Source of the DNA: Lachnospiraceae bacterium
Lineage (GTDB): Bacteria > Bacillota > Clostridia > Lachnospirales > Lachnospiraceae
Length of the DNA stretch: 64,000 bases
Assembly: GCA_017553505.1 (NCBI GenBank)
Contig: JAFZLD010000015.1
Coordinates: 62,001-126,000, forward strand
Direction: 5' to 3'
Made by a program: the position numbers and the translations under genes. Shown here one piece after another: positions 1-64,000 of this stretch (its first letter is position 1; each line of letters begins with the position of its first letter). The notes below the pieces were generated by a model, which was not told where the DNA came from, did not search any database, and saw only the letters and a list, made by a program, of their open reading frames with translations.

Positions 1-624
1 GTGGGACCTACGGGTGTGGGCAAGACTACGCTTACGCAGCTTATTTCCAGATTCTATGAGCCTACTTCGGGCAGGATTCTGATAGATGGGCATGACATCA
101 AGGATGTGACGATTGAAAGCTTAAGGCAGAATATCTCGCCGGTGCTTCAGGATACGTTTCTTTTTAACGGAACCATCGCCGAGAACATCGGATACGCATA
201 TCCCGAGGCCGACCTTGATATGATTAAAGAAGCCGCTAAGATAGCCAATATTCACGAGGACATCCTTGCGATGCCTGACGGTTATGATACCGTTGTGGGC
301 GAGAGAGGATTGAGGCTGTCAGGCGGCCAGAAACAGCGAGTTTCGATAGCCCGTGCGATTCTTCGAAAGTCACCGATTATCATCCTTGATGAGGCGACAG
401 CTTCTGTTGACGTTGAGACAGAGCGTCAGATTCAGGATGCTATTACGGGAATTGTAGGCTCGCGTACTATCATAGCCATAGCACACCGGCTTTCCACCAT
501 CCGTAATGCTGACATGATTCTTGTAATAGAAGACGGCAAGATTACCGAGCAAGGTACCCACGAGGAACTGGTGGCGTTAGGCGGAAGCTATGCAAGGATG
601 AACAGGATACAGAGTAATTCGTAA
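1..624 (+). CDS. ABC exporter, ATP-binding C-terminal part (5' truncated by window edge)
   Basis: The nucleotide-binding domain of an exporter-type ABC protein; the upstream membrane domain lies outside the window. Seen: Walker A GPTGVGKTT at the very start, Q-loop region (SPVLQDTFLFNGTIAENI), signature LSGGQKQR, Walker B IIILDEAT and the H-loop in IAHRLST. The Q-loop context DTFLFNGTIAENI and the tail TEQGTHEEL are typical of half-transporter or MsbA/lipid/multidrug-type exporters fused to a TM domain. The first visible codon is GTG, but this is internal sequence, not a start. The substrate cannot be inferred. A partner half-transporter is probably just upstream. Confidence 0.93.
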   Translation: MGPTGVGKTTLTQLISRFYEPTSGRILIDGHDIKDVTIESLRQNISPVLQDTFLFNGTIAENIGYAYPEADLDMIKEAAKIANIHEDILAMPDGYDTVVGERGLRLSGGQKQRVSIARAILRKSPIIILDEATASVDVETERQIQDAITGIVGSRTIIAIAHRLSTIRNADMILVIEDGKITEQGTHEELVALGGSYARMNRIQSNS

Positions 625-646
625 CTAATTACAAATGATTTTGATT

Positions 647-685
647 TCAAGCCATGCGAAACGCTTGGCTTGATTTATATTACGT
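647..685 (+). terminator. Hairpin after ABC exporter gene, likely terminator
   Basis: Arms TCAAGCCA (647-654) and TGGCTTGA (666-673), with an inner GCG/CGC pair, are followed by a T-rich but imperfect tail (TTTATATT). It sits 23 nt after the stop codon. The terminating ability is uncertain because the U-tract is interrupted. Confidence 0.5.
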
Positions 686-789
686 CTTAGTGTATTCTGT
701 AACAGATATTTCTGTATGCTTTTTTCATATTCATGTGGCGACTATTCTGTCACGTTTTCACGAATTATTTGTTTTTTATGTACCTGTTG

Positions 790-1130
790 ACATGCGTAAG
801 TACGATTAGGTGGATTTAGCATGTCTTGATTTGAGTGGCGTAAGAGATTTATGCATGCGATAGAGTGTTCATGTTCGGTTGGCATGTCGTTTGGCAAGGT
901 AAATTTATCTAACAACGAAAGTCCTACATGCGAGAACGGAAATAGTTAGATTTCGCATGTAAGCTTATGCATGCGATAAGAGATTTGGCATCTATACATA
1001 TGTCGGAGTCAGAAAATGGACAGAAAATGCTACATGCGAGAATGCACTCGACGTCATATAGCATGTTAAGTCCACTAAAGGAAGAAAACGGCATACATGC
1101 GAAATGGTGGAGAGTATCTGTACGCATGTC
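790..1130 (+). repeat. Array of six 36-nt dyad units, RCATGCG-N22-GCATGTC
   Basis: Six units each begin with (A/G)CATGCG and end with GCATGTC or a close variant, with exactly 22 nt between the two 7-mers. Units are at 790-825, 853-888, 926-961, 969-1004, 1032-1067 and 1095-1130. The ends are ACATGC and GCATGT, which are reverse complements. In units 2 and 4 the first A is G, which would leave a G-U pair in RNA; unit 4 has the most degenerate right arm (ATATGTC). The 22-nt interiors differ in every unit. Unit starts are 63, 73, 43, 63 and 63 bp apart. The array ends 24 nt before the ribosome binding site of the nuclease-like gene. It is not a CRISPR: only 7-mers are conserved and the spacing between units varies. 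Function is unknown; it could be a multi-dyad protein-binding region or a multi-hairpin leader RNA. Confidence 0.85.
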
Positions 1131-1167
1131 TAATCGTCGATTGCATTACTGATTGGAGGATAGAAAT

Positions 1168-1965
1168 ATAAAAGATTACAGAGAAATGCTTAGTGAACAG
1201 TCAAAATGGCTGGATTCACTTCTTACTAAGACAGAAAAAAGCTTGAAAGTTAATAAAACTAAGGGTGATATTGCGCTGAGATTTTCAAAAAGAAACGGGC
1301 AGTATCAATACTACATAGAGGATGATACAGGAAAAAGGCAGTATATCAAGAAAAAAGATGTCAATATGGCAGCGAGAGTGGCACAACGAGATTACGATTT
1401 GGCGCTTAAGAAGACGTTGACTTCTCTTAGATACAGGCTGAACCAATTCATTAATCTCTATGACATCAGCATGGTAGAAGCAGAATATGATAACTTATCT
1501 GAGGCAAGGAAGAGATTGATAGTACCGGTAGTCGATACTGACAGCGATTATATTACAAAATGGATGACAGAACACAGGGGAGGGATGAATCCGTTTCCAA
1601 GAGAAGGGCAATACCTCACTGAACGTGGGGAACTGGTAAGGTCTAAGTCCGAGAAGATTTTAGCTGACCTCTTTAACAGGCATAGTATTCCGTATGTATA
1701 CGAGACGGGCTTTGAACTTGATAATGGGTATTATATTTATCCGGACTTTGCCCTCTTAAATGTCAAAGAAAGGAGAACGATATACTGGGAACACTTCGGA
1801 TTGGCATCGGACGGTGAATATTCAACTAAGGCTTTGCAGAAGTTAAGGCAATATGAGTCAGTTGGAATTGAGGTTGGCGTGGACTTGCTGTTTTCTGTTG
1901 AGGCTGAGAATATGCCTTTGGACGTGAAGAGTATAGAGAAGAAGATTATGAAATACCTGATATGA
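1168..1965 (+). CDS. PD-(D/E)XK-nuclease-like protein of unknown function
   Basis: About 265 aa, soluble. The N-terminal half is charged and helical (residues 1-110). The C-terminal half resembles a restriction-endonuclease fold: a helix with SKSEKILADLF (E162), then YPDFALLN (D193), then YWEHFG (E208), followed by a Lys-bearing helix. This order matches PD-(D/E)XK relatives appended to some UvrD-like helicases. The strict E-x-K is E-H-F here, so activity is not certain. Start choice is odd: a strong GGAGGA (1155-1160) is correctly spaced only to ATA at 1168. TTG at 1153 overlaps that site and ATG at 1186 is 25 nt away. It stands alone behind the dyad array. No methylase or helicase is adjacent. 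Confidence 0.7.
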   Translation: MKDYREMLSEQSKWLDSLLTKTEKSLKVNKTKGDIALRFSKRNGQYQYYIEDDTGKRQYIKKKDVNMAARVAQRDYDLALKKTLTSLRYRLNQFINLYDISMVEAEYDNLSEARKRLIVPVVDTDSDYITKWMTEHRGGMNPFPREGQYLTERGELVRSKSEKILADLFNRHSIPYVYETGFELDNGYYIYPDFALLNVKERRTIYWEHFGLASDGEYSTKALQKLRQYESVGIEVGVDLLFSVEAENMPLDVKSIEKKIMKYLI

Positions 1966-2025
1966 GAGCAGGGTAATATCTATATGGTAAAATAATAGAA
2001 ACATTGCCTTAATAGGAGAAAGCGT

Positions 2026-3036
2026 GTGACAACCCGATTTGACATTAAAAGAAACTGTATACAAACTATCAAAATCGCTCTTGCGGCTATAATAGCAATC
2101 CTCATAGCAGAGGCTCTGAGCCTGCAGTTTGCGGTCTCTGCAGGCATCGTGGCAATTCTTTCTGTAGCATTTACTAAGCGGGAGACCATACAGACTGCGG
2201 TTAACAGGTTCCTGGCTTTTGCGGTGGCACTGGTGATTGCGGCGGCGTGCTTCAATCTGATAGGGTATGACAGGTATGGGTTCTTTGCGTATCTTGTTCT
2301 TTTTATAGGTGTGTGCCGGTTTATGGGGTGGGACAATGCAATGGCCATGGATTCTGTGCTGATATCACATTTTCTAACGCTAAAGGCGATGGGTGCGACG
2401 GAACTGATCAATGAAATCGGGCTCTTCGTAATCGGCGTGGGAATCGGTATAGCGGCCAATCTTTTCATCAGGCCAAAGAAGGATTACATGGCCAAGATGA
2501 AGGATGAGACGGACGCGCTTATGAAGAAGGCGCTTCACAGAATGTCACTTAGAATCGTGAATCCGGCGATGGATGACTATGACGGCAGTTGTTTTATTAC
2601 GCTCAGAAAGACTCTCGATGAAGCCTCGGCACTGGCGCACCTTAATTACATGAATCAGTTAACTTCCCGAAATAAAGAAGACATTGAATATATCGCCATG
2701 CGCGAGGAACAGTCGGACACGTTATATGAAATATACAAGCATTTACGCGGGATTCAGACGGTTCCGAATACTGCAGAGATGTTGTCGAGGTTCTTTGAAA
2801 AAGTTTCGGTTGAGTATTCGATGGAGAATACCGTGGACGGGCTTATGGCGGAATATGACGAGCTTAACACTCACATGAAAGAGATGCCGTTACCCAAAGA
2901 TAGAGAAGAATTCGAGGACCGCGCGAGACTGTTTGCGGTGATGCGGGGGATAGGAGATTTGCTGTATATTAAACATATTTACGTTCTGAAAGCTGCCAAT
3001 CAACGCAACTTGAAGTTGCGCAAACTTCAAAAATAG
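2026..3036 (+). CDS. Aromatic acid exporter family (ArAE/FUSC-like) membrane protein
   Basis: 336 aa. Start is GTG at 2026, preceded by AGGAGA at 2013-2018. The N-terminal ~145 residues form about five hydrophobic segments (for example around IKIALAAIIAILIAEAL and FAVALVIAAACFNLIGY). A charged cytoplasmic C-terminal domain with helices follows (from about residue 150, KKDYMAKMKDETDALMKK). This is the layout of the Firmicute ArAE_1 plus ArAE_1_C family, assigned to the aromatic-acid/fusaric-acid resistance superfamily. The substrate is not known for this branch. It is monocistronic as far as can be seen. Confidence 0.85.
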   Translation: MTTRFDIKRNCIQTIKIALAAIIAILIAEALSLQFAVSAGIVAILSVAFTKRETIQTAVNRFLAFAVALVIAAACFNLIGYDRYGFFAYLVLFIGVCRFMGWDNAMAMDSVLISHFLTLKAMGATELINEIGLFVIGVGIGIAANLFIRPKKDYMAKMKDETDALMKKALHRMSLRIVNPAMDDYDGSCFITLRKTLDEASALAHLNYMNQLTSRNKEDIEYIAMREEQSDTLYEIYKHLRGIQTVPNTAEMLSRFFEKVSVEYSMENTVDGLMAEYDELNTHMKEMPLPKDREEFEDRARLFAVMRGIGDLLYIKHIYVLKAANQRNLKLRKLQK

Positions 3037-3131
3037 CACATCATGGTTGGTAGAGGGCTACAGCCTCTCATGTTAATCTATACTTGCGACGCGGAGCAGA
3101 CATCAAGCAAGACAGATTAAAGGAGACTATT

Positions 3132-3800
3132 ATGAGTTTTGGAAACAACCTTCAATATTTGCGCCAGTTAAGCGGTAACATGACCCAGGAGGATCTTGCT
3201 GAAAAGCTTAACGTAAGCCGCCAGACCATTTCCAAGTGGGAAATGGATACAGCCAATCCCGAGATGGACAAGGCTCTCGAACTTTGCAAGATTTTCAACT
3301 GTTCCCTCGACAATCTCTTCAGGGACGAGATGGACAAAAGAAACGATGCCTACTCAAACCTTCGAATAGAAACAGTGCCGGGATTTAAGTACGTAGAATA
3401 CACCGTAGTCAGCAAAGAGCCGGAAAGTGATGCTATCGGCAAGGTTAACGGATACGCCAAAGCAAACGGAGACAAATCCCCCAAGGTTATAGGCTGGGAT
3501 TTCCCAAACCTTTCGCAGGAGCAGATTAACGTATTCAACATGCACGGATATACTGCAGCATGGGTAGTGCCGGAAGGCCTCACGCCCGAGGGTCTCACGG
3601 TCAAAGAACAACCCGCGCACAAATATGCAGCGATTCACATCGAGCATCCCTTTGACAATCCATTTGTCACTATACCCGGAGCCTATAAGACCCTGAACGA
3701 TTTCATGAGAACCAATGGTCTTACATACTCGGAAGATGGCGTGATTCCGTGCTACGAGACAGACGGAGAAAGCATGGATGTCTACATAGCCTGCAAGTAA
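3132..3800 (+). CDS. XRE-family regulator with C-terminal GyrI-like effector domain
   Basis: 222 aa from ATG 3132 (AGGAG at 3121-3125). Residues 1-70 form an HTH_XRE domain: LRQLSGNMTQEDLAEKLNVS, then RQTISKWE as the recognition helix. The remaining ~150 residues contain GFKYVEYTVVSKEP and end with YETDGESMDVYIACK, resembling GyrI/AraC-effector-type ligand-binding domains. Such proteins are common Clostridial one-component regulators. The target is unknown; no obvious operator was found at its own promoter. An upstream reading to 3084 in the same frame lacks a ribosome binding site. Confidence 0.85.
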   Translation: MSFGNNLQYLRQLSGNMTQEDLAEKLNVSRQTISKWEMDTANPEMDKALELCKIFNCSLDNLFRDEMDKRNDAYSNLRIETVPGFKYVEYTVVSKEPESDAIGKVNGYAKANGDKSPKVIGWDFPNLSQEQINVFNMHGYTAAWVVPEGLTPEGLTVKEQPAHKYAAIHIEHPFDNPFVTIPGAYKTLNDFMRTNGLTYSEDGVIPCYETDGESMDVYIACK

Positions 3801-3856
3801 TAGGGTAACTAAGTGAACTAACGGTTCATTTTCAAAGAGAATAATGCAGTGTATGA

Positions 3857-3892
3857 TTCCCTTGTGAGCATTGCGCTCATGAGGGAATTTTT
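3857..3892 (+). terminator. Intrinsic terminator after XRE regulator
   Basis: Arms TTCCCTTGTGAGC and GCTCATGAGGGAA (11 of 13 paired plus G-U) with a 5-nt loop, followed by TTTTT. It separates the regulator from the NUDIX operon. Confidence 0.85.
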
Positions 3893-3957
3893 GTGTGTGA
3901 GCGCGGATGATGTGGTATTATTGATTCAATGAGTTATTGGGAGGGAGTACGAGTTAA

Positions 3958-4485
3958 ATGGAACAAGAATTGTACTTGGAACTTGAAGACAAAGAGTGGC
4001 CTTTCACCTTTACGGACCACGACAGAAACATCGCCAGAGGTATAGTATTTGACGACGCAGGTAATTTCTATTTCGTGCGGGCTGAGCGTGATGATGATTT
4101 TGGAAGAGCGACGCTTATAGAGACTGCAGGCGGTGGCGTGGAGCCGGGCGAAGAACTTAATGAGGCAATTAAGCGCGAGTTAAATGAAGAACTCGGTGCC
4201 GAGGTTGAAGTTGTATGTAAAATCGGTGTGGTAAGTGACTACTACAATCTTATACATCGCCACAATATCAATAATTATTTCTTGTGCAGGGCGGTTTCTT
4301 TTGGCGAGAAGCACCTTATGCCGGATGAGATAGAGGATTTCCATTTATCGACACTCAAATTTTCATATGATGAGGCGATGGCGGAGTACGAGCTTAGAAG
4401 AGAGACGCCTATCGGAAGGCTGATTGCGAACAGGGAGATGCCGATTCTTAAGAGGGCGCACGAGATTTTAAAGGGTATGGAGTAA
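3958..4485 (+). CDS. NUDIX hydrolase
   Basis: 175 aa. The NUDIX box is complete: GGGVEPGEELNEAIKRELNEE followed by LG, matching GX5EX7REUXEEXGU. It hydrolyses a nucleoside-diphosphate-linked substrate that cannot be named from sequence. ATG 3958 is preceded by GGGAGGGAG. It begins a tightly packed series with the APH-like kinase (5 nt downstream), a HAD phosphatase and a GNAT protein. That series suggests a small-molecule modification or housecleaning operon rather than one pathway. Confidence 0.9.
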   Translation: MEQELYLELEDKEWPFTFTDHDRNIARGIVFDDAGNFYFVRAERDDDFGRATLIETAGGGVEPGEELNEAIKRELNEELGAEVEVVCKIGVVSDYYNLIHRHNINNYFLCRAVSFGEKHLMPDEIEDFHLSTLKFSYDEAMAEYELRRETPIGRLIANREMPILKRAHEILKGME

Positions 4486-4489
4486 TAAA

Positions 4490-5407
4490 ATGTTTGAAGA
4501 CATTAAATCAAGCGTGAACTGGGCGTCTGTGGAACCTGTCACCAAGGGCTGGTCGGACGATAAGAAGTACCTGGTGACTACCAAGGCGGGAGAGCGATTG
4601 CTTCTCAGAATTTCGGACGCTTCACAGTATGACCTCAAGGCCAAAGAATACGCGATTATCACGAAGTACGCTTCGACAGGCATAAAGATGTCCGGGCCGA
4701 TAGAGTTCGGAACCTGCGACGGCGGCAAGAGCGTTTATATTCTGCTTACGTGGCTTGAAGGCGAGGATTTGGAGGACGTTCTTCCGAGACTTTCCGAGGG
4801 TGAGCAGTATCTTCTCGGCAGGCAGGCGGGAGAGATTTTAAGAAAGATTCACTCGATTCCTCTTGATGAGGCAGACCTTCCCAAGAATACGAAGAAAGAG
4901 AAGAAACTCTTCCAGTTATCGCACTATGAAGAGTCGAACGTGCGCATATCAGGCGACGAAACGGCCATTAAATATGTCAGAGACAATATCGACGAAATCT
5001 GGAAAGTGCCCGCAGTGTACCAGCACGGCGATTTTCATCCCGGGAACCTGATATATTCGGGGGACAGCACCATCGGTGTTATTGATTTTAACAGATGGGA
5101 AGTGGGCGACCCTTATGAAGAATTCTATAAGCTGGAAAGCTTCGGAACAGAGCTGAGCGTGCCCTATTGCATCGGACAGATCGACGCGTACTTTCAGGGT
5201 GGCATTCCGGAAGGCTTCTGGAAGGCCAATGCGGTGTATGTGGCCCACGCTTCTTTATTTTCCATCAAGTGGGCGGAGAAGTTCGGGCAGGAGGACATTG
5301 ACGGTATGGTAAGGCGCGCGAGGGCTGCTTTTGCTGACTTTGACGGGTTCAATTCGTATGTGCCGAAGTGGTACACGGATGAGTACAGTAAGGAATACGA
5401 CGCGTAA
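4490..5407 (+). CDS. Aminoglycoside phosphotransferase (APH)-family kinase
   Basis: 305 aa. Catalytic loop YQHGDFHPGNLIY (HGDxxxxN) and metal-binding GVIDFNRWEVGDP are typical of the APH/choline-kinase-like fold. In the N-lobe, YLVTTKAGERLLLRISD supplies the ATP-binding Lys/Arg strand. It lies 5 nt after the NUDIX stop, so the two are translationally coupled. The family includes antibiotic kinases, but chromosomal Clostridial members of this type usually have unknown substrates. A resistance function should not be assumed. Confidence 0.87.
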   Translation: MFEDIKSSVNWASVEPVTKGWSDDKKYLVTTKAGERLLLRISDASQYDLKAKEYAIITKYASTGIKMSGPIEFGTCDGGKSVYILLTWLEGEDLEDVLPRLSEGEQYLLGRQAGEILRKIHSIPLDEADLPKNTKKEKKLFQLSHYEESNVRISGDETAIKYVRDNIDEIWKVPAVYQHGDFHPGNLIYSGDSTIGVIDFNRWEVGDPYEEFYKLESFGTELSVPYCIGQIDAYFQGGIPEGFWKANAVYVAHASLFSIKWAEKFGQEDIDGMVRRARAAFADFDGFNSYVPKWYTDEYSKEYDA

Positions 5408-5427
5408 CAGCGCGGTTGGGGAGATAT

Positions 5428-6270
5428 ATGGGTAAAACACTTTACGTTACCGACTTAGACGGTACGCTTCTTAACAGACAGGACAAAATCAGTCCTTTCA
5501 GCATCGAAACCATCAATAAACTGGTGGAGGAAGGCATGCTTTTTACGTATGCCACCGCCAGGTCTTTGGTGTCTGCGTCCGTAGTGACCAAGGGGCTCAG
5601 CACTAAAATTCCCGTGATTGCATATAACGGAGCCTTTATCATTCAGCCCTCCACCGGAGAGATTCTCGCCAAAGAAGACTTCACGGACGAAGAAAGAACC
5701 TATGCAAGGCGGATTATCGGTGAGCATGGAGTGAGTCCGATGGTGTATTCTTTTGTGAACGGAGTCGAGAAGGTTTCGTGGATTCCGGAGCGGGAGAATG
5801 ACGGTGTGAAGCGATATTTAAACGTGCGCCCGGGGGATAAGAGATTTCGTGCGGTGCATGACGATGAGGCGCTTTATGAGGGCGAGGTATTCTATTACAC
5901 CTGCATAGGGGAGCGTGAGGAACTGCAGCCGATTTACGACGTTTTGTCCGCGGATAGTCGCTACCGTGTTACGCTTCAGCAGGAACTTTATCGGCCGGAG
6001 TATTGGTGCGAGATTATGCCGGCCCGGGCTTCGAAGTCCCATGCAATTGCAAGGTTTAAGGAGATGTGCGGGTGCGACAGGGTGATTTCTTTTGGCGATG
6101 CCGCCAATGACATACCCATGTTTGAAATTTCCGACGAATGCTACGCGGTGGAGAATGCCGTGGATGCGTTAAAGGCCGTAGCCACAGGGATTATTGCGGG
6201 TAACGATGACGACGGCGTGGCGAAGTGGCTTATCGAGAAGCTGGGAAACAAGGAGTTTAAGGGCAAATGA
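5428..6270 (+). CDS. Cof-type HAD-IIB sugar-phosphate phosphatase
   Basis: 280 aa. Motif I VTDLDGTLLN (nucleophile Asp), motif II around TYATARS, a basic motif III and motif IV SFGDAANDIPMF place it in HAD subfamily IIB (Cof). ATG 5428 is chosen with GGGGAGA at 5418-5424; an in-frame TTG at 5416 overlaps that site. Known family members dephosphorylate sugar phosphates or pyridoxal phosphate. It overlaps the next gene by 4 nt (ATGA). Confidence 0.9.
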   Translation: MGKTLYVTDLDGTLLNRQDKISPFSIETINKLVEEGMLFTYATARSLVSASVVTKGLSTKIPVIAYNGAFIIQPSTGEILAKEDFTDEERTYARRIIGEHGVSPMVYSFVNGVEKVSWIPERENDGVKRYLNVRPGDKRFRAVHDDEALYEGEVFYYTCIGEREELQPIYDVLSADSRYRVTLQQELYRPEYWCEIMPARASKSHAIARFKEMCGCDRVISFGDAANDIPMFEISDECYAVENAVDALKAVATGIIAGNDDDGVAKWLIEKLGNKEFKGK

Positions 6271-6836
6271 GCAAAGTTGAATTATATGTACCGAAGCTTG
6301 AAGAGCTTTGGTTCTACGAAAAAATGATGGGCGACCCGGATACAATGTCGTACAACGCGCACTACGATCTGGGCTTCAAAGAATATCACGACGATACGGG
6401 ATGTATCGATTTTCCGCGTGAGCAGTGGGATGAGTGGTATGCCGACTGGGTGGGGCAGGAGCCGAAGCGTTTCTACGCCTACATTAAGGATGCCGAAACC
6501 GGCGAGTGGGTAGGAGACGTGAACTTCCACAAGAGTTACGGCGGCGATTGGTATGACATGGGAATCGTGCTGTATGCGCCTTTTCGCGGGCGTGGGTACT
6601 CGGCGCCGGCTTTGAGGCTGATGCTTGCGCACGCTTTTGAAGCGTGTGGTGTTGCTGAGATTCACAATGATTTTGAGGTGACGCGCGAGGCGGCCTTGAA
6701 GACGCATCTGGCGGTAGGTTTCAAGGAAGCAGGCGTTACGGACGGTGTTGTTACGCTGGTGATGACCAAAGAAGATTTTGAGGCAAATAGGCAACAGGAT
6801 GGCCTTGACAAACAGAACATATGTTTGCTACAATAA
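6267..6836 (+). CDS. GNAT-family N-acetyltransferase
   Basis: 189 aa. GNAT features: WVGDVNFHK beta-strands, the acetyl-CoA loop region around LYAPFRGRGYSAPALRL (Q/RxxGxG/A-like) and the late ALKTHLAVGFKEAG. The start overlaps the HAD gene stop (ATGA), so it is the last gene of that operon. The last ~20 codons overlap a promoter for the next gene (6805-6834). Substrate unknown. Confidence 0.85.
   Translation: MSKVELYVPKLEELWFYEKMMGDPDTMSYNAHYDLGFKEYHDDTGCIDFPREQWDEWYADWVGQEPKRFYAYIKDAETGEWVGDVNFHKSYGGDWYDMGIVLYAPFRGRGYSAPALRLMLAHAFEACGVAEIHNDFEVTREAALKTHLAVGFKEAGVTDGVVTLVMTKEDFEANRQQDGLDKQNICLLQ
6805..6834 (+). promoter_or_regulatory. Sigma-A-type promoter for RidA-like gene
   Basis: TTGACA (6805-6810), 18-nt spacer, TACAAT (6829-6834). 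It lies inside the 3' end of the GNAT gene, 37 nt before the RidA-like start. Confidence 0.75.
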
Positions 6837-6870
6837 TTGCATTGAAAGCAGTTATGAGGAGGTCATTGAT

Positions 6871-7239
6871 ATGAGTGGTATTGAGAGATTTGATGTTAGC
6901 GAAGAGTGGGCACACTCCGGGATTATTAAGGCAGGAGATTTCTACTTTTTAAGCTACTGTGTAGGTAATATCGGTCAGCCTGTGGAGGCTCAGATTAACG
7001 GAGCTATCGACCAGATGGAGTCAAGGCTTAAGATGGTTGGCTTGACGCTTGAGAACGTAGTGCAGATGGATTGCTTATTCCGTGACGTTTGGAACATTCC
7101 GATTATGGAGAAGGTTATTAAAGAGCGTTTTAACGGCAAGTATCCTGTGAGAAAGTCTATTCAGACAGAGTTTGCTCATGTGGGCGGTAAGGATGGTTTG
7201 CAGTTCCAGCTGGATGGGGTTGCTTACGCAGGGAAATAG
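6871..7239 (+). CDS. RidA/YjgF-family protein
   Basis: 122 aa from ATG 6871 with a strong GAGGAGG at 6856-6862. An in-frame ATG at 6778 lies within the preceding gene and upstream of the promoter, so it is rejected. The length and the AQINGAIDQMESRLK and LTLENVVQMDCLFRDV segments match the YjgF/YER057c/UK114 fold. Canonical RidA deaminates reactive enamines/imines with a conserved Arg near the C-terminus. Here PVRKSIQTEF is the equivalent segment and its Arg may serve. Divergent members are not all deaminases. Confidence 0.8.
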   Translation: MSGIERFDVSEEWAHSGIIKAGDFYFLSYCVGNIGQPVEAQINGAIDQMESRLKMVGLTLENVVQMDCLFRDVWNIPIMEKVIKERFNGKYPVRKSIQTEFAHVGGKDGLQFQLDGVAYAGK

Positions 7240-7290
7240 TGCGGATTACAAATTATTGGAATTGAATATAATGAATAAACAAACAAAATT

Positions 7291-7327
7291 ATTTGATTGC
7301 ATTTAGACAAATCACACACAATCAAAT
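7291..7327. promoter_or_regulatory. Inverted repeat, candidate operator upstream of the peptide gene
   Basis: Perfect 9-bp arms ATTTGATTG (7291-7299) and CAATCAAAT (7319-7327), separated by 19 bp. A further TTGATTGATGCAT occurs at about 7349. The rest of 7240-7425 is AT-rich with no gene. The regulator is unknown. Confidence 0.5.
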
Positions 7328-7425
7328 CTATCAAACCTGTTAGATTAATTGATTGATGCATATTATTTTGCTACTCTGATAGCACCAGAAATCATTTCCC
7401 ACAACAAGCGCGAGGAGGAAGCAAG

Positions 7426-7632
7426 ATGAAGAAATGGAATAATCCCGATGTAGAAGTATTAGTACTTTCTGCAACAGCTAACGGCAAGCTTAAGCACAAG
7501 AATGAAGGTATCGATGGTGTTGATGCACACGGCGAGTACAATAAGTACATCAACAAGAATGGTACAGGCTTATTTACACCGCCTACCACAGATTCCGGAG
7601 ATCCCGAAGATCCTGTTGAGAACAACTCATAA
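7426..7632 (+). CDS. Short RiPP-like precursor peptide (lasso-type leader)
   Basis: 68 aa, preceded by a strong GAGGAGG about 10 nt upstream. The N-terminus MKKWNNPDVEVLVLSATA follows the W-x-x-P-x-V-E-V-L pattern of Firmicute (paeninodin-like) lasso leaders. The remainder is polar, Gly/Asp/Asn-rich and has no Cys. If the conserved leader Thr is at -2, the core would start at Asn19-Gly20 and Glu27 would be residue 9, a permitted ring acceptor. The ~50-residue remainder is far longer than usual lasso cores, so a second cleavage or another chemistry is possible. An intrinsic terminator separates it from the cyclase-like gene, as expected for an abundantly expressed precursor. Confidence 0.6.
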   Translation: MKKWNNPDVEVLVLSATANGKLKHKNEGIDGVDAHGEYNKYINKNGTGLFTPPTTDSGDPEDPVENNS

Positions 7633-7643
7633 TAGCTTTAGCA

Positions 7644-7676
7644 AAAGGCCTTGCCGATTGTGGCAAGGCCTTTTTA
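7644..7676 (+). terminator. Intrinsic terminator/attenuator between peptide and cyclase-like gene
   Basis: Arms AAAGGCCTTGCC and GGCAAGGCCTTTT with a short loop, followed by T5. It probably permits partial read-through into the downstream synthetase gene. Confidence 0.88.
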
Positions 7677-7717
7677 TAATTATATTATCTGATATAAGCG
7701 TTAATAGGTGACACGAT

Positions 7718-9607
7718 ATGAGTGCTATATTTGGGTGCTTAACAGTTGAAAATACAGAATGCAATGCCGAAAGTATGCTTCCTTGGAACAGGCCTTATGG
7801 GACTGCCGGAGAAGCTGTGTTTTCATGCGGCGAGGCATCACTTGGATGCTGTGTAGAGAACCTTTCGAGCGGACATGTTCAGACGGAGTCTGTTGTCGGA
7901 AACGGGAATATACATGCGGTAATAGACGCATTGCTTTATAATCGCGAGGAACTTATTGCCAAGTGCGGAACGAGCGAAGGGATTTCCGATGCCGAATTGT
8001 TGCTTGAGTATATTAGCAAGTTCGGGTGTCGGGCGCTTAAAGCTGTTAACGGAGATTTTGCCGGTGCCATTTATGACGATAAGAATCATACACTTACGTT
8101 ATTCAGAGACCACATGGGCATCAGACCATTATATGTGTATTGTAATGGCAGAACAATTGCTTTTTCCACCGATATCAGAGGGTTGATTGCACTTCCGATT
8201 GTTACAACCGGGATTAGTGAAGAGTGGATATACAGAACGGTGGCGGGATACGATACCGATACGTTACTGGTAACACCTTATGAAAATATAGAGTGCGTTT
8301 CACCGGCTTCTGTCATGATATTTTCTTTGGCAGGGGACGAAATAAAGTCTTCAACATCGGAATACTGGAAGCTTGGGAGTCGAAAGATTAAGAAAGACTC
8401 AGATTCGGAATACATTACGGAACTTAGAAATATCATCACGGATGCTGTCACTCGCAGGCTTAACGCTGTGTCGGGTATCGTTGGAGCGGAAATGTCCGGC
8501 GGATTGGATTCAAGCGTGATTGATGTTCTTATTAATCGGGCAGGGCGAGATTGTATATATTATTCATGGTCCAAGGATCCTTCGGAGGTAGAGTATGCCG
8601 ATCGGGACGAGCGCCTGATTATTGAGGAGATTTGCAAACAGGAGCATATTACTTGCAACTTTTCCCATTTGGGCGATACATACGAGGAAGGGGTGGCTGA
8701 GGTATCGCGGAAGGTCGGTATCAATGTATCGGAAGCCGGTTCGGGAGACTTCAGATTTGCCTTTCCGCCCGGTTCCAACACTTACCAGATTATCTATGCA
8801 TCCCAATTTGTGAAAAGTAAGGGCGCGAATGTTATATTTACCGGACACGGCGGCGATGAAGGAGTAAGCCATCGCAGCAACATTTATGAGATGTATGCGC
8901 ATCACGAATATTACCGATATTTGCACTATCTTTGGTCGGTTACGAGAGGAAAGAGCAGAATTTTCCGTACACTGAAAAAAGGCTTGACCAATATTGCCGA
9001 GTCAAAGAAGAGTCTTAAGGAGACTTATCTTAACTGGTTTGAGTCACCGGAACTTCTCAAGGAAGACTTCGCCCGTCAATTTAGGATTAAGCAAGAAAGC
9101 GCACTACTGTTTGAATTCGACCCAATAGGATATATTAAGAGTGGCGGAAGCCGCAACAGACTTGATAACATGGCACTCTTCGGGGCGTACAGCGGTGTGA
9201 GATACCTGGTACCGTTTCTCGATTACAGGGTTATTGATTATGCTGTATCCATTCCACGATACATGTACGCGTACAAGGGCATAAAGAGATATATATACCG
9301 GGAGGCTTTCAAGGATATTATTCCCAAATCCCTGTATAAGCTTAATGACAAAGAAGACATGAGCTTAAGAAACATCCCGGTCAGAGATAATTGGCAGGAT
9401 GAATATGCTTTAAGGAAGAGGGAAATCATCGAAGGACTCAATCGTGAGTATTGGAGCAAATATCTTGATTTTAGTATGCTTGATGAACATTTATCAAAAG
9501 GATATCCGACCGAAGAGGAGTACGATGCCGAGATGCGTCATCTGAAAGTAGCCTTAAAATGTGCACTGGCTCAGAATCTTTTAGATAAGGCCAAGAAAAC
9601 TTGTTAA
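7718..9607 (+). CDS. Asparagine-synthetase-like ATP-dependent amide ligase (putative RiPP macrolactam synthetase)
   Basis: 629 aa. The N-terminal Ntn-like domain (1-~200) has RDHMGIRPLYV as in class-II glutamine amidotransferases. It starts MSAIFGC, so the catalytic Cys normally exposed after Met is Ser. The C-terminal ATP-pyrophosphatase domain has the PP-loop MSGGLDSSV and TGHGGDEG. Loss of the glutaminase Cys is typical of lasso-peptide cyclases (McjC-like) and of other AsnB paralogs that use no ammonia. The adjacent precursor-like peptide supports a RiPP role. No transglutaminase-like protease (B protein), RRE (PqqD-like) or exporter gene is next to it, so a complete lasso pathway is not present here. 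Confidence 0.75.
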   Translation: MSAIFGCLTVENTECNAESMLPWNRPYGTAGEAVFSCGEASLGCCVENLSSGHVQTESVVGNGNIHAVIDALLYNREELIAKCGTSEGISDAELLLEYISKFGCRALKAVNGDFAGAIYDDKNHTLTLFRDHMGIRPLYVYCNGRTIAFSTDIRGLIALPIVTTGISEEWIYRTVAGYDTDTLLVTPYENIECVSPASVMIFSLAGDEIKSSTSEYWKLGSRKIKKDSDSEYITELRNIITDAVTRRLNAVSGIVGAEMSGGLDSSVIDVLINRAGRDCIYYSWSKDPSEVEYADRDERLIIEEICKQEHITCNFSHLGDTYEEGVAEVSRKVGINVSEAGSGDFRFAFPPGSNTYQIIYASQFVKSKGANVIFTGHGGDEGVSHRSNIYEMYAHHEYYRYLHYLWSVTRGKSRIFRTLKKGLTNIAESKKSLKETYLNWFESPELLKEDFARQFRIKQESALLFEFDPIGYIKSGGSRNRLDNMALFGAYSGVRYLVPFLDYRVIDYAVSIPRYMYAYKGIKRYIYREAFKDIIPKSLYKLNDKEDMSLRNIPVRDNWQDEYALRKREIIEGLNREYWSKYLDFSMLDEHLSKGYPTEEEYDAEMRHLKVALKCALAQNLLDKAKKTC

Positions 9608-9641
9608 ATTATGCAAATTCTTAAGAAAGGAGTGATTATAT

Positions 9642-9680
9642 ATGACTATTTATCGTGTATGGAGGGCCCACGAGACCTGA
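9642..9680 (+). CDS. Possible 12-codon micro-ORF
   Basis: ATG 9642 with AAAGGAG about 9 nt upstream encodes a 12-residue peptide beginning MTIYRVWRAHET, then TGA at 9678. GAGGG (9662-9666) can pair with CCCTC (9681-9685) across the stop. It lies between the synthetase-like gene and the first GNAT gene. It may be a leader peptide, a regulatory uORF or chance; no homologue is recognised. Confidence 0.3.
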   Translation: MTIYRVWRAHET

Positions 9681-9710
9681 CCCTCTGAATAAAAAACGGA
9701 GGATTGAAAA

Positions 9711-10649
9711 TTGGTTGAATTAATCAAAATCAACGAAGAAAACTGGCTTGATTATGCCGGTTTGAGTGTCAGAGAGGACCAGAAAGGTTATCTCTCAAGT
9801 AACATTGGAATTATTGCGAGAGGATATGCTTATAGGGACTTTCGCGCGAAGGTTTTTGGAATTGCTGACGGTGGTACCGCTGTAGGGCTTGCAATGGTTA
9901 AGGATTTGGATGAAGAGCCTGCATGCTACGATCTTCAGCAGTTTATGATTGACGTAAAATTTCAGGGGAAGGGTTATGGTATGGCTGCCCTGAAATTGAT
10001 ACTCACGGAACTGGGCAAGGAGCGCAAGTATAACTGCGTGGAAGTTTGTGTTAAAGCGCACGATAAGGAAGCGCTGCATTTGTACGAAAAGGTCGGATTT
10101 GAGGATACCGGCTATATTGATGAGGATGCCCCGGATTGCTTAAATCTTATGTATTATTTTGCGGATGCAAGGCAAGAGCGACAGAGTGATATAGTGGTCA
10201 GGGAAATCCGTGATTCAGAGGACAAGAAGCGCTTTACCAGACTTATTCTTGAGGCTCTGCCCGACTGGTTCGGAATAGAAGAGTCTAGGGAAGAGTACAT
10301 CAGAGAATGTGTAGACAAGCCTTTTTTTGCCGCCTTTTGTGGGGACAGGCCTATAGGGTTTATATGTCTTAAAGAGACAGGCAAGGAAACTGCGGAACTT
10401 TGCGTAATGGGCGTATTGCAGGAGTATCACAGGAAAGGTGTTGGCAGGATGCTCTTTGAGAAGCTTCGTGAGACGGCTAAGCGTCTGGGCTATTCGTTCT
10501 TGCAGGTTAAGACTGTGCAGATGGGGCGATATGAAGATTATGACGCGACCAATCGCTTCTATTTGTCACTTGGATTCAAGGAGTTTGAAGTATTTCCGTT
10601 ACTTTGGGATGAGTGGAATCCATGCCAGATTTACGTGATGACTTTATAG
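9711..10649 (+). CDS. Tandem-domain GNAT acetyltransferase
   Basis: 312 aa from TTG 9711, correctly spaced from CGGAGGA at 9698-9704. It contains two GNAT domains. The first (1-~150) has VKFQGKGYGMAALKL as the acetyl-CoA loop and ALHLYEKVGFEDTGY. The second (~160-312) has LQEYHRKGVGRMLFEKLRE and NRFYLSLGFKEFEVF. Both loops match Q/RxxGxG/A. Duplicated GNATs often have one catalytic and one structural half. It could be a tailoring enzyme of the upstream peptide locus, but that is only positional. Confidence 0.87.
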   Translation: MVELIKINEENWLDYAGLSVREDQKGYLSSNIGIIARGYAYRDFRAKVFGIADGGTAVGLAMVKDLDEEPACYDLQQFMIDVKFQGKGYGMAALKLILTELGKERKYNCVEVCVKAHDKEALHLYEKVGFEDTGYIDEDAPDCLNLMYYFADARQERQSDIVVREIRDSEDKKRFTRLILEALPDWFGIEESREEYIRECVDKPFFAAFCGDRPIGFICLKETGKETAELCVMGVLQEYHRKGVGRMLFEKLRETAKRLGYSFLQVKTVQMGRYEDYDATNRFYLSLGFKEFEVFPLLWDEWNPCQIYVMTL

Positions 10650-10663
10650 TTGGGGTATAGATT

Positions 10664-11131
10664 ATGATTGAGATTCAGGAGATTCCGGTTTCCGATATTG
10701 AGGAATTCTGGAAGATACATTTTAAGTACCTTGTGGATGACGGTATTATCACGGATGAAGAGGATTTTGAATATTTTTCGGGTGAAGAGTATCGCGGAAT
10801 AATCAAGGATAATATGCAGGCAGAAATCGATAGGCATCATATGATTTATTTTACTGAGGGCGGCACCAAGATTGGTGCTGCTCAGTATAATACGTATACG
10901 CAGGAAGACGGACAGTGCTTTATGCTGGATTTCTGGGTGTTCCCGGAATTTAGAGGAAACGGTACGGGGCACAGATGCTTTGATGCCTTTCAAGAGTATA
11001 CGAAGGCTGACGGAGCGCTGTACTATCTGCTTAACAGTACCAAGGAGAATTCAATTCGCTTCTGGAAATCCCTGGGATTTATAGAAAACGGAGTGGATGA
11101 AGATGATATGCCGGTGTTTATCAAGAGATAA
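10664..11131 (+). CDS. GNAT-family acetyltransferase
   Basis: 155 aa. Acetyl-CoA loop region LDFWVFPEFRGNGTGHRCFDAF and late strand NSIRFWKSLGFIENG. It lies 14 nt after the tandem GNAT and 26 nt before the next GNAT start, so the three are likely cotranscribed. Substrate unknown. Confidence 0.85.
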   Translation: MIEIQEIPVSDIEEFWKIHFKYLVDDGIITDEEDFEYFSGEEYRGIIKDNMQAEIDRHHMIYFTEGGTKIGAAQYNTYTQEDGQCFMLDFWVFPEFRGNGTGHRCFDAFQEYTKADGALYYLLNSTKENSIRFWKSLGFIENGVDEDDMPVFIKR

Positions 11132-11157
11132 TGGTATGGGTTAAAGGAGTGTTCATT

Positions 11158-11598
11158 ATGAAAATCAGAGAATTTGAAAAAAGTGATTTGGATAATTTAT
11201 ACGGAACTTTGTCGGATCCCGATGTTATGACTTATATTGAGGATCCTTACACCGTTGAAGACACGCAGGCTCTGCTGGACGATGTACTTGAGTCGGAGGA
11301 GAGAAGTATTCACGCGGCGGAAGACGATAACGGTAACTACGTGGGTTACGTTATTTTCCATCAGTACGAGGATGATTCTTACGAACTCGGATGGCTTCTT
11401 AACAAGTCTGAGTGGGGTAAGGGATACGCGTCCAAGCTTACGGAAATGATGATTGAAGAGACCCGCAAGAAAGGCATGAATGCTGTAATCGAATGTGACC
11501 CGGAGCAGGCGGCGACCATACACATTGCGGAGAAGTTCGGCTTTAAGTTCGACGAAGTCTACGACGGCTGCAATGTATACAGACTGAAACTGGTGTAG
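11158..11598 (+). CDS. GNAT-family acetyltransferase (RimJ/RimL-like)
   Basis: 146 aa from ATG 11158 (AAAGGAG at 11143-11149). An in-frame ATG at 11131 overlaps the previous stop and lacks a site. Features: REFEKSDLDNLYGTLSDPDVMTYIE at the start, ELGWLLNKSEWGKGYASKLTEMM (acetyl-CoA loop) and AATIHIAEKFGFKFDEVY. This is the Acetyltransf_3-type pattern. Third GNAT in a row. Confidence 0.87.
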   Translation: MKIREFEKSDLDNLYGTLSDPDVMTYIEDPYTVEDTQALLDDVLESEERSIHAAEDDNGNYVGYVIFHQYEDDSYELGWLLNKSEWGKGYASKLTEMMIEETRKKGMNAVIECDPEQAATIHIAEKFGFKFDEVYDGCNVYRLKLV

Positions 11599-11655
11599 GG
11601 TAATAGTCTGTGATAAGATGTGATTGGATAATTCTTCTTTTGACGGAGAGAGATA

Positions 11656-12816
11656 ATGAAAGAGAGCACGTCGTTAGTTTTTACCGGTGATATCGGGTTT
11701 GACAGATATATGGAAGGAAAATGGGAAGACAAGGACCTTATAGCCAAGGAGGTCCTTTCTTTCCTGCATTCGGGCGACCATGTGGTGGCCAATGTCGAGG
11801 GGCCGATTCTTGATGCCCCCGCCAATACGACCACCGAAGGCGCAGTTCAGCTTATGCATACCATGAATCCCGGAGCGGTAGGTGTGCTTAAGAATATGCA
11901 TGCGGATATCTGGAATATCTGCAACAACCACATTATGGACGCGGGCGAGGAAGGTATGGCGGCAACGCTCAGAGAAGCAGCGAGTGCAGGCGTTACCACT
12001 CTCGGCGCGGGCATGAATATTGACGAGGCAAGTAAGCCGGTGATTCTACATGAAGCGGGCGGCATCGGTCTTATCGGTGTCGGTTATCAGCGCGGCTGCA
12101 AGCCCGCAGGACCGGATAAGGCAGGCTGTCTTAACTGGAGCGATTACGAGCTTATTCAGGAGCGTATTAATGAGGTTCGCAAGACCTGTCGCTGGTGTGT
12201 AATTGTGTCACACGGCGGCGAGGAGTTTACGGCACTTGCGACTCCTTATACGAGAGATCGCTATCTTAAATATCTTGAGATGGGTGCGGATGTAATTATC
12301 GGGCACCATCCTCATGTTCCCATGAATTACGAGACTGTTGGGGATAAGGCAATCTTTTATTCTCTCGGTAATTTTATATTTGATACGCCTTACCAGAGGG
12401 CGCAGTTTAACACGCAGTACGGATTGCTTGTGAAGCTTAATTTCACTGAAGATGCGTTTTCTTTTGACGCCTTCGGAATTGAGATCGACAGGGCCAAAGA
12501 ACATGTTGTTGCGGGTGATATTCCCCGAATCTTCGTGGATGTGCAGGAGGAAGAATACAAGCTTCTTGCACCGCTTTCGGCCAAGATGTTTGTGGCAGCT
12601 ACCAAGCGTCAGCAGATTTTTATGAAGACCATGAAGCCCGATGCCACCGAGGAAGAATGGGCGGAGCATTTTGCCAATCCCAAGAGAAGCGGCAGGGTAC
12701 CCGGGGAAGGACTGGATTTCTTTATCGTGCTTCCGCTTGCGGCAGAGGCTGAACGGGGAGATTGGAAGAAGAGTAAGCTTGAGGGTGTTAAAGAGTATAT
12801 TTTGGAGCAGATATAA
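11656..12816 (+). CDS. CapA-family metallophosphatase-like protein
   Basis: 386 aa. PGA_cap/CapA motifs: FTGDIGFDRYMEG (metal-binding Asp), VVANVEGPI, ICNNHIMDAGEEG (NNH), VSHGGEEF, IIGHHPHVPMNYE (GHHPH) and FYSLGNFIFD. The family was named for poly-gamma-glutamate capsule synthesis but many members are orphan phosphatases. No signal peptide or anchor is visible, unlike membrane CapA, so a cytoplasmic hydrolase is more likely. It is the first of three hydrolase genes (with 12848 and 13776). Confidence 0.85.
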   Translation: MKESTSLVFTGDIGFDRYMEGKWEDKDLIAKEVLSFLHSGDHVVANVEGPILDAPANTTTEGAVQLMHTMNPGAVGVLKNMHADIWNICNNHIMDAGEEGMAATLREAASAGVTTLGAGMNIDEASKPVILHEAGGIGLIGVGYQRGCKPAGPDKAGCLNWSDYELIQERINEVRKTCRWCVIVSHGGEEFTALATPYTRDRYLKYLEMGADVIIGHHPHVPMNYETVGDKAIFYSLGNFIFDTPYQRAQFNTQYGLLVKLNFTEDAFSFDAFGIEIDRAKEHVVAGDIPRIFVDVQEEEYKLLAPLSAKMFVAATKRQQIFMKTMKPDATEEEWAEHFANPKRSGRVPGEGLDFFIVLPLAAEAERGDWKKSKLEGVKEYILEQI

Positions 12817-12847
12817 GCAGAAGATATAAATTTGTGAGGAGGTACAT

Positions 12848-13750
12848 ATGGGTGATGTAAATGGTATACCTACCCCGCCGTGGGCAGGTGAGATGGAATC
12901 GGAGGACTTTATTTCTACGGCGCCTACTTATGAGGTGGGCAAGCTTTTTCATTTGTTTGAAAAGTCACAGTACAAGCACGTTTCGGGCACAGAACTTAAG
13001 TACTATTTCTATGACCCGTTCAAGCAGTCGACTGTTGAGCGTAAGAAGCTTCCGCTTCTTGTATTCCTGCATGGCACGAGTAACGCGCTCGAGGGCGATG
13101 TATGTATTAACTATACCGGTGCAGAACTGTACGCTTCCGAAAAGTACCAGAAGTCTCTGGGCGGGGCGCACATTCTGATTCCCGTTGCCAATGAATACAG
13201 AGACGAGGACGGTAAGGTTCAAGGGTTCTGGTCGGCAGATTATCTTGAGTCGGTGCATGGTCTTATTATGGACTTCGTGGCTGAGAGGAAAGATGTTATC
13301 GGACCGATTATACTCCTTGGCAATTCTTCCGGAGCAACATTCGTATTAAGACTTATGGATACATATATGGACGACTTTGATGTGGTTATTCCGGTCGGAG
13401 GTACTGCGCTTGGAGATGATTCGGTTCTTGATAAGTATGACGAAAAGGGCAAGTATCTGTTTCTGGCGCTCGGAAAGCGAGATGAGTTCCACGATTACGA
13501 GAAGGAGCTTGTGCCGAGACTACCGAGGCTTGAGAGAATGAAGCATTGCTTTATCTATACACCAGATTGGGTGAGAAACGGTGACAAGGGAGTTGCATCC
13601 ATTTACTTCGGTATCGAGATGGGGCAGCACTGTCTTATGAACGGAGTGCAGTGCAATCTCATGTTTGATGATGGGACTCCGATGGACGAAAGACTGCCGC
13701 ACGGCTTAACCGGCTGGATTGCCGATGTAGTAAAAGAACTTGGATTTTGA
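12848..13750 (+). CDS. Alpha/beta-hydrolase-fold protein, putative esterase
   Basis: 300 aa from ATG 12848 (GAGGAGG at 12837-12843). Oxyanion region LLVFLHGTSNALEGD, nucleophile elbow LLGNSSGATFVLRL (GxSxG-like) and a late GQHCLM segment that could hold the His. Overall layout is like the LpqC/PHB-depolymerase-type esterases. No signal peptide. The substrate is unknown; position between a CapA-like enzyme and a PIG-L deacetylase hints at processing of a glycan or conjugate. Confidence 0.7.
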   Translation: MGDVNGIPTPPWAGEMESEDFISTAPTYEVGKLFHLFEKSQYKHVSGTELKYYFYDPFKQSTVERKKLPLLVFLHGTSNALEGDVCINYTGAELYASEKYQKSLGGAHILIPVANEYRDEDGKVQGFWSADYLESVHGLIMDFVAERKDVIGPIILLGNSSGATFVLRLMDTYMDDFDVVIPVGGTALGDDSVLDKYDEKGKYLFLALGKRDEFHDYEKELVPRLPRLERMKHCFIYTPDWVRNGDKGVASIYFGIEMGQHCLMNGVQCNLMFDDGTPMDERLPHGLTGWIADVVKELGF

Positions 13751-13775
13751 TGTAGTGTGTTGTTAAGGGGGATTA

Positions 13776-14549
13776 ATGAGCATTACTTCTTTAGTGCTGA
13801 AAATGGCGGCTCCGGTGCCGAGGCTGCTTGAGTATGAGCGGTTTCTTTTTATAGGACCGCATCCCGACGATGTTGAAATCGGTGCGGGGGCGACTATAGC
13901 GAAGCTTACGGCGAGGGGTAAGAAGGTGACGTTCTTAATATGCATTGATGGACGTTTCGGTCTGGATTTTGCTCCTGAAGGTACTACGCCTGATGAATTG
14001 GCGAGAATCAGGAGGGAGGAGAGTATCAGTGCCGCTAAGATTCTGGGAGTCGACGATGTGCGATTCCTTGGCTTTTCGGACGGCGGACTCTATAAATTCG
14101 AAGACCTTTATGGTGCTATGGCGCGTGCTATCGGAGAGATTAAGCCCGAAGTGATATTTGCACCGGACCCGGTAGTGGCAAGCGAATGTCACACTGACCA
14201 CTTAAATGTGGGTGAGGCGGCAAGAAGGCTTGCTTTCTTTGCACCGTTTAAAGAGATCATGGAAGCTTACGGGGCTGAGACTGCACCGATAGAAGCTATA
14301 GCTTATTACATGACGGCCAAGCACAATCGATATATGAAAGTCTCCGGCTTTATGAACCGACAGTTAGAGGCAATACTCGCTCACAAGAGCCAGTTCCCCG
14401 CAGATTCCGAAGCATTTAAGTCGGTGAGAACCTATTTGAAACTTCGTGCATTTGACTTCGGTATCCGAAGCTTTTCCGGCAAAGCCGAAGGCTTCAGAGT
14501 GCTTGGACGCACTCATATGCATTGCTTGCCCGAAGCAGGAATAAAATAA
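13776..14549 (+). CDS. PIG-L/LmbE-family deacetylase
   Basis: 257 aa. Zinc-site motif GPHPDDVEIGAG (HPDD) near residue 28 and HTDHLNVGEAARR (HxDH) are diagnostic of PIG-L N-acetylglucosamine-type deacetylases. Family members deacetylate GlcNAc-linked small molecules (bacillithiol, mycothiol, chitobiose). AAGGGGG precedes ATG 13776. It ends the three-gene hydrolase set. Confidence 0.9.
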   Translation: MSITSLVLKMAAPVPRLLEYERFLFIGPHPDDVEIGAGATIAKLTARGKKVTFLICIDGRFGLDFAPEGTTPDELARIRREESISAAKILGVDDVRFLGFSDGGLYKFEDLYGAMARAIGEIKPEVIFAPDPVVASECHTDHLNVGEAARRLAFFAPFKEIMEAYGAETAPIEAIAYYMTAKHNRYMKVSGFMNRQLEAILAHKSQFPADSEAFKSVRTYLKLRAFDFGIRSFSGKAEGFRVLGRTHMHCLPEAGIK

Positions 14550-14563
14550 GTTTCAAAAACTTA

Positions 14564-14592
14564 TTGACAATTTGCAATAATTACAGTAATAT
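14564..14592 (+). promoter_or_regulatory. Promoter driving the small ORF at 14623
   Basis: TTGACA (14564-14569), 17-nt spacer, TAATAT (14587-14592). Confidence 0.8.
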
Positions 14593-14622
14593 TCCATCAA
14601 TACACTTTGAAAGGATATAATC

Positions 14623-14748
14623 GTGGCAACATTAAACGGATTCTCTTATCAGAATACTTGGCTACTCGTCCCCGGAACCGAAGCGCTTGTGGGTTTGTTA
14701 AGTGATGGAATCTGTAGAGAAGTTGTTGACACGGCACCGCGACTATAA
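14623..14748 (+). CDS. Small hypothetical protein, 41 aa
   Basis: GTG 14623 with GAAAGGA about 8 nt upstream encodes 41 residues (starts MATLNGFSYQNTWLLVPG, ends VVDTAPRL), then TAA. It has its own strong promoter (14564-14592) and an intrinsic terminator (14783-14816), so it forms an independent ~200-nt transcript. No family is recognised. The reading frame continues past the stop into the downstream methyltransferase frame, so a decayed longer protein cannot be excluded. It may also act as a small regulatory transcript. Confidence 0.5.
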   Translation: MATLNGFSYQNTWLLVPGTEALVGLLSDGICREVVDTAPRL

Positions 14749-14782
14749 GGGAAGCGGTATACCTATATAACGATAGCTATAG

Positions 14783-14816
14783 ACACCATCATACCCATAC
14801 GTATGGTGGTGTTTTT
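14783..14816 (+). terminator. Intrinsic terminator after the small ORF
   Basis: Arms ACACCATCATAC and GTATGGTGGTGT (one wobble) with a 6-nt loop, followed by TTTTT. Confidence 0.88.
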
Positions 14817-14889
14817 GTATTCAATTCCGGAAGATATAAGGCAAGGGAGTGCACGCCCGGGCCCGGACAAAAGAAAGAGGAGACAAGAT

Positions 14890-15675
14890 ATGGACGCAAT
14901 TAAGAACTATTACGAGACTCACGACGAAGAAAACAGGCTTACGCCCAATCATGGCAAGGTGGAATTCATTACCACCATGAAGTACATTCACGAATACCTT
15001 GATGAAAAGCCCGACAGCAAGATTATCGAAATCGGCGCCGCCACCGGCCGCTACAGCGTAACCCTGGCCAAAGAAGGCTACGATGTAACCGCAGTCGACC
15101 TTGTACCCGCTAACCTCGATAAACTTCGCGCCAAGCTTGACGGAACCGAGAAGATTGAAGTATACGAAGGCAATGCACTTGACCAGTCGCAATTTGAGGA
15201 CGAGACCTTTGACATTACGCTGGTGTTAGGACCGATGTATCACCTTTTTTCGGCAACAGATTTAAAGAAAGCCCTTTCGGAAGCGGTTCGAATTACCAAG
15301 AAAGGCGGACACATATTCGTGGCATATATCATGAATGAGCCTGCCATAATTGAATGCCTTTTCTTAAGAGGGAGGCTCGATGAGATGCGGGGTAAGGGCT
15401 TGGTGAGCGAAGACTGGCATTGCCTCAGTACACCTGACGATCTCTTCAATATAGTCAGGACAGAAGAGATAGCAGCACTTAATTCAACTGTTTCCGCCAC
15501 CCGCGTAAAGCTCATTGCCTCCGATGGAATTTCGGAAATGCTTGGATTCAGGATAAACAAATTGAATGAGGATGAGTTTAAGGCTTGGGTAGATTTTCAT
15601 TTAAATGTTTGTGAGCGCGCCGACGTACTCGGCATGTCCTGCCATACACTTGATATACTTAAGAAAAACGACTAA
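14890..15675 (+). CDS. Class I SAM-dependent methyltransferase
   Basis: 261 aa from ATG 14890 (AGAGGAGA at 14876-14883). An in-frame ATG at 14803 lies in the terminator of the upstream unit and is rejected. Motif I IIEIGAATGRYSVTLA (SAM-binding Gly loop), acidic VTAVDLV after strand 2, and DITLVLGPMYHLF (motif IV with MYHL). Methyltransf_11/25-like, substrate unknown. Terminator-like GC hairpin follows. Confidence 0.88.
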   Translation: MDAIKNYYETHDEENRLTPNHGKVEFITTMKYIHEYLDEKPDSKIIEIGAATGRYSVTLAKEGYDVTAVDLVPANLDKLRAKLDGTEKIEVYEGNALDQSQFEDETFDITLVLGPMYHLFSATDLKKALSEAVRITKKGGHIFVAYIMNEPAIIECLFLRGRLDEMRGKGLVSEDWHCLSTPDDLFNIVRTEEIAALNSTVSATRVKLIASDGISEMLGFRINKLNEDEFKAWVDFHLNVCERADVLGMSCHTLDILKKND

Positions 15676-15683
15676 TGCAAGCA

Positions 15684-15725
15684 GAACCCCGGTGCGCTTT
15701 AAGCCCCCGGGGCATCTGTTTTTAC
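15684..15725 (+). terminator. GC-rich hairpin terminator after methyltransferase
   Basis: CCCCGG on the left pairs with CCGGGG on the right, with imperfect inner pairs, then TGTTTTT. Confidence 0.65.
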
Positions 15726-15844
15726 AGGGCTGAATTAGTACATAAACCTTCACATTCCCCCTCGCTAAAATGCACGATTTGTGTAATAATCTAGTACATA
15801 GGGTTAAGGTACAAATGAATCAAATGGGTTATCAGGAGGTATAC

Positions 15845-16717
15845 ATGTTTCAGGATTTTTTGAAGAAATTCGACCAAATCGTCAGTGAAGCGTCCAAGGA
15901 ATTCACCGACGCCTTTAACAAAGCCATTTCAGGCAATTCAGTTCAGTCAGGTTCCGCTTCACCCTCAAGTGCTGCGGTTGACAACACTCCCAAAGTAGAC
16001 GTATTAAACAGCCCGGTTTCTCTTAACAATTACAAGAAGCGGGTATTCCCGGCAGGCACCCCCTACCGCGAGATAATGGATGTGTACCAAAGAAAACTCA
16101 TCCTCGGCGGTCCCAACGGTTTCACACCCATTTTGGTGCCCACACACTCCGACACGCTTGAAGAGAACATATCCATCTTGAACGACGAAGGCTACTCCAT
16201 CAAAGAAGCCATCACAGGCGCCTCCGCCGAAGAAGGCCGCAAGTTCTTGGAAGAACGCTATCAGGAAATCGTAGCCGACCGCGGCGGTGATGACGAATCC
16301 CTCATCGGCGAGTTCGAAGGCGAAGCCGAGATGCTCTACAATTTCAAGGCATTCACAGACTACAGCGGCGACAAGACCGAGGAAGTAGCTTTATACTACA
16401 TTCCCACAGCCAATCCCTGGGAAGTTCCCGCATACATTCCCTTCGGCGGCTTCAACGAATGCCCGAGTCCCAAGACCATGGTATCGGTATGCAAATACTG
16501 GTATGAGAAATACAAAGCAATCCCCACCACAATCTCCGGCGATATCATGGAGTTTACGGTAGACAACCCCGTAGAGCGCGACGAATCCGTTAACCTCGCC
16601 AAAGAACACTACGCATTCTGCCCCGACCGCGTCGACCAGGGCACCATGACCTACACGCTCAGCGAGCTTGCCGACACGCTTTCTTATGCGGAGAAGTGGT
16701 ATTTTTGGTGGGATTAA
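15845..16717 (+). CDS. DUF4253-domain protein
   Basis: 290 aa from ATG 15845 (AGGAGGT at 15834-15840). The N-terminus (~1-65) is a helical then Ser/Ala-rich linker. The C-terminal ~100 residues match DUF4253: YIPFGGFNECPSPKTMVSVC, KYWYEKYKA, HYAFCPDRVDQGT and terminal AEKWYFWWD. DUF4253 has no established function; it is often seen near polymorphic-toxin immunity-like genes, but no toxin is seen here. Confidence 0.82.
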   Translation: MFQDFLKKFDQIVSEASKEFTDAFNKAISGNSVQSGSASPSSAAVDNTPKVDVLNSPVSLNNYKKRVFPAGTPYREIMDVYQRKLILGGPNGFTPILVPTHSDTLEENISILNDEGYSIKEAITGASAEEGRKFLEERYQEIVADRGGDDESLIGEFEGEAEMLYNFKAFTDYSGDKTEEVALYYIPTANPWEVPAYIPFGGFNECPSPKTMVSVCKYWYEKYKAIPTTISGDIMEFTVDNPVERDESVNLAKEHYAFCPDRVDQGTMTYTLSELADTLSYAEKWYFWWD

Positions 16718-16739
16718 GGTGACTTAAGAGGGTTAGACT

Positions 16740-17429
16740 ATGAGACTTATAATGGTACGACACGGCGAGCCCAATTACGTGGACGACTGTCTTACGGAAA
16801 CGGGTAAGAAGCAGGCGGAGGCTGCGGCGGAGAGGCTGATGCTTGAGCCGATTGATGAGATTTATTCTTCGCCCAACGGAAGAGCGCATAATACGGCGGA
16901 ATATACGGCCAAGGCGCAGGGGCTTCCGATTACGACCCTTGATTATATGCATGAGATATCGTGGGGCGGAGAAGGCATTCCGATTGACGGACATTTGTGG
17001 TCGTTAAGCGACCTTATGATTAATGAAGAGGATTTTGACTTCGTGCATGATGACTGGCGCGAGCATCCGTATTTCAAGGGCAACATAGCCACTAAAGACT
17101 ACGACCACGTGACTAAAGAATTCGACGCCTTCATGAAGAAGCAGGGATACATCCATGAGGGTTCGCGTTTTCTTTGTACGACAGATGAGCGTAAGAATGT
17201 GGCGGTGTTCAGTCACGGCGGCTCCGGTGCGTGTGTGCTTTCAAGCCTGCTAAATCTGCCTTTTCCTTACACGCTTGTTATGCTTCCGTATGATTATACA
17301 TCCATAATTGTGCTGGATTTTCCTGTGGAAAAAGGAAAGTATGTGCATCCGAGAATTGAGCTTTTCAACGATACGCTTCATACGAGAGACCTTTCGGGCG
17401 GGCTTAAGTTCCAGCAAAAGTCTGAGTGA
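16740..17429 (+). CDS. Histidine phosphatase (phosphoglycerate-mutase-like)
   Basis: 229 aa. Catalytic MVRHGEPNY at the N-terminus (RHG), IYSSPNGRAHNTAEY for the second Arg region, and FSHGGSGACVLS with the second His. This is branch 1 of the histidine phosphatase superfamily. True mutases are longer and more conserved, so a phosphatase is more likely. Substrate unknown. Confidence 0.88.
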   Translation: MRLIMVRHGEPNYVDDCLTETGKKQAEAAAERLMLEPIDEIYSSPNGRAHNTAEYTAKAQGLPITTLDYMHEISWGGEGIPIDGHLWSLSDLMINEEDFDFVHDDWREHPYFKGNIATKDYDHVTKEFDAFMKKQGYIHEGSRFLCTTDERKNVAVFSHGGSGACVLSSLLNLPFPYTLVMLPYDYTSIIVLDFPVEKGKYVHPRIELFNDTLHTRDLSGGLKFQQKSE

Positions 17430-17542
17430 CAATTACATATAAGATTAATTAAAAGACTCCTTTTTTCGGTAATTGTGTTAATTATTTGTCAAATTGCTCT
17501 AAAGACGGGGCAAGACCCACAAACTTTTGGAAGTATTTCTAA

Positions 17543-17571
17543 TTGACCGGCAATTGGCGCAACTGTATATT
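17543..17571 (+). promoter_or_regulatory. Promoter for phosphoketolase gene
   Basis: TTGACC (17543-17548), 17-nt spacer, TATATT (17566-17571), 80 nt before the start codon. The rest of 17430-17650 has recurring GTGTTAA words but no gene. Confidence 0.7.
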
Positions 17572-17650
17572 TATAACGTTGTGTTAACTTGCTTGTGTTA
17601 TGTGTTAAGAGACGTAGTTTGGCACAACGGAATATGAAAGGAGTTTTTTT

Positions 17651-20038
17651 ATGTACGAATCATCAAATTCAATTCCCGAAAAAGGTCCGATTACCGATGA
17701 ACTTCTTAATCGTATGGACAGATGGTTCAGAGCTGCCAATTATTTGTCAGCCGGACAGTTGTACCTTCTCGAGAATCCCCTTCTTAGAAAGCCCTTGACC
17801 ATCGATATGGTTAAAAAGAAAATCGTAGGTCACTGGGGAACGGTTCCCGGACAGAACTTCGTATTTGTTCATTTGAACCGTGCAATCAAGCGTTATGACT
17901 TGGATCTTATTTTACTTTCCGGTCCCGGACACGGCGGAAATTTCTATATTGCCAACGACTATCTCGATGGCACATATTCCGAGATTTATCCCAACATTTC
18001 TGAGGATGAAGCCGGTATGCAGAGACTCTTTAAGCAGTTCTCTTTCCCCGGTGGTATGCCTTCACACTGCGCACCCGAGACACCCGGTTCCATTAACGAG
18101 GGTGGTGAGCTTGGTTACGGCGTAGCTCATGCTTTCGGTGCAGTATTCGATAACCCTGATTTAATCGCTGCTGTTACAGTAGGTGACGGTGAGGCTGAGA
18201 CAGGCCCCCTTGCTACTTCATGGCAGTCTAACAAGTTCTTAAATCCTATTACCGACGGTGCAGTACTTCCTATCCTTCACTTGAACGGTTATAAGATTGC
18301 GAACCCTACACTTTTCGCACGCATGAGCCACGAAGAAATCGTTGACTTCTTCCACGGTTGCGGTTGGGAGCCTTACTTTGTAGAAGGTGACGATCCCATG
18401 ACCATGCACAAGCTCATGGCTGAGACTATGGATACCGTAATCGAGAAGATTAAGGACATCCAGGCACACGCTCGTACCACAGGCGATGCTACCCGTCCCG
18501 TATGGCCTATGATCGTTCTTCGTACTCCCAAGGGATGGACAGGTCCCAAGTATGTAGACGGACAGAGAATCGAAGGCAACTACCTTGCTCACCAGGTACC
18601 CATTTCCATGGCTAAGCCCGAAGAGCATTTAAGAATTCTTGAAGAGTGGTTACGCTCTTACAAGCCCGAGGAACTCTTTGATGAGAACGGCCGTGCTTTT
18701 GCCGACATTAAAGACCTTGCTCCCAAGGGAAATGCACGTATCGGTGCTAACCCTCACGGCAACGGCGGACTTCTTCTTCGCGACTTAAGACTTCCCGACT
18801 TCCGCGACTATGCGTTTGATACTCAGGGTCACGGCGAGAGAGAAGGTCAGGATATGATCGAGCTCGGTAAGTTCGTACGCGACGTCTTCAAGCTTAACAA
18901 AGATGCCAAGAACTTCCGTATTTTCGGACCCGACGAGACCAACTCCAACAGACTTAACGCAGTATTCGAAGTTGAAAACAGAGACTGGAACGCTGCTCAC
19001 CTTGATACAGACGATAACCTTGCAGTTGACGGACGTGTTATGGACTCCATGCTTTCCGAGCACATGTGCGAAGGTTGGTTAGAGGGTTACCTTCTTACCG
19101 GTCGTCACGGTTTCTTTGCTACATACGAAGCATTCGCACGTATCATCGACTCCATGGCAGCTCAGCACGCTAAGTGGCTTAAGGTTTGCAACCAGCTTCC
19201 CTGGAGAGAAGAAATCGCTTCGCTTAACTTAATCATGGCTTCCACCGTATGGCAGCAGGATCACAACGGATTCACTCACCAGGATCCCGGTTTCATGGAC
19301 CACATCGCCAATAAGAAGGCAGACGTAGTACGCCTCTACCTTCCTCCGGATGCCAACTGCTTGCTTTCTACATTCGACCACTGCATACGTTCACGTAACT
19401 ATGTAAACGTCATTGTAGCTTCCAAGCATCCCAGACCCCAGTGGTTATCAATGCCCGAAGCTGTTAAGCATTGTACTCAGGGTATCGGTATCTGGGATTG
19501 GGCATCTAACGACCAGGGTAAGGATCCCGACATCGTATTTGCCTGCGCAGGTGAGACACCTACTCTTGAAGCTCTCGCAGCTGTATCTATCCTTAAGAGC
19601 GAGCTTCCCGAGATCAAGATTCGTTTCATCAACGTAGTAGACCTTTTCAAGCTTCAGCCTTCTACCGAGCATCCTCACGGACTCACAGATGCTGAATACG
19701 ATATACTCTTTACCCAGAATCGCCCTGTAATCTTTGCATTCCACGGCTATTCATCATTGGTACACGAGTTAACCTACAGACGTCACAACAACCGTCTCAT
19801 GCACGTTCGCGGCTACAAAGAAGAAGGTACCATCACCACACCTTTCGATGTACGCGTACAGAACAACGTAGACCGTTTCCACCTTGTTCAGGATGCTATC
19901 AAGTATCTTCCTCAGCTTGGAAACCGTGGCGCTTACCTCTACCAGAAGATGAGCGACAAGCTTGTTGAGCACACTCAGTACATTCACCAGTACGGTGAAG
20001 ACCTTCCTGAAGTAGCAGGTTGGAAGTGGGAGAAATAA
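17651..20038 (+). CDS. xfp: Xylulose-5-phosphate/fructose-6-phosphate phosphoketolase
   Basis: 795 aa, full length for the family. It is a ThDP enzyme splitting xylulose-5-P (and usually fructose-6-P) with phosphate into acetyl-phosphate and glyceraldehyde-3-P (or erythrose-4-P). Seen: the XFP N-terminal signature [31 protein letters not shown] (ThDP-binding GDGE), [14 protein letters not shown] in the Pyr domain, [13 protein letters not shown] and a conserved C-terminal domain. Codon use is strongly biased, which suggests high expression. Pentoses released by the xylan locus in this window are the obvious carbon source. Own promoter and terminator. Confidence 0.97.
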
Positions 20039-20063
20039 TTCCCCGCAACACACAGTAACAAAG

Positions 20064-20102
20064 AACCCCTGCGGAGTCGCATAGACTTCACAGGGGTTTT
20101 AT
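20064..20102. terminator. Terminator between convergent xfp and kinase genes
   Basis: Arms AACCCCTGCGGAGT and ACTTCACAGGGGTT (12 of 14 paired) with T-run on + side; flanking A residues may also serve the minus-strand gene. Confidence 0.85.
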
Positions 20103-20136
20103 GTTGTCTTTTTTTGACCGGCCAAAGAAACCGTTT

Positions 20137-22359
20137 CTACATCAACGTAACTTTCTCGGGAGGCAGATACTTAATGAGCATAGCCTCCAATTCATCGCTC
20201 TTAATAGGCTTTGAAAGATAATCGCTGAAGCCTATCTGACGGTACTCAACGTCGGCGCCGCTTAACGCGTTGGCGGTAAGCACGATAATAGGAGTGTCGG
20301 TGTTAAGACCGCTTACCGAAATCTCTCTGAAGGTCTCAATACCGTCGGGCGAAGGCATGCGGTGGTCTAGGAAGATGCAGTCATATTTCTTTTCATCACA
20401 CATCTTAATAGCCTGCGCGCCGCCCGTAGCCTTATCAACCTTAACAAGTGTACGCTTAAGAAGTGCCTCCACAACCTTTAAGTTAACCTGCACGTCGTCC
20501 ACCACAAGAATGTTGGCGGTGGGGGCGCGGAAGCTTTCCTGATACTTAGGGCCATTGACTTCGTGCTTCTCCTCAAACGGCCCGAGAGGAGTTTTGTCGA
20601 CGATGGTCTGCGGCAGGCTGACGTTGAAGGCGGTACCTTTACCCGGTTCACTGGATACAAGAATGTGACCTTGCATGAGTTCCACAAGTTCCTTGGTAAT
20701 TGTAAGTCCCAAGCCGGTGCCTTGAATGGTGGCATTCTGCCCTTCGTTGACGCGCTTGAAGGAGTCAAATATGTGAGAAAGATCGTGCTCCGAAATACCG
20801 ATGCCGGTGTCGGAGATTTCAACCTTTAACTCAAGCGTCTTATGCGAAAGAAAATTGCATGCCACATTGACTGTAACGCCACCCTCTTTAGTGTACTTTA
20901 TAGCGTTTGAAATTATGTTGGAAAGTACCTGGCGGAGTCGCTTTTCGTCGCCGTAGAGCACCGAAGGCATCTCGGAATCGCAGGTAATCTTGATATACAG
21001 GTCCTTCTCGGCCGCAAGCTGCTCGAAGTACTGTTTGATATCGTTTAGGAGCTTGTGAGGATTGTACTCAACCGGCACAAGTTCCATCTTGTTGGCTTCA
21101 ATCTTGGAAAAGTCGAGAATATCGTTTATAAGGCTTAAAAGGATTGCGCCCGACTGCTTAATCTCCTCGGCATATCCGCGGATTTCCGGATCCTGCTCAG
21201 AGCGAAGAATCATCTCATTAAGACCGAGTACCGAGTTAAGCGGCGTGCGGATTTCGTGAGACATATTGGCAAGAAATGCACTCTTGGCGCGGTTTGCGTT
21301 GTCGGCATTGTTCTTGGCCTCGTTGATGGTGGCAAGATAATAGATTTCCTCGGTTGTATCCTGAATCAGGAAGTAGGAGCCTATTACACGGTTGTTTTTA
21401 TCAGTCAGTTTATTGAACTTAATCTTGTAGTGCTCGGTCTTGGCAATGCCGTCGCGGATAGCGTTCTTGATGTATGGAATCTCGCCGAAGGTTTCGCCGG
21501 TTAAAATGATTTCTTTGATTACCGACGATACGGGCTCGCAAGCAAAATTGTAAGTCTCTTCATCGATATTGAAACGCTTCTTGGCAAAAGCATTGGCATA
21601 GATACAGGAATCGTTTATATCAAAAAGAATAAGTCCTTCCTTGATATCATCAAGCGCGCGCCCCAGAGAAACGTTCATAAGGCTTCGCGGCACGAACACC
21701 GTAATGGAGCCGTACACAAGCGCACCCGCCACAGCGTAGAAAACAACCGAAATATCCAGCACAAGCGAGAGAGCCATATATAAAAGATTCAGAAATACGA
21801 CCACCAGTAGACAGGACAGAATAATGCTGTACTTAACACGGTACAAGCTGTAACTCTTTACAATTCTGTATACGATAAACACAAGCGCCGCGAGCATTAC
21901 CAGGTAGTCCAGAGCCAGGTGCGCGTAATAAAACGGCCTGAAGCCGGTAAGAAAATAGGACACACCCGAAGAATCCACATCCTCATAGATGTAGAAATGA
22001 TGTCCGAATGCGAAATTCAAATAAATGGAAACAGTGTCGATAAGCATCAGGAACACAATAAGTCCCGATGTCTTCTTAAGAATATCGTCATGCTCGGTAT
22101 AGAGCAGGCAGAAGCCGTACAGGAAATACAACAACCAGTCAATGGTCGAAAAATATGCACAGTAAGCGACAGATGCCATGAGGGTATTATAAGAAAGGGC
22201 AACGAAAATATTAGCCACAACCGCAATAGACCCCATCATAAGTGCCCTTTTAAGCCACTTGGCATACTCGTTCTTTACGCTGTCAAGCGCATACAGCGTA
22301 AAGAACATTATTATAACGGCCAAAAAATCTACCATTACATATATCGCTTTTGTATACAT
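20137..22359 (-). CDS. 7TM hybrid histidine kinase with receiver domain
   Basis: 740 aa. The N-terminal ~230 residues hold about seven hydrophobic segments (histidine-kinase 7TM type). A PAS-like segment follows (~240-350, GRALDDIKEGLILFDINDS), then HisKA with H-box SHEIRTPLNSVLGL, and HATPase_c with N-box IISNAIKYTKEGG, DTGIGIS and GTGLGLTI. A C-terminal REC domain contains IFLDHRMPSP (phospho-Asp) and conserved Thr/Lys (VLTANAL, YLSKPIK). No partner output regulator is adjacent, so signal passes by phosphorelay to an unlinked protein. Transcribed opposite to its neighbours. Confidence 0.92.
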   Translation of the reverse strand: MYTKAIYVMVDFLAVIIMFFTLYALDSVKNEYAKWLKRALMMGSIAVVANIFVALSYNTLMASVAYCAYFSTIDWLLYFLYGFCLLYTEHDDILKKTSGLIVFLMLIDTVSIYLNFAFGHHFYIYEDVDSSGVSYFLTGFRPFYYAHLALDYLVMLAALVFIVYRIVKSYSLYRVKYSIILSCLLVVVFLNLLYMALSLVLDISVVFYAVAGALVYGSITVFVPRSLMNVSLGRALDDIKEGLILFDINDSCIYANAFAKKRFNIDEETYNFACEPVSSVIKEIILTGETFGEIPYIKNAIRDGIAKTEHYKIKFNKLTDKNNRVIGSYFLIQDTTEEIYYLATINEAKNNADNANRAKSAFLANMSHEIRTPLNSVLGLNEMILRSEQDPEIRGYAEEIKQSGAILLSLINDILDFSKIEANKMELVPVEYNPHKLLNDIKQYFEQLAAEKDLYIKITCDSEMPSVLYGDEKRLRQVLSNIISNAIKYTKEGGVTVNVACNFLSHKTLELKVEISDTGIGISEHDLSHIFDSFKRVNEGQNATIQGTGLGLTITKELVELMQGHILVSSEPGKGTAFNVSLPQTIVDKTPLGPFEEKHEVNGPKYQESFRAPTANILVVDDVQVNLKVVEALLKRTLVKVDKATGGAQAIKMCDEKKYDCIFLDHRMPSPDGIETFREISVSGLNTDTPIIVLTANALSGADVEYRQIGFSDYLSKPIKSDELEAMLIKYLPPEKVTLM

Positions 22360-22536
22360 TACTTTACCCCTTGTTAAGGAAAATGTTGCAAAAGAATAAA
22401 CTTTCGCAAAAACTATTGTAACCCAAAACTATTAACAAATAAGCGAATCTACAGACATTGTACCAAATTCTGCGGATATTTTAAATTACATTGGCAAAGA
22501 TTACTTTATCTTAAAAACTTCCTAAGAATAAAAAAC

Positions 22537-22565
22537 TTTTCAATATGCCTCCCAAGTGGTATTAT
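22537..22565 (+). promoter_or_regulatory. Candidate promoter for glmS
   Basis: TTTTCA (22537-22542), 17-nt spacer, TATTAT (22560-22565). The leader to the start codon is only ~30 nt and there is no room for a glmS ribozyme. Confidence 0.55.
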
Positions 22566-22600
22566 TTTTCTTGCATATCAACACACACAAGGAGATTTTT

Positions 22601-24469
22601 ATGTGCGGAATTGTAGGTTATATTGGCGATAAACAGGCTTCACATGTATTGCTTGAAGGCCTTTCTAAGCTTGAATACAGAGGTTACGACTCTGCGGGAA
22701 TTGCCGTAAGAGACGGTGACAAGCCTGCCGAGGTTGTTAAGACTATCGGAAAGATTAAGAATCTTATAGATACTACAGATAACGGTAACGCTATTGTGGG
22801 TAATTGCGGTATCGGACATACCAGATGGGCTACCCACGGAGCACCCAGCCGTGTCAATGCGCATCCTCATGTATCCGGTAATTGTACCAATTCGGGCTCC
22901 GGTCTTGTAGAGTCTGAAGTTGTGGGCGTTCACAACGGTATTATCGAGAACTATCAGGAATTAAAGAGTAAGCTTGAGCATCACGGTTATCAGTTCTATT
23001 CACAGACAGATACCGAAGTGCTTATTAAGCTTGTTGATTATTATTACAAGAAATACAAGGTAGGCCCTATCGATGCTCTTGCCAAGACCATAGTGCGTGT
23101 ACGTGGTTCTTACGCCCTTGCGGTTATGTTTAAGAATCACCCCGGCAAGATTTTCGTGGCGAGAAAAGACTCTCCCATGATTATCGGTCTTAACGACAAG
23201 GAAGCATTCCTTGCATCGGACGTACCCGCTATCCTTAACTACACCAGAAACGTTTATTATATCGGCAACCTCGAGATGGCTGAGCTTTCCGCAGGTTCCG
23301 TTAACTTTTACAATCTCGACGGCGACATGATTGAGAAGGAGCTTACTGAGATAAGCTGGGATGCCGAAGCTGCGCAGAAAGGCGGCTACGAGCATTTCAT
23401 GATGAAGGAAATTCACGAGCAGCCCACAGTTGTAAGCGATACCCTTCACAAGTATGTTGACGAGGATACCAAGAAGATTAACCTTTCCGAGGTAGGCCTT
23501 ACCGCTGAAGATATTAAGAGTTTCTCCGAAGTTTACTTCGTAGCCTGCGGCTCAGCATGGCACGTAGGCATGCAGGCCAAGTACATCTTCGAAGACCTTG
23601 CGGACATTCCCGTAAGAGTTGAACTTGCTTCCGAGTTCAGATATTCAAAGGCTAAGGTAAGGCAGGACGCCCTCGTTATCATCATTTCACAGTCGGGCGA
23701 GACTGCGGATTCTTTGGCTGCATTAAGAATATCCAAGGAGCGCGGCATCAAGACCCTTGCAATCGTTAACGTTGTGGGAAGCTCCATCGCAAGAGAAGCC
23801 GACTATGTAATGTACACCGTTGCCGGTCCCGAGATTTCCGTTGCAACTACCAAGGCATACAGCTGCCAGCTTGTGTGCGCGGATTTGCTTGCACTTGAAT
23901 TTGCAGTAGAGAGAGGTACTTTGACCTCTTATGAGACATATATTGACGAGCTCTTCACCATTCCCGAGAAGATTAACAAGATTCTTGATGACAAGGAACG
24001 CATTCAGTGGTTTGCGTCCAAGTACGCCAATGCCAAGGACGTTTTCTTTATCGGAAGAGGCGTTGACTATTCGATCTGCCTTGAAGGCTCCCTTAAGATG
24101 AAGGAAATCAGCTACATCCACTCCGAGGCTTATGCCGCAGGCGAGCTTAAGCACGGTACGATTTCCCTTATCGAGGACGGAACCCTTGTAATCGGTGTTC
24201 TTACCCAGAGCGACATCTATGAGAAGACCTTAAGCAACATGATGGAATGTAAGTCGAGAGGCGCCTTCTTAATGGGCGTCACCGCTTACGGCAAGTACGA
24301 TGTTGAAGACAGCGTTAACTTCTCTGTATATGTACCGAAGGTCGATGAGCACTTTATCGGAAGCCTTGCGATTATTCCGCTTCAGCTTCTTGGCTACTAC
24401 ATCAGTGTTTCCAAGGGTCTCGACGTTGATAAGCCCAGAAACCTTGCCAAGAGTGTTACGGTAGAATAA
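22601..24469 (+). CDS. glmS: Glutamine--fructose-6-phosphate aminotransferase (isomerizing)
   Basis: 622 aa. It makes glucosamine-6-P from fructose-6-P and glutamine for cell-wall precursors. ATG 22601 (AAGGAG upstream) is required because it exposes the catalytic Cys2 (MCGIVGYIG). Glutaminase domain 1-~240 with HTRWATHG; two SIS domains with SQSGETADSLAALR and TTKAYSCQ; C-terminal DKPRNLAKSVTVE is diagnostic. Single-gene unit. Confidence 0.97.
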   Translation: MCGIVGYIGDKQASHVLLEGLSKLEYRGYDSAGIAVRDGDKPAEVVKTIGKIKNLIDTTDNGNAIVGNCGIGHTRWATHGAPSRVNAHPHVSGNCTNSGSGLVESEVVGVHNGIIENYQELKSKLEHHGYQFYSQTDTEVLIKLVDYYYKKYKVGPIDALAKTIVRVRGSYALAVMFKNHPGKIFVARKDSPMIIGLNDKEAFLASDVPAILNYTRNVYYIGNLEMAELSAGSVNFYNLDGDMIEKELTEISWDAEAAQKGGYEHFMMKEIHEQPTVVSDTLHKYVDEDTKKINLSEVGLTAEDIKSFSEVYFVACGSAWHVGMQAKYIFEDLADIPVRVELASEFRYSKAKVRQDALVIIISQSGETADSLAALRISKERGIKTLAIVNVVGSSIAREADYVMYTVAGPEISVATTKAYSCQLVCADLLALEFAVERGTLTSYETYIDELFTIPEKINKILDDKERIQWFASKYANAKDVFFIGRGVDYSICLEGSLKMKEISYIHSEAYAAGELKHGTISLIEDGTLVIGVLTQSDIYEKTLSNMMECKSRGAFLMGVTAYGKYDVEDSVNFSVYVPKVDEHFIGSLAIIPLQLLGYYISVSKGLDVDKPRNLAKSVTVE

Positions 24470-24562
24470 TTTGGGTATTGACTTTATACAATTGAATATG
24501 GTATAGTACATCTAGTTTAGCGGTTTAAAGTGATAAAATCGCACGCTACGAAGGGACTAATC

Positions 24563-24679
24563 ATGAAAGGTTTAAAGCAGGTTAAGTATTATTACTACTT
24601 TACCAAGGCTTGTGTCTTTACAAGCTTTTATTATTATGCTTTTTACCGTAACAAATCAGTGTGTCCCGTAGGAGCGTAA
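24563..24679 (+). CDS. Tyr/Phe-rich leader peptide of the aromatic operon
   Basis: 38 codons from ATG 24563, preceded by GAAGGGA. The peptide begins MKGLKQVK, then YYYYF at residues 9-13, and has SFYYYAFY at 21-28. In total it carries 8 Tyr and 4 Phe and no Trp. It ends at TAA 24677-24679, just before a terminator hairpin (24699-24728) that precedes pheA. This is the classic layout of ribosome-mediated attenuation. Stalling on scarce Tyr/Phe codons would favour transcription of pheA-aroA-tyrA-aroF. The alternative antiterminator pairing was not resolved by eye. Confidence 0.85.
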   Translation: MKGLKQVKYYYYFTKACVFTSFYYYAFYRNKSVCPVGA

Positions 24680-24698
24680 GTACGTATTAGGTATTTGA

Positions 24699-24728
24699 GC
24701 GTCGTTCCTTTCGGGAACGGCGCTTTTT
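24699..24728 (+). terminator. Attenuator terminator before pheA
   Basis: Arms GCGTCGTTCC (24699-24708) and GGAACGGCGC (24714-24723), one G-U, followed by TTTTT. It lies 19 nt after the leader-peptide stop. Confidence 0.9.
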
Positions 24729-24754
24729 GTATGTATACCGACAGAGGACAAAGA

Positions 24755-25609
24755 ATGAGCAGTGAATCAACCAAGACAATTAAAGCATCATACAGCGGCA
24801 TAGAAGGTTCTTTTGCCCACATTGCGACGACTAAGATTGCGCCGGATGCAGAGTACCTTCACTTTAAGAATTTCAAGGATGCCTACGAAGCAACTGTAAG
24901 CGGCAAGAGCGATTTGACGGTGCTTCCCATTGAGAACAGTATGGCCGGTGAGGTCGGACAGGTAATGGATATGCTTTTTACGGGACCGCTAATGGTTGAC
25001 GGCATATACGAGCTTCCGGTAACACACTGTCTGCTGGGCGTAAAGGGCAGCAAGCTTGAAGGCATCAAGCAGGTTATCAGCCATCCGCAGGCGCTTGAGC
25101 AGTGCGAGAAGTTTATAGAAGCTAACAAGCTTTTGAAGACGAGTTTCGAGAATACAGCCAGGGCGGCTCGCGAAGTTGCGAACCTTAAAGACAAGTCGGT
25201 AGCGGCCATAGCGAGCGTCGATACGGCGAAACTCTATGGACTTAAAGTGCTTAAGAAAGCTATCAATGACAGCAAGGACAACACCACACGCTTCGCGGTT
25301 CTTAAGAGAAAAGAAGACGTGACACCCGACAGACCCGATCATGACTCGTTCATTCTTCTTTTTACGGTTAAGCACGAAGCGGGCGCTCTTGCGAGAGCAA
25401 TCGGCGTACTTGCGGTGTTTGGATACAACATGAGAGTGATAAGAAGCCGCTCTCTTAAAAAGAAAAACTGGCAGTACTATTTCTACACCGAAATCGAGGG
25501 CAAGGCAGATACCAAGAATGCCGAGAAGATGCTTAAGATTTTAAAGGGCGAATGTAAGAGCGTGAAGGTGCTCGGTACTTACAAGCCCGGATGCGTATTG
25601 AATCAGTGA
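24755..25609 (+). CDS. pheA: Prephenate dehydratase
   Basis: 284 aa from ATG 24755 (AGAGGAC upstream; an in-frame ATG at 24731 lies in the attenuator U-tract). It converts prephenate to phenylpyruvate. Motifs: YSGIEGSFAH, LPIENSMAGEVGQVMD and the catalytic NTTRFAVL (T-R-F). The C-terminal ~80 residues form an ACT-like domain (EAGALARAIGVLAVFGYNMRVIRSRS). The usual Phe-binding ESRP is replaced by RSRS, so feedback inhibition may be altered. There is no chorismate mutase domain. First gene of a four-gene operon. Confidence 0.93.
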   Translation: MSSESTKTIKASYSGIEGSFAHIATTKIAPDAEYLHFKNFKDAYEATVSGKSDLTVLPIENSMAGEVGQVMDMLFTGPLMVDGIYELPVTHCLLGVKGSKLEGIKQVISHPQALEQCEKFIEANKLLKTSFENTARAAREVANLKDKSVAAIASVDTAKLYGLKVLKKAINDSKDNTTRFAVLKRKEDVTPDRPDHDSFILLFTVKHEAGALARAIGVLAVFGYNMRVIRSRSLKKKNWQYYFYTEIEGKADTKNAEKMLKILKGECKSVKVLGTYKPGCVLNQ

Positions 25610-25621
25610 CGGGAGACTATA

Positions 25622-26836
25622 GTGAAAGTAAGGATTGAGCGGTCGAAAGCCGCGGGTACCATAAGTGCACCTCCCTCTAAGAGCATGGCTCACAGAGATA
25701 TAATTGCGGCTGCGCTGGCTGACGGTACTTCGAAGGTTACAAATGTGGCTTACTCGGAAGATATTAAGGCTACCATAGATTGCGTTAGAGAGCTGGGAGC
25801 CGAGGTTAAGGCAGACGAGGACAGCGTGACGGTCAGAGGCGCGTTCCCTTTTGACGAGACCGGCAGAGAGCGGAAGTTTATGTGTCGCGAGAGCGGCAGT
25901 ACGCTTCGCTTCATGATGGGCATTGCACTGGGCCTTGGCGGAAGAAATTCTTTTTACGGAAGCGCCAAGCTCATGACGAGGCCGCTTGGTATCTACGAAG
26001 ATATCTGCAAGGCAAACGGTATAGTGTTTAACCGGTTCGATGACAGAATAGAGACGGAGGGCAAACTTTCTTCCGGAGTGTACAAGATTCCCGGGGATGT
26101 GAGCAGCCAGTTCATTACGGGGCTTTTGTTCGTGCTTCCGCTTCTTAAGGGCGACAGCGTGATATTGCTGCTTCCGCCGGTTGAGAGCAGATCGTATATC
26201 AACCTGACGGTTAAGGCACTGAAGGATTTCGGTGTGGATATTGTCTGGCAGGATGACAACACGTTGTTCGTTAAAGGCGACAGCGCGTATATGTCACGCG
26301 ATATCAGGGTTGAAGGCGATTATTCTAATGCGGCGTTCCTTGATGCATTTAACCTCTTAAGTGGCGACGTGAAGGTTACCGGACTTGCCGCAGACAGTCT
26401 TCAGGGCGACAGAGTATACGAAGCATATTATGAAGAAGTGTTACGCGGGCATGCCACATTAGACTTGTCGGACTGCCCCGATCTGGCACCGGTACTGATG
26501 TCGCTTGCGGCTGCACTTCACGGAGCAAGATTCACCGGTACAAGACGATTAAAGGTCAAAGAAAGCGACCGCGGCGAGGCGATGGCTTCGGAACTTTTGA
26601 AGCTTGGCATCAAGACCGACTTATATGACAATGAGATAGAAGTTCACAGTGGCGCGCTGCAGGAGCCGACAGAGCCGATTGACGGTCACAATGACCACAG
26701 AATCGTAATGGCAATGAGCCTTCTTCTTACGCTTACGGGCGGCGAGATTGAGGGAGCCGAGGCAGTGGCGAAGAGCTATCCGAATTACTTTGAAGATATA
26801 GAAAAGCTTGGAATAAATGTAAAGAAGGAATGTTGA
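25622..26836 (+). CDS. aroA: 3-phosphoshikimate 1-carboxyvinyltransferase (EPSP synthase)
   Basis: 404 aa from GTG 25622, 12 nt after pheA. It transfers enolpyruvate from PEP to shikimate-3-P. Motifs: APPSKSMAHR (phosphate/PEP site), RESGSTLRFMM (usually GNSGTTLR/GNAGTAMR), DVSSQFITGLLF and DHRIVMAMSL. Slightly shorter than typical 420-430 aa members, at loops only. Operon with pheA, tyrA and aroF. Confidence 0.94.
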   Translation: MKVRIERSKAAGTISAPPSKSMAHRDIIAAALADGTSKVTNVAYSEDIKATIDCVRELGAEVKADEDSVTVRGAFPFDETGRERKFMCRESGSTLRFMMGIALGLGGRNSFYGSAKLMTRPLGIYEDICKANGIVFNRFDDRIETEGKLSSGVYKIPGDVSSQFITGLLFVLPLLKGDSVILLLPPVESRSYINLTVKALKDFGVDIVWQDDNTLFVKGDSAYMSRDIRVEGDYSNAAFLDAFNLLSGDVKVTGLAADSLQGDRVYEAYYEEVLRGHATLDLSDCPDLAPVLMSLAAALHGARFTGTRRLKVKESDRGEAMASELLKLGIKTDLYDNEIEVHSGALQEPTEPIDGHNDHRIVMAMSLLLTLTGGEIEGAEAVAKSYPNYFEDIEKLGINVKKEC

Positions 26837-26837
26837 A

Positions 26838-27695
26838 ATGGAATGGATCAGTGAGAAAAATGTATTAATTGTGGGACTCGGACTTATGGGCGGAAGCTAC
26901 GCGAGAGCGCTTAAGCGTATCGGTTACCACATTCACGCAATTGATGCCAACCCCGAGTCGATAGAGTTCGGCTTATCGAAGGGTATCATCAGCAAGGGCG
27001 CGGCTTTCGACGACCCTGAGCTTATAGGGGCTGCGGATTGCATTATCATGGCGCTTTACCCCACAAAGGTTACAAAGTGGGTTGAGGACAACCAGAAGCA
27101 CTTTAAGAGCGGTGTAATGATTACGGACGTGACCGGTGTTAAGAGCCCTGTTGTGTACGATATACAGAAGATTTTAAGACCCGATGCCGAGTTTATTGCG
27201 GCTCACCCCATGGCAGGACGTGAGGTATACGGTGTCAAGAACAGCGATGACAAGATTTTCAGAGATGCGAACTTTATCGTGGTTCCCACGGAAGCCAACA
27301 GCGGTGAGGCTATCAGATGGTGCGAGAACCTCGGCGGACTTCTTGGATTCAATCGTATATCCGTTCTTTCGCCGGAAGAGCATGACAGTATGATTGCGTA
27401 TGTGTCTCAGCTTACTCACTGCATTGCGGTAGCGCTTATGACATGTGACGACGATGAGAACCTTGTGAACTACACAGGTGACTCCTTCAGAGACCTTACA
27501 AGAATTGCGAACATCAACGAGAATATGTGGTCGGAGCTTTTCTTTTTAAACAAAGAGGCGCTGCTTAAACGCATGAACGATTTCATGGATGAGATGAGCG
27601 AGCTTAAGTGCATGATTGAAGAAGAAGACGAGGCGGGCATCAAGGAAAAGATGAGACTGTCCACCAAGAGAAGAGCGAGGTTTAATAAAGAATGA
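26838..27695 (+). CDS. tyrA: Prephenate dehydrogenase
   Basis: 285 aa. NAD-dependent conversion of prephenate to 4-hydroxyphenylpyruvate. Rossmann start LIVGLGLMGGSYARAL; AHPMAGRE (substrate-site His) and SQLTHCIAVAL follow. It lacks a C-terminal ACT domain. It overlaps aroF by 4 nt (ATGA), so the two are coupled. Confidence 0.94.
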   Translation: MEWISEKNVLIVGLGLMGGSYARALKRIGYHIHAIDANPESIEFGLSKGIISKGAAFDDPELIGAADCIIMALYPTKVTKWVEDNQKHFKSGVMITDVTGVKSPVVYDIQKILRPDAEFIAAHPMAGREVYGVKNSDDKIFRDANFIVVPTEANSGEAIRWCENLGGLLGFNRISVLSPEEHDSMIAYVSQLTHCIAVALMTCDDDENLVNYTGDSFRDLTRIANINENMWSELFFLNKEALLKRMNDFMDEMSELKCMIEEEDEAGIKEKMRLSTKRRARFNKE

Positions 27696-28726
27696 ATATG
27701 AATTTTGAATTCGTAAGAAGGCTTGCGCTTCCCGCGGAGATTAAAGAGATGTGTCCGCTGACTTCCGAAGCTGAGAGGATAGTGGAGGAGAAAAAAACAG
27801 CACTGGAAGCTGTATTTTCGGGCAGAAGCGATAAGCTGATTCTTATCATAGGTCCTTGCTCCGCAGATAATGAGGACAGCGTAATAGACTATATTTCGAG
27901 ACTTGTGCCGGTGCAGGAGAAGGTCAAGGATAAGATTCTTATCGTGCCTCGAATCTACACCAATAAGCCCCGTACCACGGGCGAAGGCTATAAGGGAATG
28001 CTTCACCAGCCCAATCCCAATGAAAAGTCGGACCTTTTCAAGGGTATCATCGCTACGAGACATATGCATATGAGAGCGGTGGAGGAGACAGGCTTCGCGT
28101 GTGCGGATGAGATGCTTTATCCGGAGAATTATCAGTACCTTGATGACTTACTCGTATATGTGGCAGTCGGCGCAAGAAGCGTTGAGGACCAGCAGCACAG
28201 ACTTACCGCCAGCGGAATATGTGCGCCCGTAGGTATGAAGAACCCTACCAGCGGCGATTATGATGTAATGCTCAATGCCATACTTGCGGCTCAGCATCCG
28301 CATGCTTTTATCTACAGAGGCTGGGAGGTTAAGTCGACCGGTAACCCTTATGCACACGCTATACTGCGCGGTTACACCAATAAGCACGGCGAGTCCCTTC
28401 CCAACTACCATTATGAGGATCTTACCAGACTGTTACGTCAGTACGGAGAGAGACAGCTTCAGAACCCGGCAGTGATAATTGATACCAACCACGCCAATTC
28501 CGGCAAGGATCCTTTTGAACAGCCCCGTATTATTAACGATGTCATCAATTCCATGAAACACAACGACGAGGTAAGAAAGCTGGTTAAAGGCTTCATGGTA
28601 GAAAGCTATATCGAGGACGGTCGCCAGGCAGTTAACGGCGGAGTGTACGGTAAGTCCATTACCGATGCGTGCCTTGGCTGGGAGAAGAGCGAGAGGCTTA
28701 TACTTGAACTTGCAGAAAATTTGTAA
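27692..28726 (+). CDS. aroF: 3-deoxy-7-phosphoheptulonate (DAHP) synthase, class I (AroFGH type)
   Basis: 344 aa. Commits PEP plus erythrose-4-P to the shikimate pathway. Motifs: IGPCSADNEDS, RIYTNKPRTTGEGYKGM (the KPRT signature), ICAPVGMKNPTSGDY, and IDTNHANSGKDP with the metal His. It is related to E. coli AroF/G/H rather than the short AroG-type enzymes of Bacillus. Placing the first pathway enzyme last in a Tyr/Phe-attenuated operon makes leader control act on pathway entry. Isozyme letter is nominal. Confidence 0.94.
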   Translation: MNMNFEFVRRLALPAEIKEMCPLTSEAERIVEEKKTALEAVFSGRSDKLILIIGPCSADNEDSVIDYISRLVPVQEKVKDKILIVPRIYTNKPRTTGEGYKGMLHQPNPNEKSDLFKGIIATRHMHMRAVEETGFACADEMLYPENYQYLDDLLVYVAVGARSVEDQQHRLTASGICAPVGMKNPTSGDYDVMLNAILAAQHPHAFIYRGWEVKSTGNPYAHAILRGYTNKHGESLPNYHYEDLTRLLRQYGERQLQNPAVIIDTNHANSGKDPFEQPRIINDVINSMKHNDEVRKLVKGFMVESYIEDGRQAVNGGVYGKSITDACLGWEKSERLILELAENL

Positions 28727-28732
28727 TAATCC

Positions 28733-28762
28733 TTGACTTTTGTCTGTAAGCTATGCTATAAC
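28733..28762 (+). promoter_or_regulatory. Promoter of the T-box/trpB2 unit
   Basis: TTGACT (28733-28738), 18-nt spacer, TATAAC (28757-28762), just upstream of the T-box 5' end. Confidence 0.75.
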
Positions 28763-28767
28763 AGTTT

Positions 28768-29028
28768 AAACCGATGAAGGAGAGAAGTAATCTCTTGGAT
28801 ATCAGTCACAGAGAATCGCAGGCGGTGAGATTGCGATACCAAGACAAGAGACGAATGGACTCCCGAGGGCCGAGGGAAAAGGTTACTTAGTATCGAGGCC
28901 GGGGTAAGATTCCCCGTAATCAAAAATCCGCATATGTATGTATGCATGAGCGGGTACGCGTTAGTACCAAGCAGGGTGGCACCGCAGGATAATTCCTGTC
29001 CCGGCAGAAACTGTCGGGACTTTTTTTG
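28768..29028 (+). ncRNA. T-box riboswitch, tryptophan-specific
   Basis: The 5' end AAACCGATGAAGGAGAGAAG is a classic T-box stem I base. The T-box itself, AGGGTGGCACCGC, is at 28973-28985. A terminator follows with GTCCCGGCAG (28998-29007) and CTGTCGGGAC (29011-29020), then T7. The probable specifier is TGG (28856-28858, in GAATGGAC), i.e. Trp. The variable base in TGGC is C, which matches the G73 discriminator of tRNA-Trp. The downstream gene is a tryptophan synthase beta chain, in agreement. Uncharged tRNA-Trp would stabilise the antiterminator. Confidence 0.93.
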
Positions 29029-29078
29029 TACTTAAAAGTATGATAGGTCCCGATCCACACGCGAAAGGAGACAGAAAA

Positions 29079-30449
29079 ATGTCAAAAGAAATCCCTTACA
29101 AAATTTATCTTGAAGAAAACGAAATGCCTAAGAGCTGGTACAACCTTCGTGCCGACATGAAGAAGAAACCGGCACCCTTACTTAATCCCGGCACTCATCA
29201 GCCCATGACTGCAGAGGAACTCTCCGTAGTATTCTGTGATGAGCTTGTTAAGCAGGAACTTGACAACGACACAAGATTCTACGAGATTCCCGAAGAAATC
29301 AGAAACTTCTACAAGATGTATCGTCCCGCACCCTTGGTACGTGCATATTGCCTTGAAAAGAAATTAGGCACCCCCGCACATATCTACTACAAGTTCGAGG
29401 GTAACAATACAAGCGGAAGCCACAAGCTTAATTCGGCAATCGCTCAGGCTTATTACGCTAAGAAGCAGGGCCTTAAGGGCGTTACCACAGAGACCGGTGC
29501 AGGTCAGTGGGGTACCGCTTTATCAATGGCTTGTTCATATTTTGACCTTGACTGTAAGGTATTCATGGTTAAGGTATCTTACGAGCAGAAGCCTTTCAGA
29601 CGCGAAGTTATGCGTACTTACGGAGCTTCCGTAACACCTTCGCCTTCAGAGACCACAGAAGTAGGTAAGAAGATTCTTGCCGAGCATCCCGGTACCACAG
29701 GTTCCCTTGGATGTGCTATCTCCGAGGCTGTTGAAGTTGCAGTCGGAACTCCCGGCTACAGATACGTACTCGGAAGCGTTTTGAACCAGGTTTTACTCCA
29801 CCAGTCCGTAATCGGTCTTGAGACCAAGGCCGCACTTGATAAATACGGCATCAAGGCTGACGTTGTAATCGGCTGCGCAGGCGGCGGTTCCAACCTCGGC
29901 GGACTTATCGCTCCTTTCATGGGCGAGAAGCTTCGCGGTGAGGCTGACTACCGGATTATTGCAGTTGAGCCCGCATCCTGTCCGAGTCTTACCAGAGGTG
30001 TATACGCTTACGACTTCTGCGATACCGGTATGGTTTGCCCTCTTGCCAAGATGTATACTTTAGGCAGCGACTTTATCCCCGCTCCCAATCACGCAGGCGG
30101 CTTAAGATACCACGGCATGAGCTCCATTCTTTCCGAGCTTTACGATCAGGGTCTTATGGAAGCAAGAAGCGTTAAGCAGACCGACGTATTCGAAGCTGCT
30201 GAGATGTTTGCCCGCGTTGAGGGTATCCTTCCCGCTCCCGAAAGCTCACACGCTATCCGCGCAGCAATCGACGAGGCGCTTAAGTGCAAGGAAACCGGCG
30301 AAGAAAAGAATATCGTCTTCGGCCTCACCGGCACCGGCTACTTTGACATGGTTGCTTATGAAAAGTTCCACGACGGCAAGATGGACGATTACATCCCCAC
30401 CGATGAAGAACTTGCCAAATTCAGAGCAAGACTTCCCAAGGTTGATTAA
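29079..30449 (+). CDS. trpB: Tryptophan synthase beta chain type 2 (TrpB2)
   Basis: 456 aa from ATG 29079 (GAAAGGAG upstream; in-frame ATG 29040 lacks a site and abuts the T-box terminator). PLP enzyme joining indole and serine. Length and motifs are of the TrpB2 branch: GNNTSGSHKLNSAIAQAYYA (PLP-Lys), ETGAGQWGTAL and GCAGGGSNLGGL (phosphate loop). TrpB2 often stands alone without trpA, as here, and can act as an indole salvage enzyme. Controlled by the Trp T-box. Confidence 0.95.
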   Translation: MSKEIPYKIYLEENEMPKSWYNLRADMKKKPAPLLNPGTHQPMTAEELSVVFCDELVKQELDNDTRFYEIPEEIRNFYKMYRPAPLVRAYCLEKKLGTPAHIYYKFEGNNTSGSHKLNSAIAQAYYAKKQGLKGVTTETGAGQWGTALSMACSYFDLDCKVFMVKVSYEQKPFRREVMRTYGASVTPSPSETTEVGKKILAEHPGTTGSLGCAISEAVEVAVGTPGYRYVLGSVLNQVLLHQSVIGLETKAALDKYGIKADVVIGCAGGGSNLGGLIAPFMGEKLRGEADYRIIAVEPASCPSLTRGVYAYDFCDTGMVCPLAKMYTLGSDFIPAPNHAGGLRYHGMSSILSELYDQGLMEARSVKQTDVFEAAEMFARVEGILPAPESSHAIRAAIDEALKCKETGEEKNIVFGLTGTGYFDMVAYEKFHDGKMDDYIPTDEELAKFRARLPKVD

Positions 30450-30467
30450 TAAGAGAATAAAGCTTTT

Positions 30468-30499
30468 GAGCCCCGCCAAACCGGCAGGGCTCTTTTTTT
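30468..30499 (+). terminator. Terminator after trpB2
   Basis: GAGCCCCGCC and CCGGCAGGGCTC arms around AAA, then T7. Confidence 0.88.
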
Positions 30500-30567
30500 G
30501 ACCAAAGAAAGTTTCCGTAAATGGTGAAAAATGAGAAGTAAACAGCATTTTTTGATATGCGCGTTCT

Positions 30568-30596
30568 TTGACCGATGTGTTACCATACTGTAAAAT
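30568..30596 (+). promoter_or_regulatory. Promoter of GH43 gene
   Basis: TTGACC (30568-30573), 17-nt spacer, TAAAAT (30591-30596), 29 nt before the start. Confidence 0.7.
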
Positions 30597-30624
30597 TGCA
30601 CAGAGTATTGATTAGGAGAAAAGT

Positions 30625-31611
30625 ATGAGTCAAGAGAGAAAACCTTTGGTTACACACATTTTCACAGCAGATCCGTCGGCACATGTATTTGACGGTAAGA
30701 TATACATCTATCCTTCGCACGACATCCCTCATGAAGGTGAGGACAATGACAGTGGCGATGAGTACAGAATGGAAGATTATCACATTCTTTCCATGGATGA
30801 CCTCGATGCCAAGTGCGTAGACAACGGCGAGGCTCTTCACGTAAGAGACGTTAAGTGGGCCAGCAAGCAGATGTGGGCTCCCGACGTTGCATTTAAGAAC
30901 GACACTTATTATCTTTATTTCCCTGCACGTGACAAGGAAGGCTTATTCAGAATCGGCGTTGCCACTTCCAAGTCTCCCGTAGGACCTTTCAAGGCAGAGG
31001 ACAACTACATTCAGGGAAGCTACAGCATCGATCCCGCTTCTTTTGTAGATGAAGACGGACGTGCATATCTTTACTACGGCGGTCTCTGGGGAGGCCAGCT
31101 CGACAACTGGAAGAAGGGCTACTACGATGCCAAGGATTGCCAGTTAGAGGGTTCGATTAATCCCGACGAGGCAGCTCAGGGACCTATGTTCGCAGAGCTT
31201 AACGACGACATGGTTTCCTTTAAGACCGAGCCCAAGAATCTTACCATTCTTGATGAGAACGGCGAGCCAATCAAGGTAGGAGACGAGGACAGACGCTACT
31301 TCGAAGGTCCTTGGATGCACAAGTACAACGGCAAATATTATCTTTCATACTCAACCGGTACCACACACTACCTTGTATACGCTACTTCCGACAGCCCCGC
31401 AGGTCCTTTCACCTACGGAGGACGTATCATGGAGCCTGTACTCGGCTGGACTACTCACCACTCAATCGTTGAATACAAGGGTAAGTGGTATTTGTTCTAT
31501 CACGATTGCGAGCTTTCAAACGGTATCAACCACAGAAGATGCGTTAAGTTTACCGAGCTTAAGTACAATCCCGACGGAAGCATTATTACAATCAAGCCTT
31601 ACGAAAAGTAA
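30625..31611 (+). CDS. GH43 family glycosidase (beta-xylosidase / alpha-L-arabinofuranosidase)
   Basis: 328 aa, single five-bladed propeller domain. Candidate catalytic residues in the usual GH43 order: Asp in TADPSAHVFDGKIYIYPS (base), Asp in YSIDPASFVDEDGR (pKa modulator) and Glu in YFEGPWMHKYNGKYYLSYS (acid). The terminal HSIVEYKGKWYLFYHD is characteristic. No signal peptide, so it acts on imported xylo- or arabinoxylo-oligosaccharides in the cytoplasm. Its neighbours are an ABC sugar importer and a GH10 xylanase. GH43 specificity cannot be fixed by sequence alone. Confidence 0.9.
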   Translation: MSQERKPLVTHIFTADPSAHVFDGKIYIYPSHDIPHEGEDNDSGDEYRMEDYHILSMDDLDAKCVDNGEALHVRDVKWASKQMWAPDVAFKNDTYYLYFPARDKEGLFRIGVATSKSPVGPFKAEDNYIQGSYSIDPASFVDEDGRAYLYYGGLWGGQLDNWKKGYYDAKDCQLEGSINPDEAAQGPMFAELNDDMVSFKTEPKNLTILDENGEPIKVGDEDRRYFEGPWMHKYNGKYYLSYSTGTTHYLVYATSDSPAGPFTYGGRIMEPVLGWTTHHSIVEYKGKWYLFYHDCELSNGINHRRCVKFTELKYNPDGSIITIKPYEK

Positions 31612-31634
31612 AATTTTTACATATTGTACACATT

Positions 31635-31667
31635 GCCCCATTCTCATTGCGAGGATGGGGCTTTTTG
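31635..31667 (+). terminator. Terminator after GH43 gene
   Basis: GCCCCATTCTC and GAGGATGGGGC arms, loop ATTGC, then TTTTT. Confidence 0.9.
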
Positions 31668-31913
31668 TATGTTTCTCAAGCATTTTATTGACACCTGTTG
31701 AACAGATTGCTATCGCAAGTAAAAATAATGCTTGTCGCGAGCGCGCAGATTGCACAAAAGTAAAACGTTTTTTAGTGAAAAAACGTACAATAAGTAAAAA
31801 ATGTACTTGTAGAAGTAAAAAAATATCATTCACTTAAGACAAAATTTGTAACAAAATAAGACATACAGTGCGGAATGAGTCCAATTGTGGGAAAATTTGA
31901 AGCAAAGCACCGA
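31668..31913. other. AT-rich intergenic leader of the lipoprotein gene
   Basis: No gene seen. It contains a perfect A/T hairpin (ACGTTTTTT at 31765-31773, AAAAAACGT at 31778-31786), which could be an operator or weak terminator, and a TTGACA-like word near 31690 with no good -10 partner. Confidence 0.4.
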
Positions 31914-32471
31914 ATGTATATGAGGGTTAAAAAATCTTTAGTTCTTTTGCTGACATTTAGCATAATGGTTGCAGTCTTTACAGGATGCTCCAAGAGTAAT
32001 AGTCCTCTCACCGGAGAGTGGGCATACTTACATGACAAGGAAACCGCCGCATTCACGGTTACATCCAAGGGCAAAGCGGTTTTGGACGGCACCGAGTATG
32101 ATTGCAAATATGATGATTCCTTCATAACTTTGTCAGCTTCCGATTCCAACACTAAGAAACTCAGATACATACTTACGGACGAAGGTTTGATTCTTTACAA
32201 ATCAACTGACTATACATATTCCGGTGAAGGCACTCCTACTGATGTAGTAGGCCACTGGGAAGATACGAAAGACAGCTGGAGTTATGACTTTACTTCAGAC
32301 GGTGCATTTGTCGAAGACGGTTTCTTTTCCGGAAAATACACGGTTAACACTTCGGAGGGCACGATAGTCCTTGATTACAACGAAGACTTCGACGACACGA
32401 CGATTTACTACACCTTATCGGGTAACACGATTACAATCGAGTACCCGTGGAAGATGGTAAAGCTTCACTAA
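31914..32471 (+). CDS. Small lipoprotein with beta-strand repeats (DUF5640-like)
   Basis: About 185 aa if started at ATG 31914 or 31920; an in-frame ATG at 31875 would add 13 residues before the signal. Lipobox VFTGC follows a KKSLVLLLTFSIMVAV core, so the mature protein is a lipid-anchored extracellular protein. Two related segments, PLTGEWAYLHDKETAAFTVT and DVVGHWEDTKDSWSYDFTSD, suggest a duplicated small beta-barrel fold. It precedes the sugar-binding protein but has no clear carbohydrate motif. Weak ribosome binding site. Confidence 0.7.
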   Translation: MYMRVKKSLVLLLTFSIMVAVFTGCSKSNSPLTGEWAYLHDKETAAFTVTSKGKAVLDGTEYDCKYDDSFITLSASDSNTKKLRYILTDEGLILYKSTDYTYSGEGTPTDVVGHWEDTKDSWSYDFTSDGAFVEDGFFSGKYTVNTSEGTIVLDYNEDFDDTTIYYTLSGNTITIEYPWKMVKLH

Positions 32472-32535
32472 TTTCGGATATAGGGGGCTGTCCCCTTTAT
32501 CAATACAAACTTATTTTTTCTAAAGGAGGAAAATT

Positions 32536-33867
32536 ATGAAAAAATTTGTTGCTATGGTTTTAGCAGCAGCCATGGTATGCGGCCTTTGCGCATGTGGCGA
32601 AACTAAGACAGAAACAAGCACAAGCACAGCTACAAGCACCAGCACTGTAGAAGCCAGCACAGAGACTTCTACCGAGCCTGCTCCCGAACCCGCTACAGAC
32701 GAGCAGATCTCTCTTAAGATGTGGTGTATCGCTACTGAGAGCGATTCCAACTACCCTGCTTACAAGCAGGCTATCGAAGAGGTTACAGCAGCTCATCCCG
32801 AAATCAACTTCGAGTGGGAAGCTACCGAGAACGAAGCTTACAAGACAAAGATTAAGGCAGCTGCAGCAGCTAACGAGCTTCCTGACATCTTCTTTACTTG
32901 GGGCGGCGCATTCCTTGGCGATTTCGTTAAGGCTGATCGCGTTTACTGCTTAGACGATGCTTACAAGGCATTCACAGCAGACCTTCCCGAGTCTATGCTT
33001 GACAACACCACATACGGTGGCAAGCACTACGGTGTTCCGCTTACCATGAACGTTGTTGGCTTATTCGCTAACATGGACATGCTTGCAGAAGTTGGATACA
33101 CAGAAGTACCCAAGACTTATGACGAACTCATCGATTGCTGCGATAAGCTTGTTGCAGCAGGCAAGATTCCTTTCGGATGCTCCGGTAAGGAAACATGGTG
33201 TGTAACCGAGTACATCGAGCCCCTTCTTGAGAAGACCATCGGTGCAGGCGAACTCGCTAAGATTTTTGCAAAAGAATCTACTTGGAACAACGAAGACATC
33301 AAGAAAGCTATCGGCTACTTCCAGGAATGGATTGCTAAGGGCTACTTCGATCCTTCAGGTATTTCACTTGGTAACGACGAAGTTAAGAACAACTTCCTCC
33401 AGGGTAAGTACGCATTCTACCAGAATGGTACATGGAACTGTGGTGATGTTGCAGCAGCAAGCTTCAAGTCTGCAGTATCTGAGTTCCCTGTAATTGACTC
33501 CAGCAAGTCAGCTCTTGGTCAGCTCATCGGCGGACCTTCCGATACACTTGCAGTAGCAGCTTCTTCTCCTAACGCTGAAGTAGCAGCTAACTTCACATTC
33601 GAACTTGGTAGAGCAATCTGCCACTACAGCTATCTTGCAGGTTCAGGTCTTCCTTCTTGGAAGGTAGATTACGAGACTCCTGATGTTAACCCTCTTACTC
33701 AGGCAGTTGCAGAAATCTGTAACAAGGCTACCGGTTATGTTCTTTTCGGCGATACCGCTATGGACGCTGATACCGCACAGATCTATCTTGACTACGTAAG
33801 CCAGATTTACGGCAGCGAGATTGACGGCGATGGATTTGTATCCGGCTTAACAGATGATATTGGCTAA
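32536..33867 (+). CDS. ABC sugar importer, extracellular solute-binding lipoprotein (family 1)
   Basis: 443 aa. Signal MKKFVAMVLAAAMVCGLCAC gives a lipidated Cys, then a Thr/Ser/Glu linker, then an SBP_bac_1 fold (KMWCIATESDSNYPAYKQAI, GKYAFYQNGTWNCGDV). It binds a sugar or oligosaccharide outside the membrane and delivers it to the permeases encoded at 33968 and 34863. Strong AAAGGAGG site. A terminator downstream would make it more abundant than the permeases. Xylo-oligosaccharide is the likely ligand from context only. No ATPase gene is adjacent; a shared MsmK-like ATPase elsewhere is probable. Confidence 0.93.
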   Translation: MKKFVAMVLAAAMVCGLCACGETKTETSTSTATSTSTVEASTETSTEPAPEPATDEQISLKMWCIATESDSNYPAYKQAIEEVTAAHPEINFEWEATENEAYKTKIKAAAAANELPDIFFTWGGAFLGDFVKADRVYCLDDAYKAFTADLPESMLDNTTYGGKHYGVPLTMNVVGLFANMDMLAEVGYTEVPKTYDELIDCCDKLVAAGKIPFGCSGKETWCVTEYIEPLLEKTIGAGELAKIFAKESTWNNEDIKKAIGYFQEWIAKGYFDPSGISLGNDEVKNNFLQGKYAFYQNGTWNCGDVAAASFKSAVSEFPVIDSSKSALGQLIGGPSDTLAVAASSPNAEVAANFTFELGRAICHYSYLAGSGLPSWKVDYETPDVNPLTQAVAEICNKATGYVLFGDTAMDADTAQIYLDYVSQIYGSEIDGDGFVSGLTDDIG

Positions 33868-33903
33868 TTGAAGCTTAAACATCAAAACATCTAAGTAAGA
33901 TGT

Positions 33904-33952
33904 AGGCGGCCTTTTACGGACCGGTAAAGGTACGGAGAGGCCGCCTTTTTTG
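33904..33952 (+). terminator. Attenuating terminator between binding protein and permeases
   Basis: GGCGGCCT (33905-33912) pairs with AGGCCGCC (33938-33945). An inner CTTTTAC/GGTAAAG arm extends the hairpin; TTTTTT follows. Confidence 0.85.
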
Positions 33953-33967
33953 AAAGGTAATATTAGG

Positions 33968-34861
33968 ATGAATAAAAAAGTCAAAAACGGTATCAATATA
34001 TTTTTGTTTTTGCTTCCCGGCTTGGCATTGTTCATTGGGGTTTTGATTGCTCCCATTTTCATGTCATTCAGATACAGTCTCCATGACATGAGTCTGTTAG
34101 ACCCTTTGACCAAAGAAAATTATATTGGCTTTAATAACTACGTTAAATTATTTACAAGCGGAAGTATCCATTTCCCCAAAGCGCTGCTTAATTCACTGCT
34201 TCTTGCGGCATTATCGGTGTTTATTCAGTTACCTCTTTCTTTGGGCCTTGCGCTTTTACTCGGTAAAGGTATGAAAGGTGAAAGAGGATTCTTATCGGTA
34301 TACTTTATGCCGGTACTTATTTCGACAATTATCATAGGTCAGTTATGGTTAAAAATATATAATCCCGATTACGGTTTGCTCACCAGAGCTTTATGGGCTT
34401 TGCATATTTTGCCCAAAGGCCAGCTGATTCAGTGGTTGGGAGACAAGAAAATAGCGTTAGCATCTGCGTTTGTGCCTATTTTGTGGCAGTACGTAGGCTA
34501 TCACATGTTACTTATGTATGCAGGTGTTAAGGGTGTATCCCCCGACCTTCGTGAAGCTGCAATGCTTGATGGCGCAACCGACGGTCAGATTAACAGATAC
34601 ATCGTTATCCCTTCCATTAAGCCCATCATTAAAGTCAGCGTTATTTTCGCAGTAACAGGTTCACTTAAATCTTACGACCTTATCAAGGTTCTTACCGATG
34701 GTGGTCCTAACCATGCGACAGAAGTGCCTACCACAATTATGATCAACCAGTTGATTCTTCGTAACAAAGCCGGAATGGGAAGTACGATTGCAGTTATGCT
34801 TATTGTGCTTTGCTTCTTCTTTGCACTAGTAATCAATAAGGTATTTAAGAAGGAGGATTAA
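33968..34861 (+). CDS. ABC sugar permease, MalF/UgpA-like
   Basis: 297 aa from ATG 33968 (GAAAGG upstream; an in-frame TTG at 33950 is inside the terminator). Six TM segments. EAA motif EAAMLDGATDGQINRYIVIPSIKP interacts with the ATPase. Belongs to CUT1 carbohydrate permeases. It ends 1 nt before the partner permease start. Confidence 0.93.
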   Translation: MNKKVKNGINIFLFLLPGLALFIGVLIAPIFMSFRYSLHDMSLLDPLTKENYIGFNNYVKLFTSGSIHFPKALLNSLLLAALSVFIQLPLSLGLALLLGKGMKGERGFLSVYFMPVLISTIIIGQLWLKIYNPDYGLLTRALWALHILPKGQLIQWLGDKKIALASAFVPILWQYVGYHMLLMYAGVKGVSPDLREAAMLDGATDGQINRYIVIPSIKPIIKVSVIFAVTGSLKSYDLIKVLTDGGPNHATEVPTTIMINQLILRNKAGMGSTIAVMLIVLCFFFALVINKVFKKED

Positions 34862-34862
34862 G

Positions 34863-35735
34863 ATGGCTAAAGAATCAAAGACTCCGATGACTATCGATGA
34901 TTACTACATTAAGAAGACCAACCCCGTAGTTAAGGTGCTCATTTACATCTTCCTGGCATTTTGGCTCTTGGTTAACCTTTTCCCGCTTTACTGGATGTTT
35001 ACTTTTTCCTTTAAGACCAATGAGGAAATATACGGTAAAAATGTAGCCGGTTTACCTCATGAATGGAACTGGCAGTATTACAAAATAGCCATGGAAAGAG
35101 TTAACATGATTAAGCTCTTTGGTAACAGTATTCTTGTTGCGGTTATTACAATCGCAATAACAATAATTGTTTCACTTATGGCTACATACGCACTTACACG
35201 TCTTAAATGGAGAGGTCGTACACTTGTAAACAGCTTCTTTATGCTGGGACTTACCATACCGCTTCATGCGGCGTTGGTTCCCCTTTATAAGGCTATCAAG
35301 CTTGCAGGCATATTTGATACAATGTGGGCTCTCATTATTCCTTATGCAGCGTTCTCACTTGCGATGGGTATCCTTATCAGCACAGGATTTATGGGCGAGA
35401 TTCCCATGGACCTTGACGAAGCTGCTTGTATCGACGGATGCGGTGTATGGGGCACATTCATAAGAATCATCTGCCCGCTTATGACACCCGCACTTGCTAC
35501 TATCGGAATTTATACCTTCTTACAGTGCTGGAACGAGTTCCTTTTCGCAAGTACGTATACCAGCGCGTTTAAGACTATTCCCGTCGGCGTTCAGCAGTTC
35601 TTCGGTCAGCATACCACTGACTGGGGCGTTGTCGGTGCTGCACTTGTAATGGCAACTTTCCCTACACTTCTTATCTACGTATTCTTAAGCAGAAAGATTC
35701 AGGAAAGCTTCATGGCAGGCGCTATCAAAGGTTAA
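34863..35735 (+). CDS. ABC sugar permease, MalG/UgpE-like
   Basis: 290 aa. Six TM segments. EAA motif DEAACIDGCGVWGTFIRIICPL. Pairs with the preceding permease to form the CUT1 channel. A terminator follows at 35751-35795, so the sensor/regulator pair is a separate unit. Confidence 0.93.
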   Translation: MAKESKTPMTIDDYYIKKTNPVVKVLIYIFLAFWLLVNLFPLYWMFTFSFKTNEEIYGKNVAGLPHEWNWQYYKIAMERVNMIKLFGNSILVAVITIAITIIVSLMATYALTRLKWRGRTLVNSFFMLGLTIPLHAALVPLYKAIKLAGIFDTMWALIIPYAAFSLAMGILISTGFMGEIPMDLDEAACIDGCGVWGTFIRIICPLMTPALATIGIYTFLQCWNEFLFASTYTSAFKTIPVGVQQFFGQHTTDWGVVGAALVMATFPTLLIYVFLSRKIQESFMAGAIKG

Positions 35736-35750
35736 TAAAGATTTTAAAGA

Positions 35751-35795
35751 AGTCATCAGTCGACGTTAAAACGTTTTGTCTGATGGCTTTTTTTG
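35751..35795 (+). terminator. Terminator after importer operon
   Basis: AGTCATCAG (35751-35759) pairs with CTGATGGCT (35780-35788), with inner ACGTT/AACGT, then T-run. Confidence 0.8.
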
Positions 35796-35843
35796 TCGTG
35801 TCGTGGTAAACTGTTTGTGTATTATTTCGGGGCGGTGGATTAA

Positions 35844-37634
35844 ATGGGAACAGGTAAAAGAACTAAAGAAGATAAAAAGCGTTTTTTATCGGGCACGTCG
35901 CTGGCAGTAAAGGTATGGTACATTATTGGCGGCGTTTTTTTACTGTTTACCATTATGTTTTCGATTTCGGCCCTTGTACTCAGGGAACGTTCCATCAGAG
36001 ACTACGAAATAAGAGAATCTGAGACCATCCTTAATTCCATGTCCGGAAGTATCACCGCCAATATAGAGAATTACAAAGACATTTCGCGACTGGTTATGCT
36101 TAACAAGCAGGTGACAGCTTTCTTAAGAGCCCCGGCAGAAGAGGTGGGGGCAGGTCTTAAGAACGATACCATTTACGGTATCAACGATATTTTTATGGTT
36201 TCAGACTATGTCGATTCCGTATTTATATTCAGGTCAGACAATCATTACGTTACTACCGGTAAAGGTTTATACCATATTGATTACGATCTTATGGAAGATG
36301 AAACCTGGCATGCGCATATCAAGGAAAGGGAAGGCGGTGCGGCAATTTCTTTAAACGGTAACGGCGCTGTATACAGAGCTAACGGCAACCAGCTACTTAC
36401 CATCGGCCGCGACATCTATGATATTTATTTGCAGAAGCCTGTAGGCCTGCTTCTTGTCAATATTTCCACGGGTATGCTTAAAAGCGCCACCGAGAGTCAG
36501 AAGGGTTCAAAAGTCTGCATCGTATCCGAAGACGGCACGCTTCTTGCGGGCGATAAGTCTGTAAGTGAGTATTTTACCTCCGACATGGCCATCAGGTACA
36601 CGATGGTTCATAAGTCCGTAAGAGGTAATAAAAATGTGCGAATGATTTCATCTATCAGGGTTCCCGATACGCCGATTATCGTAATGTGTGCATCCAATGC
36701 TTCGGCTCAGTCGATTCCCGTAGAGACCACCGCTGTAATGCTTCTTTTGTTTGTGACCTTTGTAGTATCGATTTCTTTTGCCGCAGTATTCATTTCAAGG
36801 AATATTACGCATCCCATATACACTCTTTCCGCCGAAATGGAGAAGACCAAAGAAGCGGGATGGCTTAAGAAGATTGACGCCGAGATGCCGCGTAACGAGC
36901 TTTCCATGCTCAAAGAAAGCTACAACAGCATTATCGATTACTTAAACGACCTCTTCACAAGGCTTATAGACAAAGAAAAATCAGTGCAAAAAGCGGAAAT
37001 GCGAGTGCTTCATGAGCAGATTAAGCCGCACTTCCTGTATAATTCGCTTGAGACCATCAGTTTTATGGCGCTTGACGCGGGAGCCAAAGACGTTCATTCT
37101 GCGCTTGAAACACTCGGAAGCTTTTACAGGAATTTCTTAAGCAAAGGAAACCGAGAGATACCGCTTAGCCGTGAAATCAGCATTATCAAGGACTATCTGG
37201 CGCTTCAGAAGCTAAGGTACGGTGATATAATCAACGATGAGTATGACATTTCGGAGGATACGCTTGATATAAAGATTCCGAAACTTATTCTTCAGCCGCT
37301 TGTCGAGAACAGTATATATCACGGCATCAGGCTTACCGGCGAGCCCGGCACCATCAAGATCACATCGTATCTTGAGGATGACGATATTCATATTATTGTG
37401 CGGGATACGGGCGTTGGTATGAGTCAGGACACTATAGATGAATTGCTGGGACGTTCCGAAACACCTGTAGAGGACCAGAATGCAAGTTTCGGATTGAAGG
37501 GTACCATTGAGAGAATTAAGTATTATTGCGATTATAAAGATGTAGTGAGAATCAGAAGCGAAATAGGTGAGTTCACCGAGATAGAGCTTATTATTCCCAC
37601 CAAGCTTAAGGAGGAAGAACGGGGTAATGTATAG
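35844..37634 (+). CDS. YesM-type sensor histidine kinase
   Basis: 596 aa. TM1 at ~25-47 (YIIGGVFLLFTIMFSISALV), an extracellular sensor of ~240 residues, TM2 near 300-320, then HAMP. The His_kinase domain has HEQIKPHFLYNSLETISFM, followed by HATPase_c with LQPLVENSIYHGI and RDTGVGMS. This is the LytS/YesM class that partners with AraC-type response regulators controlling polysaccharide uptake. It overlaps the regulator by 8 nt. The likely signal is an extracellular xylan breakdown product or the loaded binding protein. Confidence 0.93.
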   Translation: MGTGKRTKEDKKRFLSGTSLAVKVWYIIGGVFLLFTIMFSISALVLRERSIRDYEIRESETILNSMSGSITANIENYKDISRLVMLNKQVTAFLRAPAEEVGAGLKNDTIYGINDIFMVSDYVDSVFIFRSDNHYVTTGKGLYHIDYDLMEDETWHAHIKEREGGAAISLNGNGAVYRANGNQLLTIGRDIYDIYLQKPVGLLLVNISTGMLKSATESQKGSKVCIVSEDGTLLAGDKSVSEYFTSDMAIRYTMVHKSVRGNKNVRMISSIRVPDTPIIVMCASNASAQSIPVETTAVMLLLFVTFVVSISFAAVFISRNITHPIYTLSAEMEKTKEAGWLKKIDAEMPRNELSMLKESYNSIIDYLNDLFTRLIDKEKSVQKAEMRVLHEQIKPHFLYNSLETISFMALDAGAKDVHSALETLGSFYRNFLSKGNREIPLSREISIIKDYLALQKLRYGDIINDEYDISEDTLDIKIPKLILQPLVENSIYHGIRLTGEPGTIKITSYLEDDDIHIIVRDTGVGMSQDTIDELLGRSETPVEDQNASFGLKGTIERIKYYCDYKDVVRIRSEIGEFTEIELIIPTKLKEEERGNV

Positions 37635-38358
37635 GGTTATGCTTATAGACGACGAGCAGTCTGCAAGAAGTCTGCTTAAAGCGTCCATCAACTGGGAACG
37701 CTACGATATGGAAGTGGCGGGCGAGGCCGCAAGCGGAATCGAAGCCATCAACATCATCGACGAAATCGTTCCGGACATAGCATTCGTAGACATCTCCATG
37801 CCCTTTATGAACGGCATAGAGTTTACGGAGGTTGCTACCAAAAGATATCCGGGACTCAAAATAATCATCATGACTGCCTTCGATGAATTTGAATACGCAA
37901 GGCAGTGCATCAGGCTTCCTGTATTCGATTACATGCTTAAGCCTTTTGTACGTGCGGAGGTTGAGGAGAACCTTAAGAAGCTCAAAGATATTCTTGACCG
38001 TACAGTCAAAGACACGGAGCCTGCGGTAGAAATCGAACCGTCTTCAATCGGCCAGATTAAACGCTACATTGAAGACAACTACACCGATTCCAAGCTTAAC
38101 CTTACATCGGTGGCCCAGATTTTCGGCTTCAGCGCCAGCTACTTAAGCCGAAAATTCAAGCAGGACACCGGCAAGAACTTCGTCGAGTACTTAACCGAGT
38201 GCCGCATGAAGCGCGCCATGGAGCTTGCCGCAAGCAACATGAAAATGTTCAGCGCCTCCACCGAGGTCGGCATCCCCGACCCCAACTACTTCGGCCGTTG
38301 CTTCAAAAAATACACCGGTCAAAGCTACTCCGACTACGCCTCCTCCGTCTCCAAATAA
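37627..38358 (+). CDS. YesN-type response regulator, REC plus AraC HTH
   Basis: 243 aa. REC domain 1-~120 with VMLIDDEQSARSLL, phospho-Asp in IAFVDISMPFMNG, and MLKPF. AraC-type double HTH at ~140-243: LTSVAQIFGFSASYLSRKFK and PNYFGRCFKKYTGQSYSDY. At 243 aa it is shorter than many YesN proteins, with no long middle region. It probably activates the neighbouring importer and glycosidase genes. Confidence 0.93.
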   Translation: MYRVMLIDDEQSARSLLKASINWERYDMEVAGEAASGIEAINIIDEIVPDIAFVDISMPFMNGIEFTEVATKRYPGLKIIIMTAFDEFEYARQCIRLPVFDYMLKPFVRAEVEENLKKLKDILDRTVKDTEPAVEIEPSSIGQIKRYIEDNYTDSKLNLTSVAQIFGFSASYLSRKFKQDTGKNFVEYLTECRMKRAMELAASNMKMFSASTEVGIPDPNYFGRCFKKYTGQSYSDYASSVSK

Positions 38359-38371
38359 CCCTCACCCACCC

Positions 38372-38397
38372 GGGCCGACCCACGTCGGCCCTTTTTT
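38372..38397 (+). terminator. Terminator after response regulator
   Basis: GGGCCGAC and GTCGGCCC arms, loop CCAC, then TTTTTT. Confidence 0.9.
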
Positions 38398-38415
38398 ATT
38401 GCTGATGTTATTGGC

Positions 38416-38619
38416 AGCCCATCCCGGGGCGAATGAAAGGGTTCCCGACTGATCGAGACTCACGCAAAAGAAAGTTTTACGAGCATCTTGTTTATCCGAG
38501 CTATAAAGGCGAGGCCGCTCGGACCGCTACCGCTTAAACTTCATGCGCGGAGTCTTTGGCTTTTTATTTGCTTCCGCTCGACACAGTCGTCCACCCTTTC
38601 ATTCGCCCCGGGATGGGCT
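38416..38619 (+). ncRNA. Structured element A, copy 1
   Basis: About 204 nt closed by a perfect 26-bp inverted repeat (38416-38441 with 38594-38619). The stem continues after an internal loop as CGACTG/CAGTCG. Inside are AGACTC/GAGTCT, AAGTTT/AAACTT and CCGAGC (38496-38501)/GCTCGG (38517-38522) around a conserved loop (TATAAAGGCGAGGCC). The same element occurs inverted at 46886-47074. The inner stem there is TCGGGC/GCCCGA, so both sides changed together. This argues for a folded RNA. Family not identified; a raiA-like or other large Clostridial RNA is possible. Confidence 0.75.
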
Positions 38620-38658
38620 CAATCTACTGTATGGCAAAGCAAGAGACAGCGATTCGGC

Positions 38659-38885
38659 GCGGGCAAAAGTCTTTCACAAAAACTCTATCGGAGCGTCGGC
38701 GCTTAGCGGCTGTATTTTAGCCGCTTATGCACGAAAACACTTCTGTTTGAGTTGCAAAAAAGGGCTGTGCTGCCCCTCAAGCACCACTTTTTGCGTAGGG
38801 CAGACCGCAGTCTAAACGGAGCGTCTGACCGGCCGCTACGTGAGATCGAAACGGGAGGGGGTTTTTGTGGAAGACTTTTGCCCGC
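38659..38885 (+). ncRNA. Structured element B
   Basis: About 227 nt closed by a 25-bp inverted repeat (38659-38683 with 38861-38885). Its single non-Watson-Crick pair is T-G on the + strand, so + is the better RNA strand. Interior hairpins visible: AGCGGC/GCCGCT, GGGC/GCCC and GCAAAAAAG/CTTTTTGC. GGAGCGTC occurs twice. Interior sequence is unrelated to element A although the two lie 40 nt apart. No ORF of credible coding character. Identity unknown. Confidence 0.65.
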
Positions 38886-38920
38886 GGCGGGGCGCGTCAG
38901 GGAGGCCAATATGAGGCAAT

Positions 38921-38945
38921 AAAAAAGGGCCGGCGGTGGCCGGCC
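38921..38945 (-). terminator. Terminator of the xylanase gene
   Basis: On the minus strand, GGCCGGC/GCCGGCC arms (38928-38934 and 38939-38945) are followed by six T residues. Confidence 0.85.
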
Positions 38946-38966
38946 TGGGGTGGGCGTTAGGGGGTG

Positions 38967-41006
38967 TTAGGCGAGGGTGATGAAGAGGTCGTCGATGAAC
39001 ATGTCGGCGTTGCCGTTTGTTTCGACGAAGAGGGCGGCGGCGCGGAGGCCGGCGGGGACGGAGGCGGGGACGGTGATGTGGGTGAAAGAGCCTGCGGCGG
39101 AGGTGAACTCGCCGAGGGGCTCGTAGCCGTCTATGCCGACGCGGATAGTGGTATCCGCGGTTTTGACGTATAAGGATATGTTGATGTCGCGGCCGATGTA
39201 GGTGGAGACGTCGAACTTAACGGTGGCGTCTTTCTCCTGGCGGGATACGCGAAGAGACCTGGTGCCGGAGGTAACGGCTTCTGTATCCGTGACGGATAAG
39301 AAGGGTAAGTGGCCCATGCCACGGATGGCTGCGATGTTGGTGTCGCCTTCAAAGCTTTCTTTGAGACCGATGAGGTGAAGGGATACATCGTCTACGTAAA
39401 TAGGGCTAAAGGTGCCTTCGGAAGCCTCTTCTGTGTAGAAGTATACCTTTACGGAGTGACAGTCTGAAGGAAGAGTGCATTCGCCTTCGAGGTAGCGCCA
39501 TTCATCGTCGGAACTGTCGACAGTTGCGAAAGACTCAGCCTTGTCGGGGGCATTCGGGTGTTCGACGTTGAGGGTGACCTTCTTAGCGGGGCTCTTGACC
39601 CATGCGCCGATTTTGACGGTCTGGCCTATGAAATCGGAGACGTCAAGGAGTATGCCGCTCCAGCCGTCGAAACGAGTCTCGAGAGCAAGACAGTGGTTGC
39701 CTGAGTGTCCGTCGCCTTCTTTGAGAAGGTCTATGGGGAAGAGACCGCGGTTCTTAAAGCCGACGGCAGCGTAATCGAATTTGGTGCCGCTTACGGGCTC
39801 GAAGTCGTAGAAGCGGTCAGAAAGATCGAGAACAACGGGCTCGGGCTCACCGAGGCTCTCGCCAGTAACTGCGTATTTGAGAGCGGTGCAGGCAAGCTTG
39901 GGAGATAAATCACCGTTGAAAAGCAGGGGATTGGCGCCGCGAATCCAGGAGTTGTCGTCAGTAAGACCCCAAACGGTTACGCTTGTAACCTTGCCGCCGT
40001 TTTTATTGGCCTTAAGGATTGCTTCAAATAATCTCTTGTAGAAGTCAGCCTGATAGTAGAAGGCATTGACTCCCGAAGAAGTGCATTTAACATCAAGCTC
40101 GGTGATATGAACTTCATCCACGAGAGCAGAGTAGTCCATAATGGCCTGATAATATAAATCTATGTCGTTGGTATCGCTCAAATGACCCTGCATACCGATA
40201 CCGTCGATTAAATGCTCGGAGAATACGCTTCCGTGTTCGGCGGTGGAACGGCCGAGGTTTGCAATAATTGCTTTCTTTTTCTCGGGGTCAAACTCATTGT
40301 AATCGTTGTAGAAAAGAAGGGGCTTGCCGTAATCGTAACCTGCGGAAATCTCGTCCACAGCGTCGCGGGCGAAACGGAATGCCCAGTAGATGTAGTCGGG
40401 ACCGATAATCTCGGACCAGTAGCTCTTGCGCACGCCGGTTTCGGTCTTGTCGGCAAGCTCGATGGCTTCGTTGACCACGTCCCAGGCATAGATAATCTGT
40501 GCGAAGCCCGACTCATAGGTCCACTTCACGAGATTGTATATATAGCTCTTAATACGCTTAAGAAGCACTTCGCGGGATACGTAGCACTCGGGATTGAGCT
40601 TCTCGAAGAACTTAAGATGCGGGTTGGCTTTTAACTTTTCGGGGTCGGTGGGGATAGTTACGGCGTTGTAGCCCTTGGCAAAGATTTCCTTGGGACACTG
40701 GCTGTGCCATACCATAACGTGACCGCGCACCTTTAAACCGTTGTCTCTTGCAAAAGAAAGCATTGCGACAGCGTTTTCATTGGGCACGAAGGGTAAGAAT
40801 TCCTCGGTGGCATCGGGAGAGTTAAAGCCCATATTGTACATAGGCTTAAGCTCGTTGGCGCAGGTCATGCTGTTAAACTGCTCGGCCATAAGAGCTTCCT
40901 TGGCGGGATTGCCGATTTCGTGATTGGTGAATCGTCCGTTTATGCGCTCACAAGCAACACCGATTTTGAAATAATCTTTGTAGATATCTTTGAGTTTAAA
41001 ATCCAT
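38967..41006 (-). CDS. GH10 endo-beta-1,4-xylanase with C-terminal carbohydrate-binding modules
   Basis: 679 aa. GH10 TIM barrel at ~5-370: acid/base Glu180 in AWDVVNEAIEL, nucleophile Glu303 in VHITELDVK, and GHVMVWHSQCP. After a short linker (~375-400), two CBM_4_9-like beta-sandwich modules follow (about 400-545 and 550-679, each with a GWSGILLDVSDFIGQ- or VSTYIGRDINIS-type strand). There is no signal peptide: the N-terminus MDFKLKDIYKDYFKIGVACE goes straight into the barrel. It is probably intracellular despite the binding modules. The gene is divergent from the esterase-like gene and convergent with the regulator. Confidence 0.93.
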   Translation of the reverse strand: MDFKLKDIYKDYFKIGVACERINGRFTNHEIGNPAKEALMAEQFNSMTCANELKPMYNMGFNSPDATEEFLPFVPNENAVAMLSFARDNGLKVRGHVMVWHSQCPKEIFAKGYNAVTIPTDPEKLKANPHLKFFEKLNPECYVSREVLLKRIKSYIYNLVKWTYESGFAQIIYAWDVVNEAIELADKTETGVRKSYWSEIIGPDYIYWAFRFARDAVDEISAGYDYGKPLLFYNDYNEFDPEKKKAIIANLGRSTAEHGSVFSEHLIDGIGMQGHLSDTNDIDLYYQAIMDYSALVDEVHITELDVKCTSSGVNAFYYQADFYKRLFEAILKANKNGGKVTSVTVWGLTDDNSWIRGANPLLFNGDLSPKLACTALKYAVTGESLGEPEPVVLDLSDRFYDFEPVSGTKFDYAAVGFKNRGLFPIDLLKEGDGHSGNHCLALETRFDGWSGILLDVSDFIGQTVKIGAWVKSPAKKVTLNVEHPNAPDKAESFATVDSSDDEWRYLEGECTLPSDCHSVKVYFYTEEASEGTFSPIYVDDVSLHLIGLKESFEGDTNIAAIRGMGHLPFLSVTDTEAVTSGTRSLRVSRQEKDATVKFDVSTYIGRDINISLYVKTADTTIRVGIDGYEPLGEFTSAAGSFTHITVPASVPAGLRAAALFVETNGNADMFIDDLFITLA

Positions 41007-41117
41007 TAATGTAATCCCCCTGATAAATGTTATTTAAATTGTATCCGCTGCATTTTCCGCTCACTTATCAAATACCACAATTATCTTATCAACGCTTGCT
41101 AAATTTCTGCGCATTTG

Positions 41118-41147
41118 TTGACCGTTTTTGAGCCTCAAGAGTAAAGT
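41118..41147 (+). promoter_or_regulatory. Candidate promoter for the esterase-like gene
   Basis: TTGACC (41118-41123), 18-nt spacer, TAAAGT (41142-41147), in the 191-nt divergent region 41007-41197. Confidence 0.55.
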
Positions 41148-41197
41148 TAGGGTAGAAATAACGATTTTGCAAATGTTAAAATAAAGGAGGATTCATC

Positions 41198-42790
41198 ATG
41201 GGGATGAAAGAGAGCCCGCGCGTTGTGACGATGACCGGGGCCAAGTATTGGGAACACGAATTTAAGAGTTTTAAAGCAGGCGTGTATGTGCCTGACTGTG
41301 ATAAGATTTACGATGTCATTAACTTTGGATATAAGGCACCGTACCTGATTGTATTCGAGAAGAAAGAACAGACGGCTGAAGAGCGAGCTTCTTTGGCCGA
41401 GAAGACAGGACTGTCTAAGATTGCAAGTGCTAAGGGCGGCAGCGTAGTCTTTGTATTTCCTACATCGGGAGACTGGGACAGCGCATCACCCGATTTGTTC
41501 AAGGATTTGATTGCTGAGTCGAAGATTCACCAGTATTACAGAGACGGAATGGTTACTTTCAGAGACCGTTTTACGGGTGAGTACAAGGATTTCTTTATCC
41601 GCGGTGCCATCTTCAGAACTTGTATCTATGCAAGCGGCAAGAGCGCCGATTATGCGGCACGTAACCTTCTTAAGAAGGTGGAAGGCGAGTACCTTTGGGG
41701 ACCCGGTGATATTACGCCTGCGTGCCTTGTGCTTGAGAATCTGAGCGTTGCGGTAAGGGCTGAGAGAGACGATATTCCCGTGCTTTCTGTCGGTAATTCC
41801 GCAGAGGTAAATGCTACGCTTGAAAACTGCTGTAAGCATTTCCGTGCAGAGAAGACTGTTGATTATATCAAGGCTTATGAAGAGTTTACCGGTACGTTTA
41901 AGCGCTGGTGCGGCGACCTTGAAATTGAGCCCGATTTGGCAGGAGAAGGCGTGGTTGAAGAGCCCGCGATTTGTGAGGTTAAGACTTCGCCGGATAACTG
42001 CGGTGACGATAAGGGTACAGAGAGACACAATGTCGGATATATCGCATATTACAACAAGGATTTGTTTGATAAAGGACCTGCGCCGTTGCTTCTTGCTTTT
42101 CACGGCGGCGGAGATTCTTCTTTGTACATAAGCTTCGTATCGGGATGGTGGAAGGTTGCGCATCGTAACAACTTCCTGCTCGTTGCGATTGAGAATCACT
42201 TAAACAGCACCGCTACCGAGATGATGGAGCTTATAGAAGAACTTAAAAAGAAATATTCTATTGATGAGCATCGTATCTATGCGAGCGGTTTCTCGATGGG
42301 CGGCTGTAAGTCATGGGATATGTTCCAGGAGTATCCGAAGGTTTTTGCGGGACTGGCTCCCATGGACGCAACTTTCGAGGTGGGTCTTAATGTGTTCGGC
42401 AAGCCTGCGCCTACAGAGATTAATCATGATACGCCTGTGCCTGTATTCTATGCGGGCGGCGAGATTACGCCTCTTCCGGAGCTTCCTTTCCAGGCTGAGA
42501 AGTGCCATGACCGAATCAAGTATGTTTTTGAAGTAAATAAGCTTGTAACGCCTTATAATGTTAAGTACGAAGACCGCGAGAACTGGCCTAATAAGATCTG
42601 GGGCATCGATGGCGACAGAGTTGAAAAGTTCTATGATGAGACGAGAGACAGTTATCTCACTGTCAATTATTTCAAGGATGCGGCCGGCGTTGAGACGACT
42701 GCTTTGGCAAGTATAAGCGGTCAGGGACATGAGTGCAGAGAGCATACCTGCGAGCATGCTTGGCAGTTCCTGTCCAAGTTTACACGATAA
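41198..42790 (+). CDS. Large alpha/beta-hydrolase protein, esterase-like, with two hydrolase-like halves
   Basis: 530 aa. The C-terminal half (~270-530) has oxyanion region LLLAFHGGGDSS, nucleophile elbow YASGFSMGGCKSW (GxSxGG) and late SGQGHECREHT with a candidate His. This is PHB-depolymerase/feruloyl-esterase-like. The N-terminal half also looks like a hydrolase fold: APYLIVFEKK, GGSVVFVFPTSGDW and IYASGKSADYAARNLL, where the nucleophile Ser context is degenerate. A duplicated or fused enzyme with one inactive lobe is plausible. No signal peptide. Beside a xylanase, an acetyl- or feruloyl-esterase role is attractive but unproven. Confidence 0.72.
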   Translation: MGMKESPRVVTMTGAKYWEHEFKSFKAGVYVPDCDKIYDVINFGYKAPYLIVFEKKEQTAEERASLAEKTGLSKIASAKGGSVVFVFPTSGDWDSASPDLFKDLIAESKIHQYYRDGMVTFRDRFTGEYKDFFIRGAIFRTCIYASGKSADYAARNLLKKVEGEYLWGPGDITPACLVLENLSVAVRAERDDIPVLSVGNSAEVNATLENCCKHFRAEKTVDYIKAYEEFTGTFKRWCGDLEIEPDLAGEGVVEEPAICEVKTSPDNCGDDKGTERHNVGYIAYYNKDLFDKGPAPLLLAFHGGGDSSLYISFVSGWWKVAHRNNFLLVAIENHLNSTATEMMELIEELKKKYSIDEHRIYASGFSMGGCKSWDMFQEYPKVFAGLAPMDATFEVGLNVFGKPAPTEINHDTPVPVFYAGGEITPLPELPFQAEKCHDRIKYVFEVNKLVTPYNVKYEDRENWPNKIWGIDGDRVEKFYDETRDSYLTVNYFKDAAGVETTALASISGQGHECREHTCEHAWQFLSKFTR

Positions 42791-42809
42791 ATTTTTTAGG
42801 GGATTTCAG

Positions 42810-43922
42810 ATGTTAAAGAAGGTAATCATTATTCCGGACAGTTTCAAAGGAAGTTTGTCGTCTGCGGAAGCTGCCGGAATTCTGAATGACGTAATATTGC
42901 AAAAAGAAGGACACGAAACGCTTTGCGTTCCAATGGCTGACGGCGGAGAGGGCAGTACCGACTGTATCATCAAGGCTATGGGCGGCGTGATTAAGAAGGC
43001 TAAAGTGCACGCGCCCGACAGCAAGATTATTACGGCAAGGTACGGCATAACTCTTAATAAGACCGCGGTAGTGGAGATTGCCGAATCAAGCGGTATCACG
43101 AAAGTGGAAGATAACAGTGCGCCGGACGCCACGACGTATGGCTTCGGTGAGCTGATTCTTAAATGCCTGGATGAAGGACTTAAGGACTTTTTACTATGCC
43201 TCGGCGGCAGTGCCACAACCGACTGCGGTTGCGGAATGGCCGCGGCTCTCGGCATTAAGTTCTTAGATGCTTCGGGGCAGGCTTTTGTTCCGACAGGAAG
43301 AACGCTTAAGAAAGTAGCTGAGATTGATACATCTGAAATTGACAAGAGAATATGGCAGAGCAGATTCACGGTCATGAGTGACGTCGAGAACCCGCTGTTT
43401 GGCCCGCTTGGAGCCGCATGCATCTACGGACCGCAGAAAGGCGCCACGAAGGATGAAGTGGCTATGCTGGACGCGGGTCTCATGCACATAAGCAACGTCT
43501 GCCGCCGCGCCGGGTTCAAGGACTCCGGCAGCGTCAAAGGCGCCGGTGCCGCCGGCGGTGCGGGCTACGGCTGTGTGGCGTTTCTTAACGCCACCATCGA
43601 AAGTGGCATCGACGCTATGCTCGACATCTGCCACTTCGACGAAGCCCTCAAGAACACCGCCTACATCGTCACCGGCGAGGGCAAACTCGATGAGCAGAGC
43701 TTCATGGGCAAGGTGATAGGCGGGATTCGCAAGCGCTCCATGGGCAAGCCGCTCTACGTATTCTGCGGCAGAAACGAGGTGCCCGAAGAGCGCCTCAAAT
43801 CCCTTGGCATCACCGCCATCGAGATTGCTCCCGGCGTACCCGCCGAGGAATCGATAAAGCATGCCGAGAAGTATCTCAGAGAAGCGGCAACAGATTTTCT
43901 GAAAGAGAACCCCGAATTATAA
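42810..43922 (+). CDS. Glycerate kinase (type 1)
   Basis: 370 aa from ATG 42810, 20 nt after the esterase-like stop (AGGGGA upstream). Family signatures: IIPDSFKGSLSSAEAA at the N-terminus, PMADGGEGSTDC, LGGSATTDCGCGMAAALG, YGPQKGAT, and TGEGKLDEQSFMGKV. It phosphorylates D-glycerate, giving 2- or 3-phosphoglycerate. Glycerate in this setting could come from sugar-acid breakdown. The last third is richer in GC codons than its start. Confidence 0.93.
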   Translation: MLKKVIIIPDSFKGSLSSAEAAGILNDVILQKEGHETLCVPMADGGEGSTDCIIKAMGGVIKKAKVHAPDSKIITARYGITLNKTAVVEIAESSGITKVEDNSAPDATTYGFGELILKCLDEGLKDFLLCLGGSATTDCGCGMAAALGIKFLDASGQAFVPTGRTLKKVAEIDTSEIDKRIWQSRFTVMSDVENPLFGPLGAACIYGPQKGATKDEVAMLDAGLMHISNVCRRAGFKDSGSVKGAGAAGGAGYGCVAFLNATIESGIDAMLDICHFDEALKNTAYIVTGEGKLDEQSFMGKVIGGIRKRSMGKPLYVFCGRNEVPEERLKSLGITAIEIAPGVPAEESIKHAEKYLREAATDFLKENPEL

Positions 43923-43935
43923 TATGTGACATAGA

Positions 43936-43971
43936 AAAGGGCATAAACCCGACCGGGTTTATGCCCTTTAA
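43936..43971. terminator. Bidirectional terminator
   Basis: Perfect 15-bp arms AAAGGGCATAAACCC / GGGTTTATGCCCTTT with loop GACC, between convergent genes. Confidence 0.92.
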
Positions 43972-43991
43972 ATTCTGCCTTTTCTTAAAGT

Positions 43992-44657
43992 TTATGCCGC
44001 TTTGGCTTCTTCCTTTTCTTCGACCTGAACCTTTCCGACATTACCTGCATTGCTCAAAATTCTCTCAAGCGCATGGAACACAATCGGAACAAGAATACAG
44101 CCGGTTGCGTAGAATGCATAGCCGATACCAAGAGAGAAGATAAGCGCCGGAATCATTTCGCTGACTACGGTCTTGCCGCTAAAGTTCTTGTTCATGAGAA
44201 CCGACTGGAAAATCATACCTGCGAGCCAGACAAGAGCGGTGATAACCACACTCCAAATCGTATTGAGGCCGCGCTTCTCAAGAAGCATGATGACAAAAGG
44301 CATCATCATCGCACGCTGAGGCACTTCCATCAATGCACCTGCCAGGCACTGGAGCTTCAATTCTTCGCCGGATATTTTCTTTGACTTATCGCGGGTAATG
44401 ATGACAATAATGCTTGATACGATTACCGCAGCAACAGCTATGCCCCATACAGAAAGGTCGCCCAGCTTATCGAAATGAAAAGGATGATCCTTTACAATCA
44501 AATAAATGATGAGAGCGGGAATCGCTCCCGAAATTGCGGGTGATGTAACCCAGAAATTCTTAATCTTTTTGTTAAGAGCGCCGTACAAAAATGTGTTAAG
44601 CGCAATCCAAACCCCACTTAATGTGAATCCCAATAAAAAAACCACTATTGCTTTCAT
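43992..44657 (-). CDS. CPBP-family (CAAX-protease-like) membrane protein
   Basis: 221 aa with about six or seven hydrophobic segments. ALMEVPQRAMM resembles the glutamate motif 1 (EExxxR, here E-V-P-Q-R with only one Glu). IVFHALERIL supplies a late His motif. Related CPBP proteins act as intramembrane endopeptidases, often in bacteriocin immunity. The reduced first motif makes activity uncertain. The C-terminus is a short Lys/Glu tail. Confidence 0.7.
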   Translation of the reverse strand: MKAIVVFLLGFTLSGVWIALNTFLYGALNKKIKNFWVTSPAISGAIPALIIYLIVKDHPFHFDKLGDLSVWGIAVAAVIVSSIIVIITRDKSKKISGEELKLQCLAGALMEVPQRAMMMPFVIMLLEKRGLNTIWSVVITALVWLAGMIFQSVLMNKNFSGKTVVSEMIPALIFSLGIGYAFYATGCILVPIVFHALERILSNAGNVGKVQVEEKEEAKAA

Positions 44658-44688
44658 GTTTTCTCCTTTAAATAGTTTCTACCATTCC

Positions 44689-45888
44689 CTACATTAACTT
44701 CTCTACGTCGCGGCAATCGTTGAACTTGCCGAAATTTGCAAGCGCCTTATCAAGCGCCGCACTAAGCTTCTTGGTCTGCCTGATACCTCCTTCCCACCAC
44801 ATTCCTCTTACATAAAGTACATTTTTCTTTCGGTCCGGCACAGCCTCGATGCGCCCCACAAATCCGTCTCCGTAGAGAATCGGAAGAGTGTAGTAGCCAT
44901 ACTTACGCTTGTCCGCAGGAGTGTAAATCTCCCACGAATACTTGAAATCAAACAGCTGAAGAATAAGCGCCTTATCCCACATAAGCGGGTCAAGCGGCGC
45001 GATAAAGGACATCCGGGGCTTCACATCCGCTAAGCCACTGACCACCGCCTGCATCAGTTTCTCATCCTCAGCACGGTAAAAGAAAGCGGGTTTCATTCCC
45101 TCAATCGTAACTGATTTAATCTTGCCCTCTGATTCAAGCTTCGCAAGGATTTCTTGGCGCTTCGCTGCCTTTAAATCGATACCGAGAAAAGCAGTACTGT
45201 TTTTATCCCACAACAAGCCCACGGCTCCGATGCGCCTGAGTACGCGCCACGCCGTGAACTCATCATCGTTCTTACAAGGGTTCGAAGCTTCAAGCACCGA
45301 TTTCGGAAGATGACGCTCAGCGAGGTCATAATACTTACGGCTTCCCTGCTTATGATGAACCACAAGAACTCCGTCGGTATAAAGCTGTTCAAGTACCGAC
45401 CTTGCGGCAAGAGATTTCTTGTGCCAGTTGCCGCTCCAGTGCATGGAAGAGTGCCAGAAAATCTCGCCCTCTATGGGGAGCGAATCGCTCGACACGGGAC
45501 CATGCTCACGAATATAATCAACAGCCTGCCCGGTTAACGGTTCAAGCTCACCAAAAGTCTCGCCCAGCTTGCGGCTTCTTTCTCTGTAAGAAGAGAAGTA
45601 AGGCCAGTCCTCGGCAGGCCAGATGGAGAGCTCCTTATCGGCATAGTCCACAAGCTTTCGATCCTTGTACAAAAGATCCTGAAGCATCGACTTCTTGAAC
45701 CCCTTGACTCTCGATTGGAGAGTAAGCTCTGCGTTTTTACCGCATACATCCACCGGATCGAACTGAATACAACCCGCCTGACGCACATATTCGTATGCAC
45801 CTTCCTTACCCACGAAACGGTAAGAACCGAGTAATCCCTGCTTTATAAGTATAAATTGACGCGCTTGCTGTTTGGTAATAGTCTGCAT
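44689..45888 (-). CDS. YcaQ/AlkX-family winged-helix DNA glycosylase-like protein
   Basis: 399 aa. The HTH_42 (AlkX/YcaQ) family is indicated by QARQFILIKQGL and the following GCIQFDPVDVCGKNAELTLQSR, YADKELSIWPAEDWPYF, HWSGNWHKKSLAARSVLEQLY and PLDPLMWDKALI. Characterised relatives unhook interstrand crosslinks or excise alkylated bases using a QxQ/QxD-type motif (the FDPVD segment is the equivalent area). Monocistronic on the minus strand. Confidence 0.88.
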   Translation of the reverse strand: MQTITKQQARQFILIKQGLLGSYRFVGKEGAYEYVRQAGCIQFDPVDVCGKNAELTLQSRVKGFKKSMLQDLLYKDRKLVDYADKELSIWPAEDWPYFSSYRERSRKLGETFGELEPLTGQAVDYIREHGPVSSDSLPIEGEIFWHSSMHWSGNWHKKSLAARSVLEQLYTDGVLVVHHKQGSRKYYDLAERHLPKSVLEASNPCKNDDEFTAWRVLRRIGAVGLLWDKNSTAFLGIDLKAAKRQEILAKLESEGKIKSVTIEGMKPAFFYRAEDEKLMQAVVSGLADVKPRMSFIAPLDPLMWDKALILQLFDFKYSWEIYTPADKRKYGYYTLPILYGDGFVGRIEAVPDRKKNVLYVRGMWWEGGIRQTKKLSAALDKALANFGKFNDCRDVEKLM

Positions 45889-45909
45889 TTAAAACTCCGG
45901 ACGATTGAC

Positions 45910-46179
45910 TTATTTGTTCGTTAGTGATTCAAAAACTTCTATAAAGCGCTTTTTGTTAAAAATCAAAAAAGAATACTTGTTGCCCGACTTCAATGTGATA
46001 GTGGCAATAATACCTTTCCACGTAAGGCTCGCGATATCCGCGACATCCATCTTAAGATTCCGGATACGATCGTCCACGGTTACTTTGCCGGTCTTATAAG
46101 TAATCGAATTATCATCGACGAACAAACCTCCGCCCAATACGCCGCCGTAAATGATACTGCACATAAACTGAGTTTTCAT
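45910..46179 (-). CDS. Small hypothetical protein, PH/GRAM-like
   Basis: 89 aa from ATG at 46179, with AAAGGAGGG correctly spaced; an upstream in-frame start at 46209 precedes that site. Pattern MKTQFMCSIIYGGVLGGGLFVDD, then alternating beta strands (ITYKTGKVTVDDRIRNLKMD, GIIATITLKSGNKYSFLIF). This resembles small bacterial PH-like domain proteins. Function unknown. Confidence 0.7.
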   Translation of the reverse strand: MKTQFMCSIIYGGVLGGGLFVDDNSITYKTGKVTVDDRIRNLKMDVADIASLTWKGIIATITLKSGNKYSFLIFNKKRFIEVFESLTNK

Positions 46180-46212
46180 GTTATACCCTCCTTTATTAAC
46201 CCAATGCATTAT

Positions 46213-46740
46213 TTATAAATCAAAAAGATATGAGACTATGGCGTAGTCCTTAACGCCCCACTTGTGAAGACTGATTCTGTACTCACGACCTCCCATTTTC
46301 TCATAGAACTTTCTTGATTCATGATTATCCTTTAAACACCACACAATCATGCTTTTCTTGCCAAGCCCCCTGAAATGCTTGAAAGCATGCTCCATTAAAA
46401 TTCTGCCGATACCGTTCTTTCTCTGATTGTACCTTACGTACAAAGCAATAACCTCGCAATCCGCCGCCTCATCATCAGCCCCTTCTAACCACGAGTACCC
46501 AAGAACTCTAACACCATCAGTCGCAACAAACTGCTTATCATACCTCTTAACTTCAATCTGATATCGATCCTCAACATTCATGGAATCAAGAAAATCATCG
46601 CCTATAATCCCCTTATACGCAATCTTCCAATCCTCAACGCAAATCTCCGCAATATCCCTGACATCGTCCTTCATTGCAGGTCTTACGTAGATTTTGTTTT
46701 TTGATTCGCTATTTGCAGTTGCGTTATTAAAATCAGACAT
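46213..46740 (-). CDS. GNAT-family N-acetyltransferase
   Basis: 175 aa. IYVRPAMKDDVRDIAEICVEDW at the N-terminal strand, ALYVRYNQRKNGIGRILMEHA (acetyl-CoA loop RKNGIG) and NHESRKFYEKMGGREY near the end. First ~15 residues are Asn/Ser-rich. It is probably cotranscribed with the small protein at 45910. Substrate unknown. Confidence 0.88.
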   Translation of the reverse strand: MSDFNNATANSESKNKIYVRPAMKDDVRDIAEICVEDWKIAYKGIIGDDFLDSMNVEDRYQIEVKRYDKQFVATDGVRVLGYSWLEGADDEAADCEVIALYVRYNQRKNGIGRILMEHAFKHFRGLGKKSMIVWCLKDNHESRKFYEKMGGREYRISLHKWGVKDYAIVSYLFDL

Positions 46741-46885
46741 GTCATTTTCCTTTGCATTTATTCGCTATTATTAAATCATACTATATTTCACATCAAAATC
46801 CAAACATTTATTGCTCAAATACAAGCACTATTCGCAAATAATTATTTACATGTGCTCGAATCCTGACATTGAGCAATCCGTTGAG
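46741..46885. other. AT-rich intergenic stretch between GNAT gene and element A copy 2
   Basis: No ORF or clear hairpin seen. It should hold the promoter of the minus-strand GNAT gene, but no strong -35/-10 pair could be picked. Confidence 0.4.
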
Positions 46886-47074
46886 CCGCGGGGCGAATAT
46901 AAAGAGATTAGCTGGGCCGAAGCGGGAGCGATAAAAAACCACAGACTTCGCTCGTGAAGTTCAAGCGGTAGAGTGTCGGGCGGCCTCGTCTTTATAGCCC
47001 GACTGAACAAAACGATCGTAAAACTTTCTTCGAGGGAGTCTCGGTCAGTTAATCTCTTTATATTCGCCCCGTGG
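46886..47074 (-). ncRNA. Structured element A, copy 2 (minus strand)
   Basis: Closed by a perfect 22-bp inverted repeat (46889-46910 with 47050-47071), extendable to 25 pairs with one wobble. Read on the minus strand, its interior aligns end to end with copy 1 at 38416-38619. Shared blocks include CGAGACTC, AAGAAAGTTTTACGA, GCTATAAAG, CGAGGCCGC and CTACCGCTT. The inner stem is TCGGGC/GCCCGA here versus CCGAGC/GCTCGG in copy 1. One AAGTTT pairing is U-G in this orientation only, which supports the minus strand as sense. Not linked to the same genes as copy 1. Confidence 0.75.
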
Positions 47075-47230
47075 TGGAATGGAGGGTAATCGCAATAGAG
47101 AAGGATTTGCGTGAATTTAGCAAGAATCGGAAAAATTCAAGTTATTAGAAAATATTCGGACAATAAAAAAATATTTTGTTAATTCTCTAAATGTAATGTA
47201 TAATTGAAATACAATGAAGGGAGAATGCGC

Positions 47231-48454
47231 ATGTTTGCAACACTTATACCTTTGTTTGATGAAAATATGGCGGTTAAGGCCTTTTCGCTTTTCTCTCAGA
47301 AGGAGAACTTCCTGCTAAATCCCCATATGCTTGGAACCGGTGCATATTCGGGAGTGGGAACCATAAACGGCCTTGAGGTTATCGAGAATACGGGCATCGA
47401 AACATTGTCTAAAGATGCCGACATTTTCGTGCCGGTTAATAATGCATCCATATTTGCGGACATAGAGGACCAGTGTAAGGCGCCCGCTAAGCGAATTGTT
47501 ATTTTGATGGACAATACCGTTAAGCCGGAGACCGAATACTTAAGACGAATAGATGAACTGAAAAAGAAAGGCTACAGATTCGCAATAAGAAAGCTTCTTG
47601 TGGCAGACTTTGAAGCATACAGAGATATTATCGGAAAGCTTGATTTCATTCTCCTTGATCACAAAAGAATTGATATTTCAAAGGCGAAGATTTATTTTAC
47701 CAAGCTGTTTCCTAACGTTAAACTGTGCGCCATCAATATCGAGACGCAGGAAATATTTAACGAATTAAAGGCTCAGGGCGGATATACATATTACGAGGGC
47801 GAATTCTACAGAATTCCCATTACCGCAGGCGTTACGGAAGTTGCACCCGTTAAGATGACTTACATAGAGCTTATGAACGTGGTAAACGCTCCCGACTTTG
47901 ACCTTACAAAGGCAGCCGATGTTATCGGGCGAGATACCGCGCTTGTTGTGTCGCTCTTAAAGATGGTTAACAGGATGAGCGTTAACTCGGAGATTACGTC
48001 GATAAGACATGCTGCGGCAATGTTAGGCCAGAAGGAACTTAAGCGTTGGATTAATACAGCTGTTGCCAATAAACTCTGTGAAGACAGTCCCGGCGAAGTT
48101 ACCAGACTTTCTCTTATCAGAGCTAAATTTGCCGAGAATCTGGCACCGCTTTTCGACCAGGCAGGCCAGGCACAGGAACTCTTCCTTATGGGACTTTTCT
48201 CAATCCTTGATGTGGTACTCAATAAGTCCATGGAAGAAGCGTTAAAGATAGTTCACATATCCAAAGCAATCGAGAAGGCTCTCGTAAAAGGCGAAGGCGA
48301 CTTCGGCGAAGTGCTTAAATTTATGCGTGCATACGAAGATGCCAACTGGACCGAAGTATCACGTGTTATGGTACTTAAAAACATTGATATGAACGCAACT
48401 TACGCCGCATACCTCGATGCACTCAAGTGGTATAAGACCATTTATGCCGCATAA
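47231..48454 (+). CDS. HDOD-domain protein with degenerate EAL-like N-terminus
   Basis: 407 aa from ATG 47231 (AAGGGAGA at 47217-47223; ATG 47225 is too close to that site). Residues ~1-200 follow the fold pattern of EAL phosphodiesterases (FATLIPLFDENMAVKAFSLF, YRFAIRKLLV, LDFILLDHKRIDIS, KLCAINIETQEIF) but lack the E-A-L motif and metal residues. Residues ~210-407 are HDOD (NAPDFDLTKAADVIGRDTALVVSLLKMVN, IRHAAAMLGQKELKRWINTAV). This is the YuxH/CdgJ-like architecture, probably a signalling scaffold that binds rather than cleaves c-di-GMP, or neither. Confidence 0.85.
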   Translation: MFATLIPLFDENMAVKAFSLFSQKENFLLNPHMLGTGAYSGVGTINGLEVIENTGIETLSKDADIFVPVNNASIFADIEDQCKAPAKRIVILMDNTVKPETEYLRRIDELKKKGYRFAIRKLLVADFEAYRDIIGKLDFILLDHKRIDISKAKIYFTKLFPNVKLCAINIETQEIFNELKAQGGYTYYEGEFYRIPITAGVTEVAPVKMTYIELMNVVNAPDFDLTKAADVIGRDTALVVSLLKMVNRMSVNSEITSIRHAAAMLGQKELKRWINTAVANKLCEDSPGEVTRLSLIRAKFAENLAPLFDQAGQAQELFLMGLFSILDVVLNKSMEEALKIVHISKAIEKALVKGEGDFGEVLKFMRAYEDANWTEVSRVMVLKNIDMNATYAAYLDALKWYKTIYAA

Positions 48455-48504
48455 TTAGCGCAATTTATGGCAAAATAACAGCAATACATAATAAGTTTAT
48501 AAAA

Positions 48505-48540
48505 AAGACTGCATGCTAACATTTTCATGTAGTCTTTTCT
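48505..48540 (+). terminator. Terminator between HDOD gene and MATE gene
   Basis: AAGACTGCATG and CATGTAGTCTT arms (one G-U) around a 10-nt loop, then TTTTCTT. Confidence 0.8.
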
Positions 48541-48575
48541 TATGTTTATTTTTATGTGTTTATAGAGGCAAAATA

Positions 48576-49985
48576 ATGAAATTATACAAGAAAGATCCCG
48601 CGTTTTACGGGAAAGTATTTACCATAGCTATTCCGATAGCTTTGCAGAGCTTAATAAGTATCGGTGTCAACATGTTAGACACCATCATGGTAGGTAAGCT
48701 TGGTGAGAATTCACTTTCCGCCACATCGCTTGCCAATTCTTTTATCAGTATCTATCACATCTTCTGTATGGGTCTTGGTATGGGAGCTTCGGTGCTCGTA
48801 TCAAGATACTGGGGTATGAAAAGCTCCGTATCGGAAGATAAGAGCATAGTCGGTGAGAGTGCCAATGCCGGTCATGCTCTTAAGCAGACAGTGGCATTGA
48901 TGCTTAGAATTACGCTTATACTTGCATCACTCTTTGCACTGGCAACGCTGTTCTTCCCGGGAACACTTATGAAGATGTACACTCCCGACGCAGAGATAAT
49001 AAGGCTTGGTTCTGTTTATTTTAAATATTCGGTTATTACTTATTTCTTCCTCGGAACTTCTTTGGTAAGTACGATTGTATTAAGAAGTGTAGGAGAGGTA
49101 AGATTCCCTCTGCTTGTATCAATCGGTGCTTTCTTTGTGAACTTAGGCGCCAATTATATCTTTATCTTCGGTAAATTAGGGGCTCCCCGTATGGAAGTTG
49201 CGGGTGCTGCACTCGGAACACTTATAGCGCGTATTTTTGAAGCAACACTTATTCTGTTTTACTTATTTGTGGTTGATAAGAGGATTGCCTTTAAGGTTAA
49301 AGACCTCTTTATGAAGACAAGCTCACTTATCGGCGAGTACATAAGAATCAGTATTCCCGTACTTATAAGCGATGCTATTCTTGCATTGGGCTCGAACTCT
49401 GTTGCCATGGTAATAGGCCGACTCGGAGCTACCTTCGTAGCGGCCAATGCCATCACTGCGGTTACGCAGCAGTTAAGTACCGTGGTTATTCAGGGCGTAA
49501 GCCAGGCAGGAGCTATCGTTACCGGCCAGACACTCGGCACGGGTAACAAAGAAAAAACAATGGAGCAAGGCTGGCTCTTTCTGGGCCTCGGCTTCGGACT
49601 CGGTGCAATTTCGGCGCTCTTTATCATGATTGCCAAGAATCCGATTATCAGTTTCTACAGTGATGTAAGTGCGGAGACTCAGACAATTGCGGGACAGCTT
49701 ATGGTGGCTATCAGTATTATTATTATCTTTCAGGCTACCAACAGTATCATGACCAAGGGAGTGCTAAGAGGCGGCGGAGATACGAAGGTGCTGATGCTTG
49801 CCGACAATATCTTTCTTTGGGCGGTAGCGATTCCGCTTGGTATCCTTGCGGGATTCGTATTACATCTGCCTGCATTCTGGATATATGTATGCCTTAAGTC
49901 CGACCAGATTATCAAGACATTCTGGTGTGTAATCAGACTGCAAAGCGGCAAATGGATTAAGAAGATTTCAACAGGTAAACATTAA
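48576..49985 (+). CDS. MATE-family efflux transporter
   Basis: 469 aa from ATG 48576; an in-frame ATG at 48513 lies in the terminator. Twelve hydrophobic segments in two MatE repeats: IAIPIALQSLISIGVNMLDTIMVGKLG starts repeat 1 and ISIPVLISDAILALGSNSVAMVIGRLG starts repeat 2. Na+ or H+ coupled export of cationic or unknown compounds. The ribosome binding site is weak (AGAGGC). Confidence 0.92.
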   Translation: MKLYKKDPAFYGKVFTIAIPIALQSLISIGVNMLDTIMVGKLGENSLSATSLANSFISIYHIFCMGLGMGASVLVSRYWGMKSSVSEDKSIVGESANAGHALKQTVALMLRITLILASLFALATLFFPGTLMKMYTPDAEIIRLGSVYFKYSVITYFFLGTSLVSTIVLRSVGEVRFPLLVSIGAFFVNLGANYIFIFGKLGAPRMEVAGAALGTLIARIFEATLILFYLFVVDKRIAFKVKDLFMKTSSLIGEYIRISIPVLISDAILALGSNSVAMVIGRLGATFVAANAITAVTQQLSTVVIQGVSQAGAIVTGQTLGTGNKEKTMEQGWLFLGLGFGLGAISALFIMIAKNPIISFYSDVSAETQTIAGQLMVAISIIIIFQATNSIMTKGVLRGGGDTKVLMLADNIFLWAVAIPLGILAGFVLHLPAFWIYVCLKSDQIIKTFWCVIRLQSGKWIKKISTGKH

Positions 49986-50005
49986 TTTTCAGGGGGTTAT
50001 AAATT

Positions 50006-51604
50006 ATGGCTAAAAAAGCTAAAATCACAGTTCATCCCGAGTTTCAGATCGGGGACATTTCGGAGAGATTATTCTCTGCATTCTTAGAGCCTATCGGAAC
50101 CATGGTCAACGGTACCATGTTCAATCCCAAGCATCCCACGGCGGATGAGCAGGGCTTCAGACGCGACTTCATCGACGGCCTTAAGGACACAGGCCTTCCC
50201 GCAGTGCGTCTTCCCGGCGGTAACTTCGTATCCGCATGGCAGTGGAAGGATTCCATCGGACCCAAGGACCAGAGAAAGGTTCACTTAGATCCCGCATGGT
50301 ATCAGTACATCACCAATGAAGTGGGTCACGACGAATATCTTCAGTGGGCTGAGAAGGTCGGTACAGAAAGCTTGTACACCATCAATCTCGGCACTCATAG
50401 AGAAATGCAGGATGCAATGGACCTTGTAGAATACACCAATCATCCGTGCGGAACCTACTGGTCAGACCTTCGTCGCAAGAACGGTCACGAAGACCCTTAC
50501 AAGGTTAAGCTTTATTACCTCGGCAACGAAATGGACGGTCCCTGGCAGTTAGGCTCCTGGGAGAAAGACCCTTCAGGCTACGGCGTATTGTGCAACGAAG
50601 CTTCCAAGGCCATGAAGTGGATTGACGCGTCCATCGAGACTGCAGTATGCGGTTCTTCCGCGCCTTTCATGGAGCATTTCCCCGAGTGGGACGAGAAAGT
50701 ACTCGACCAGTGTTATGACACCGTAGATTACCTTTCCGTTCATCATTATCACAGCGCTCAGCCCGGCGATATCAAGTCGCTTCTCGGCGGTTCGCTTTAC
50801 TATGAAGACTTTATCAATACCGAAGCTGCCATGATTGAATACGTGGCTTCCAAGCACCGTTCACCCAAGAAAGTGAAGATTTCTTTTGACGAATACGGCG
50901 CAATGGTAAGACCTTTCTCACCGCTTAATCCCGGCTACGGCCGTTACAATATGGCTCGCAGCCATTACAAATTCGATCCCGAGAGAAGATACATTCTTCA
51001 CGATCCCGACAAAATGACCGACAGAGCATTCCCGGGCGGAGATATGTTGCACCTTCTTTCGATGGCATCGATTCAGCTTGCACTGCTTCGTCATGCCGAT
51101 GTGGTTAAGGTAGGCTGTATGACAGGCGGTTTGGGAGCATTATGTGCTTCCAATCACGACCACGTATGGAAGGCTGCTTCACACTATGCATTCAAACAGC
51201 TTATCGATTATGCCCGCGGTATTTCAATGGAGACCAAGGTCGACAGCGAGACCTACGACATGCCCGGCTACGCCATCGACGACACTTCGCAGTACACCGG
51301 CAAAGAAGGCGTTAACTACATCGATTCCGCATCCGCATGGGATAAAGAACACGACAGACTCACTGTTTTCGTGATAAACAGAAGCGAAACGGAAGAGTAT
51401 CCGATTGACCTTGATATTAAGGGCTTTGAGGGTTATAATTCATATGAGCATGTTGAGATTTATTCTCCTGATTTTGATGCGAAGAATGCCTATGGAGAGG
51501 ACATCATCGTACCTAAGGAGAATAAGGAAGGTAAGCTTGAAGACGGAGTGTTTACCACTCACGTTAAGCCTCTTTCCTGGAATGTGATTACTTTCACCAA
51601 GTAA
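50006..51604 (+). CDS. abfA: GH51 alpha-L-arabinofuranosidase
   Basis: 532 aa. Residues VRLPGGNFVSAWQWKDSIGP, the acid/base Glu175 in YYLGNEMDGPWQ, and the probable nucleophile Glu296 in KISFDEYGAM (more often DEWN) define GH51. The C-terminal domain is a beta sandwich. It removes arabinose side chains from arabinoxylo-oligosaccharides. No signal peptide. GGGGG precedes ATG 50006. It probably works with the GH43 and GH10 enzymes 10-20 kb upstream. Confidence 0.94.
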   Translation: MAKKAKITVHPEFQIGDISERLFSAFLEPIGTMVNGTMFNPKHPTADEQGFRRDFIDGLKDTGLPAVRLPGGNFVSAWQWKDSIGPKDQRKVHLDPAWYQYITNEVGHDEYLQWAEKVGTESLYTINLGTHREMQDAMDLVEYTNHPCGTYWSDLRRKNGHEDPYKVKLYYLGNEMDGPWQLGSWEKDPSGYGVLCNEASKAMKWIDASIETAVCGSSAPFMEHFPEWDEKVLDQCYDTVDYLSVHHYHSAQPGDIKSLLGGSLYYEDFINTEAAMIEYVASKHRSPKKVKISFDEYGAMVRPFSPLNPGYGRYNMARSHYKFDPERRYILHDPDKMTDRAFPGGDMLHLLSMASIQLALLRHADVVKVGCMTGGLGALCASNHDHVWKAASHYAFKQLIDYARGISMETKVDSETYDMPGYAIDDTSQYTGKEGVNYIDSASAWDKEHDRLTVFVINRSETEEYPIDLDIKGFEGYNSYEHVEIYSPDFDAKNAYGEDIIVPKENKEGKLEDGVFTTHVKPLSWNVITFTK

Positions 51605-51646
51605 TACATTTTGCTCAAATGAGGCGGGGGAAATACAAAAGGAAGT

Positions 51647-53584
51647 ATGATGAAGGATACTGTGAAATTTTCCACTAACCGGGATACAAGGGTCATCGCT
51701 TTATGCATGGCCAAATTCAACGGTCTCGATCAGATCAGTTTCTTGAAAGCCTTTAACCAGGCCTGTGAGCGGAAGAAATATAAGCTTTTTGTTTTTTCTT
51801 CGTCCATAGACTTTTTGACAGATTTTAATACGGAGCCCGAAGAGGCAATTTTCGACCTGATGAATCCGGCCCGGTTTGATGCGGTTGTTATTATGACCAA
51901 TTCTTTTAAGGACCATAAGATTCCGGACAGGATTGCCGCCAGAGCTCATGAAGCGGGAACTTTCTGTGTGTCTCTTAATGAAGACATAAAGGATTGCGTT
52001 ACCGTAAGAATTGACTTTGCCAATTCTTTTGAGCTTGTGGTGCGTCATATTATCGAGTACCACGGCGTTAAGAACGTTAACTTTATCGCAGGTCAGAAGG
52101 GAAATCCTTATTCGGAGGAGAGACTTGCGGTATTCAGACGCGTAATGGCGGAGAATAACCTTCCCGTTGAGGAAGACCGCATAGGATACGGCGATTTCTG
52201 GGAGATTCCCACCGACAAGGTTATGGACAAGTTCCTTGCATCAGGTAAGAAGATAGACGCCATAATCTGCGCCAATGACTTAATGGCCATGGAAGTGTGC
52301 CGTAAGCTCAGAAATGCGGGTCTTAACGTTCCCGATGATGTTTTGGTATCCGGCTTTGACGGTATCGAACTTGAAAAGTTCCACTATCCGAGACTTGCTA
52401 CGTCCATTTATAACGTTGACGAGGCTGCCGAGGTGGCTGTCGACCTTATGGACAGACACTTACGCGGCGAGAGAGTCGACGATGAGTATATCGTAAGCTG
52501 TAAGTTCAGAGAGGGTCAGTCCTGCGGATGCCTTTATCACAACGTATTCCTTGAAGGCATCAGAAACGTGGGTATTAAGGCTTTCGAAGCTCACAGAAGC
52601 CAGAGAGACTTAGAGGCCAACATTCAGTTATTGTGGGAGAAGATTTCACGTCTTTCTTCGCTTAACGATTTATACGGTTGCTGGGGAGAGCTTTACTACA
52701 TTGCCGACAGATATTTCCCTGCAGACTTTGACTTATACATGAATGACGATTTTCTGCGTGAAGATCTCGAAATCTGGCCTACGGTACCGATAGGAGACAG
52801 AGAGAACGCAGTTCAGCATTATACGGACAATCTTCGCGTAGCCATGACGATTCGAAATGGTTCTTTTACCAATCAGCTTGCTGCTACCAGAGAGAACCTT
52901 GTATACGATCCCGATGTGATTATTAAGAAAAGCGGCATAGCCCTTTTCGTACCGATATATGCGCAGGGTTCGACCATCGGCTATGCAATGTGCAACTTTA
53001 ATCCCGAGAACATGCAGTACTTCTTGCTGCTTGCTTTTGTCAACAACATAAATCAGGTATTTGAGTCGCACAAAGAAAAGATAGATCAGCAGAACAAATT
53101 CTGCATCGACCAGCTTACGAAACTGCTTAACCGTCGTGGATTCTACCGTCACATGGAAGAGATAATGAGTGATGCCATTGAGTCGGGGAAGACGCTTTGC
53201 GCCATTTCCATCGATATGAACGGACTTAAGGGCATTAACGATACTTACGGACACACCGAGGGAGATTTCGCACTCTCGAAGATTGGCGAGATTCTTCTTG
53301 ATTCAAGAGCTAAGAGAAGTGTGTGCGCCCGTTTCGGCGGAGATGAGTTTGCAATGGTCTTTGCGGCAGATGATGCCGAGGAAAAGAGCAGGGCGGTTAT
53401 TGAGGAGATTCGAAGCGAGATTGACAAGGCCAATGCCACCGACGGTAAGCCTTACAAGCTTGAATGCGGAATAGGCACTGCGTTCTGCGTTCCGAAGAAC
53501 TGGGACGATTTGGAGAAGGTTCTTTTGGAAGCAGACAGAAAAATGTATAGCAACAAGAGAGATTTAAAAGCCAGGAAGAATTAA
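51647..53584 (+). CDS. LacI-type sugar-binding sensor fused to GGDEF diguanylate cyclase
   Basis: 645 aa. Residues ~15-290 form a periplasmic-binding-protein-like domain of the LacI/GalR type (TRVIALCMAKFNGLDQISFL, IICANDLMAMEVCRKL, VLVSGFDGIELEKFHYPRLATSIY, EAAEVAVDLMDRHL). It has no HTH and no signal peptide or TM segment. A middle ~170-residue region is followed by GGDEF at ~480-640 with RFGGDEFAMVF and a TKLLNRRGFYRHM start. It probably senses a cytoplasmic sugar and makes c-di-GMP. It lies 42 nt after the arabinofuranosidase gene. Confidence 0.9.
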   Translation: MMKDTVKFSTNRDTRVIALCMAKFNGLDQISFLKAFNQACERKKYKLFVFSSSIDFLTDFNTEPEEAIFDLMNPARFDAVVIMTNSFKDHKIPDRIAARAHEAGTFCVSLNEDIKDCVTVRIDFANSFELVVRHIIEYHGVKNVNFIAGQKGNPYSEERLAVFRRVMAENNLPVEEDRIGYGDFWEIPTDKVMDKFLASGKKIDAIICANDLMAMEVCRKLRNAGLNVPDDVLVSGFDGIELEKFHYPRLATSIYNVDEAAEVAVDLMDRHLRGERVDDEYIVSCKFREGQSCGCLYHNVFLEGIRNVGIKAFEAHRSQRDLEANIQLLWEKISRLSSLNDLYGCWGELYYIADRYFPADFDLYMNDDFLREDLEIWPTVPIGDRENAVQHYTDNLRVAMTIRNGSFTNQLAATRENLVYDPDVIIKKSGIALFVPIYAQGSTIGYAMCNFNPENMQYFLLLAFVNNINQVFESHKEKIDQQNKFCIDQLTKLLNRRGFYRHMEEIMSDAIESGKTLCAISIDMNGLKGINDTYGHTEGDFALSKIGEILLDSRAKRSVCARFGGDEFAMVFAADDAEEKSRAVIEEIRSEIDKANATDGKPYKLECGIGTAFCVPKNWDDLEKVLLEADRKMYSNKRDLKARKN

Positions 53585-53588
53585 AATG

Positions 53589-53635
53589 AGCCCGTGAGTG
53601 CATTTGTTTCTAAAGTGGATTCACGGGCTTTAAAA
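53589..53635 (+). terminator. Terminator after GGDEF gene
   Basis: AGCCCGTGA (53589-53597) pairs with TCACGGGCT (53621-53629), then TTTAAAA. Confidence 0.7.
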
Positions 53636-53744
53636 GTATAAACAATAGATTTAATTCAGATTTTTTAGAATTAATTTCGAGTTAATTTGCTGTTTCCTTT
53701 GCGATAATGGGGTACGTTTAATATGTGTGTATAACGAATATAAA

Positions 53745-53779
53745 CGTCCGGCTATCGAGGGGATAAGCCGGGCGTTTTT
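53745..53779 (+). terminator. Terminator/attenuator hairpin upstream of dtd
   Basis: CGTCCGGCTAT and ATAAGCCGGGCG arms, then TTTTTG, lying between an untranslated leader and dtd. No riboswitch class recognised. Confidence 0.75.
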
Positions 53780-53824
53780 GATTGCGCAAAAACATTCTCA
53801 ATCTGATTTAAGAGGTATAATGAT

Positions 53825-54280
53825 ATGAGACTTCTCATTCAGCTTGTTAACCACGCATCCGTCACGGTGGATGGCAGGGCTACGGGTTCAATCGATAAGG
53901 GTTATCTTGTGTTTGTGGGCGTGTCCGATTCGGATACGGTTGATATTGCCGACAAGATGCTTAAGAAGCTTGTGAACTTAAGAATATTTAAGGATGAGAA
54001 CGACAAGACCAATTTGTCGATTAACGATGTGGGTGGATCCCTTCTTTGGGTATCGCAGTTTACGCTTTATGCGGATGCGAGAAAGGGCAACAGGCCTTCT
54101 TTTACCGGAGCAGGTGCGCCGGATCATGCCAATGCATTGTATGAGCACATGATTTCGGAGGCGAGAAACACCTATTCACTTAATACGCAAACAGGCGAGT
54201 TCGGAGCTGATATGAAGGTTAGTCTTGAGAATGAAGGACCATTTACGATTATGCTCGATTCGGACGAAATACTTAAATAA
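53825..54280 (+). CDS. dtd: D-aminoacyl-tRNA deacylase
   Basis: 151 aa, usual length. Hydrolyses D-amino acids from tRNA. Motifs: RLLIQLVNHASVTVDG at the start, SQFTLYADARKGNRPSFTGA (the SQxTL motif) and the C-terminal NEGPFTIMLDS, which corresponds to the usual NxGPVT and is here NEGPFT. An attenuator-like hairpin precedes it. Confidence 0.93.
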   Translation: MRLLIQLVNHASVTVDGRATGSIDKGYLVFVGVSDSDTVDIADKMLKKLVNLRIFKDENDKTNLSINDVGGSLLWVSQFTLYADARKGNRPSFTGAGAPDHANALYEHMISEARNTYSLNTQTGEFGADMKVSLENEGPFTIMLDSDEILK

Positions 54281-54298
54281 ATTTTGGGAGGATTTTTT

Positions 54299-55555
54299 AT
54301 GGACAAGGCATTTGTGGTAGGAGCGATTAATGCGTTCTTAACCGGAGAGACGGGAGTCTACGCTATTGAAGGAAAGGCAACCGGATTCGTAACACCGGGC
54401 GAGAACCTCTTGCTTACGGATCCCGGCAAGGACAAGGACCGTGTGCATCGCGTAACGGTTACCAAAGTATGCTTAAGAAGAGGCAAGGAGCTCGAGGCAG
54501 TAAGCAAAGCAGGCGAGTGTAACCTCTTAATATATTTTGAGTGTGAGGATAGTTTATCGCTTAGAAACGGTGTTGTGGTTCACTCAGAGAGCGCGGCACC
54601 CGAGGAAATAAGAAAAGCATATCTTAACGTTCTCGGTAATGTATTTGTAGTGGCAAGAGACTTAGACCTTAACGAGAAGGACTACAAGAATCTCGAACTT
54701 TCGGACCTTGCGGAGATTTGGATGTGCTTTTGGCGCTATCAGCTTAACAAGTCCAATAAGAAGGATGACGGGGACAAGTACTCCAAGCGTCTTGAAGGCC
54801 TTATGGATGCGGTATGCACTAAGCTTTTTGAACTTGACGGACTCAATGTAGTGTACTCGAAACGTACCAATGAGCCTTTCATGTTTAACCGTATCATAAA
54901 TCACAAGGACAAGGCATACTCAGCTACCATGCCCGATATTATGGTGCTTACAGAGGCTGTCAAGAATCGTGTTATGGCAGAGTTCAATCCTGAACTATAC
55001 GAGGTGAGACACATATCCAAGGACAATATGGTTCCTTTCCTCGGCGGATGCTTCTACATTAACGGTGCGGCAGGTGTGCGTATTAACAATACTGACGTAA
55101 GAATTCCTGCTGAGATGCTTGTGGAGAAGCCTGAAGATGACGGTACGGAGGCCGGCAATATCAGTAACCCGGATCTTGTGAAGTGGATTCTTTTGCTTAA
55201 TCAGATGGCTGATGCGGAGAGAAACGAGGAGTCGATTGCTTTCGGAATTTATGAGGGATACATGGAAGCTGAGCTTATGAAGGCTAAGTTCCTTATTCCC
55301 GCCAAGGATGAAGACGGCAAGCTCGGCGTGGCTGCTCAGAACGGACGCGGTGAGAGACCTGCGGCAAGACTTTATACAGACTGGGGCAAGCTTCGTCTGC
55401 TTTACGATCCTTCGTGGGCATGCCTTGTGCAGACGCTTGAAGAGGCTGAGGTCAGCTATGATGCGATAATTAACTATACCGGCGAGAACCGTATGGCGCT
55501 TTATGTATCGGAGGAGGACTTTAACCGTATTAAAGCAGGCTTTGTCAAGAAATGA
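54299..55555 (+). CDS. Hypothetical protein with SseB-like C-terminal region
   Basis: 418 aa from ATG 54299 (GGGAGGA at 54285-54291). The N-terminal ~170 residues are unassigned. The C-terminal ~120 residues (AKFLIPAKDEDGKLGVAA, ARLYTDWGKLRLLYDPSWAC, ALYVSEEDFNRIK) resemble the SseB/enhanced-serine-sensitivity domain common in Firmicute orphan proteins. Lies 18 nt after dtd and 7 nt before the next start, so likely an operon. Function unknown. Confidence 0.65.
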   Translation: MDKAFVVGAINAFLTGETGVYAIEGKATGFVTPGENLLLTDPGKDKDRVHRVTVTKVCLRRGKELEAVSKAGECNLLIYFECEDSLSLRNGVVVHSESAAPEEIRKAYLNVLGNVFVVARDLDLNEKDYKNLELSDLAEIWMCFWRYQLNKSNKKDDGDKYSKRLEGLMDAVCTKLFELDGLNVVYSKRTNEPFMFNRIINHKDKAYSATMPDIMVLTEAVKNRVMAEFNPELYEVRHISKDNMVPFLGGCFYINGAAGVRINNTDVRIPAEMLVEKPEDDGTEAGNISNPDLVKWILLLNQMADAERNEESIAFGIYEGYMEAELMKAKFLIPAKDEDGKLGVAAQNGRGERPAARLYTDWGKLRLLYDPSWACLVQTLEEAEVSYDAIINYTGENRMALYVSEEDFNRIKAGFVKK

Positions 55556-55562
55556 GGCGCTG

Positions 55563-57092
55563 ATGATTAAGGACATTTCCAAGGTTAAAAAGTATGATGT
55601 GTTTGAAAGGGTGTTTACCGGCAAGACTGACGGCAATCCTTTCATCGATTACGATATTAAGGCTGTTTTTAAAGGCGAGCACGAGGAGGTAGAAGTAAAC
55701 GGCTTCTACGATGGCTTCGGCAATTACGTGGTTCGTTTTATGCCTTCCTATGAGGGTATGTACGAGTATACCGTGACAGGTTCTTTTGCCGATGAAGCTT
55801 ACAGCGGGACGATTAAAGTAACTGCGGCGGATAAGAAGAATCACGGACCGGTGCGGGTTACCGATAAGTTCCACTTTTCCTATGATGACGGAACGCCTTA
55901 TTACAGCGTGGGCACTACGTGCTATGTGTGGGAGTTAAGAGAGGACAAACTCATCGCAGAGACACTTAAGAGCCTCGACAAAGCAGGCTTTAACAAGATT
56001 CGTTTCTGCATATTCCCCAAGCACTACGTGTACAATCTTGATGAGCCGAGGTCATATCCTTTTGAGGGTACGCCTGTGGGCAGTTATCTCATTACGCCTG
56101 AGAACTTTATGGATTATGATTATAAGACCGTCGGCAATAACTGGGATTTTGACAGATTCAATCCCGCGCACTTTCAGCATATCGAGAAGTGCATTAAGGA
56201 GCTTAAGAAAATCGGTGTGGAAGCGGATTTAATAGTATTCCACCCTTACGACAGATGGGGCTTTTCGAATCTCCCACGTGAGGTTGAGGTAAGGTACCTT
56301 GACTATATAATCAACAGATTCGCGGCGTACTCAAATGTCTGGTGGTCCATGGCCAATGAATTCGACATACTGCCTAACCGTGATGATTCCGTATGGAACT
56401 TCTACGGCAATTATTTCAAGGAGCATGATCCTTACGGACACCTTCGTTCGATTCATAATTGTCTTAGGGTATTCGACCACAGTGAGCCCTGGATTACACA
56501 TGTAAGCTACCAGCGCACCGACCTTTACAAGACGGCCGAGGATACCGACGGACTCAGAGACAAGTACGGTAAGCCTGTGGTACTTGATGAGATAGCTTAT
56601 GAAGGCAACATTCAGTGCGGCTGGGGTAACATCCCCGGCGAGGAGATGGTCAGACGTTTCTGGGAAGGAGCTATGCGCGGAGGCTATCCGGGCCATGGTG
56701 AGACATTCCTTAATGACGAGGGCATCCTCTGGTGGTCGCACGGCGGCAAGCTTCGAGGCGAGAGCTGGAAGAGAGTTAAGTTCTTACTTAAGATTCTCAG
56801 TGAGACTCCGGGCCACGGACTTAAGAAAGTTCCCGCCGAGTGGGACTGCGTTACGGCCGTATGCGAGGATGATGCGATAGAGGCAGAGACCGGCTATCGC
56901 ATAGACTATTACAGCTTCATGCGCCCGGGCTACAGAGAGTTTAACATAAAGGACGACTACCTCTACGAAGTCGAGGTAATAGATACATGGGACATGACTG
57001 TTAAGAAAGTCGGCACGTTCTCCGGTAAGTTCAAGATTGAGCTTCCCGGCAAGCCTTATATGGCAATAAGACTTAAGAAGGTATTGAAATAA
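55563..57092 (+). CDS. DUF5060-type putative glycoside hydrolase
   Basis: 509 aa from ATG 55563. N-terminal beta-sandwich (~1-85: FERVFTGKTDGNPFIDYDIKAVF, YVVRFMPSYEGMYEYTVTGSF) matches DUF5060. Then a TIM-barrel domain resembling DUF4038/apiosidase-type hydrolases (FHFSYDDGTPYYSVGTTCYVW, WWSMANEFDILPNR with a candidate catalytic Glu, KPVVLDEIAYEGN with a second). A small C-terminal domain (DUF5605-like, ~430-509) ends it. No signal peptide. Fits the plant cell wall theme, but its sugar substrate is not predictable. Confidence 0.82.
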   Translation: MIKDISKVKKYDVFERVFTGKTDGNPFIDYDIKAVFKGEHEEVEVNGFYDGFGNYVVRFMPSYEGMYEYTVTGSFADEAYSGTIKVTAADKKNHGPVRVTDKFHFSYDDGTPYYSVGTTCYVWELREDKLIAETLKSLDKAGFNKIRFCIFPKHYVYNLDEPRSYPFEGTPVGSYLITPENFMDYDYKTVGNNWDFDRFNPAHFQHIEKCIKELKKIGVEADLIVFHPYDRWGFSNLPREVEVRYLDYIINRFAAYSNVWWSMANEFDILPNRDDSVWNFYGNYFKEHDPYGHLRSIHNCLRVFDHSEPWITHVSYQRTDLYKTAEDTDGLRDKYGKPVVLDEIAYEGNIQCGWGNIPGEEMVRRFWEGAMRGGYPGHGETFLNDEGILWWSHGGKLRGESWKRVKFLLKILSETPGHGLKKVPAEWDCVTAVCEDDAIEAETGYRIDYYSFMRPGYREFNIKDDYLYEVEVIDTWDMTVKKVGTFSGKFKIELPGKPYMAIRLKKVLK

Positions 57093-57202
57093 TATATGGA
57101 TTAAGGCACCGCGAACCGGTGTCTTTTTCTTTGAATTAGACGGCAAAAGAAGGTACTCGTTGCGAAAATATTAAAGATTTGTTTAAATTGACAGATAATT
57201 TG

Positions 57203-57230
57203 TTGACTAACCTTCATATTGTGGTAAAAT
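57203..57230 (+). promoter_or_regulatory. Promoter of phosphoribosyltransferase-like gene
   Basis: TTGACT (57203-57208), 16-nt spacer, TAAAAT (57225-57230). Confidence 0.65.
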
Positions 57231-57299
57231 GGAATCAAGGACAGAGGTACAATCTCATACCGAGAACGGGGTAAACTTTTCACATACGGAGGATACAGC

Positions 57300-57944
57300 A
57301 TGGAACAACGCATGACATCTATTTATTCTAAGAAGTTTCCCGACATCAAAATCAGGGTAATTCCCGGACATTTCGTTACTTCGCACTCCCACATCAATTA
57401 CTACATCGATATGACTATGACCAAGATGAGAGCCAGCGAAGCCAAGAATGTAGCCAAAGCCATTGCTTCCAAGTACTCATCCAACACCATCGTGGACACC
57501 ATCGTATGTATGGACGGAAGCGAAGTTATCGGCGCTTATCTTGCCGATGAGCTTACCAGAGCCGGCATCATTTCCATGAACGCCCACAAGACGATTTACG
57601 TTGTAAGCCCCGAGTTTAACTCGACAGGTCAGATTATCTTCAGACAGAATCTGGTTCCCATGATTGAAGGCAAGAACGTATTCCTGCTTCTTGCATCCAC
57701 CACCACCGGTATGACGCTTCACAGATGTCTTGAGTGTATCAACTACTACGGTGGCCACATTACAGGTATCACGTCCGTATTCAGCATGATTAATTCAATC
57801 TGCGGCATCCACGTTTCATCGCTGTTTAAAGCAGGCGACCTTCCGGACTACAAAGCATACAATCACGGCGAGTGCCCGATGTGCGACGCTAAGGTTCCGA
57901 TTGATGCATTTGTAAATGGTTACGGATACTCGCAACTTAAGTAA
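57300..57944 (+). CDS. Phosphoribosyltransferase-domain protein (orotate PRTase-like)
   Basis: 214 aa from ATG 57300 (GGAGGATA upstream). A PRTase-like fold is suggested by IVDTIVCMDGSEVIGAYLADEL and KNVFLLLASTTTGMTLHRCLECINYYGG. The second is the equivalent of the PRPP-binding loop, but the acidic pair is replaced by LASTTTG, so it may be regulatory rather than catalytic. The tail HGECPMCDAKVPIDAFVNGYG has two close Cys. True substrate unknown. Own promoter and terminator. Confidence 0.7.
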   Translation: MEQRMTSIYSKKFPDIKIRVIPGHFVTSHSHINYYIDMTMTKMRASEAKNVAKAIASKYSSNTIVDTIVCMDGSEVIGAYLADELTRAGIISMNAHKTIYVVSPEFNSTGQIIFRQNLVPMIEGKNVFLLLASTTTGMTLHRCLECINYYGGHITGITSVFSMINSICGIHVSSLFKAGDLPDYKAYNHGECPMCDAKVPIDAFVNGYGYSQLK

Positions 57945-57962
57945 AAAGAAAGAATAGGATTG

Positions 57963-58000
57963 GAGCTACTTAGGAGAATAACCTGAGTAGCTCTTTTTTT
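57963..58000 (+). terminator. Terminator after PRTase-like gene
   Basis: GAGCTACTTAGG and CCTGAGTAGCTC perfect arms, loop AGAATAA, then T7. Confidence 0.92.
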
Positions 58001-58293
58001 GCGGGTTTTTAAAATTAGTTCAGTCTTGATAGAAGAGTGAAGTGATTTGTGCGCGCTGCTCAGATGAAAATGTTGGTGAATGATTGACATAATAGCGGAT
58101 GAATGAAAGAAATGCGACAGATATGGTGCGAGAATGTGTAATAGTGGTGTAATAGGGTCAATAATGTGCGAAAAAATATAAAAATGTAGCATATTGATAT
58201 TTACAAACTGCAGAAAATGGTGCAAACTAATAGTAGCGGAGTTGCATTAGGACATAATAATACACATAACATCTAGAAAAGGAGAATATTGTT
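58001..58293. other. AT-rich intergenic leader of the secreted-protein cassette
   Basis: No gene seen. Short scattered words (TGCGA, GTAATAG, GGTG) recur without fixed spacing. A TTGACA at about 58083 has no clear -10 partner. A GAAAAGGAG site lies just before the next ATG. Confidence 0.4.
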
Positions 58294-58716
58294 ATGAAAA
58301 AAGTTTTATCACTGGTGCTTGTTGTTTTAACTCTTGTATTTATTGTTTCAACACCACTAACCTCAAATGCCAGTCAACATGGCTCGCATTCGGTATCTTT
58401 CTCTTATTGGTTTGGAAGTGTTACAACTACAATAGACTGGGATTACGAATATGGTGTAAAAATTAAGGAAAGCACCGGATATTCTGCAGCTACTGGATTG
58501 TGCATTCTTGCATACACATATCGGTATAAGAATTGGGAAGATATAACTCACTATTTTAAAACGATAGTATACAGGAGCCTTACAGCAGGTATTTCTATAG
58601 GGGATGTTGTAGGTGGTACTGTAGGAGGAGATTTAGTTTGGATATCGGATACGTACTATTCCTTTGTGACAAACAAAGGTAATGCCGCCTCTTCGCATGA
58701 TGAGACTTTTGAATAG
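58294..58716 (+). CDS. Small secreted protein of unknown function (ABC-associated)
   Basis: 140 aa. Sec signal peptide: KK, then LSLVLVVLTLVFIVSTPL, likely cleaved after the SNA region (about residue 27). The mature ~113 residues are aromatic- and Gly-rich (SYWFGSVTTTIDWDYEYG, YRSLTAGISIGDVVGGTVGG, SDTYYSFVTN) with a single Cys. The layout of secreted small protein, attenuator, ABC ATPase and two permeases resembles bacteriocin-plus-immunity loci such as the lactococcin 972 type. No clear sequence match to that family is visible. AT-rich codon use differs from flanking genes and suggests acquisition. Confidence 0.6.
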   Translation: MKKVLSLVLVVLTLVFIVSTPLTSNASQHGSHSVSFSYWFGSVTTTIDWDYEYGVKIKESTGYSAATGLCILAYTYRYKNWEDITHYFKTIVYRSLTAGISIGDVVGGTVGGDLVWISDTYYSFVTNKGNAASSHDETFE

Positions 58717-58749
58717 CTACATTACGGTATAGAAAAACAATTATAGAAT

Positions 58750-58785
58750 CTATCTCAGCAGGCAATATTGCTGAGATAGATTTTT
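58750..58785 (+). terminator. Terminator/attenuator between secreted protein and ABC genes
   Basis: Perfect 11-bp arms CTATCTCAGCA and TGCTGAGATAG, 8-nt loop, then ATTTTTT. Confidence 0.88.
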
Positions 58786-58795
58786 TGGGGTGAAT

Positions 58796-59461
58796 ATGGT
58801 TACTTTAACTGATTTTGAAAAGAAATATGGAAATAAAATCATAATTAGATGTGATTCACTTTGCTTTAATAGTGGCAAAATTTCGTTTTTGATGGCACCA
58901 AATGGAGCGGGAAAAACTACCCTGTTGAAATGCATTACTGCACTTGAACAATATGAAGGACAAATAATGATAAATGATAAAGAGAACACAGATAATTTGG
59001 AAGAGTGCCTTGTTATTTGGGATGATTGCCCCTTCATTGATACACTATCAGGGCTTAAAAACTTGCTAATTCTTTCGGAAAATAAAAAGAGCAATAAGGA
59101 AATATTTGATATAGCTATTAAACATCTTAACGAGGAACTTCTAAGAAGACGTGTACGGACTTATTCATACGGGCAACGCAAGAGACTTGCTTTAGCTTTA
59201 GCAGAGATATTAAATCCGACAGTGCTGATAATGGATGAGATTTCAAACGGTTTGGACTTTGATACTATGCAGGAGTTACAAAAAAAATTGAAAGAGTTAT
59301 CTGTCAACAGAACGATAATACTAACGGGACATCAATTCGGATTTTACGAGAAGATATATGACGATCTATACATAATCAAGGATGGCGTGATTATAAAAGA
59401 GAATTCTGTTGGCAGAAAATCATTAGAGGAGGTATATTGTGAAACTCTCCATATTAACTGA
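58796..59461 (+). CDS. ABC transporter ATP-binding protein
   Basis: 221 aa from ATG 58796 (GTG 58790 is also possible). Walker A MAPNGAGKTTLLK, signature YSYGQRKRLALALAE (SYGQ in place of LSGGQ), Walker B VLIMDEISNGLDFDT, H-loop TGHQF. Small single-domain ATPase of the type that pairs with separate export or immunity permeases. Overlaps the next gene by 23 nt. Confidence 0.9.
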   Translation: MVTLTDFEKKYGNKIIIRCDSLCFNSGKISFLMAPNGAGKTTLLKCITALEQYEGQIMINDKENTDNLEECLVIWDDCPFIDTLSGLKNLLILSENKKSNKEIFDIAIKHLNEELLRRRVRTYSYGQRKRLALALAEILNPTVLIMDEISNGLDFDTMQELQKKLKELSVNRTIILTGHQFGFYEKIYDDLYIIKDGVIIKENSVGRKSLEEVYCETLHIN

Positions 59462-60362
59462 TTTAAAAGCTTGGATTTATTCGGGTAGAATAATGATGCC
59501 GTTAGCTATAGTTGCTTTTCTGTTTTCATTATCTGTTTTGGGTTCGTATAGGTTTTTTGTCGCCGGTAACAATTTTTTCCTTCGTGAGGAAGAGGATGCG
59601 ATTGAACAGGGCTTGTATGATGAATATGTATCGGCATTTAGCAAAACATCGGATAATACATTGTATGATAATGAACTGCTTGTCAGTGATTTAGAAAAAA
59701 CTGGATCTAATCTTCACGCGTTGAGTCCTAAACACGCCTTATCGTATTGTATGGAGATGGGATATTTCTTTTTTCCTTTTTTAATGACTGTCTTTGGAGC
59801 GTATACGGTAAAGGCTGATATGAGCAGTAAGATTATGCGGTTTAGAGCGGCAAGAGAAGGACGTTGGGCCTATTTCTGGGGAAAGCAGATTGTTCTTTTT
59901 GTTTTGATAATTGGATGTGTAATAGTGGGGATTATAACAGATTTTTGTATTTCGCTGGTAACCTTTGCAGGCATTAATAAGAAACAAGTTTTTAGTCTGA
60001 TAGATATTTCGGGTAATAAATATCCGAATCTGGGAAACAACCTGGGGCAAGTGGCTTTTTTTGTTTTCTTTATTTTACTCTTCTTGGAACTTGGCTTTAG
60101 TTTGGCTTTCATTTCAAAGTCACTTTTAATTCCGACGGTGATAGCAATTTTTGTATTTTATGTAATGCCCATGTATAAATACAGCCCTCTTAATGCACTG
60201 ACAAATGTTTTTGCTCCATTATGCGATTTTCAGGGAATTGTACATTTTAAGTGCATCCCTATTGATTCACTTTCAGCTTTTTCTATTATACTATTGTTAC
60301 TAATCATCCCGCTTTTTTCGGCTGTATTGTTTAATAAATTTAGAAGCATGTATAAGTTTTGA
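59439..60362 (+). CDS. ABC transporter permease subunit
   Basis: 307 aa from GTG 59439 (GAGGAGGT upstream), overlapping the ATPase end by 23 nt. About six hydrophobic segments with a ~60-residue extracytoplasmic loop after TM1 (residues 40-105). It is paralogous to the next gene: both share an SGRI/TGRI start, HALSPKHAL/HALSPHNAL, YFFFPFLMTVFGA/YLFPVIMTILGA and RAAREGRW/RVSREGKW. Probably forms a heterodimer. Confidence 0.82.
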   Translation: MKLSILTDLKAWIYSGRIMMPLAIVAFLFSLSVLGSYRFFVAGNNFFLREEEDAIEQGLYDEYVSAFSKTSDNTLYDNELLVSDLEKTGSNLHALSPKHALSYCMEMGYFFFPFLMTVFGAYTVKADMSSKIMRFRAAREGRWAYFWGKQIVLFVLIIGCVIVGIITDFCISLVTFAGINKKQVFSLIDISGNKYPNLGNNLGQVAFFVFFILLFLELGFSLAFISKSLLIPTVIAIFVFYVMPMYKYSPLNALTNVFAPLCDFQGIVHFKCIPIDSLSAFSIILLLLIIPLFSAVLFNKFRSMYKF

Positions 60363-60371
60363 GAGGGCTAA

Positions 60372-61289
60372 ATGCGTAATTCATTTAAAGCAGAACTTAA
60401 AATGTGGTTTCATACGGGAAGAATTATTGTTACATTAGGTGTGCTTTTGGGGGCAGATGTTTTTTTTACTGCATTAGGCATTTCATCAATTGAGGAGAAG
60501 ATAAAAGCGTTTACTTTTTCGATAAATATGATTTCTTCCGATACGGAAATTTATAGAATTCTTCAGGAGCCACTTATTTACGAAGACGGAAGTGTAAATG
60601 CTGTTCTTAAAAATAAGATGGATATTGAAATGACATTACATGCTTTATCCCCTCATAATGCACTGTTATTTTGTACAGAAGTGGGGTTTTATCTATTTCC
60701 GGTAATAATGACTATCTTAGGGGCGCAAGCAGTATGTCAGGAATATTCAACCGGTGTGATGCGAGTAAGAGTATCAAGGGAAGGAAAATGGAAGTATTTT
60801 GTTGCAAAGCAGACTGTAATGATTTTAGTAGCAATTGGATTGATTTCTATGGCAACGTTACTATACAGAATAGGTTCAAAGTTTTTCTTTGATATTGCAA
60901 AAAAACATGCGTATTTGAAGTATATTGATACTTCCGAGGGGAACTATTCAGATACTGGAAATATATTGTATCTGGTATTGTTTTTTGCCTTATGCATTAT
61001 TATATTTTTGGAAATTGGATTTAGTATAGGTTATCTTTTTAAATCATCTATAATTCCTAGTGCTATTGTTGGCTTCTTATGGTTCATAAATATTATACCG
61101 CTAGACTATGGTCCTAAGAATGCAATATATAATGTCGCAAATAGGTTGTCACGTTTTGATGGATTTGTGCCAAATGGAATGGTGTCGGTAATTACTAATT
61201 TTTCGGCAAGTATTGTCATTGTGATTACGCTCATGCTCCCATTGATAGTGGCATTTTTTACGTGGAATAAAAGAAGTTTCTATAAATAG
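60372..61289 (+). CDS. ABC transporter permease subunit, paralog of 59439
   Basis: 305 aa. Same topology and shared motifs as the preceding permease (LHALSPHNAL, RVRVSREGKWKYFVAKQ, EIGFSIGYLFKSSIIPSAIVG). It completes a three-gene ABC unit with the ATPase at 58796. Self-protection or export of the secreted protein or a related toxin is a plausible role. A lantibiotic-type EF/G immunity transporter is an alternative, though no lantibiotic gene is nearby. Confidence 0.82.
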   Translation: MRNSFKAELKMWFHTGRIIVTLGVLLGADVFFTALGISSIEEKIKAFTFSINMISSDTEIYRILQEPLIYEDGSVNAVLKNKMDIEMTLHALSPHNALLFCTEVGFYLFPVIMTILGAQAVCQEYSTGVMRVRVSREGKWKYFVAKQTVMILVAIGLISMATLLYRIGSKFFFDIAKKHAYLKYIDTSEGNYSDTGNILYLVLFFALCIIIFLEIGFSIGYLFKSSIIPSAIVGFLWFINIIPLDYGPKNAIYNVANRLSRFDGFVPNGMVSVITNFSASIVIVITLMLPLIVAFFTWNKRSFYK

Positions 61290-61419
61290 AAAGGGAGAGA
61301 AAAAGTTGCAAGGGTCGCAATCGAGAATTGCTTTTGCGGCTTAAAATACTTCAGAACATAGATGTGGTCCAAAATGCTTTAAATATATGGAAAAATCAAT
61401 CAACTCAAACTCTTTTGTG

Positions 61420-61448
61420 TTGATTTCTGAAAACTTTATTTGTATAAT
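61420..61448 (+). promoter_or_regulatory. Promoter of GAF hybrid kinase gene
   Basis: TTGATT (61420-61425), 17-nt spacer, TATAAT (61443-61448). The region 61290-61498 has no other feature seen. Confidence 0.8.
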
Positions 61449-61498
61449 ATACTCACATTGGTGTATATGGGTTCTACTTTTGTTACATCGGAGAACCT

Positions 61499-63643
61499 AT
61501 GAGAAAGTACGAAGCACATCGTAAAAGCGAAGATGCGTTGAGACGAAGCATTGATGCCATATATAGGGAAAAAGATACTGACGCGGCAGTGGAAAGAGTG
61601 CTTTCTATTACTGCGCGTTTTTATAGTGCGGATCGTTGCTATCTCTATGAGCTCTACGAAGACGAAGAGTGCTACAAGAATACCTATGAGTGGTGCCGTG
61701 AGGGACTTAGCCCCATAGACAAGACCATGACCTATCCGCAGGACATTATTTCTACCTGGCTTGAAGAGTACGGCAAGGAAGGTGAGGTCTGGATTGCATC
61801 CGTAGAAGATGAAATCAGGGGCGGCTACGTCTACGACACACTTATTTCTCAGAAAGTTGAAAGTATTATCTTAAGCCCCATCAAAAACGGTAAGACCATT
61901 GTGGGTTTCTTAGGTCTTGATAATCCCAAGAAATCCGTGGACGACAGATTCCTGCTTCGTTCCGTTTCGGTAATTATATACAGTGAAATCGCAAGAAGAA
62001 GACAGGCTAAACTTCAGGAAAGAGAAGCCGAGAAACAAAAGCGCCAGCTCGAACTTGATAAGTCCATTATCGAAGTCCTGGCCAATGAATACTCGTCTGC
62101 TTTTTACGTAGACCTTGATACGGATTCCCTTACCCCCATCCGAACAGACTCGGCCATGGAGGCGCATTTCGGCGAGTTTTTCAAGGATAAGATCAATTAT
62201 TCACCCGCATACAGAATATATGTGAATACGGTTGTGCAAGAAGACGACAGAGAGGATATGTTCTTTGCCGGAAGCGTTACGCATTTGAGAGAAGCGCTAA
62301 GGGAGACCAGCCTTGTAATTAAGAGGTTCAGGTGCTTAATCAACGGCTCTGAAGAAATATTCGAGGCTAAATGCGTTAAGGTCGGTAACGTTAACGCGCG
62401 TCCGAAGATTATCGTAATCGGTATAGCAAACAGAGAGATAGAAACAAGAGAAGAGCAGAACCGCCGAATCGAACTTATCGAGGCCAATAAACGCGCCGAG
62501 GAAGCAAGTAAGGCCAAGAGTACTTTTCTTTTTAACATGAGCCACGATATAAGAACGCCTATGAACGCTATTATAGGCTACACCGACATGGCGGAGAGCA
62601 ATGCGGGTAATCCCGAGAAGAGAGACGAGTGCCTTCAGAAGGTTAAGCTTGCCAGCCATCAACTGCTAAGTCTTGTTAACGACGTCCTTGATATGGCGCG
62701 AATCGAAAACGGTAAAATCGCCATAGAAGAGATGCCCAACGACATTAAGGTTACGACGGGAAACTGCTTCCAGTTATCCAAGCAGGACGGGGTGGCTCAC
62801 GGCCTTAATATGACAATCGAATATCGTGATATAGAACACAACATGATATTCTGTGACGCGGCGCGCCTTAACAGGATATTTACGAATATTATCAGTAACT
62901 CGGTTAAATATACGAAGCCCGGCGGTAATATCAGCTTCATCGTGGAAGAGCTTCCCGGAAAGCGGCTGGGATACGCAAGATTTAAGTTCACGGTTACGGA
63001 CACCGGTATCGGTATGAGTGAGGAGTTCGTAAAGCACATTTTCGAATCCTTTTCGCGCGAACGTTCCACGACCGCAAGCGGCGTAGAAGGCGCGGGCCTC
63101 GGTATGGCTATTACCAAGGAACTGGTGGACATGATGGGTGGCACCATAGATGTTAAGAGTGAGCTTGGTACCGGAACAATCGTATCCATAAGAATCGACT
63201 TTAGAATTGCCGAGAACGTATCGCCCGATTCCGCGGACGAAGAAGTGGATTACGATAAGGGCCTTGAGTTCAAGCGCGTTCTTCTTGCTGAAGATAATGA
63301 CATGAACAGAGAGATTGCCAAGCATATCTTAGAGAGTCGCGGGCTTATAGTCGAAGAAGCCAACGACGGTTCGGTGGCGGTCGAGATGGTGCTTCAGAAG
63401 GCTCCCGATTACTACGACTACGTGCTCATGGATGTGCAGATGCCGTACATGGACGGATACAAGGCGACGGGCGCCATCAGAAGTTTCGCGGATTCCAAGT
63501 ACGCTAAGCTACCCATCATTGCAATGACGGCGAATGCCTTCGAGGAAGACCGTAAGAAAGCTCTCATGGCGGGCATGGACGCTCATCTGGCTAAGCCGAT
63601 TAACGTCAAAGATCTCTTCAGAACCCTTCAGAGATTTGCATAA
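61499..63643 (+). CDS. Cytoplasmic hybrid histidine kinase: GAF, HisKA, HATPase, REC
   Basis: 714 aa with no TM segment. GAF-like domain ~1-170 (VLSITARFYSADRCYLYELY, SIILSPIKNGKTIVGFLGLDNP). A PAS-like region follows at ~195-320, then a coiled coil. H-box SHDIRTPMNAIIGYTDMA; HATPase N-box IISNSVKYTKPGG, DTGIGMSEE and GAGLGMAITKE. C-terminal REC has VLLAEDNDMNREIAK and VLMDVQMPYMDGY. An orphan relay kinase with no adjacent output protein. A second hybrid kinase of similar C-terminal build is at 20137. Confidence 0.93.
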   Translation: MRKYEAHRKSEDALRRSIDAIYREKDTDAAVERVLSITARFYSADRCYLYELYEDEECYKNTYEWCREGLSPIDKTMTYPQDIISTWLEEYGKEGEVWIASVEDEIRGGYVYDTLISQKVESIILSPIKNGKTIVGFLGLDNPKKSVDDRFLLRSVSVIIYSEIARRRQAKLQEREAEKQKRQLELDKSIIEVLANEYSSAFYVDLDTDSLTPIRTDSAMEAHFGEFFKDKINYSPAYRIYVNTVVQEDDREDMFFAGSVTHLREALRETSLVIKRFRCLINGSEEIFEAKCVKVGNVNARPKIIVIGIANREIETREEQNRRIELIEANKRAEEASKAKSTFLFNMSHDIRTPMNAIIGYTDMAESNAGNPEKRDECLQKVKLASHQLLSLVNDVLDMARIENGKIAIEEMPNDIKVTTGNCFQLSKQDGVAHGLNMTIEYRDIEHNMIFCDAARLNRIFTNIISNSVKYTKPGGNISFIVEELPGKRLGYARFKFTVTDTGIGMSEEFVKHIFESFSRERSTTASGVEGAGLGMAITKELVDMMGGTIDVKSELGTGTIVSIRIDFRIAENVSPDSADEEVDYDKGLEFKRVLLAEDNDMNREIAKHILESRGLIVEEANDGSVAVEMVLQKAPDYYDYVLMDVQMPYMDGYKATGAIRSFADSKYAKLPIIAMTANAFEEDRKKALMAGMDAHLAKPINVKDLFRTLQRFA

Positions 63644-63666
63644 ATTTTACAAAGGATAAGTTGACT

Positions 63667-64000
63667 ATGAAAAAAAGAAAATGGCTCAAAAGGTTATGTA
63701 TCACATTAGGGGTAATTGTGGCACTGTATCTGGTGCTCTTCCTTGTGAACGTGTTAGTGAATGTAAGTCTTCGCAAGTACATTAAGACTTTTGCACCGGT
63801 TGAATATTCCGCCGACCGTATTGTTCCGGTAGAAGAAAACGGATACATCACCATCACTACAGACGGCGACCTTCGCATCATGCATATTACAGATGTGCAC
63901 CTGGGCGGTGGATTCTGGACTTACAAGAACGATAAGAAGACCATCTACGAAGTTATTACCATGTTGCAAAAAGAAAAGCCCGACATAGTAATCTGCGGCG
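63667..64000 (+). CDS. Membrane-anchored metallophosphoesterase (3' truncated by window edge)
   Basis: ATG 63667 begins MKKRKWLKRLCITLGVIVAL, an N-terminal signal anchor of ~25 hydrophobic residues. From about residue 70, LRIMHITDVHLGGGFW gives the first calcineurin-like metal motif (DxH). IVICG at the edge leads into the expected GD motif, which lies outside the window. 111 codons are visible and the frame is open to the end. Probably a membrane-bound phosphohydrolase facing outward. Confidence 0.85.
   Translation, partial: MKKRKWLKRLCITLGVIVALYLVLFLVNVLVNVSLRKYIKTFAPVEYSADRIVPVEENGYITITTDGDLRIMHITDVHLGGGFWTYKNDKKTIYEVITMLQKEKPDIVICG

Follow-up and report, generated by a model that had tools for sequence, protein, structure and literature searches.

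The closest described systems are the REPtrons and TIGR-Tas. As described in PMC8266576 and PMC3116915, REPtrons, which pair a TnpA-REP (RAYT) enzyme with REP, REPIN or BIME sequences, mostly have one enzyme gene, with adjoining cognate palindromic repeats and dispersed intergenic copies, and enzyme and repeats co-evolve. For TIGR-Tas, PMC12045711 describes an array beside a single effector, with a 36-nt unit and repeats that are constant within a locus and differ between loci. The window analysed here is a stretch of 64,000 nucleotides from a Lachnospiraceae bacterium (assembly GCA_017553505.1, contig JAFZLD010000015.1, positions 62,001 to 126,000 of the forward strand). Close to its beginning it carries an array of inverted units followed by a gene coding for a nuclease-like protein, with the following features in window coordinates.

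789..1130, no strand assigned: six-unit dyad array, arms (G)RCATGCG and CGCATGT(C), interior 21-22 bp, linkers 8-38 bp
790..824, no strand assigned: array unit 1, exact pattern match
853..887, no strand assigned: array unit 2, left arm GCATGCG, exact pattern match
926..960, no strand assigned: array unit 3, an 8-bp dyad, exact pattern match
969..1003, no strand assigned: array unit 4, right arm degenerate, two mismatches
1032..1066, no strand assigned: array unit 5, exact pattern match
1095..1129, no strand assigned: array unit 6, exact pattern match
1155..1159, + strand: GGAGG, similar to a ribosome-binding site, between array and gene (by eye)
1168..1965, + strand: gene for the nuclease-like protein associated with the array (265 aa), probably starting at ATA
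1168..1590, + strand: N-terminal half, the proposed DNA-binding half; no known domain found, compared with the arms in a Mantel test
1591..1956, + strand: C-terminal PD-(D/E)XK-type domain, residues 142-263 matching PDC-S68
1651-1653, 1744-1746 and 1789-1791, + strand: invariant E162, D193 and E208 (80/80 aligned members)

The units are 35 bp long and start at 790, 853, 926, 969, 1032 and 1095, giving start distances of 63, 73, 43, 63 and 63 bp (approximately 4, 6 or 7 turns of about 10.5 bp). The preliminary description of this locus had reported six regular dyad units with an interior of constant length, and their existence was confirmed by a search for RCATGCG-N22-GCATGT with up to two mismatches on both strands of the window, which gave 13 matches, 11 of them inside the array, versus a mean of 2.65 and a largest value of 8 in 100 shuffles. 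On the + strand five of the six units match exactly, the exception being unit 4 (969) with its degenerate right arm. The pairing of 8 bp in unit 3 and 7 bp in unit 6 reported there was also recovered by eye. From the end of unit 6 to the likely gene start at 1168 there are 38 bp. This start is an ATA located 8 bp past the GGAGG, with the next in-frame ATG at 1186, and the alternative TTG at 1153 overlaps the GGAGG and lacks a ribosome-binding site of its own (by eye in both cases). The close relative Lachnospiraceae bacterium YSD2013 (L010) has ATA at the position equivalent to 1168, and several homologues start near the same residue with ATG or GTG, some of these starts being chosen by script. 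GTG or TTG starts were apparent in several other homologues, and L021 possibly has an ATA start too. The upstream array and the non-ATG starts of some members suggest limited expression. The gene neighbours in the window (by eye) are an ABC transporter and a FUSC-like gene, and no transposase was noted by eye beside the gene. Elsewhere in the window (7426-9607), a small peptide ORF is followed by an asparagine-synthase-like protein (7718-9607), a pair that we take to be reminiscent of a lasso-peptide cluster.

A total of 152 homologue places were collected, and 137 were kept after removing 10 near-duplicates and 5 with less than 300 bp upstream. Using a strict detector (at least three dyads with the same arms and one constant gap, within 800 bp upstream), an array was found upstream of 87 of the 137 homologues versus 12 of the 601 windows taken as controls at these loci, and 8 of these 12 positive controls were further copies of the local array. 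A relaxed detector (K=6) added 17 of the 50 negatives, against 19 of the 601 controls, raising the count to 104/137, although chance may account for one or two of these calls. The preliminary description had proposed scanning the upstream regions of homologues; the array plan does recur there in the numbers just given, and is missing by both detectors in 33 of the 137, including L008 and L009 from the window's own genome. Its suspicion that array and protein form one system is supported by the excess over controls, together with an arm sequence that tracks the protein (see below). The common plan consists of two inverted arms, a constant interior and a variable linker, and in most arrays the arm centres are 28-33 bp apart. 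The distance from array end to gene start has a median of 102 bp, being at most 100 bp in 42/87 and at most 200 bp in 64/87 (starts chosen by script). The arms themselves vary between homologues (GACACG, TACCGC, ACGTGA, TACGGA, GGCGAAG, GTACCCC, etc.). In the window's genome, the strict detector reports arrays for L002, L003, L005 and L007, and the loosest one adds L004; the array of L006 was recognised only by eye (two units by script). Arrays with the same arms also occur downstream of the nuclease gene in L085, L124, L132 and L144, where the gene is flanked on both sides in a cassette-like arrangement. At L135 the sole array found sits downstream of the gene. The diverged array-free paralogues L008 and L009 share a near-identical leader, CTCATCTCGGAATCCCGTGTCGGGAATCCG, about 50-110 bp upstream, after promoter-like sequence.

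Unit spacings cluster at 51-55, 61-65, 71-75, 83-86, 92-96, 102-107 and 125-129 bp. The best period was 10.55-10.6 bp, with R of 0.81 for the 161 spacings distinct within their array and 0.885 for the 87 modal spacings, versus maxima of 0.28 and 0.37 respectively in 5000 jittered null sets. When one array per protein cluster was taken (30 clusters, at most 40% identity) R was 0.87 at 10.6 bp. The near-whole-turn spacing pointed out in the preliminary description is therefore a property of the 87 homologue arrays and not of the window alone. Since 10.55-10.6 bp is the helical repeat of B-DNA, we read the functional form of the array as duplex DNA with its units on one face, and the phasing favours duplex DNA bound on one face over a guide RNA. 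A transcribed array yielding hairpin or guide RNAs in the manner of TIGR or CRISPR would fit the 35-40 nt unit, the adjoining effector-like gene and a folding somewhat above shuffles (z -1.81, with 4 of 100 shuffles as good), but against it stand the 10.6-bp phasing, the arm mismatches (G-U 101 versus A-C 83, p 0.21, with 196 others), the lack of a Nop domain and of any Rfam match for the array, and the lack of an exact viral-contig match for the four of the six window interiors that were searched. We consider it extremely unlikely, and the RNA guidance entertained in the preliminary description was not supported. Arm mismatches across arrays have no significant RNA-strand bias. RNA hairpins were rejected on the G-U counts, Rfam and the fold score, and captured spacers on the four interiors.

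No convincing relative by sequence of the window protein or its family was found in Pfam, NCBIfam or PDB. The C-terminal ~120 residues match the nuclease end of the PADLOC model PDC-S68 in all 80 members scanned; PDC-S69 was matched by 52/80 and HEAT_CxxC_PDDEXK by 42/80, with weak matches to AbiGi (2), Csx1 (1) and LmuB (1). In a PHROG scan a minority of members match phage endonuclease or resolvase families. The acidic E-D-E triad of the restriction-endonuclease-like core is invariant in 80/80 members (numbering from 1168), and we take E162, D193 and E208 to be the catalytic residues. The canonical lysine of the E-X-K motif is missing, the sequence being E208-H209-F-G211 (E-H-F-G, and E-D-E-H-F-G for the whole motif). 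With its invariant acidic residues and its matches to nuclease-family profiles, the family classifies as a PD-(D/E)XK-type nuclease of putative activity. Any resemblance of the N-terminal half to integrase arm-binding domains is at best tentative. Profile searches with the window protein gave no Cas match; an orphan-methyltransferase model was matched weakly (E 0.0036), and no methyltransferase was noticed by eye among the ORFs of positions 1-8000.

Relatives at E <= 1e-10 were present in 130 of 397 Lachnospiraceae genomes, and the window's genome has nine family members. In a sample of the phylum 17 of 398 genomes gave a match; all five full-length matches belong to Lachnospiraceae and the remaining 12 start at model position 75 or later, mostly within longer open frames. 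Ten plasmid matches were found, one of them covering more than 80% of the query, and they mostly involve the C-terminal part inside larger proteins. The viral_contigs scan, which reaches close relatives only, produced 0 confirmed relatives, and phage records gave three low-identity matches, the best being an unverified 4.2-kb faecal clone. On these viral and phage counts a phage origin of the family was rejected.

Arm similarity between arrays stays at background (4.8-5.0) below 45% protein identity and rises to 6.2 at 45-50%, 7.2 at 50-60% and 9.8 at 60-90%. The Mantel correlation of arms and protein was 0.07, above all 500 permutations, and it is small because most pairs are distant. It was carried more by the N-terminal half: when the protein was divided at the RSKSEK motif, none of 300 permutations was as high for the N-terminal half and 13 of 300 were for the C-terminal nuclease half. 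Pairs from the same genome (n=31) mostly had unrelated arms, with a mean arm similarity of 5.07 (background 5.02), and pairs from different genomes with at least 50% protein identity (n=75) one of 7.77. Very similar arms (scores of 13.25 and 12.2) were found in two of the 31 same-genome pairs, L043/L139 (G156) and L108/L116 (G297). Their proteins are only 27-30% identical, and at that level a score of 12 is reached by 0.8% of all pairs. This likeness could be due to array exchange, chance or a shared reader; either the rule of one protein and one arm is broken in these two cases or arrays have been exchanged. TAC/GTA appears within the arms of 49 of the 87 arrays (shuffled mean 20, maximum 34), as if one protein family reads variants of a common half-site. 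Arrays and genes are linked, so shared descent yields part of the co-divergence, and linkage alone could be behind that part.

Of four arms searched genome-wide, three have dispersed intergenic copies. In the window's genome (G000) the window arms form three further arrays: C13 precedes a tautomerase-like gene, and a GNAT-like gene follows each of C22a and C22b (names by eye). Their spacings are 63-63-43-63-63, 63-63-43-53-62 and 63-63-43 versus 63-73-43-63-63 in the window; the geometry is retained, although most interior sequence has diverged. A gap-free alignment of C13 with C22b extends over 225 bp at 64%, as expected of diverged copies. In G282, a genome in a single contig, a search for GTACCCC-N24-GGGGTAC that allowed two mismatches gave 67 forward matches and the control pattern 0, all 67 falling in the stretches examined as multi-unit arrays of 94-bp period (93-95) or isolated units. 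Besides the array at the nuclease gene there are 13 multi-unit arrays, of which 8 lie in convergent gaps (one by eye), 5 in tandem and 0 in divergent ones, versus 5 convergent, 29 tandem and 9 divergent among array-free gaps of at least 50 bp in the same stretches (8/13 versus 5/43 convergent, Fisher p 0.0007). This count excludes six isolated units (2 convergent, 4 tandem). In G236 units with the same arms occur at four further places. The GGCGAAGT arm of the paralogue L005 has no site in its own genome beyond its own gene, so dispersal is not universal. No family gene was found beside the trans arrays in the stretches examined, the only one there being the known gene in L215. The occurrence of the same arrays equally often next to unrelated genes had been named in the preliminary description as something that would speak against the link of array and protein. 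Arrays next to unrelated genes do exist, but they carry the arms of the nuclease of the same genome and are therefore read as its further targets.

In the G282 arrays (L197-L212) the 56-bp linkers have a weak motif in common (ATATGTTGT, or alternatively its complement) that seems to orient each array. Three isolated single units of the same contig (G282:C1 14676, 273253 and 293659, in L197, L201 and L202) are similar to each other over ~56 bp downstream and unlike the array linkers, and are perhaps another type of repeat that shares the dyad. No dnaA was noticed at the start of this contig (L213).

At the C22a site the relatives G397 and G803 have colinear flanks, with the 402 bp that include the array replaced by 18 bp. 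As both give the same coordinates, they are probably one strain. G397 retains C13. The pieces flanking C22b map ~4.5 kb apart and in another order. In G792, whose FUSC-like gene is 92% identical, other DNA replaces nuclease and array. The FUSC-like genes of G206 and G805 are more distant, and neither nuclease nor array is present in the stretches around them. A transposon-like target-site duplication was sought at four elements and rejected in the absence of a convincing case, the longest shared word being 9 bp at one of them, overlapping a ribosome-binding site and not seen in the array-free site of the relative; loss is therefore as possible as gain. Between the window and L010 there are 5 differences in 84 arm positions, 11/126 in interiors and 11/130 in linkers, and in the close comparison of C13 the figures are 1/70, 2/105 and 1/92, with 13/253 in the flanks. 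On these alignments the arms do not appear clearly more conserved than the interiors over this short divergence. In unit 3 of L010 both arms changed together, to ACATGCA/TGCATGT.

The explanation that we prefer, and on balance regard as somewhat probable, is a REPtron-like partnership between an enzyme gene and dispersed cognate repeats, built with an unrelated nuclease and with helically phased duplex sites. The array, its phasing, the co-divergence of arms and protein, the dispersal and one array-free site in a relative are observed; we infer from them that the family protein is the binder, that it binds as a dimer and cuts, that cutting mobilises the arrays and that the gene regulates itself. 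Each family member would be the dedicated binder of one dyad sequence, with one dimer per unit placed on the two inverted arms, and the units on the same face of the duplex would allow several dimers to come together in a single cooperative complex. Expression of the protein would probably be limited by the main array upstream of its gene. Some genomes carry the same element at other intergenic places as well, and the nuclease, by cutting at or between bound units, would let arrays spread, expand or convert. The "recognition array for the protein" is thus the best of the three ideas offered in the preliminary description; RNA guidance is not supported, and same-arm arrays also occur away from the nuclease gene. 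A broader proposal is that this PD-(D/E)XK-type family represents a new class of genetic element, an analogue of the REPtrons with an origin independent of HUH transposases. The family would have radiated into many protein-array pairs; in each pair the protein would read a specific arm code of 7-9 bp on one face of the duplex and would copy or maintain its array both beside the cognate gene and at sites dispersed over the chromosome. This we put forward tentatively, at somewhat less than an even chance.

The alternative with most in its favour is that the array is an autoregulatory operator and the protein a repressor of nuclease fold with a small regulon, any nuclease activity acting elsewhere. 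The main array is upstream of its own gene (median of 102 bp to the start in 87 arrays), the trans arrays of the window's genome precede two GNAT-like genes and a tautomerase-like gene, and the GGCGAAGT arm is confined to its own gene within its genome. As all trans arrays of G000 are upstream of genes, a regulon stays alive as a reading there. In G282, however, the trans arrays are convergent in 8 of 13 cases and divergent in none (5/43 convergent for array-free gaps), that is, largely away from promoters, which argues against a plain regulon in that genome and for REP-like repeats maintained by the protein; the arrays downstream of the nuclease gene at L085, L124, L132 and L144 also speak against operators. 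All considered, we find this alternative unlikely, though deserving of serious attention. Another reading is that the protein is a nucleoid protein bound to chromosome-organising or boundary sites, which would agree with the dispersal of phased sites in G282 and with the many that lie at convergent gene ends there. This is a very unlikely reading considering the few sites for the searched arms in G000 and G236, the patchy presence of the gene, the several arms per genome and the array-free site in a relative.

The relationship of the nuclease domain with the candidate defence proteins PDC-S68 (80/80) and PDC-S69 (52/80) and the patchy distribution with multiple paralogues would also agree with sequestration, in which the arrays keep a potentially harmful nuclease inactive on the chromosome and release it upon infection or DNA damage. 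With viral links as weak as 0 confirmed relatives in a viral_contigs scan for close relatives and three low-identity phage records, we judge this defence role distinctly improbable. It is very unlikely that the arms are bound by another host protein, with the nuclease gene as a mere frequent neighbour. The trans arrays without an adjoining family gene and the two pairs of same-genome paralogues with similar arms go in that direction, but most array-bearing paralogues of one genome have their own arms and as many other binders would be needed.

The lack of fit to known array types pointed out in the preliminary description holds for the types tested, CRISPR, REP/REPIN and TIGR. The system shares with REPtrons the cognate palindromic repeats beside the gene (87/137 homologues) and the dispersed intergenic copies (three of the four arms searched). 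The differences are that the protein is of PD-(D/E)XK type and not HUH, with no Y1 transposase in the Pfam scan of 80 members and PADLOC/PHROG matches mostly of nuclease type; that the compact palindrome tagged with GTAG/CGTC is absent, the arms being ~7-9 bp and ~22 bp apart (GRCATGCG in the window); and that spacing is set by the duplex helix, with several arms per genome. REPtron substrates are single-stranded hairpins, and the duplex phasing seen here would speak against a single-stranded substrate. With TIGR-Tas it has in common the layout of array and effector, but there is no Nop family in the Pfam matches of the 80 members at E 0.01, no alternation of edge and loop repeats with short spacers, and the evidence favours DNA over RNA. 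Unlike the direct repeats with unique spacers of CRISPR-Cas, the arms are inverted, the interiors resemble each other between units in several arrays, and Csx1 was matched weakly in only 1 of 80 members. The C-terminal nuclease domain is shared with the PADLOC candidate defence proteins PDC-S68 and PDC-S69; the PDC-S68 models, for which no paper was found in the open-access PMC literature, are ~1200 aa, whereas here the domain is joined to a different and short N-terminal half in a gene with an array. Operator arrays in helical phase, and transposon ends that contain several binding sites, present repeated sites on a single face of the DNA, where proteins assemble cooperatively. The one-face arrangement is similar here, and what differs is that the arm sequence changes between homologues. 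No description that we recognised as this array-nuclease system was found in open-access PMC (subscription papers and preprints being outside this search), and considering also the differences from each of these systems the partnership looks like a new kind. If so, the 87 to 104 protein/target-site pairs of the sample would be a source for learning a recognition code, the phasing kept while the sequence varies would make cooperative assembly on DNA directly testable, the paralogues within one cell would provide a ready test of orthogonality, and the system would represent a second, independent solution to the REP/RAYT design.
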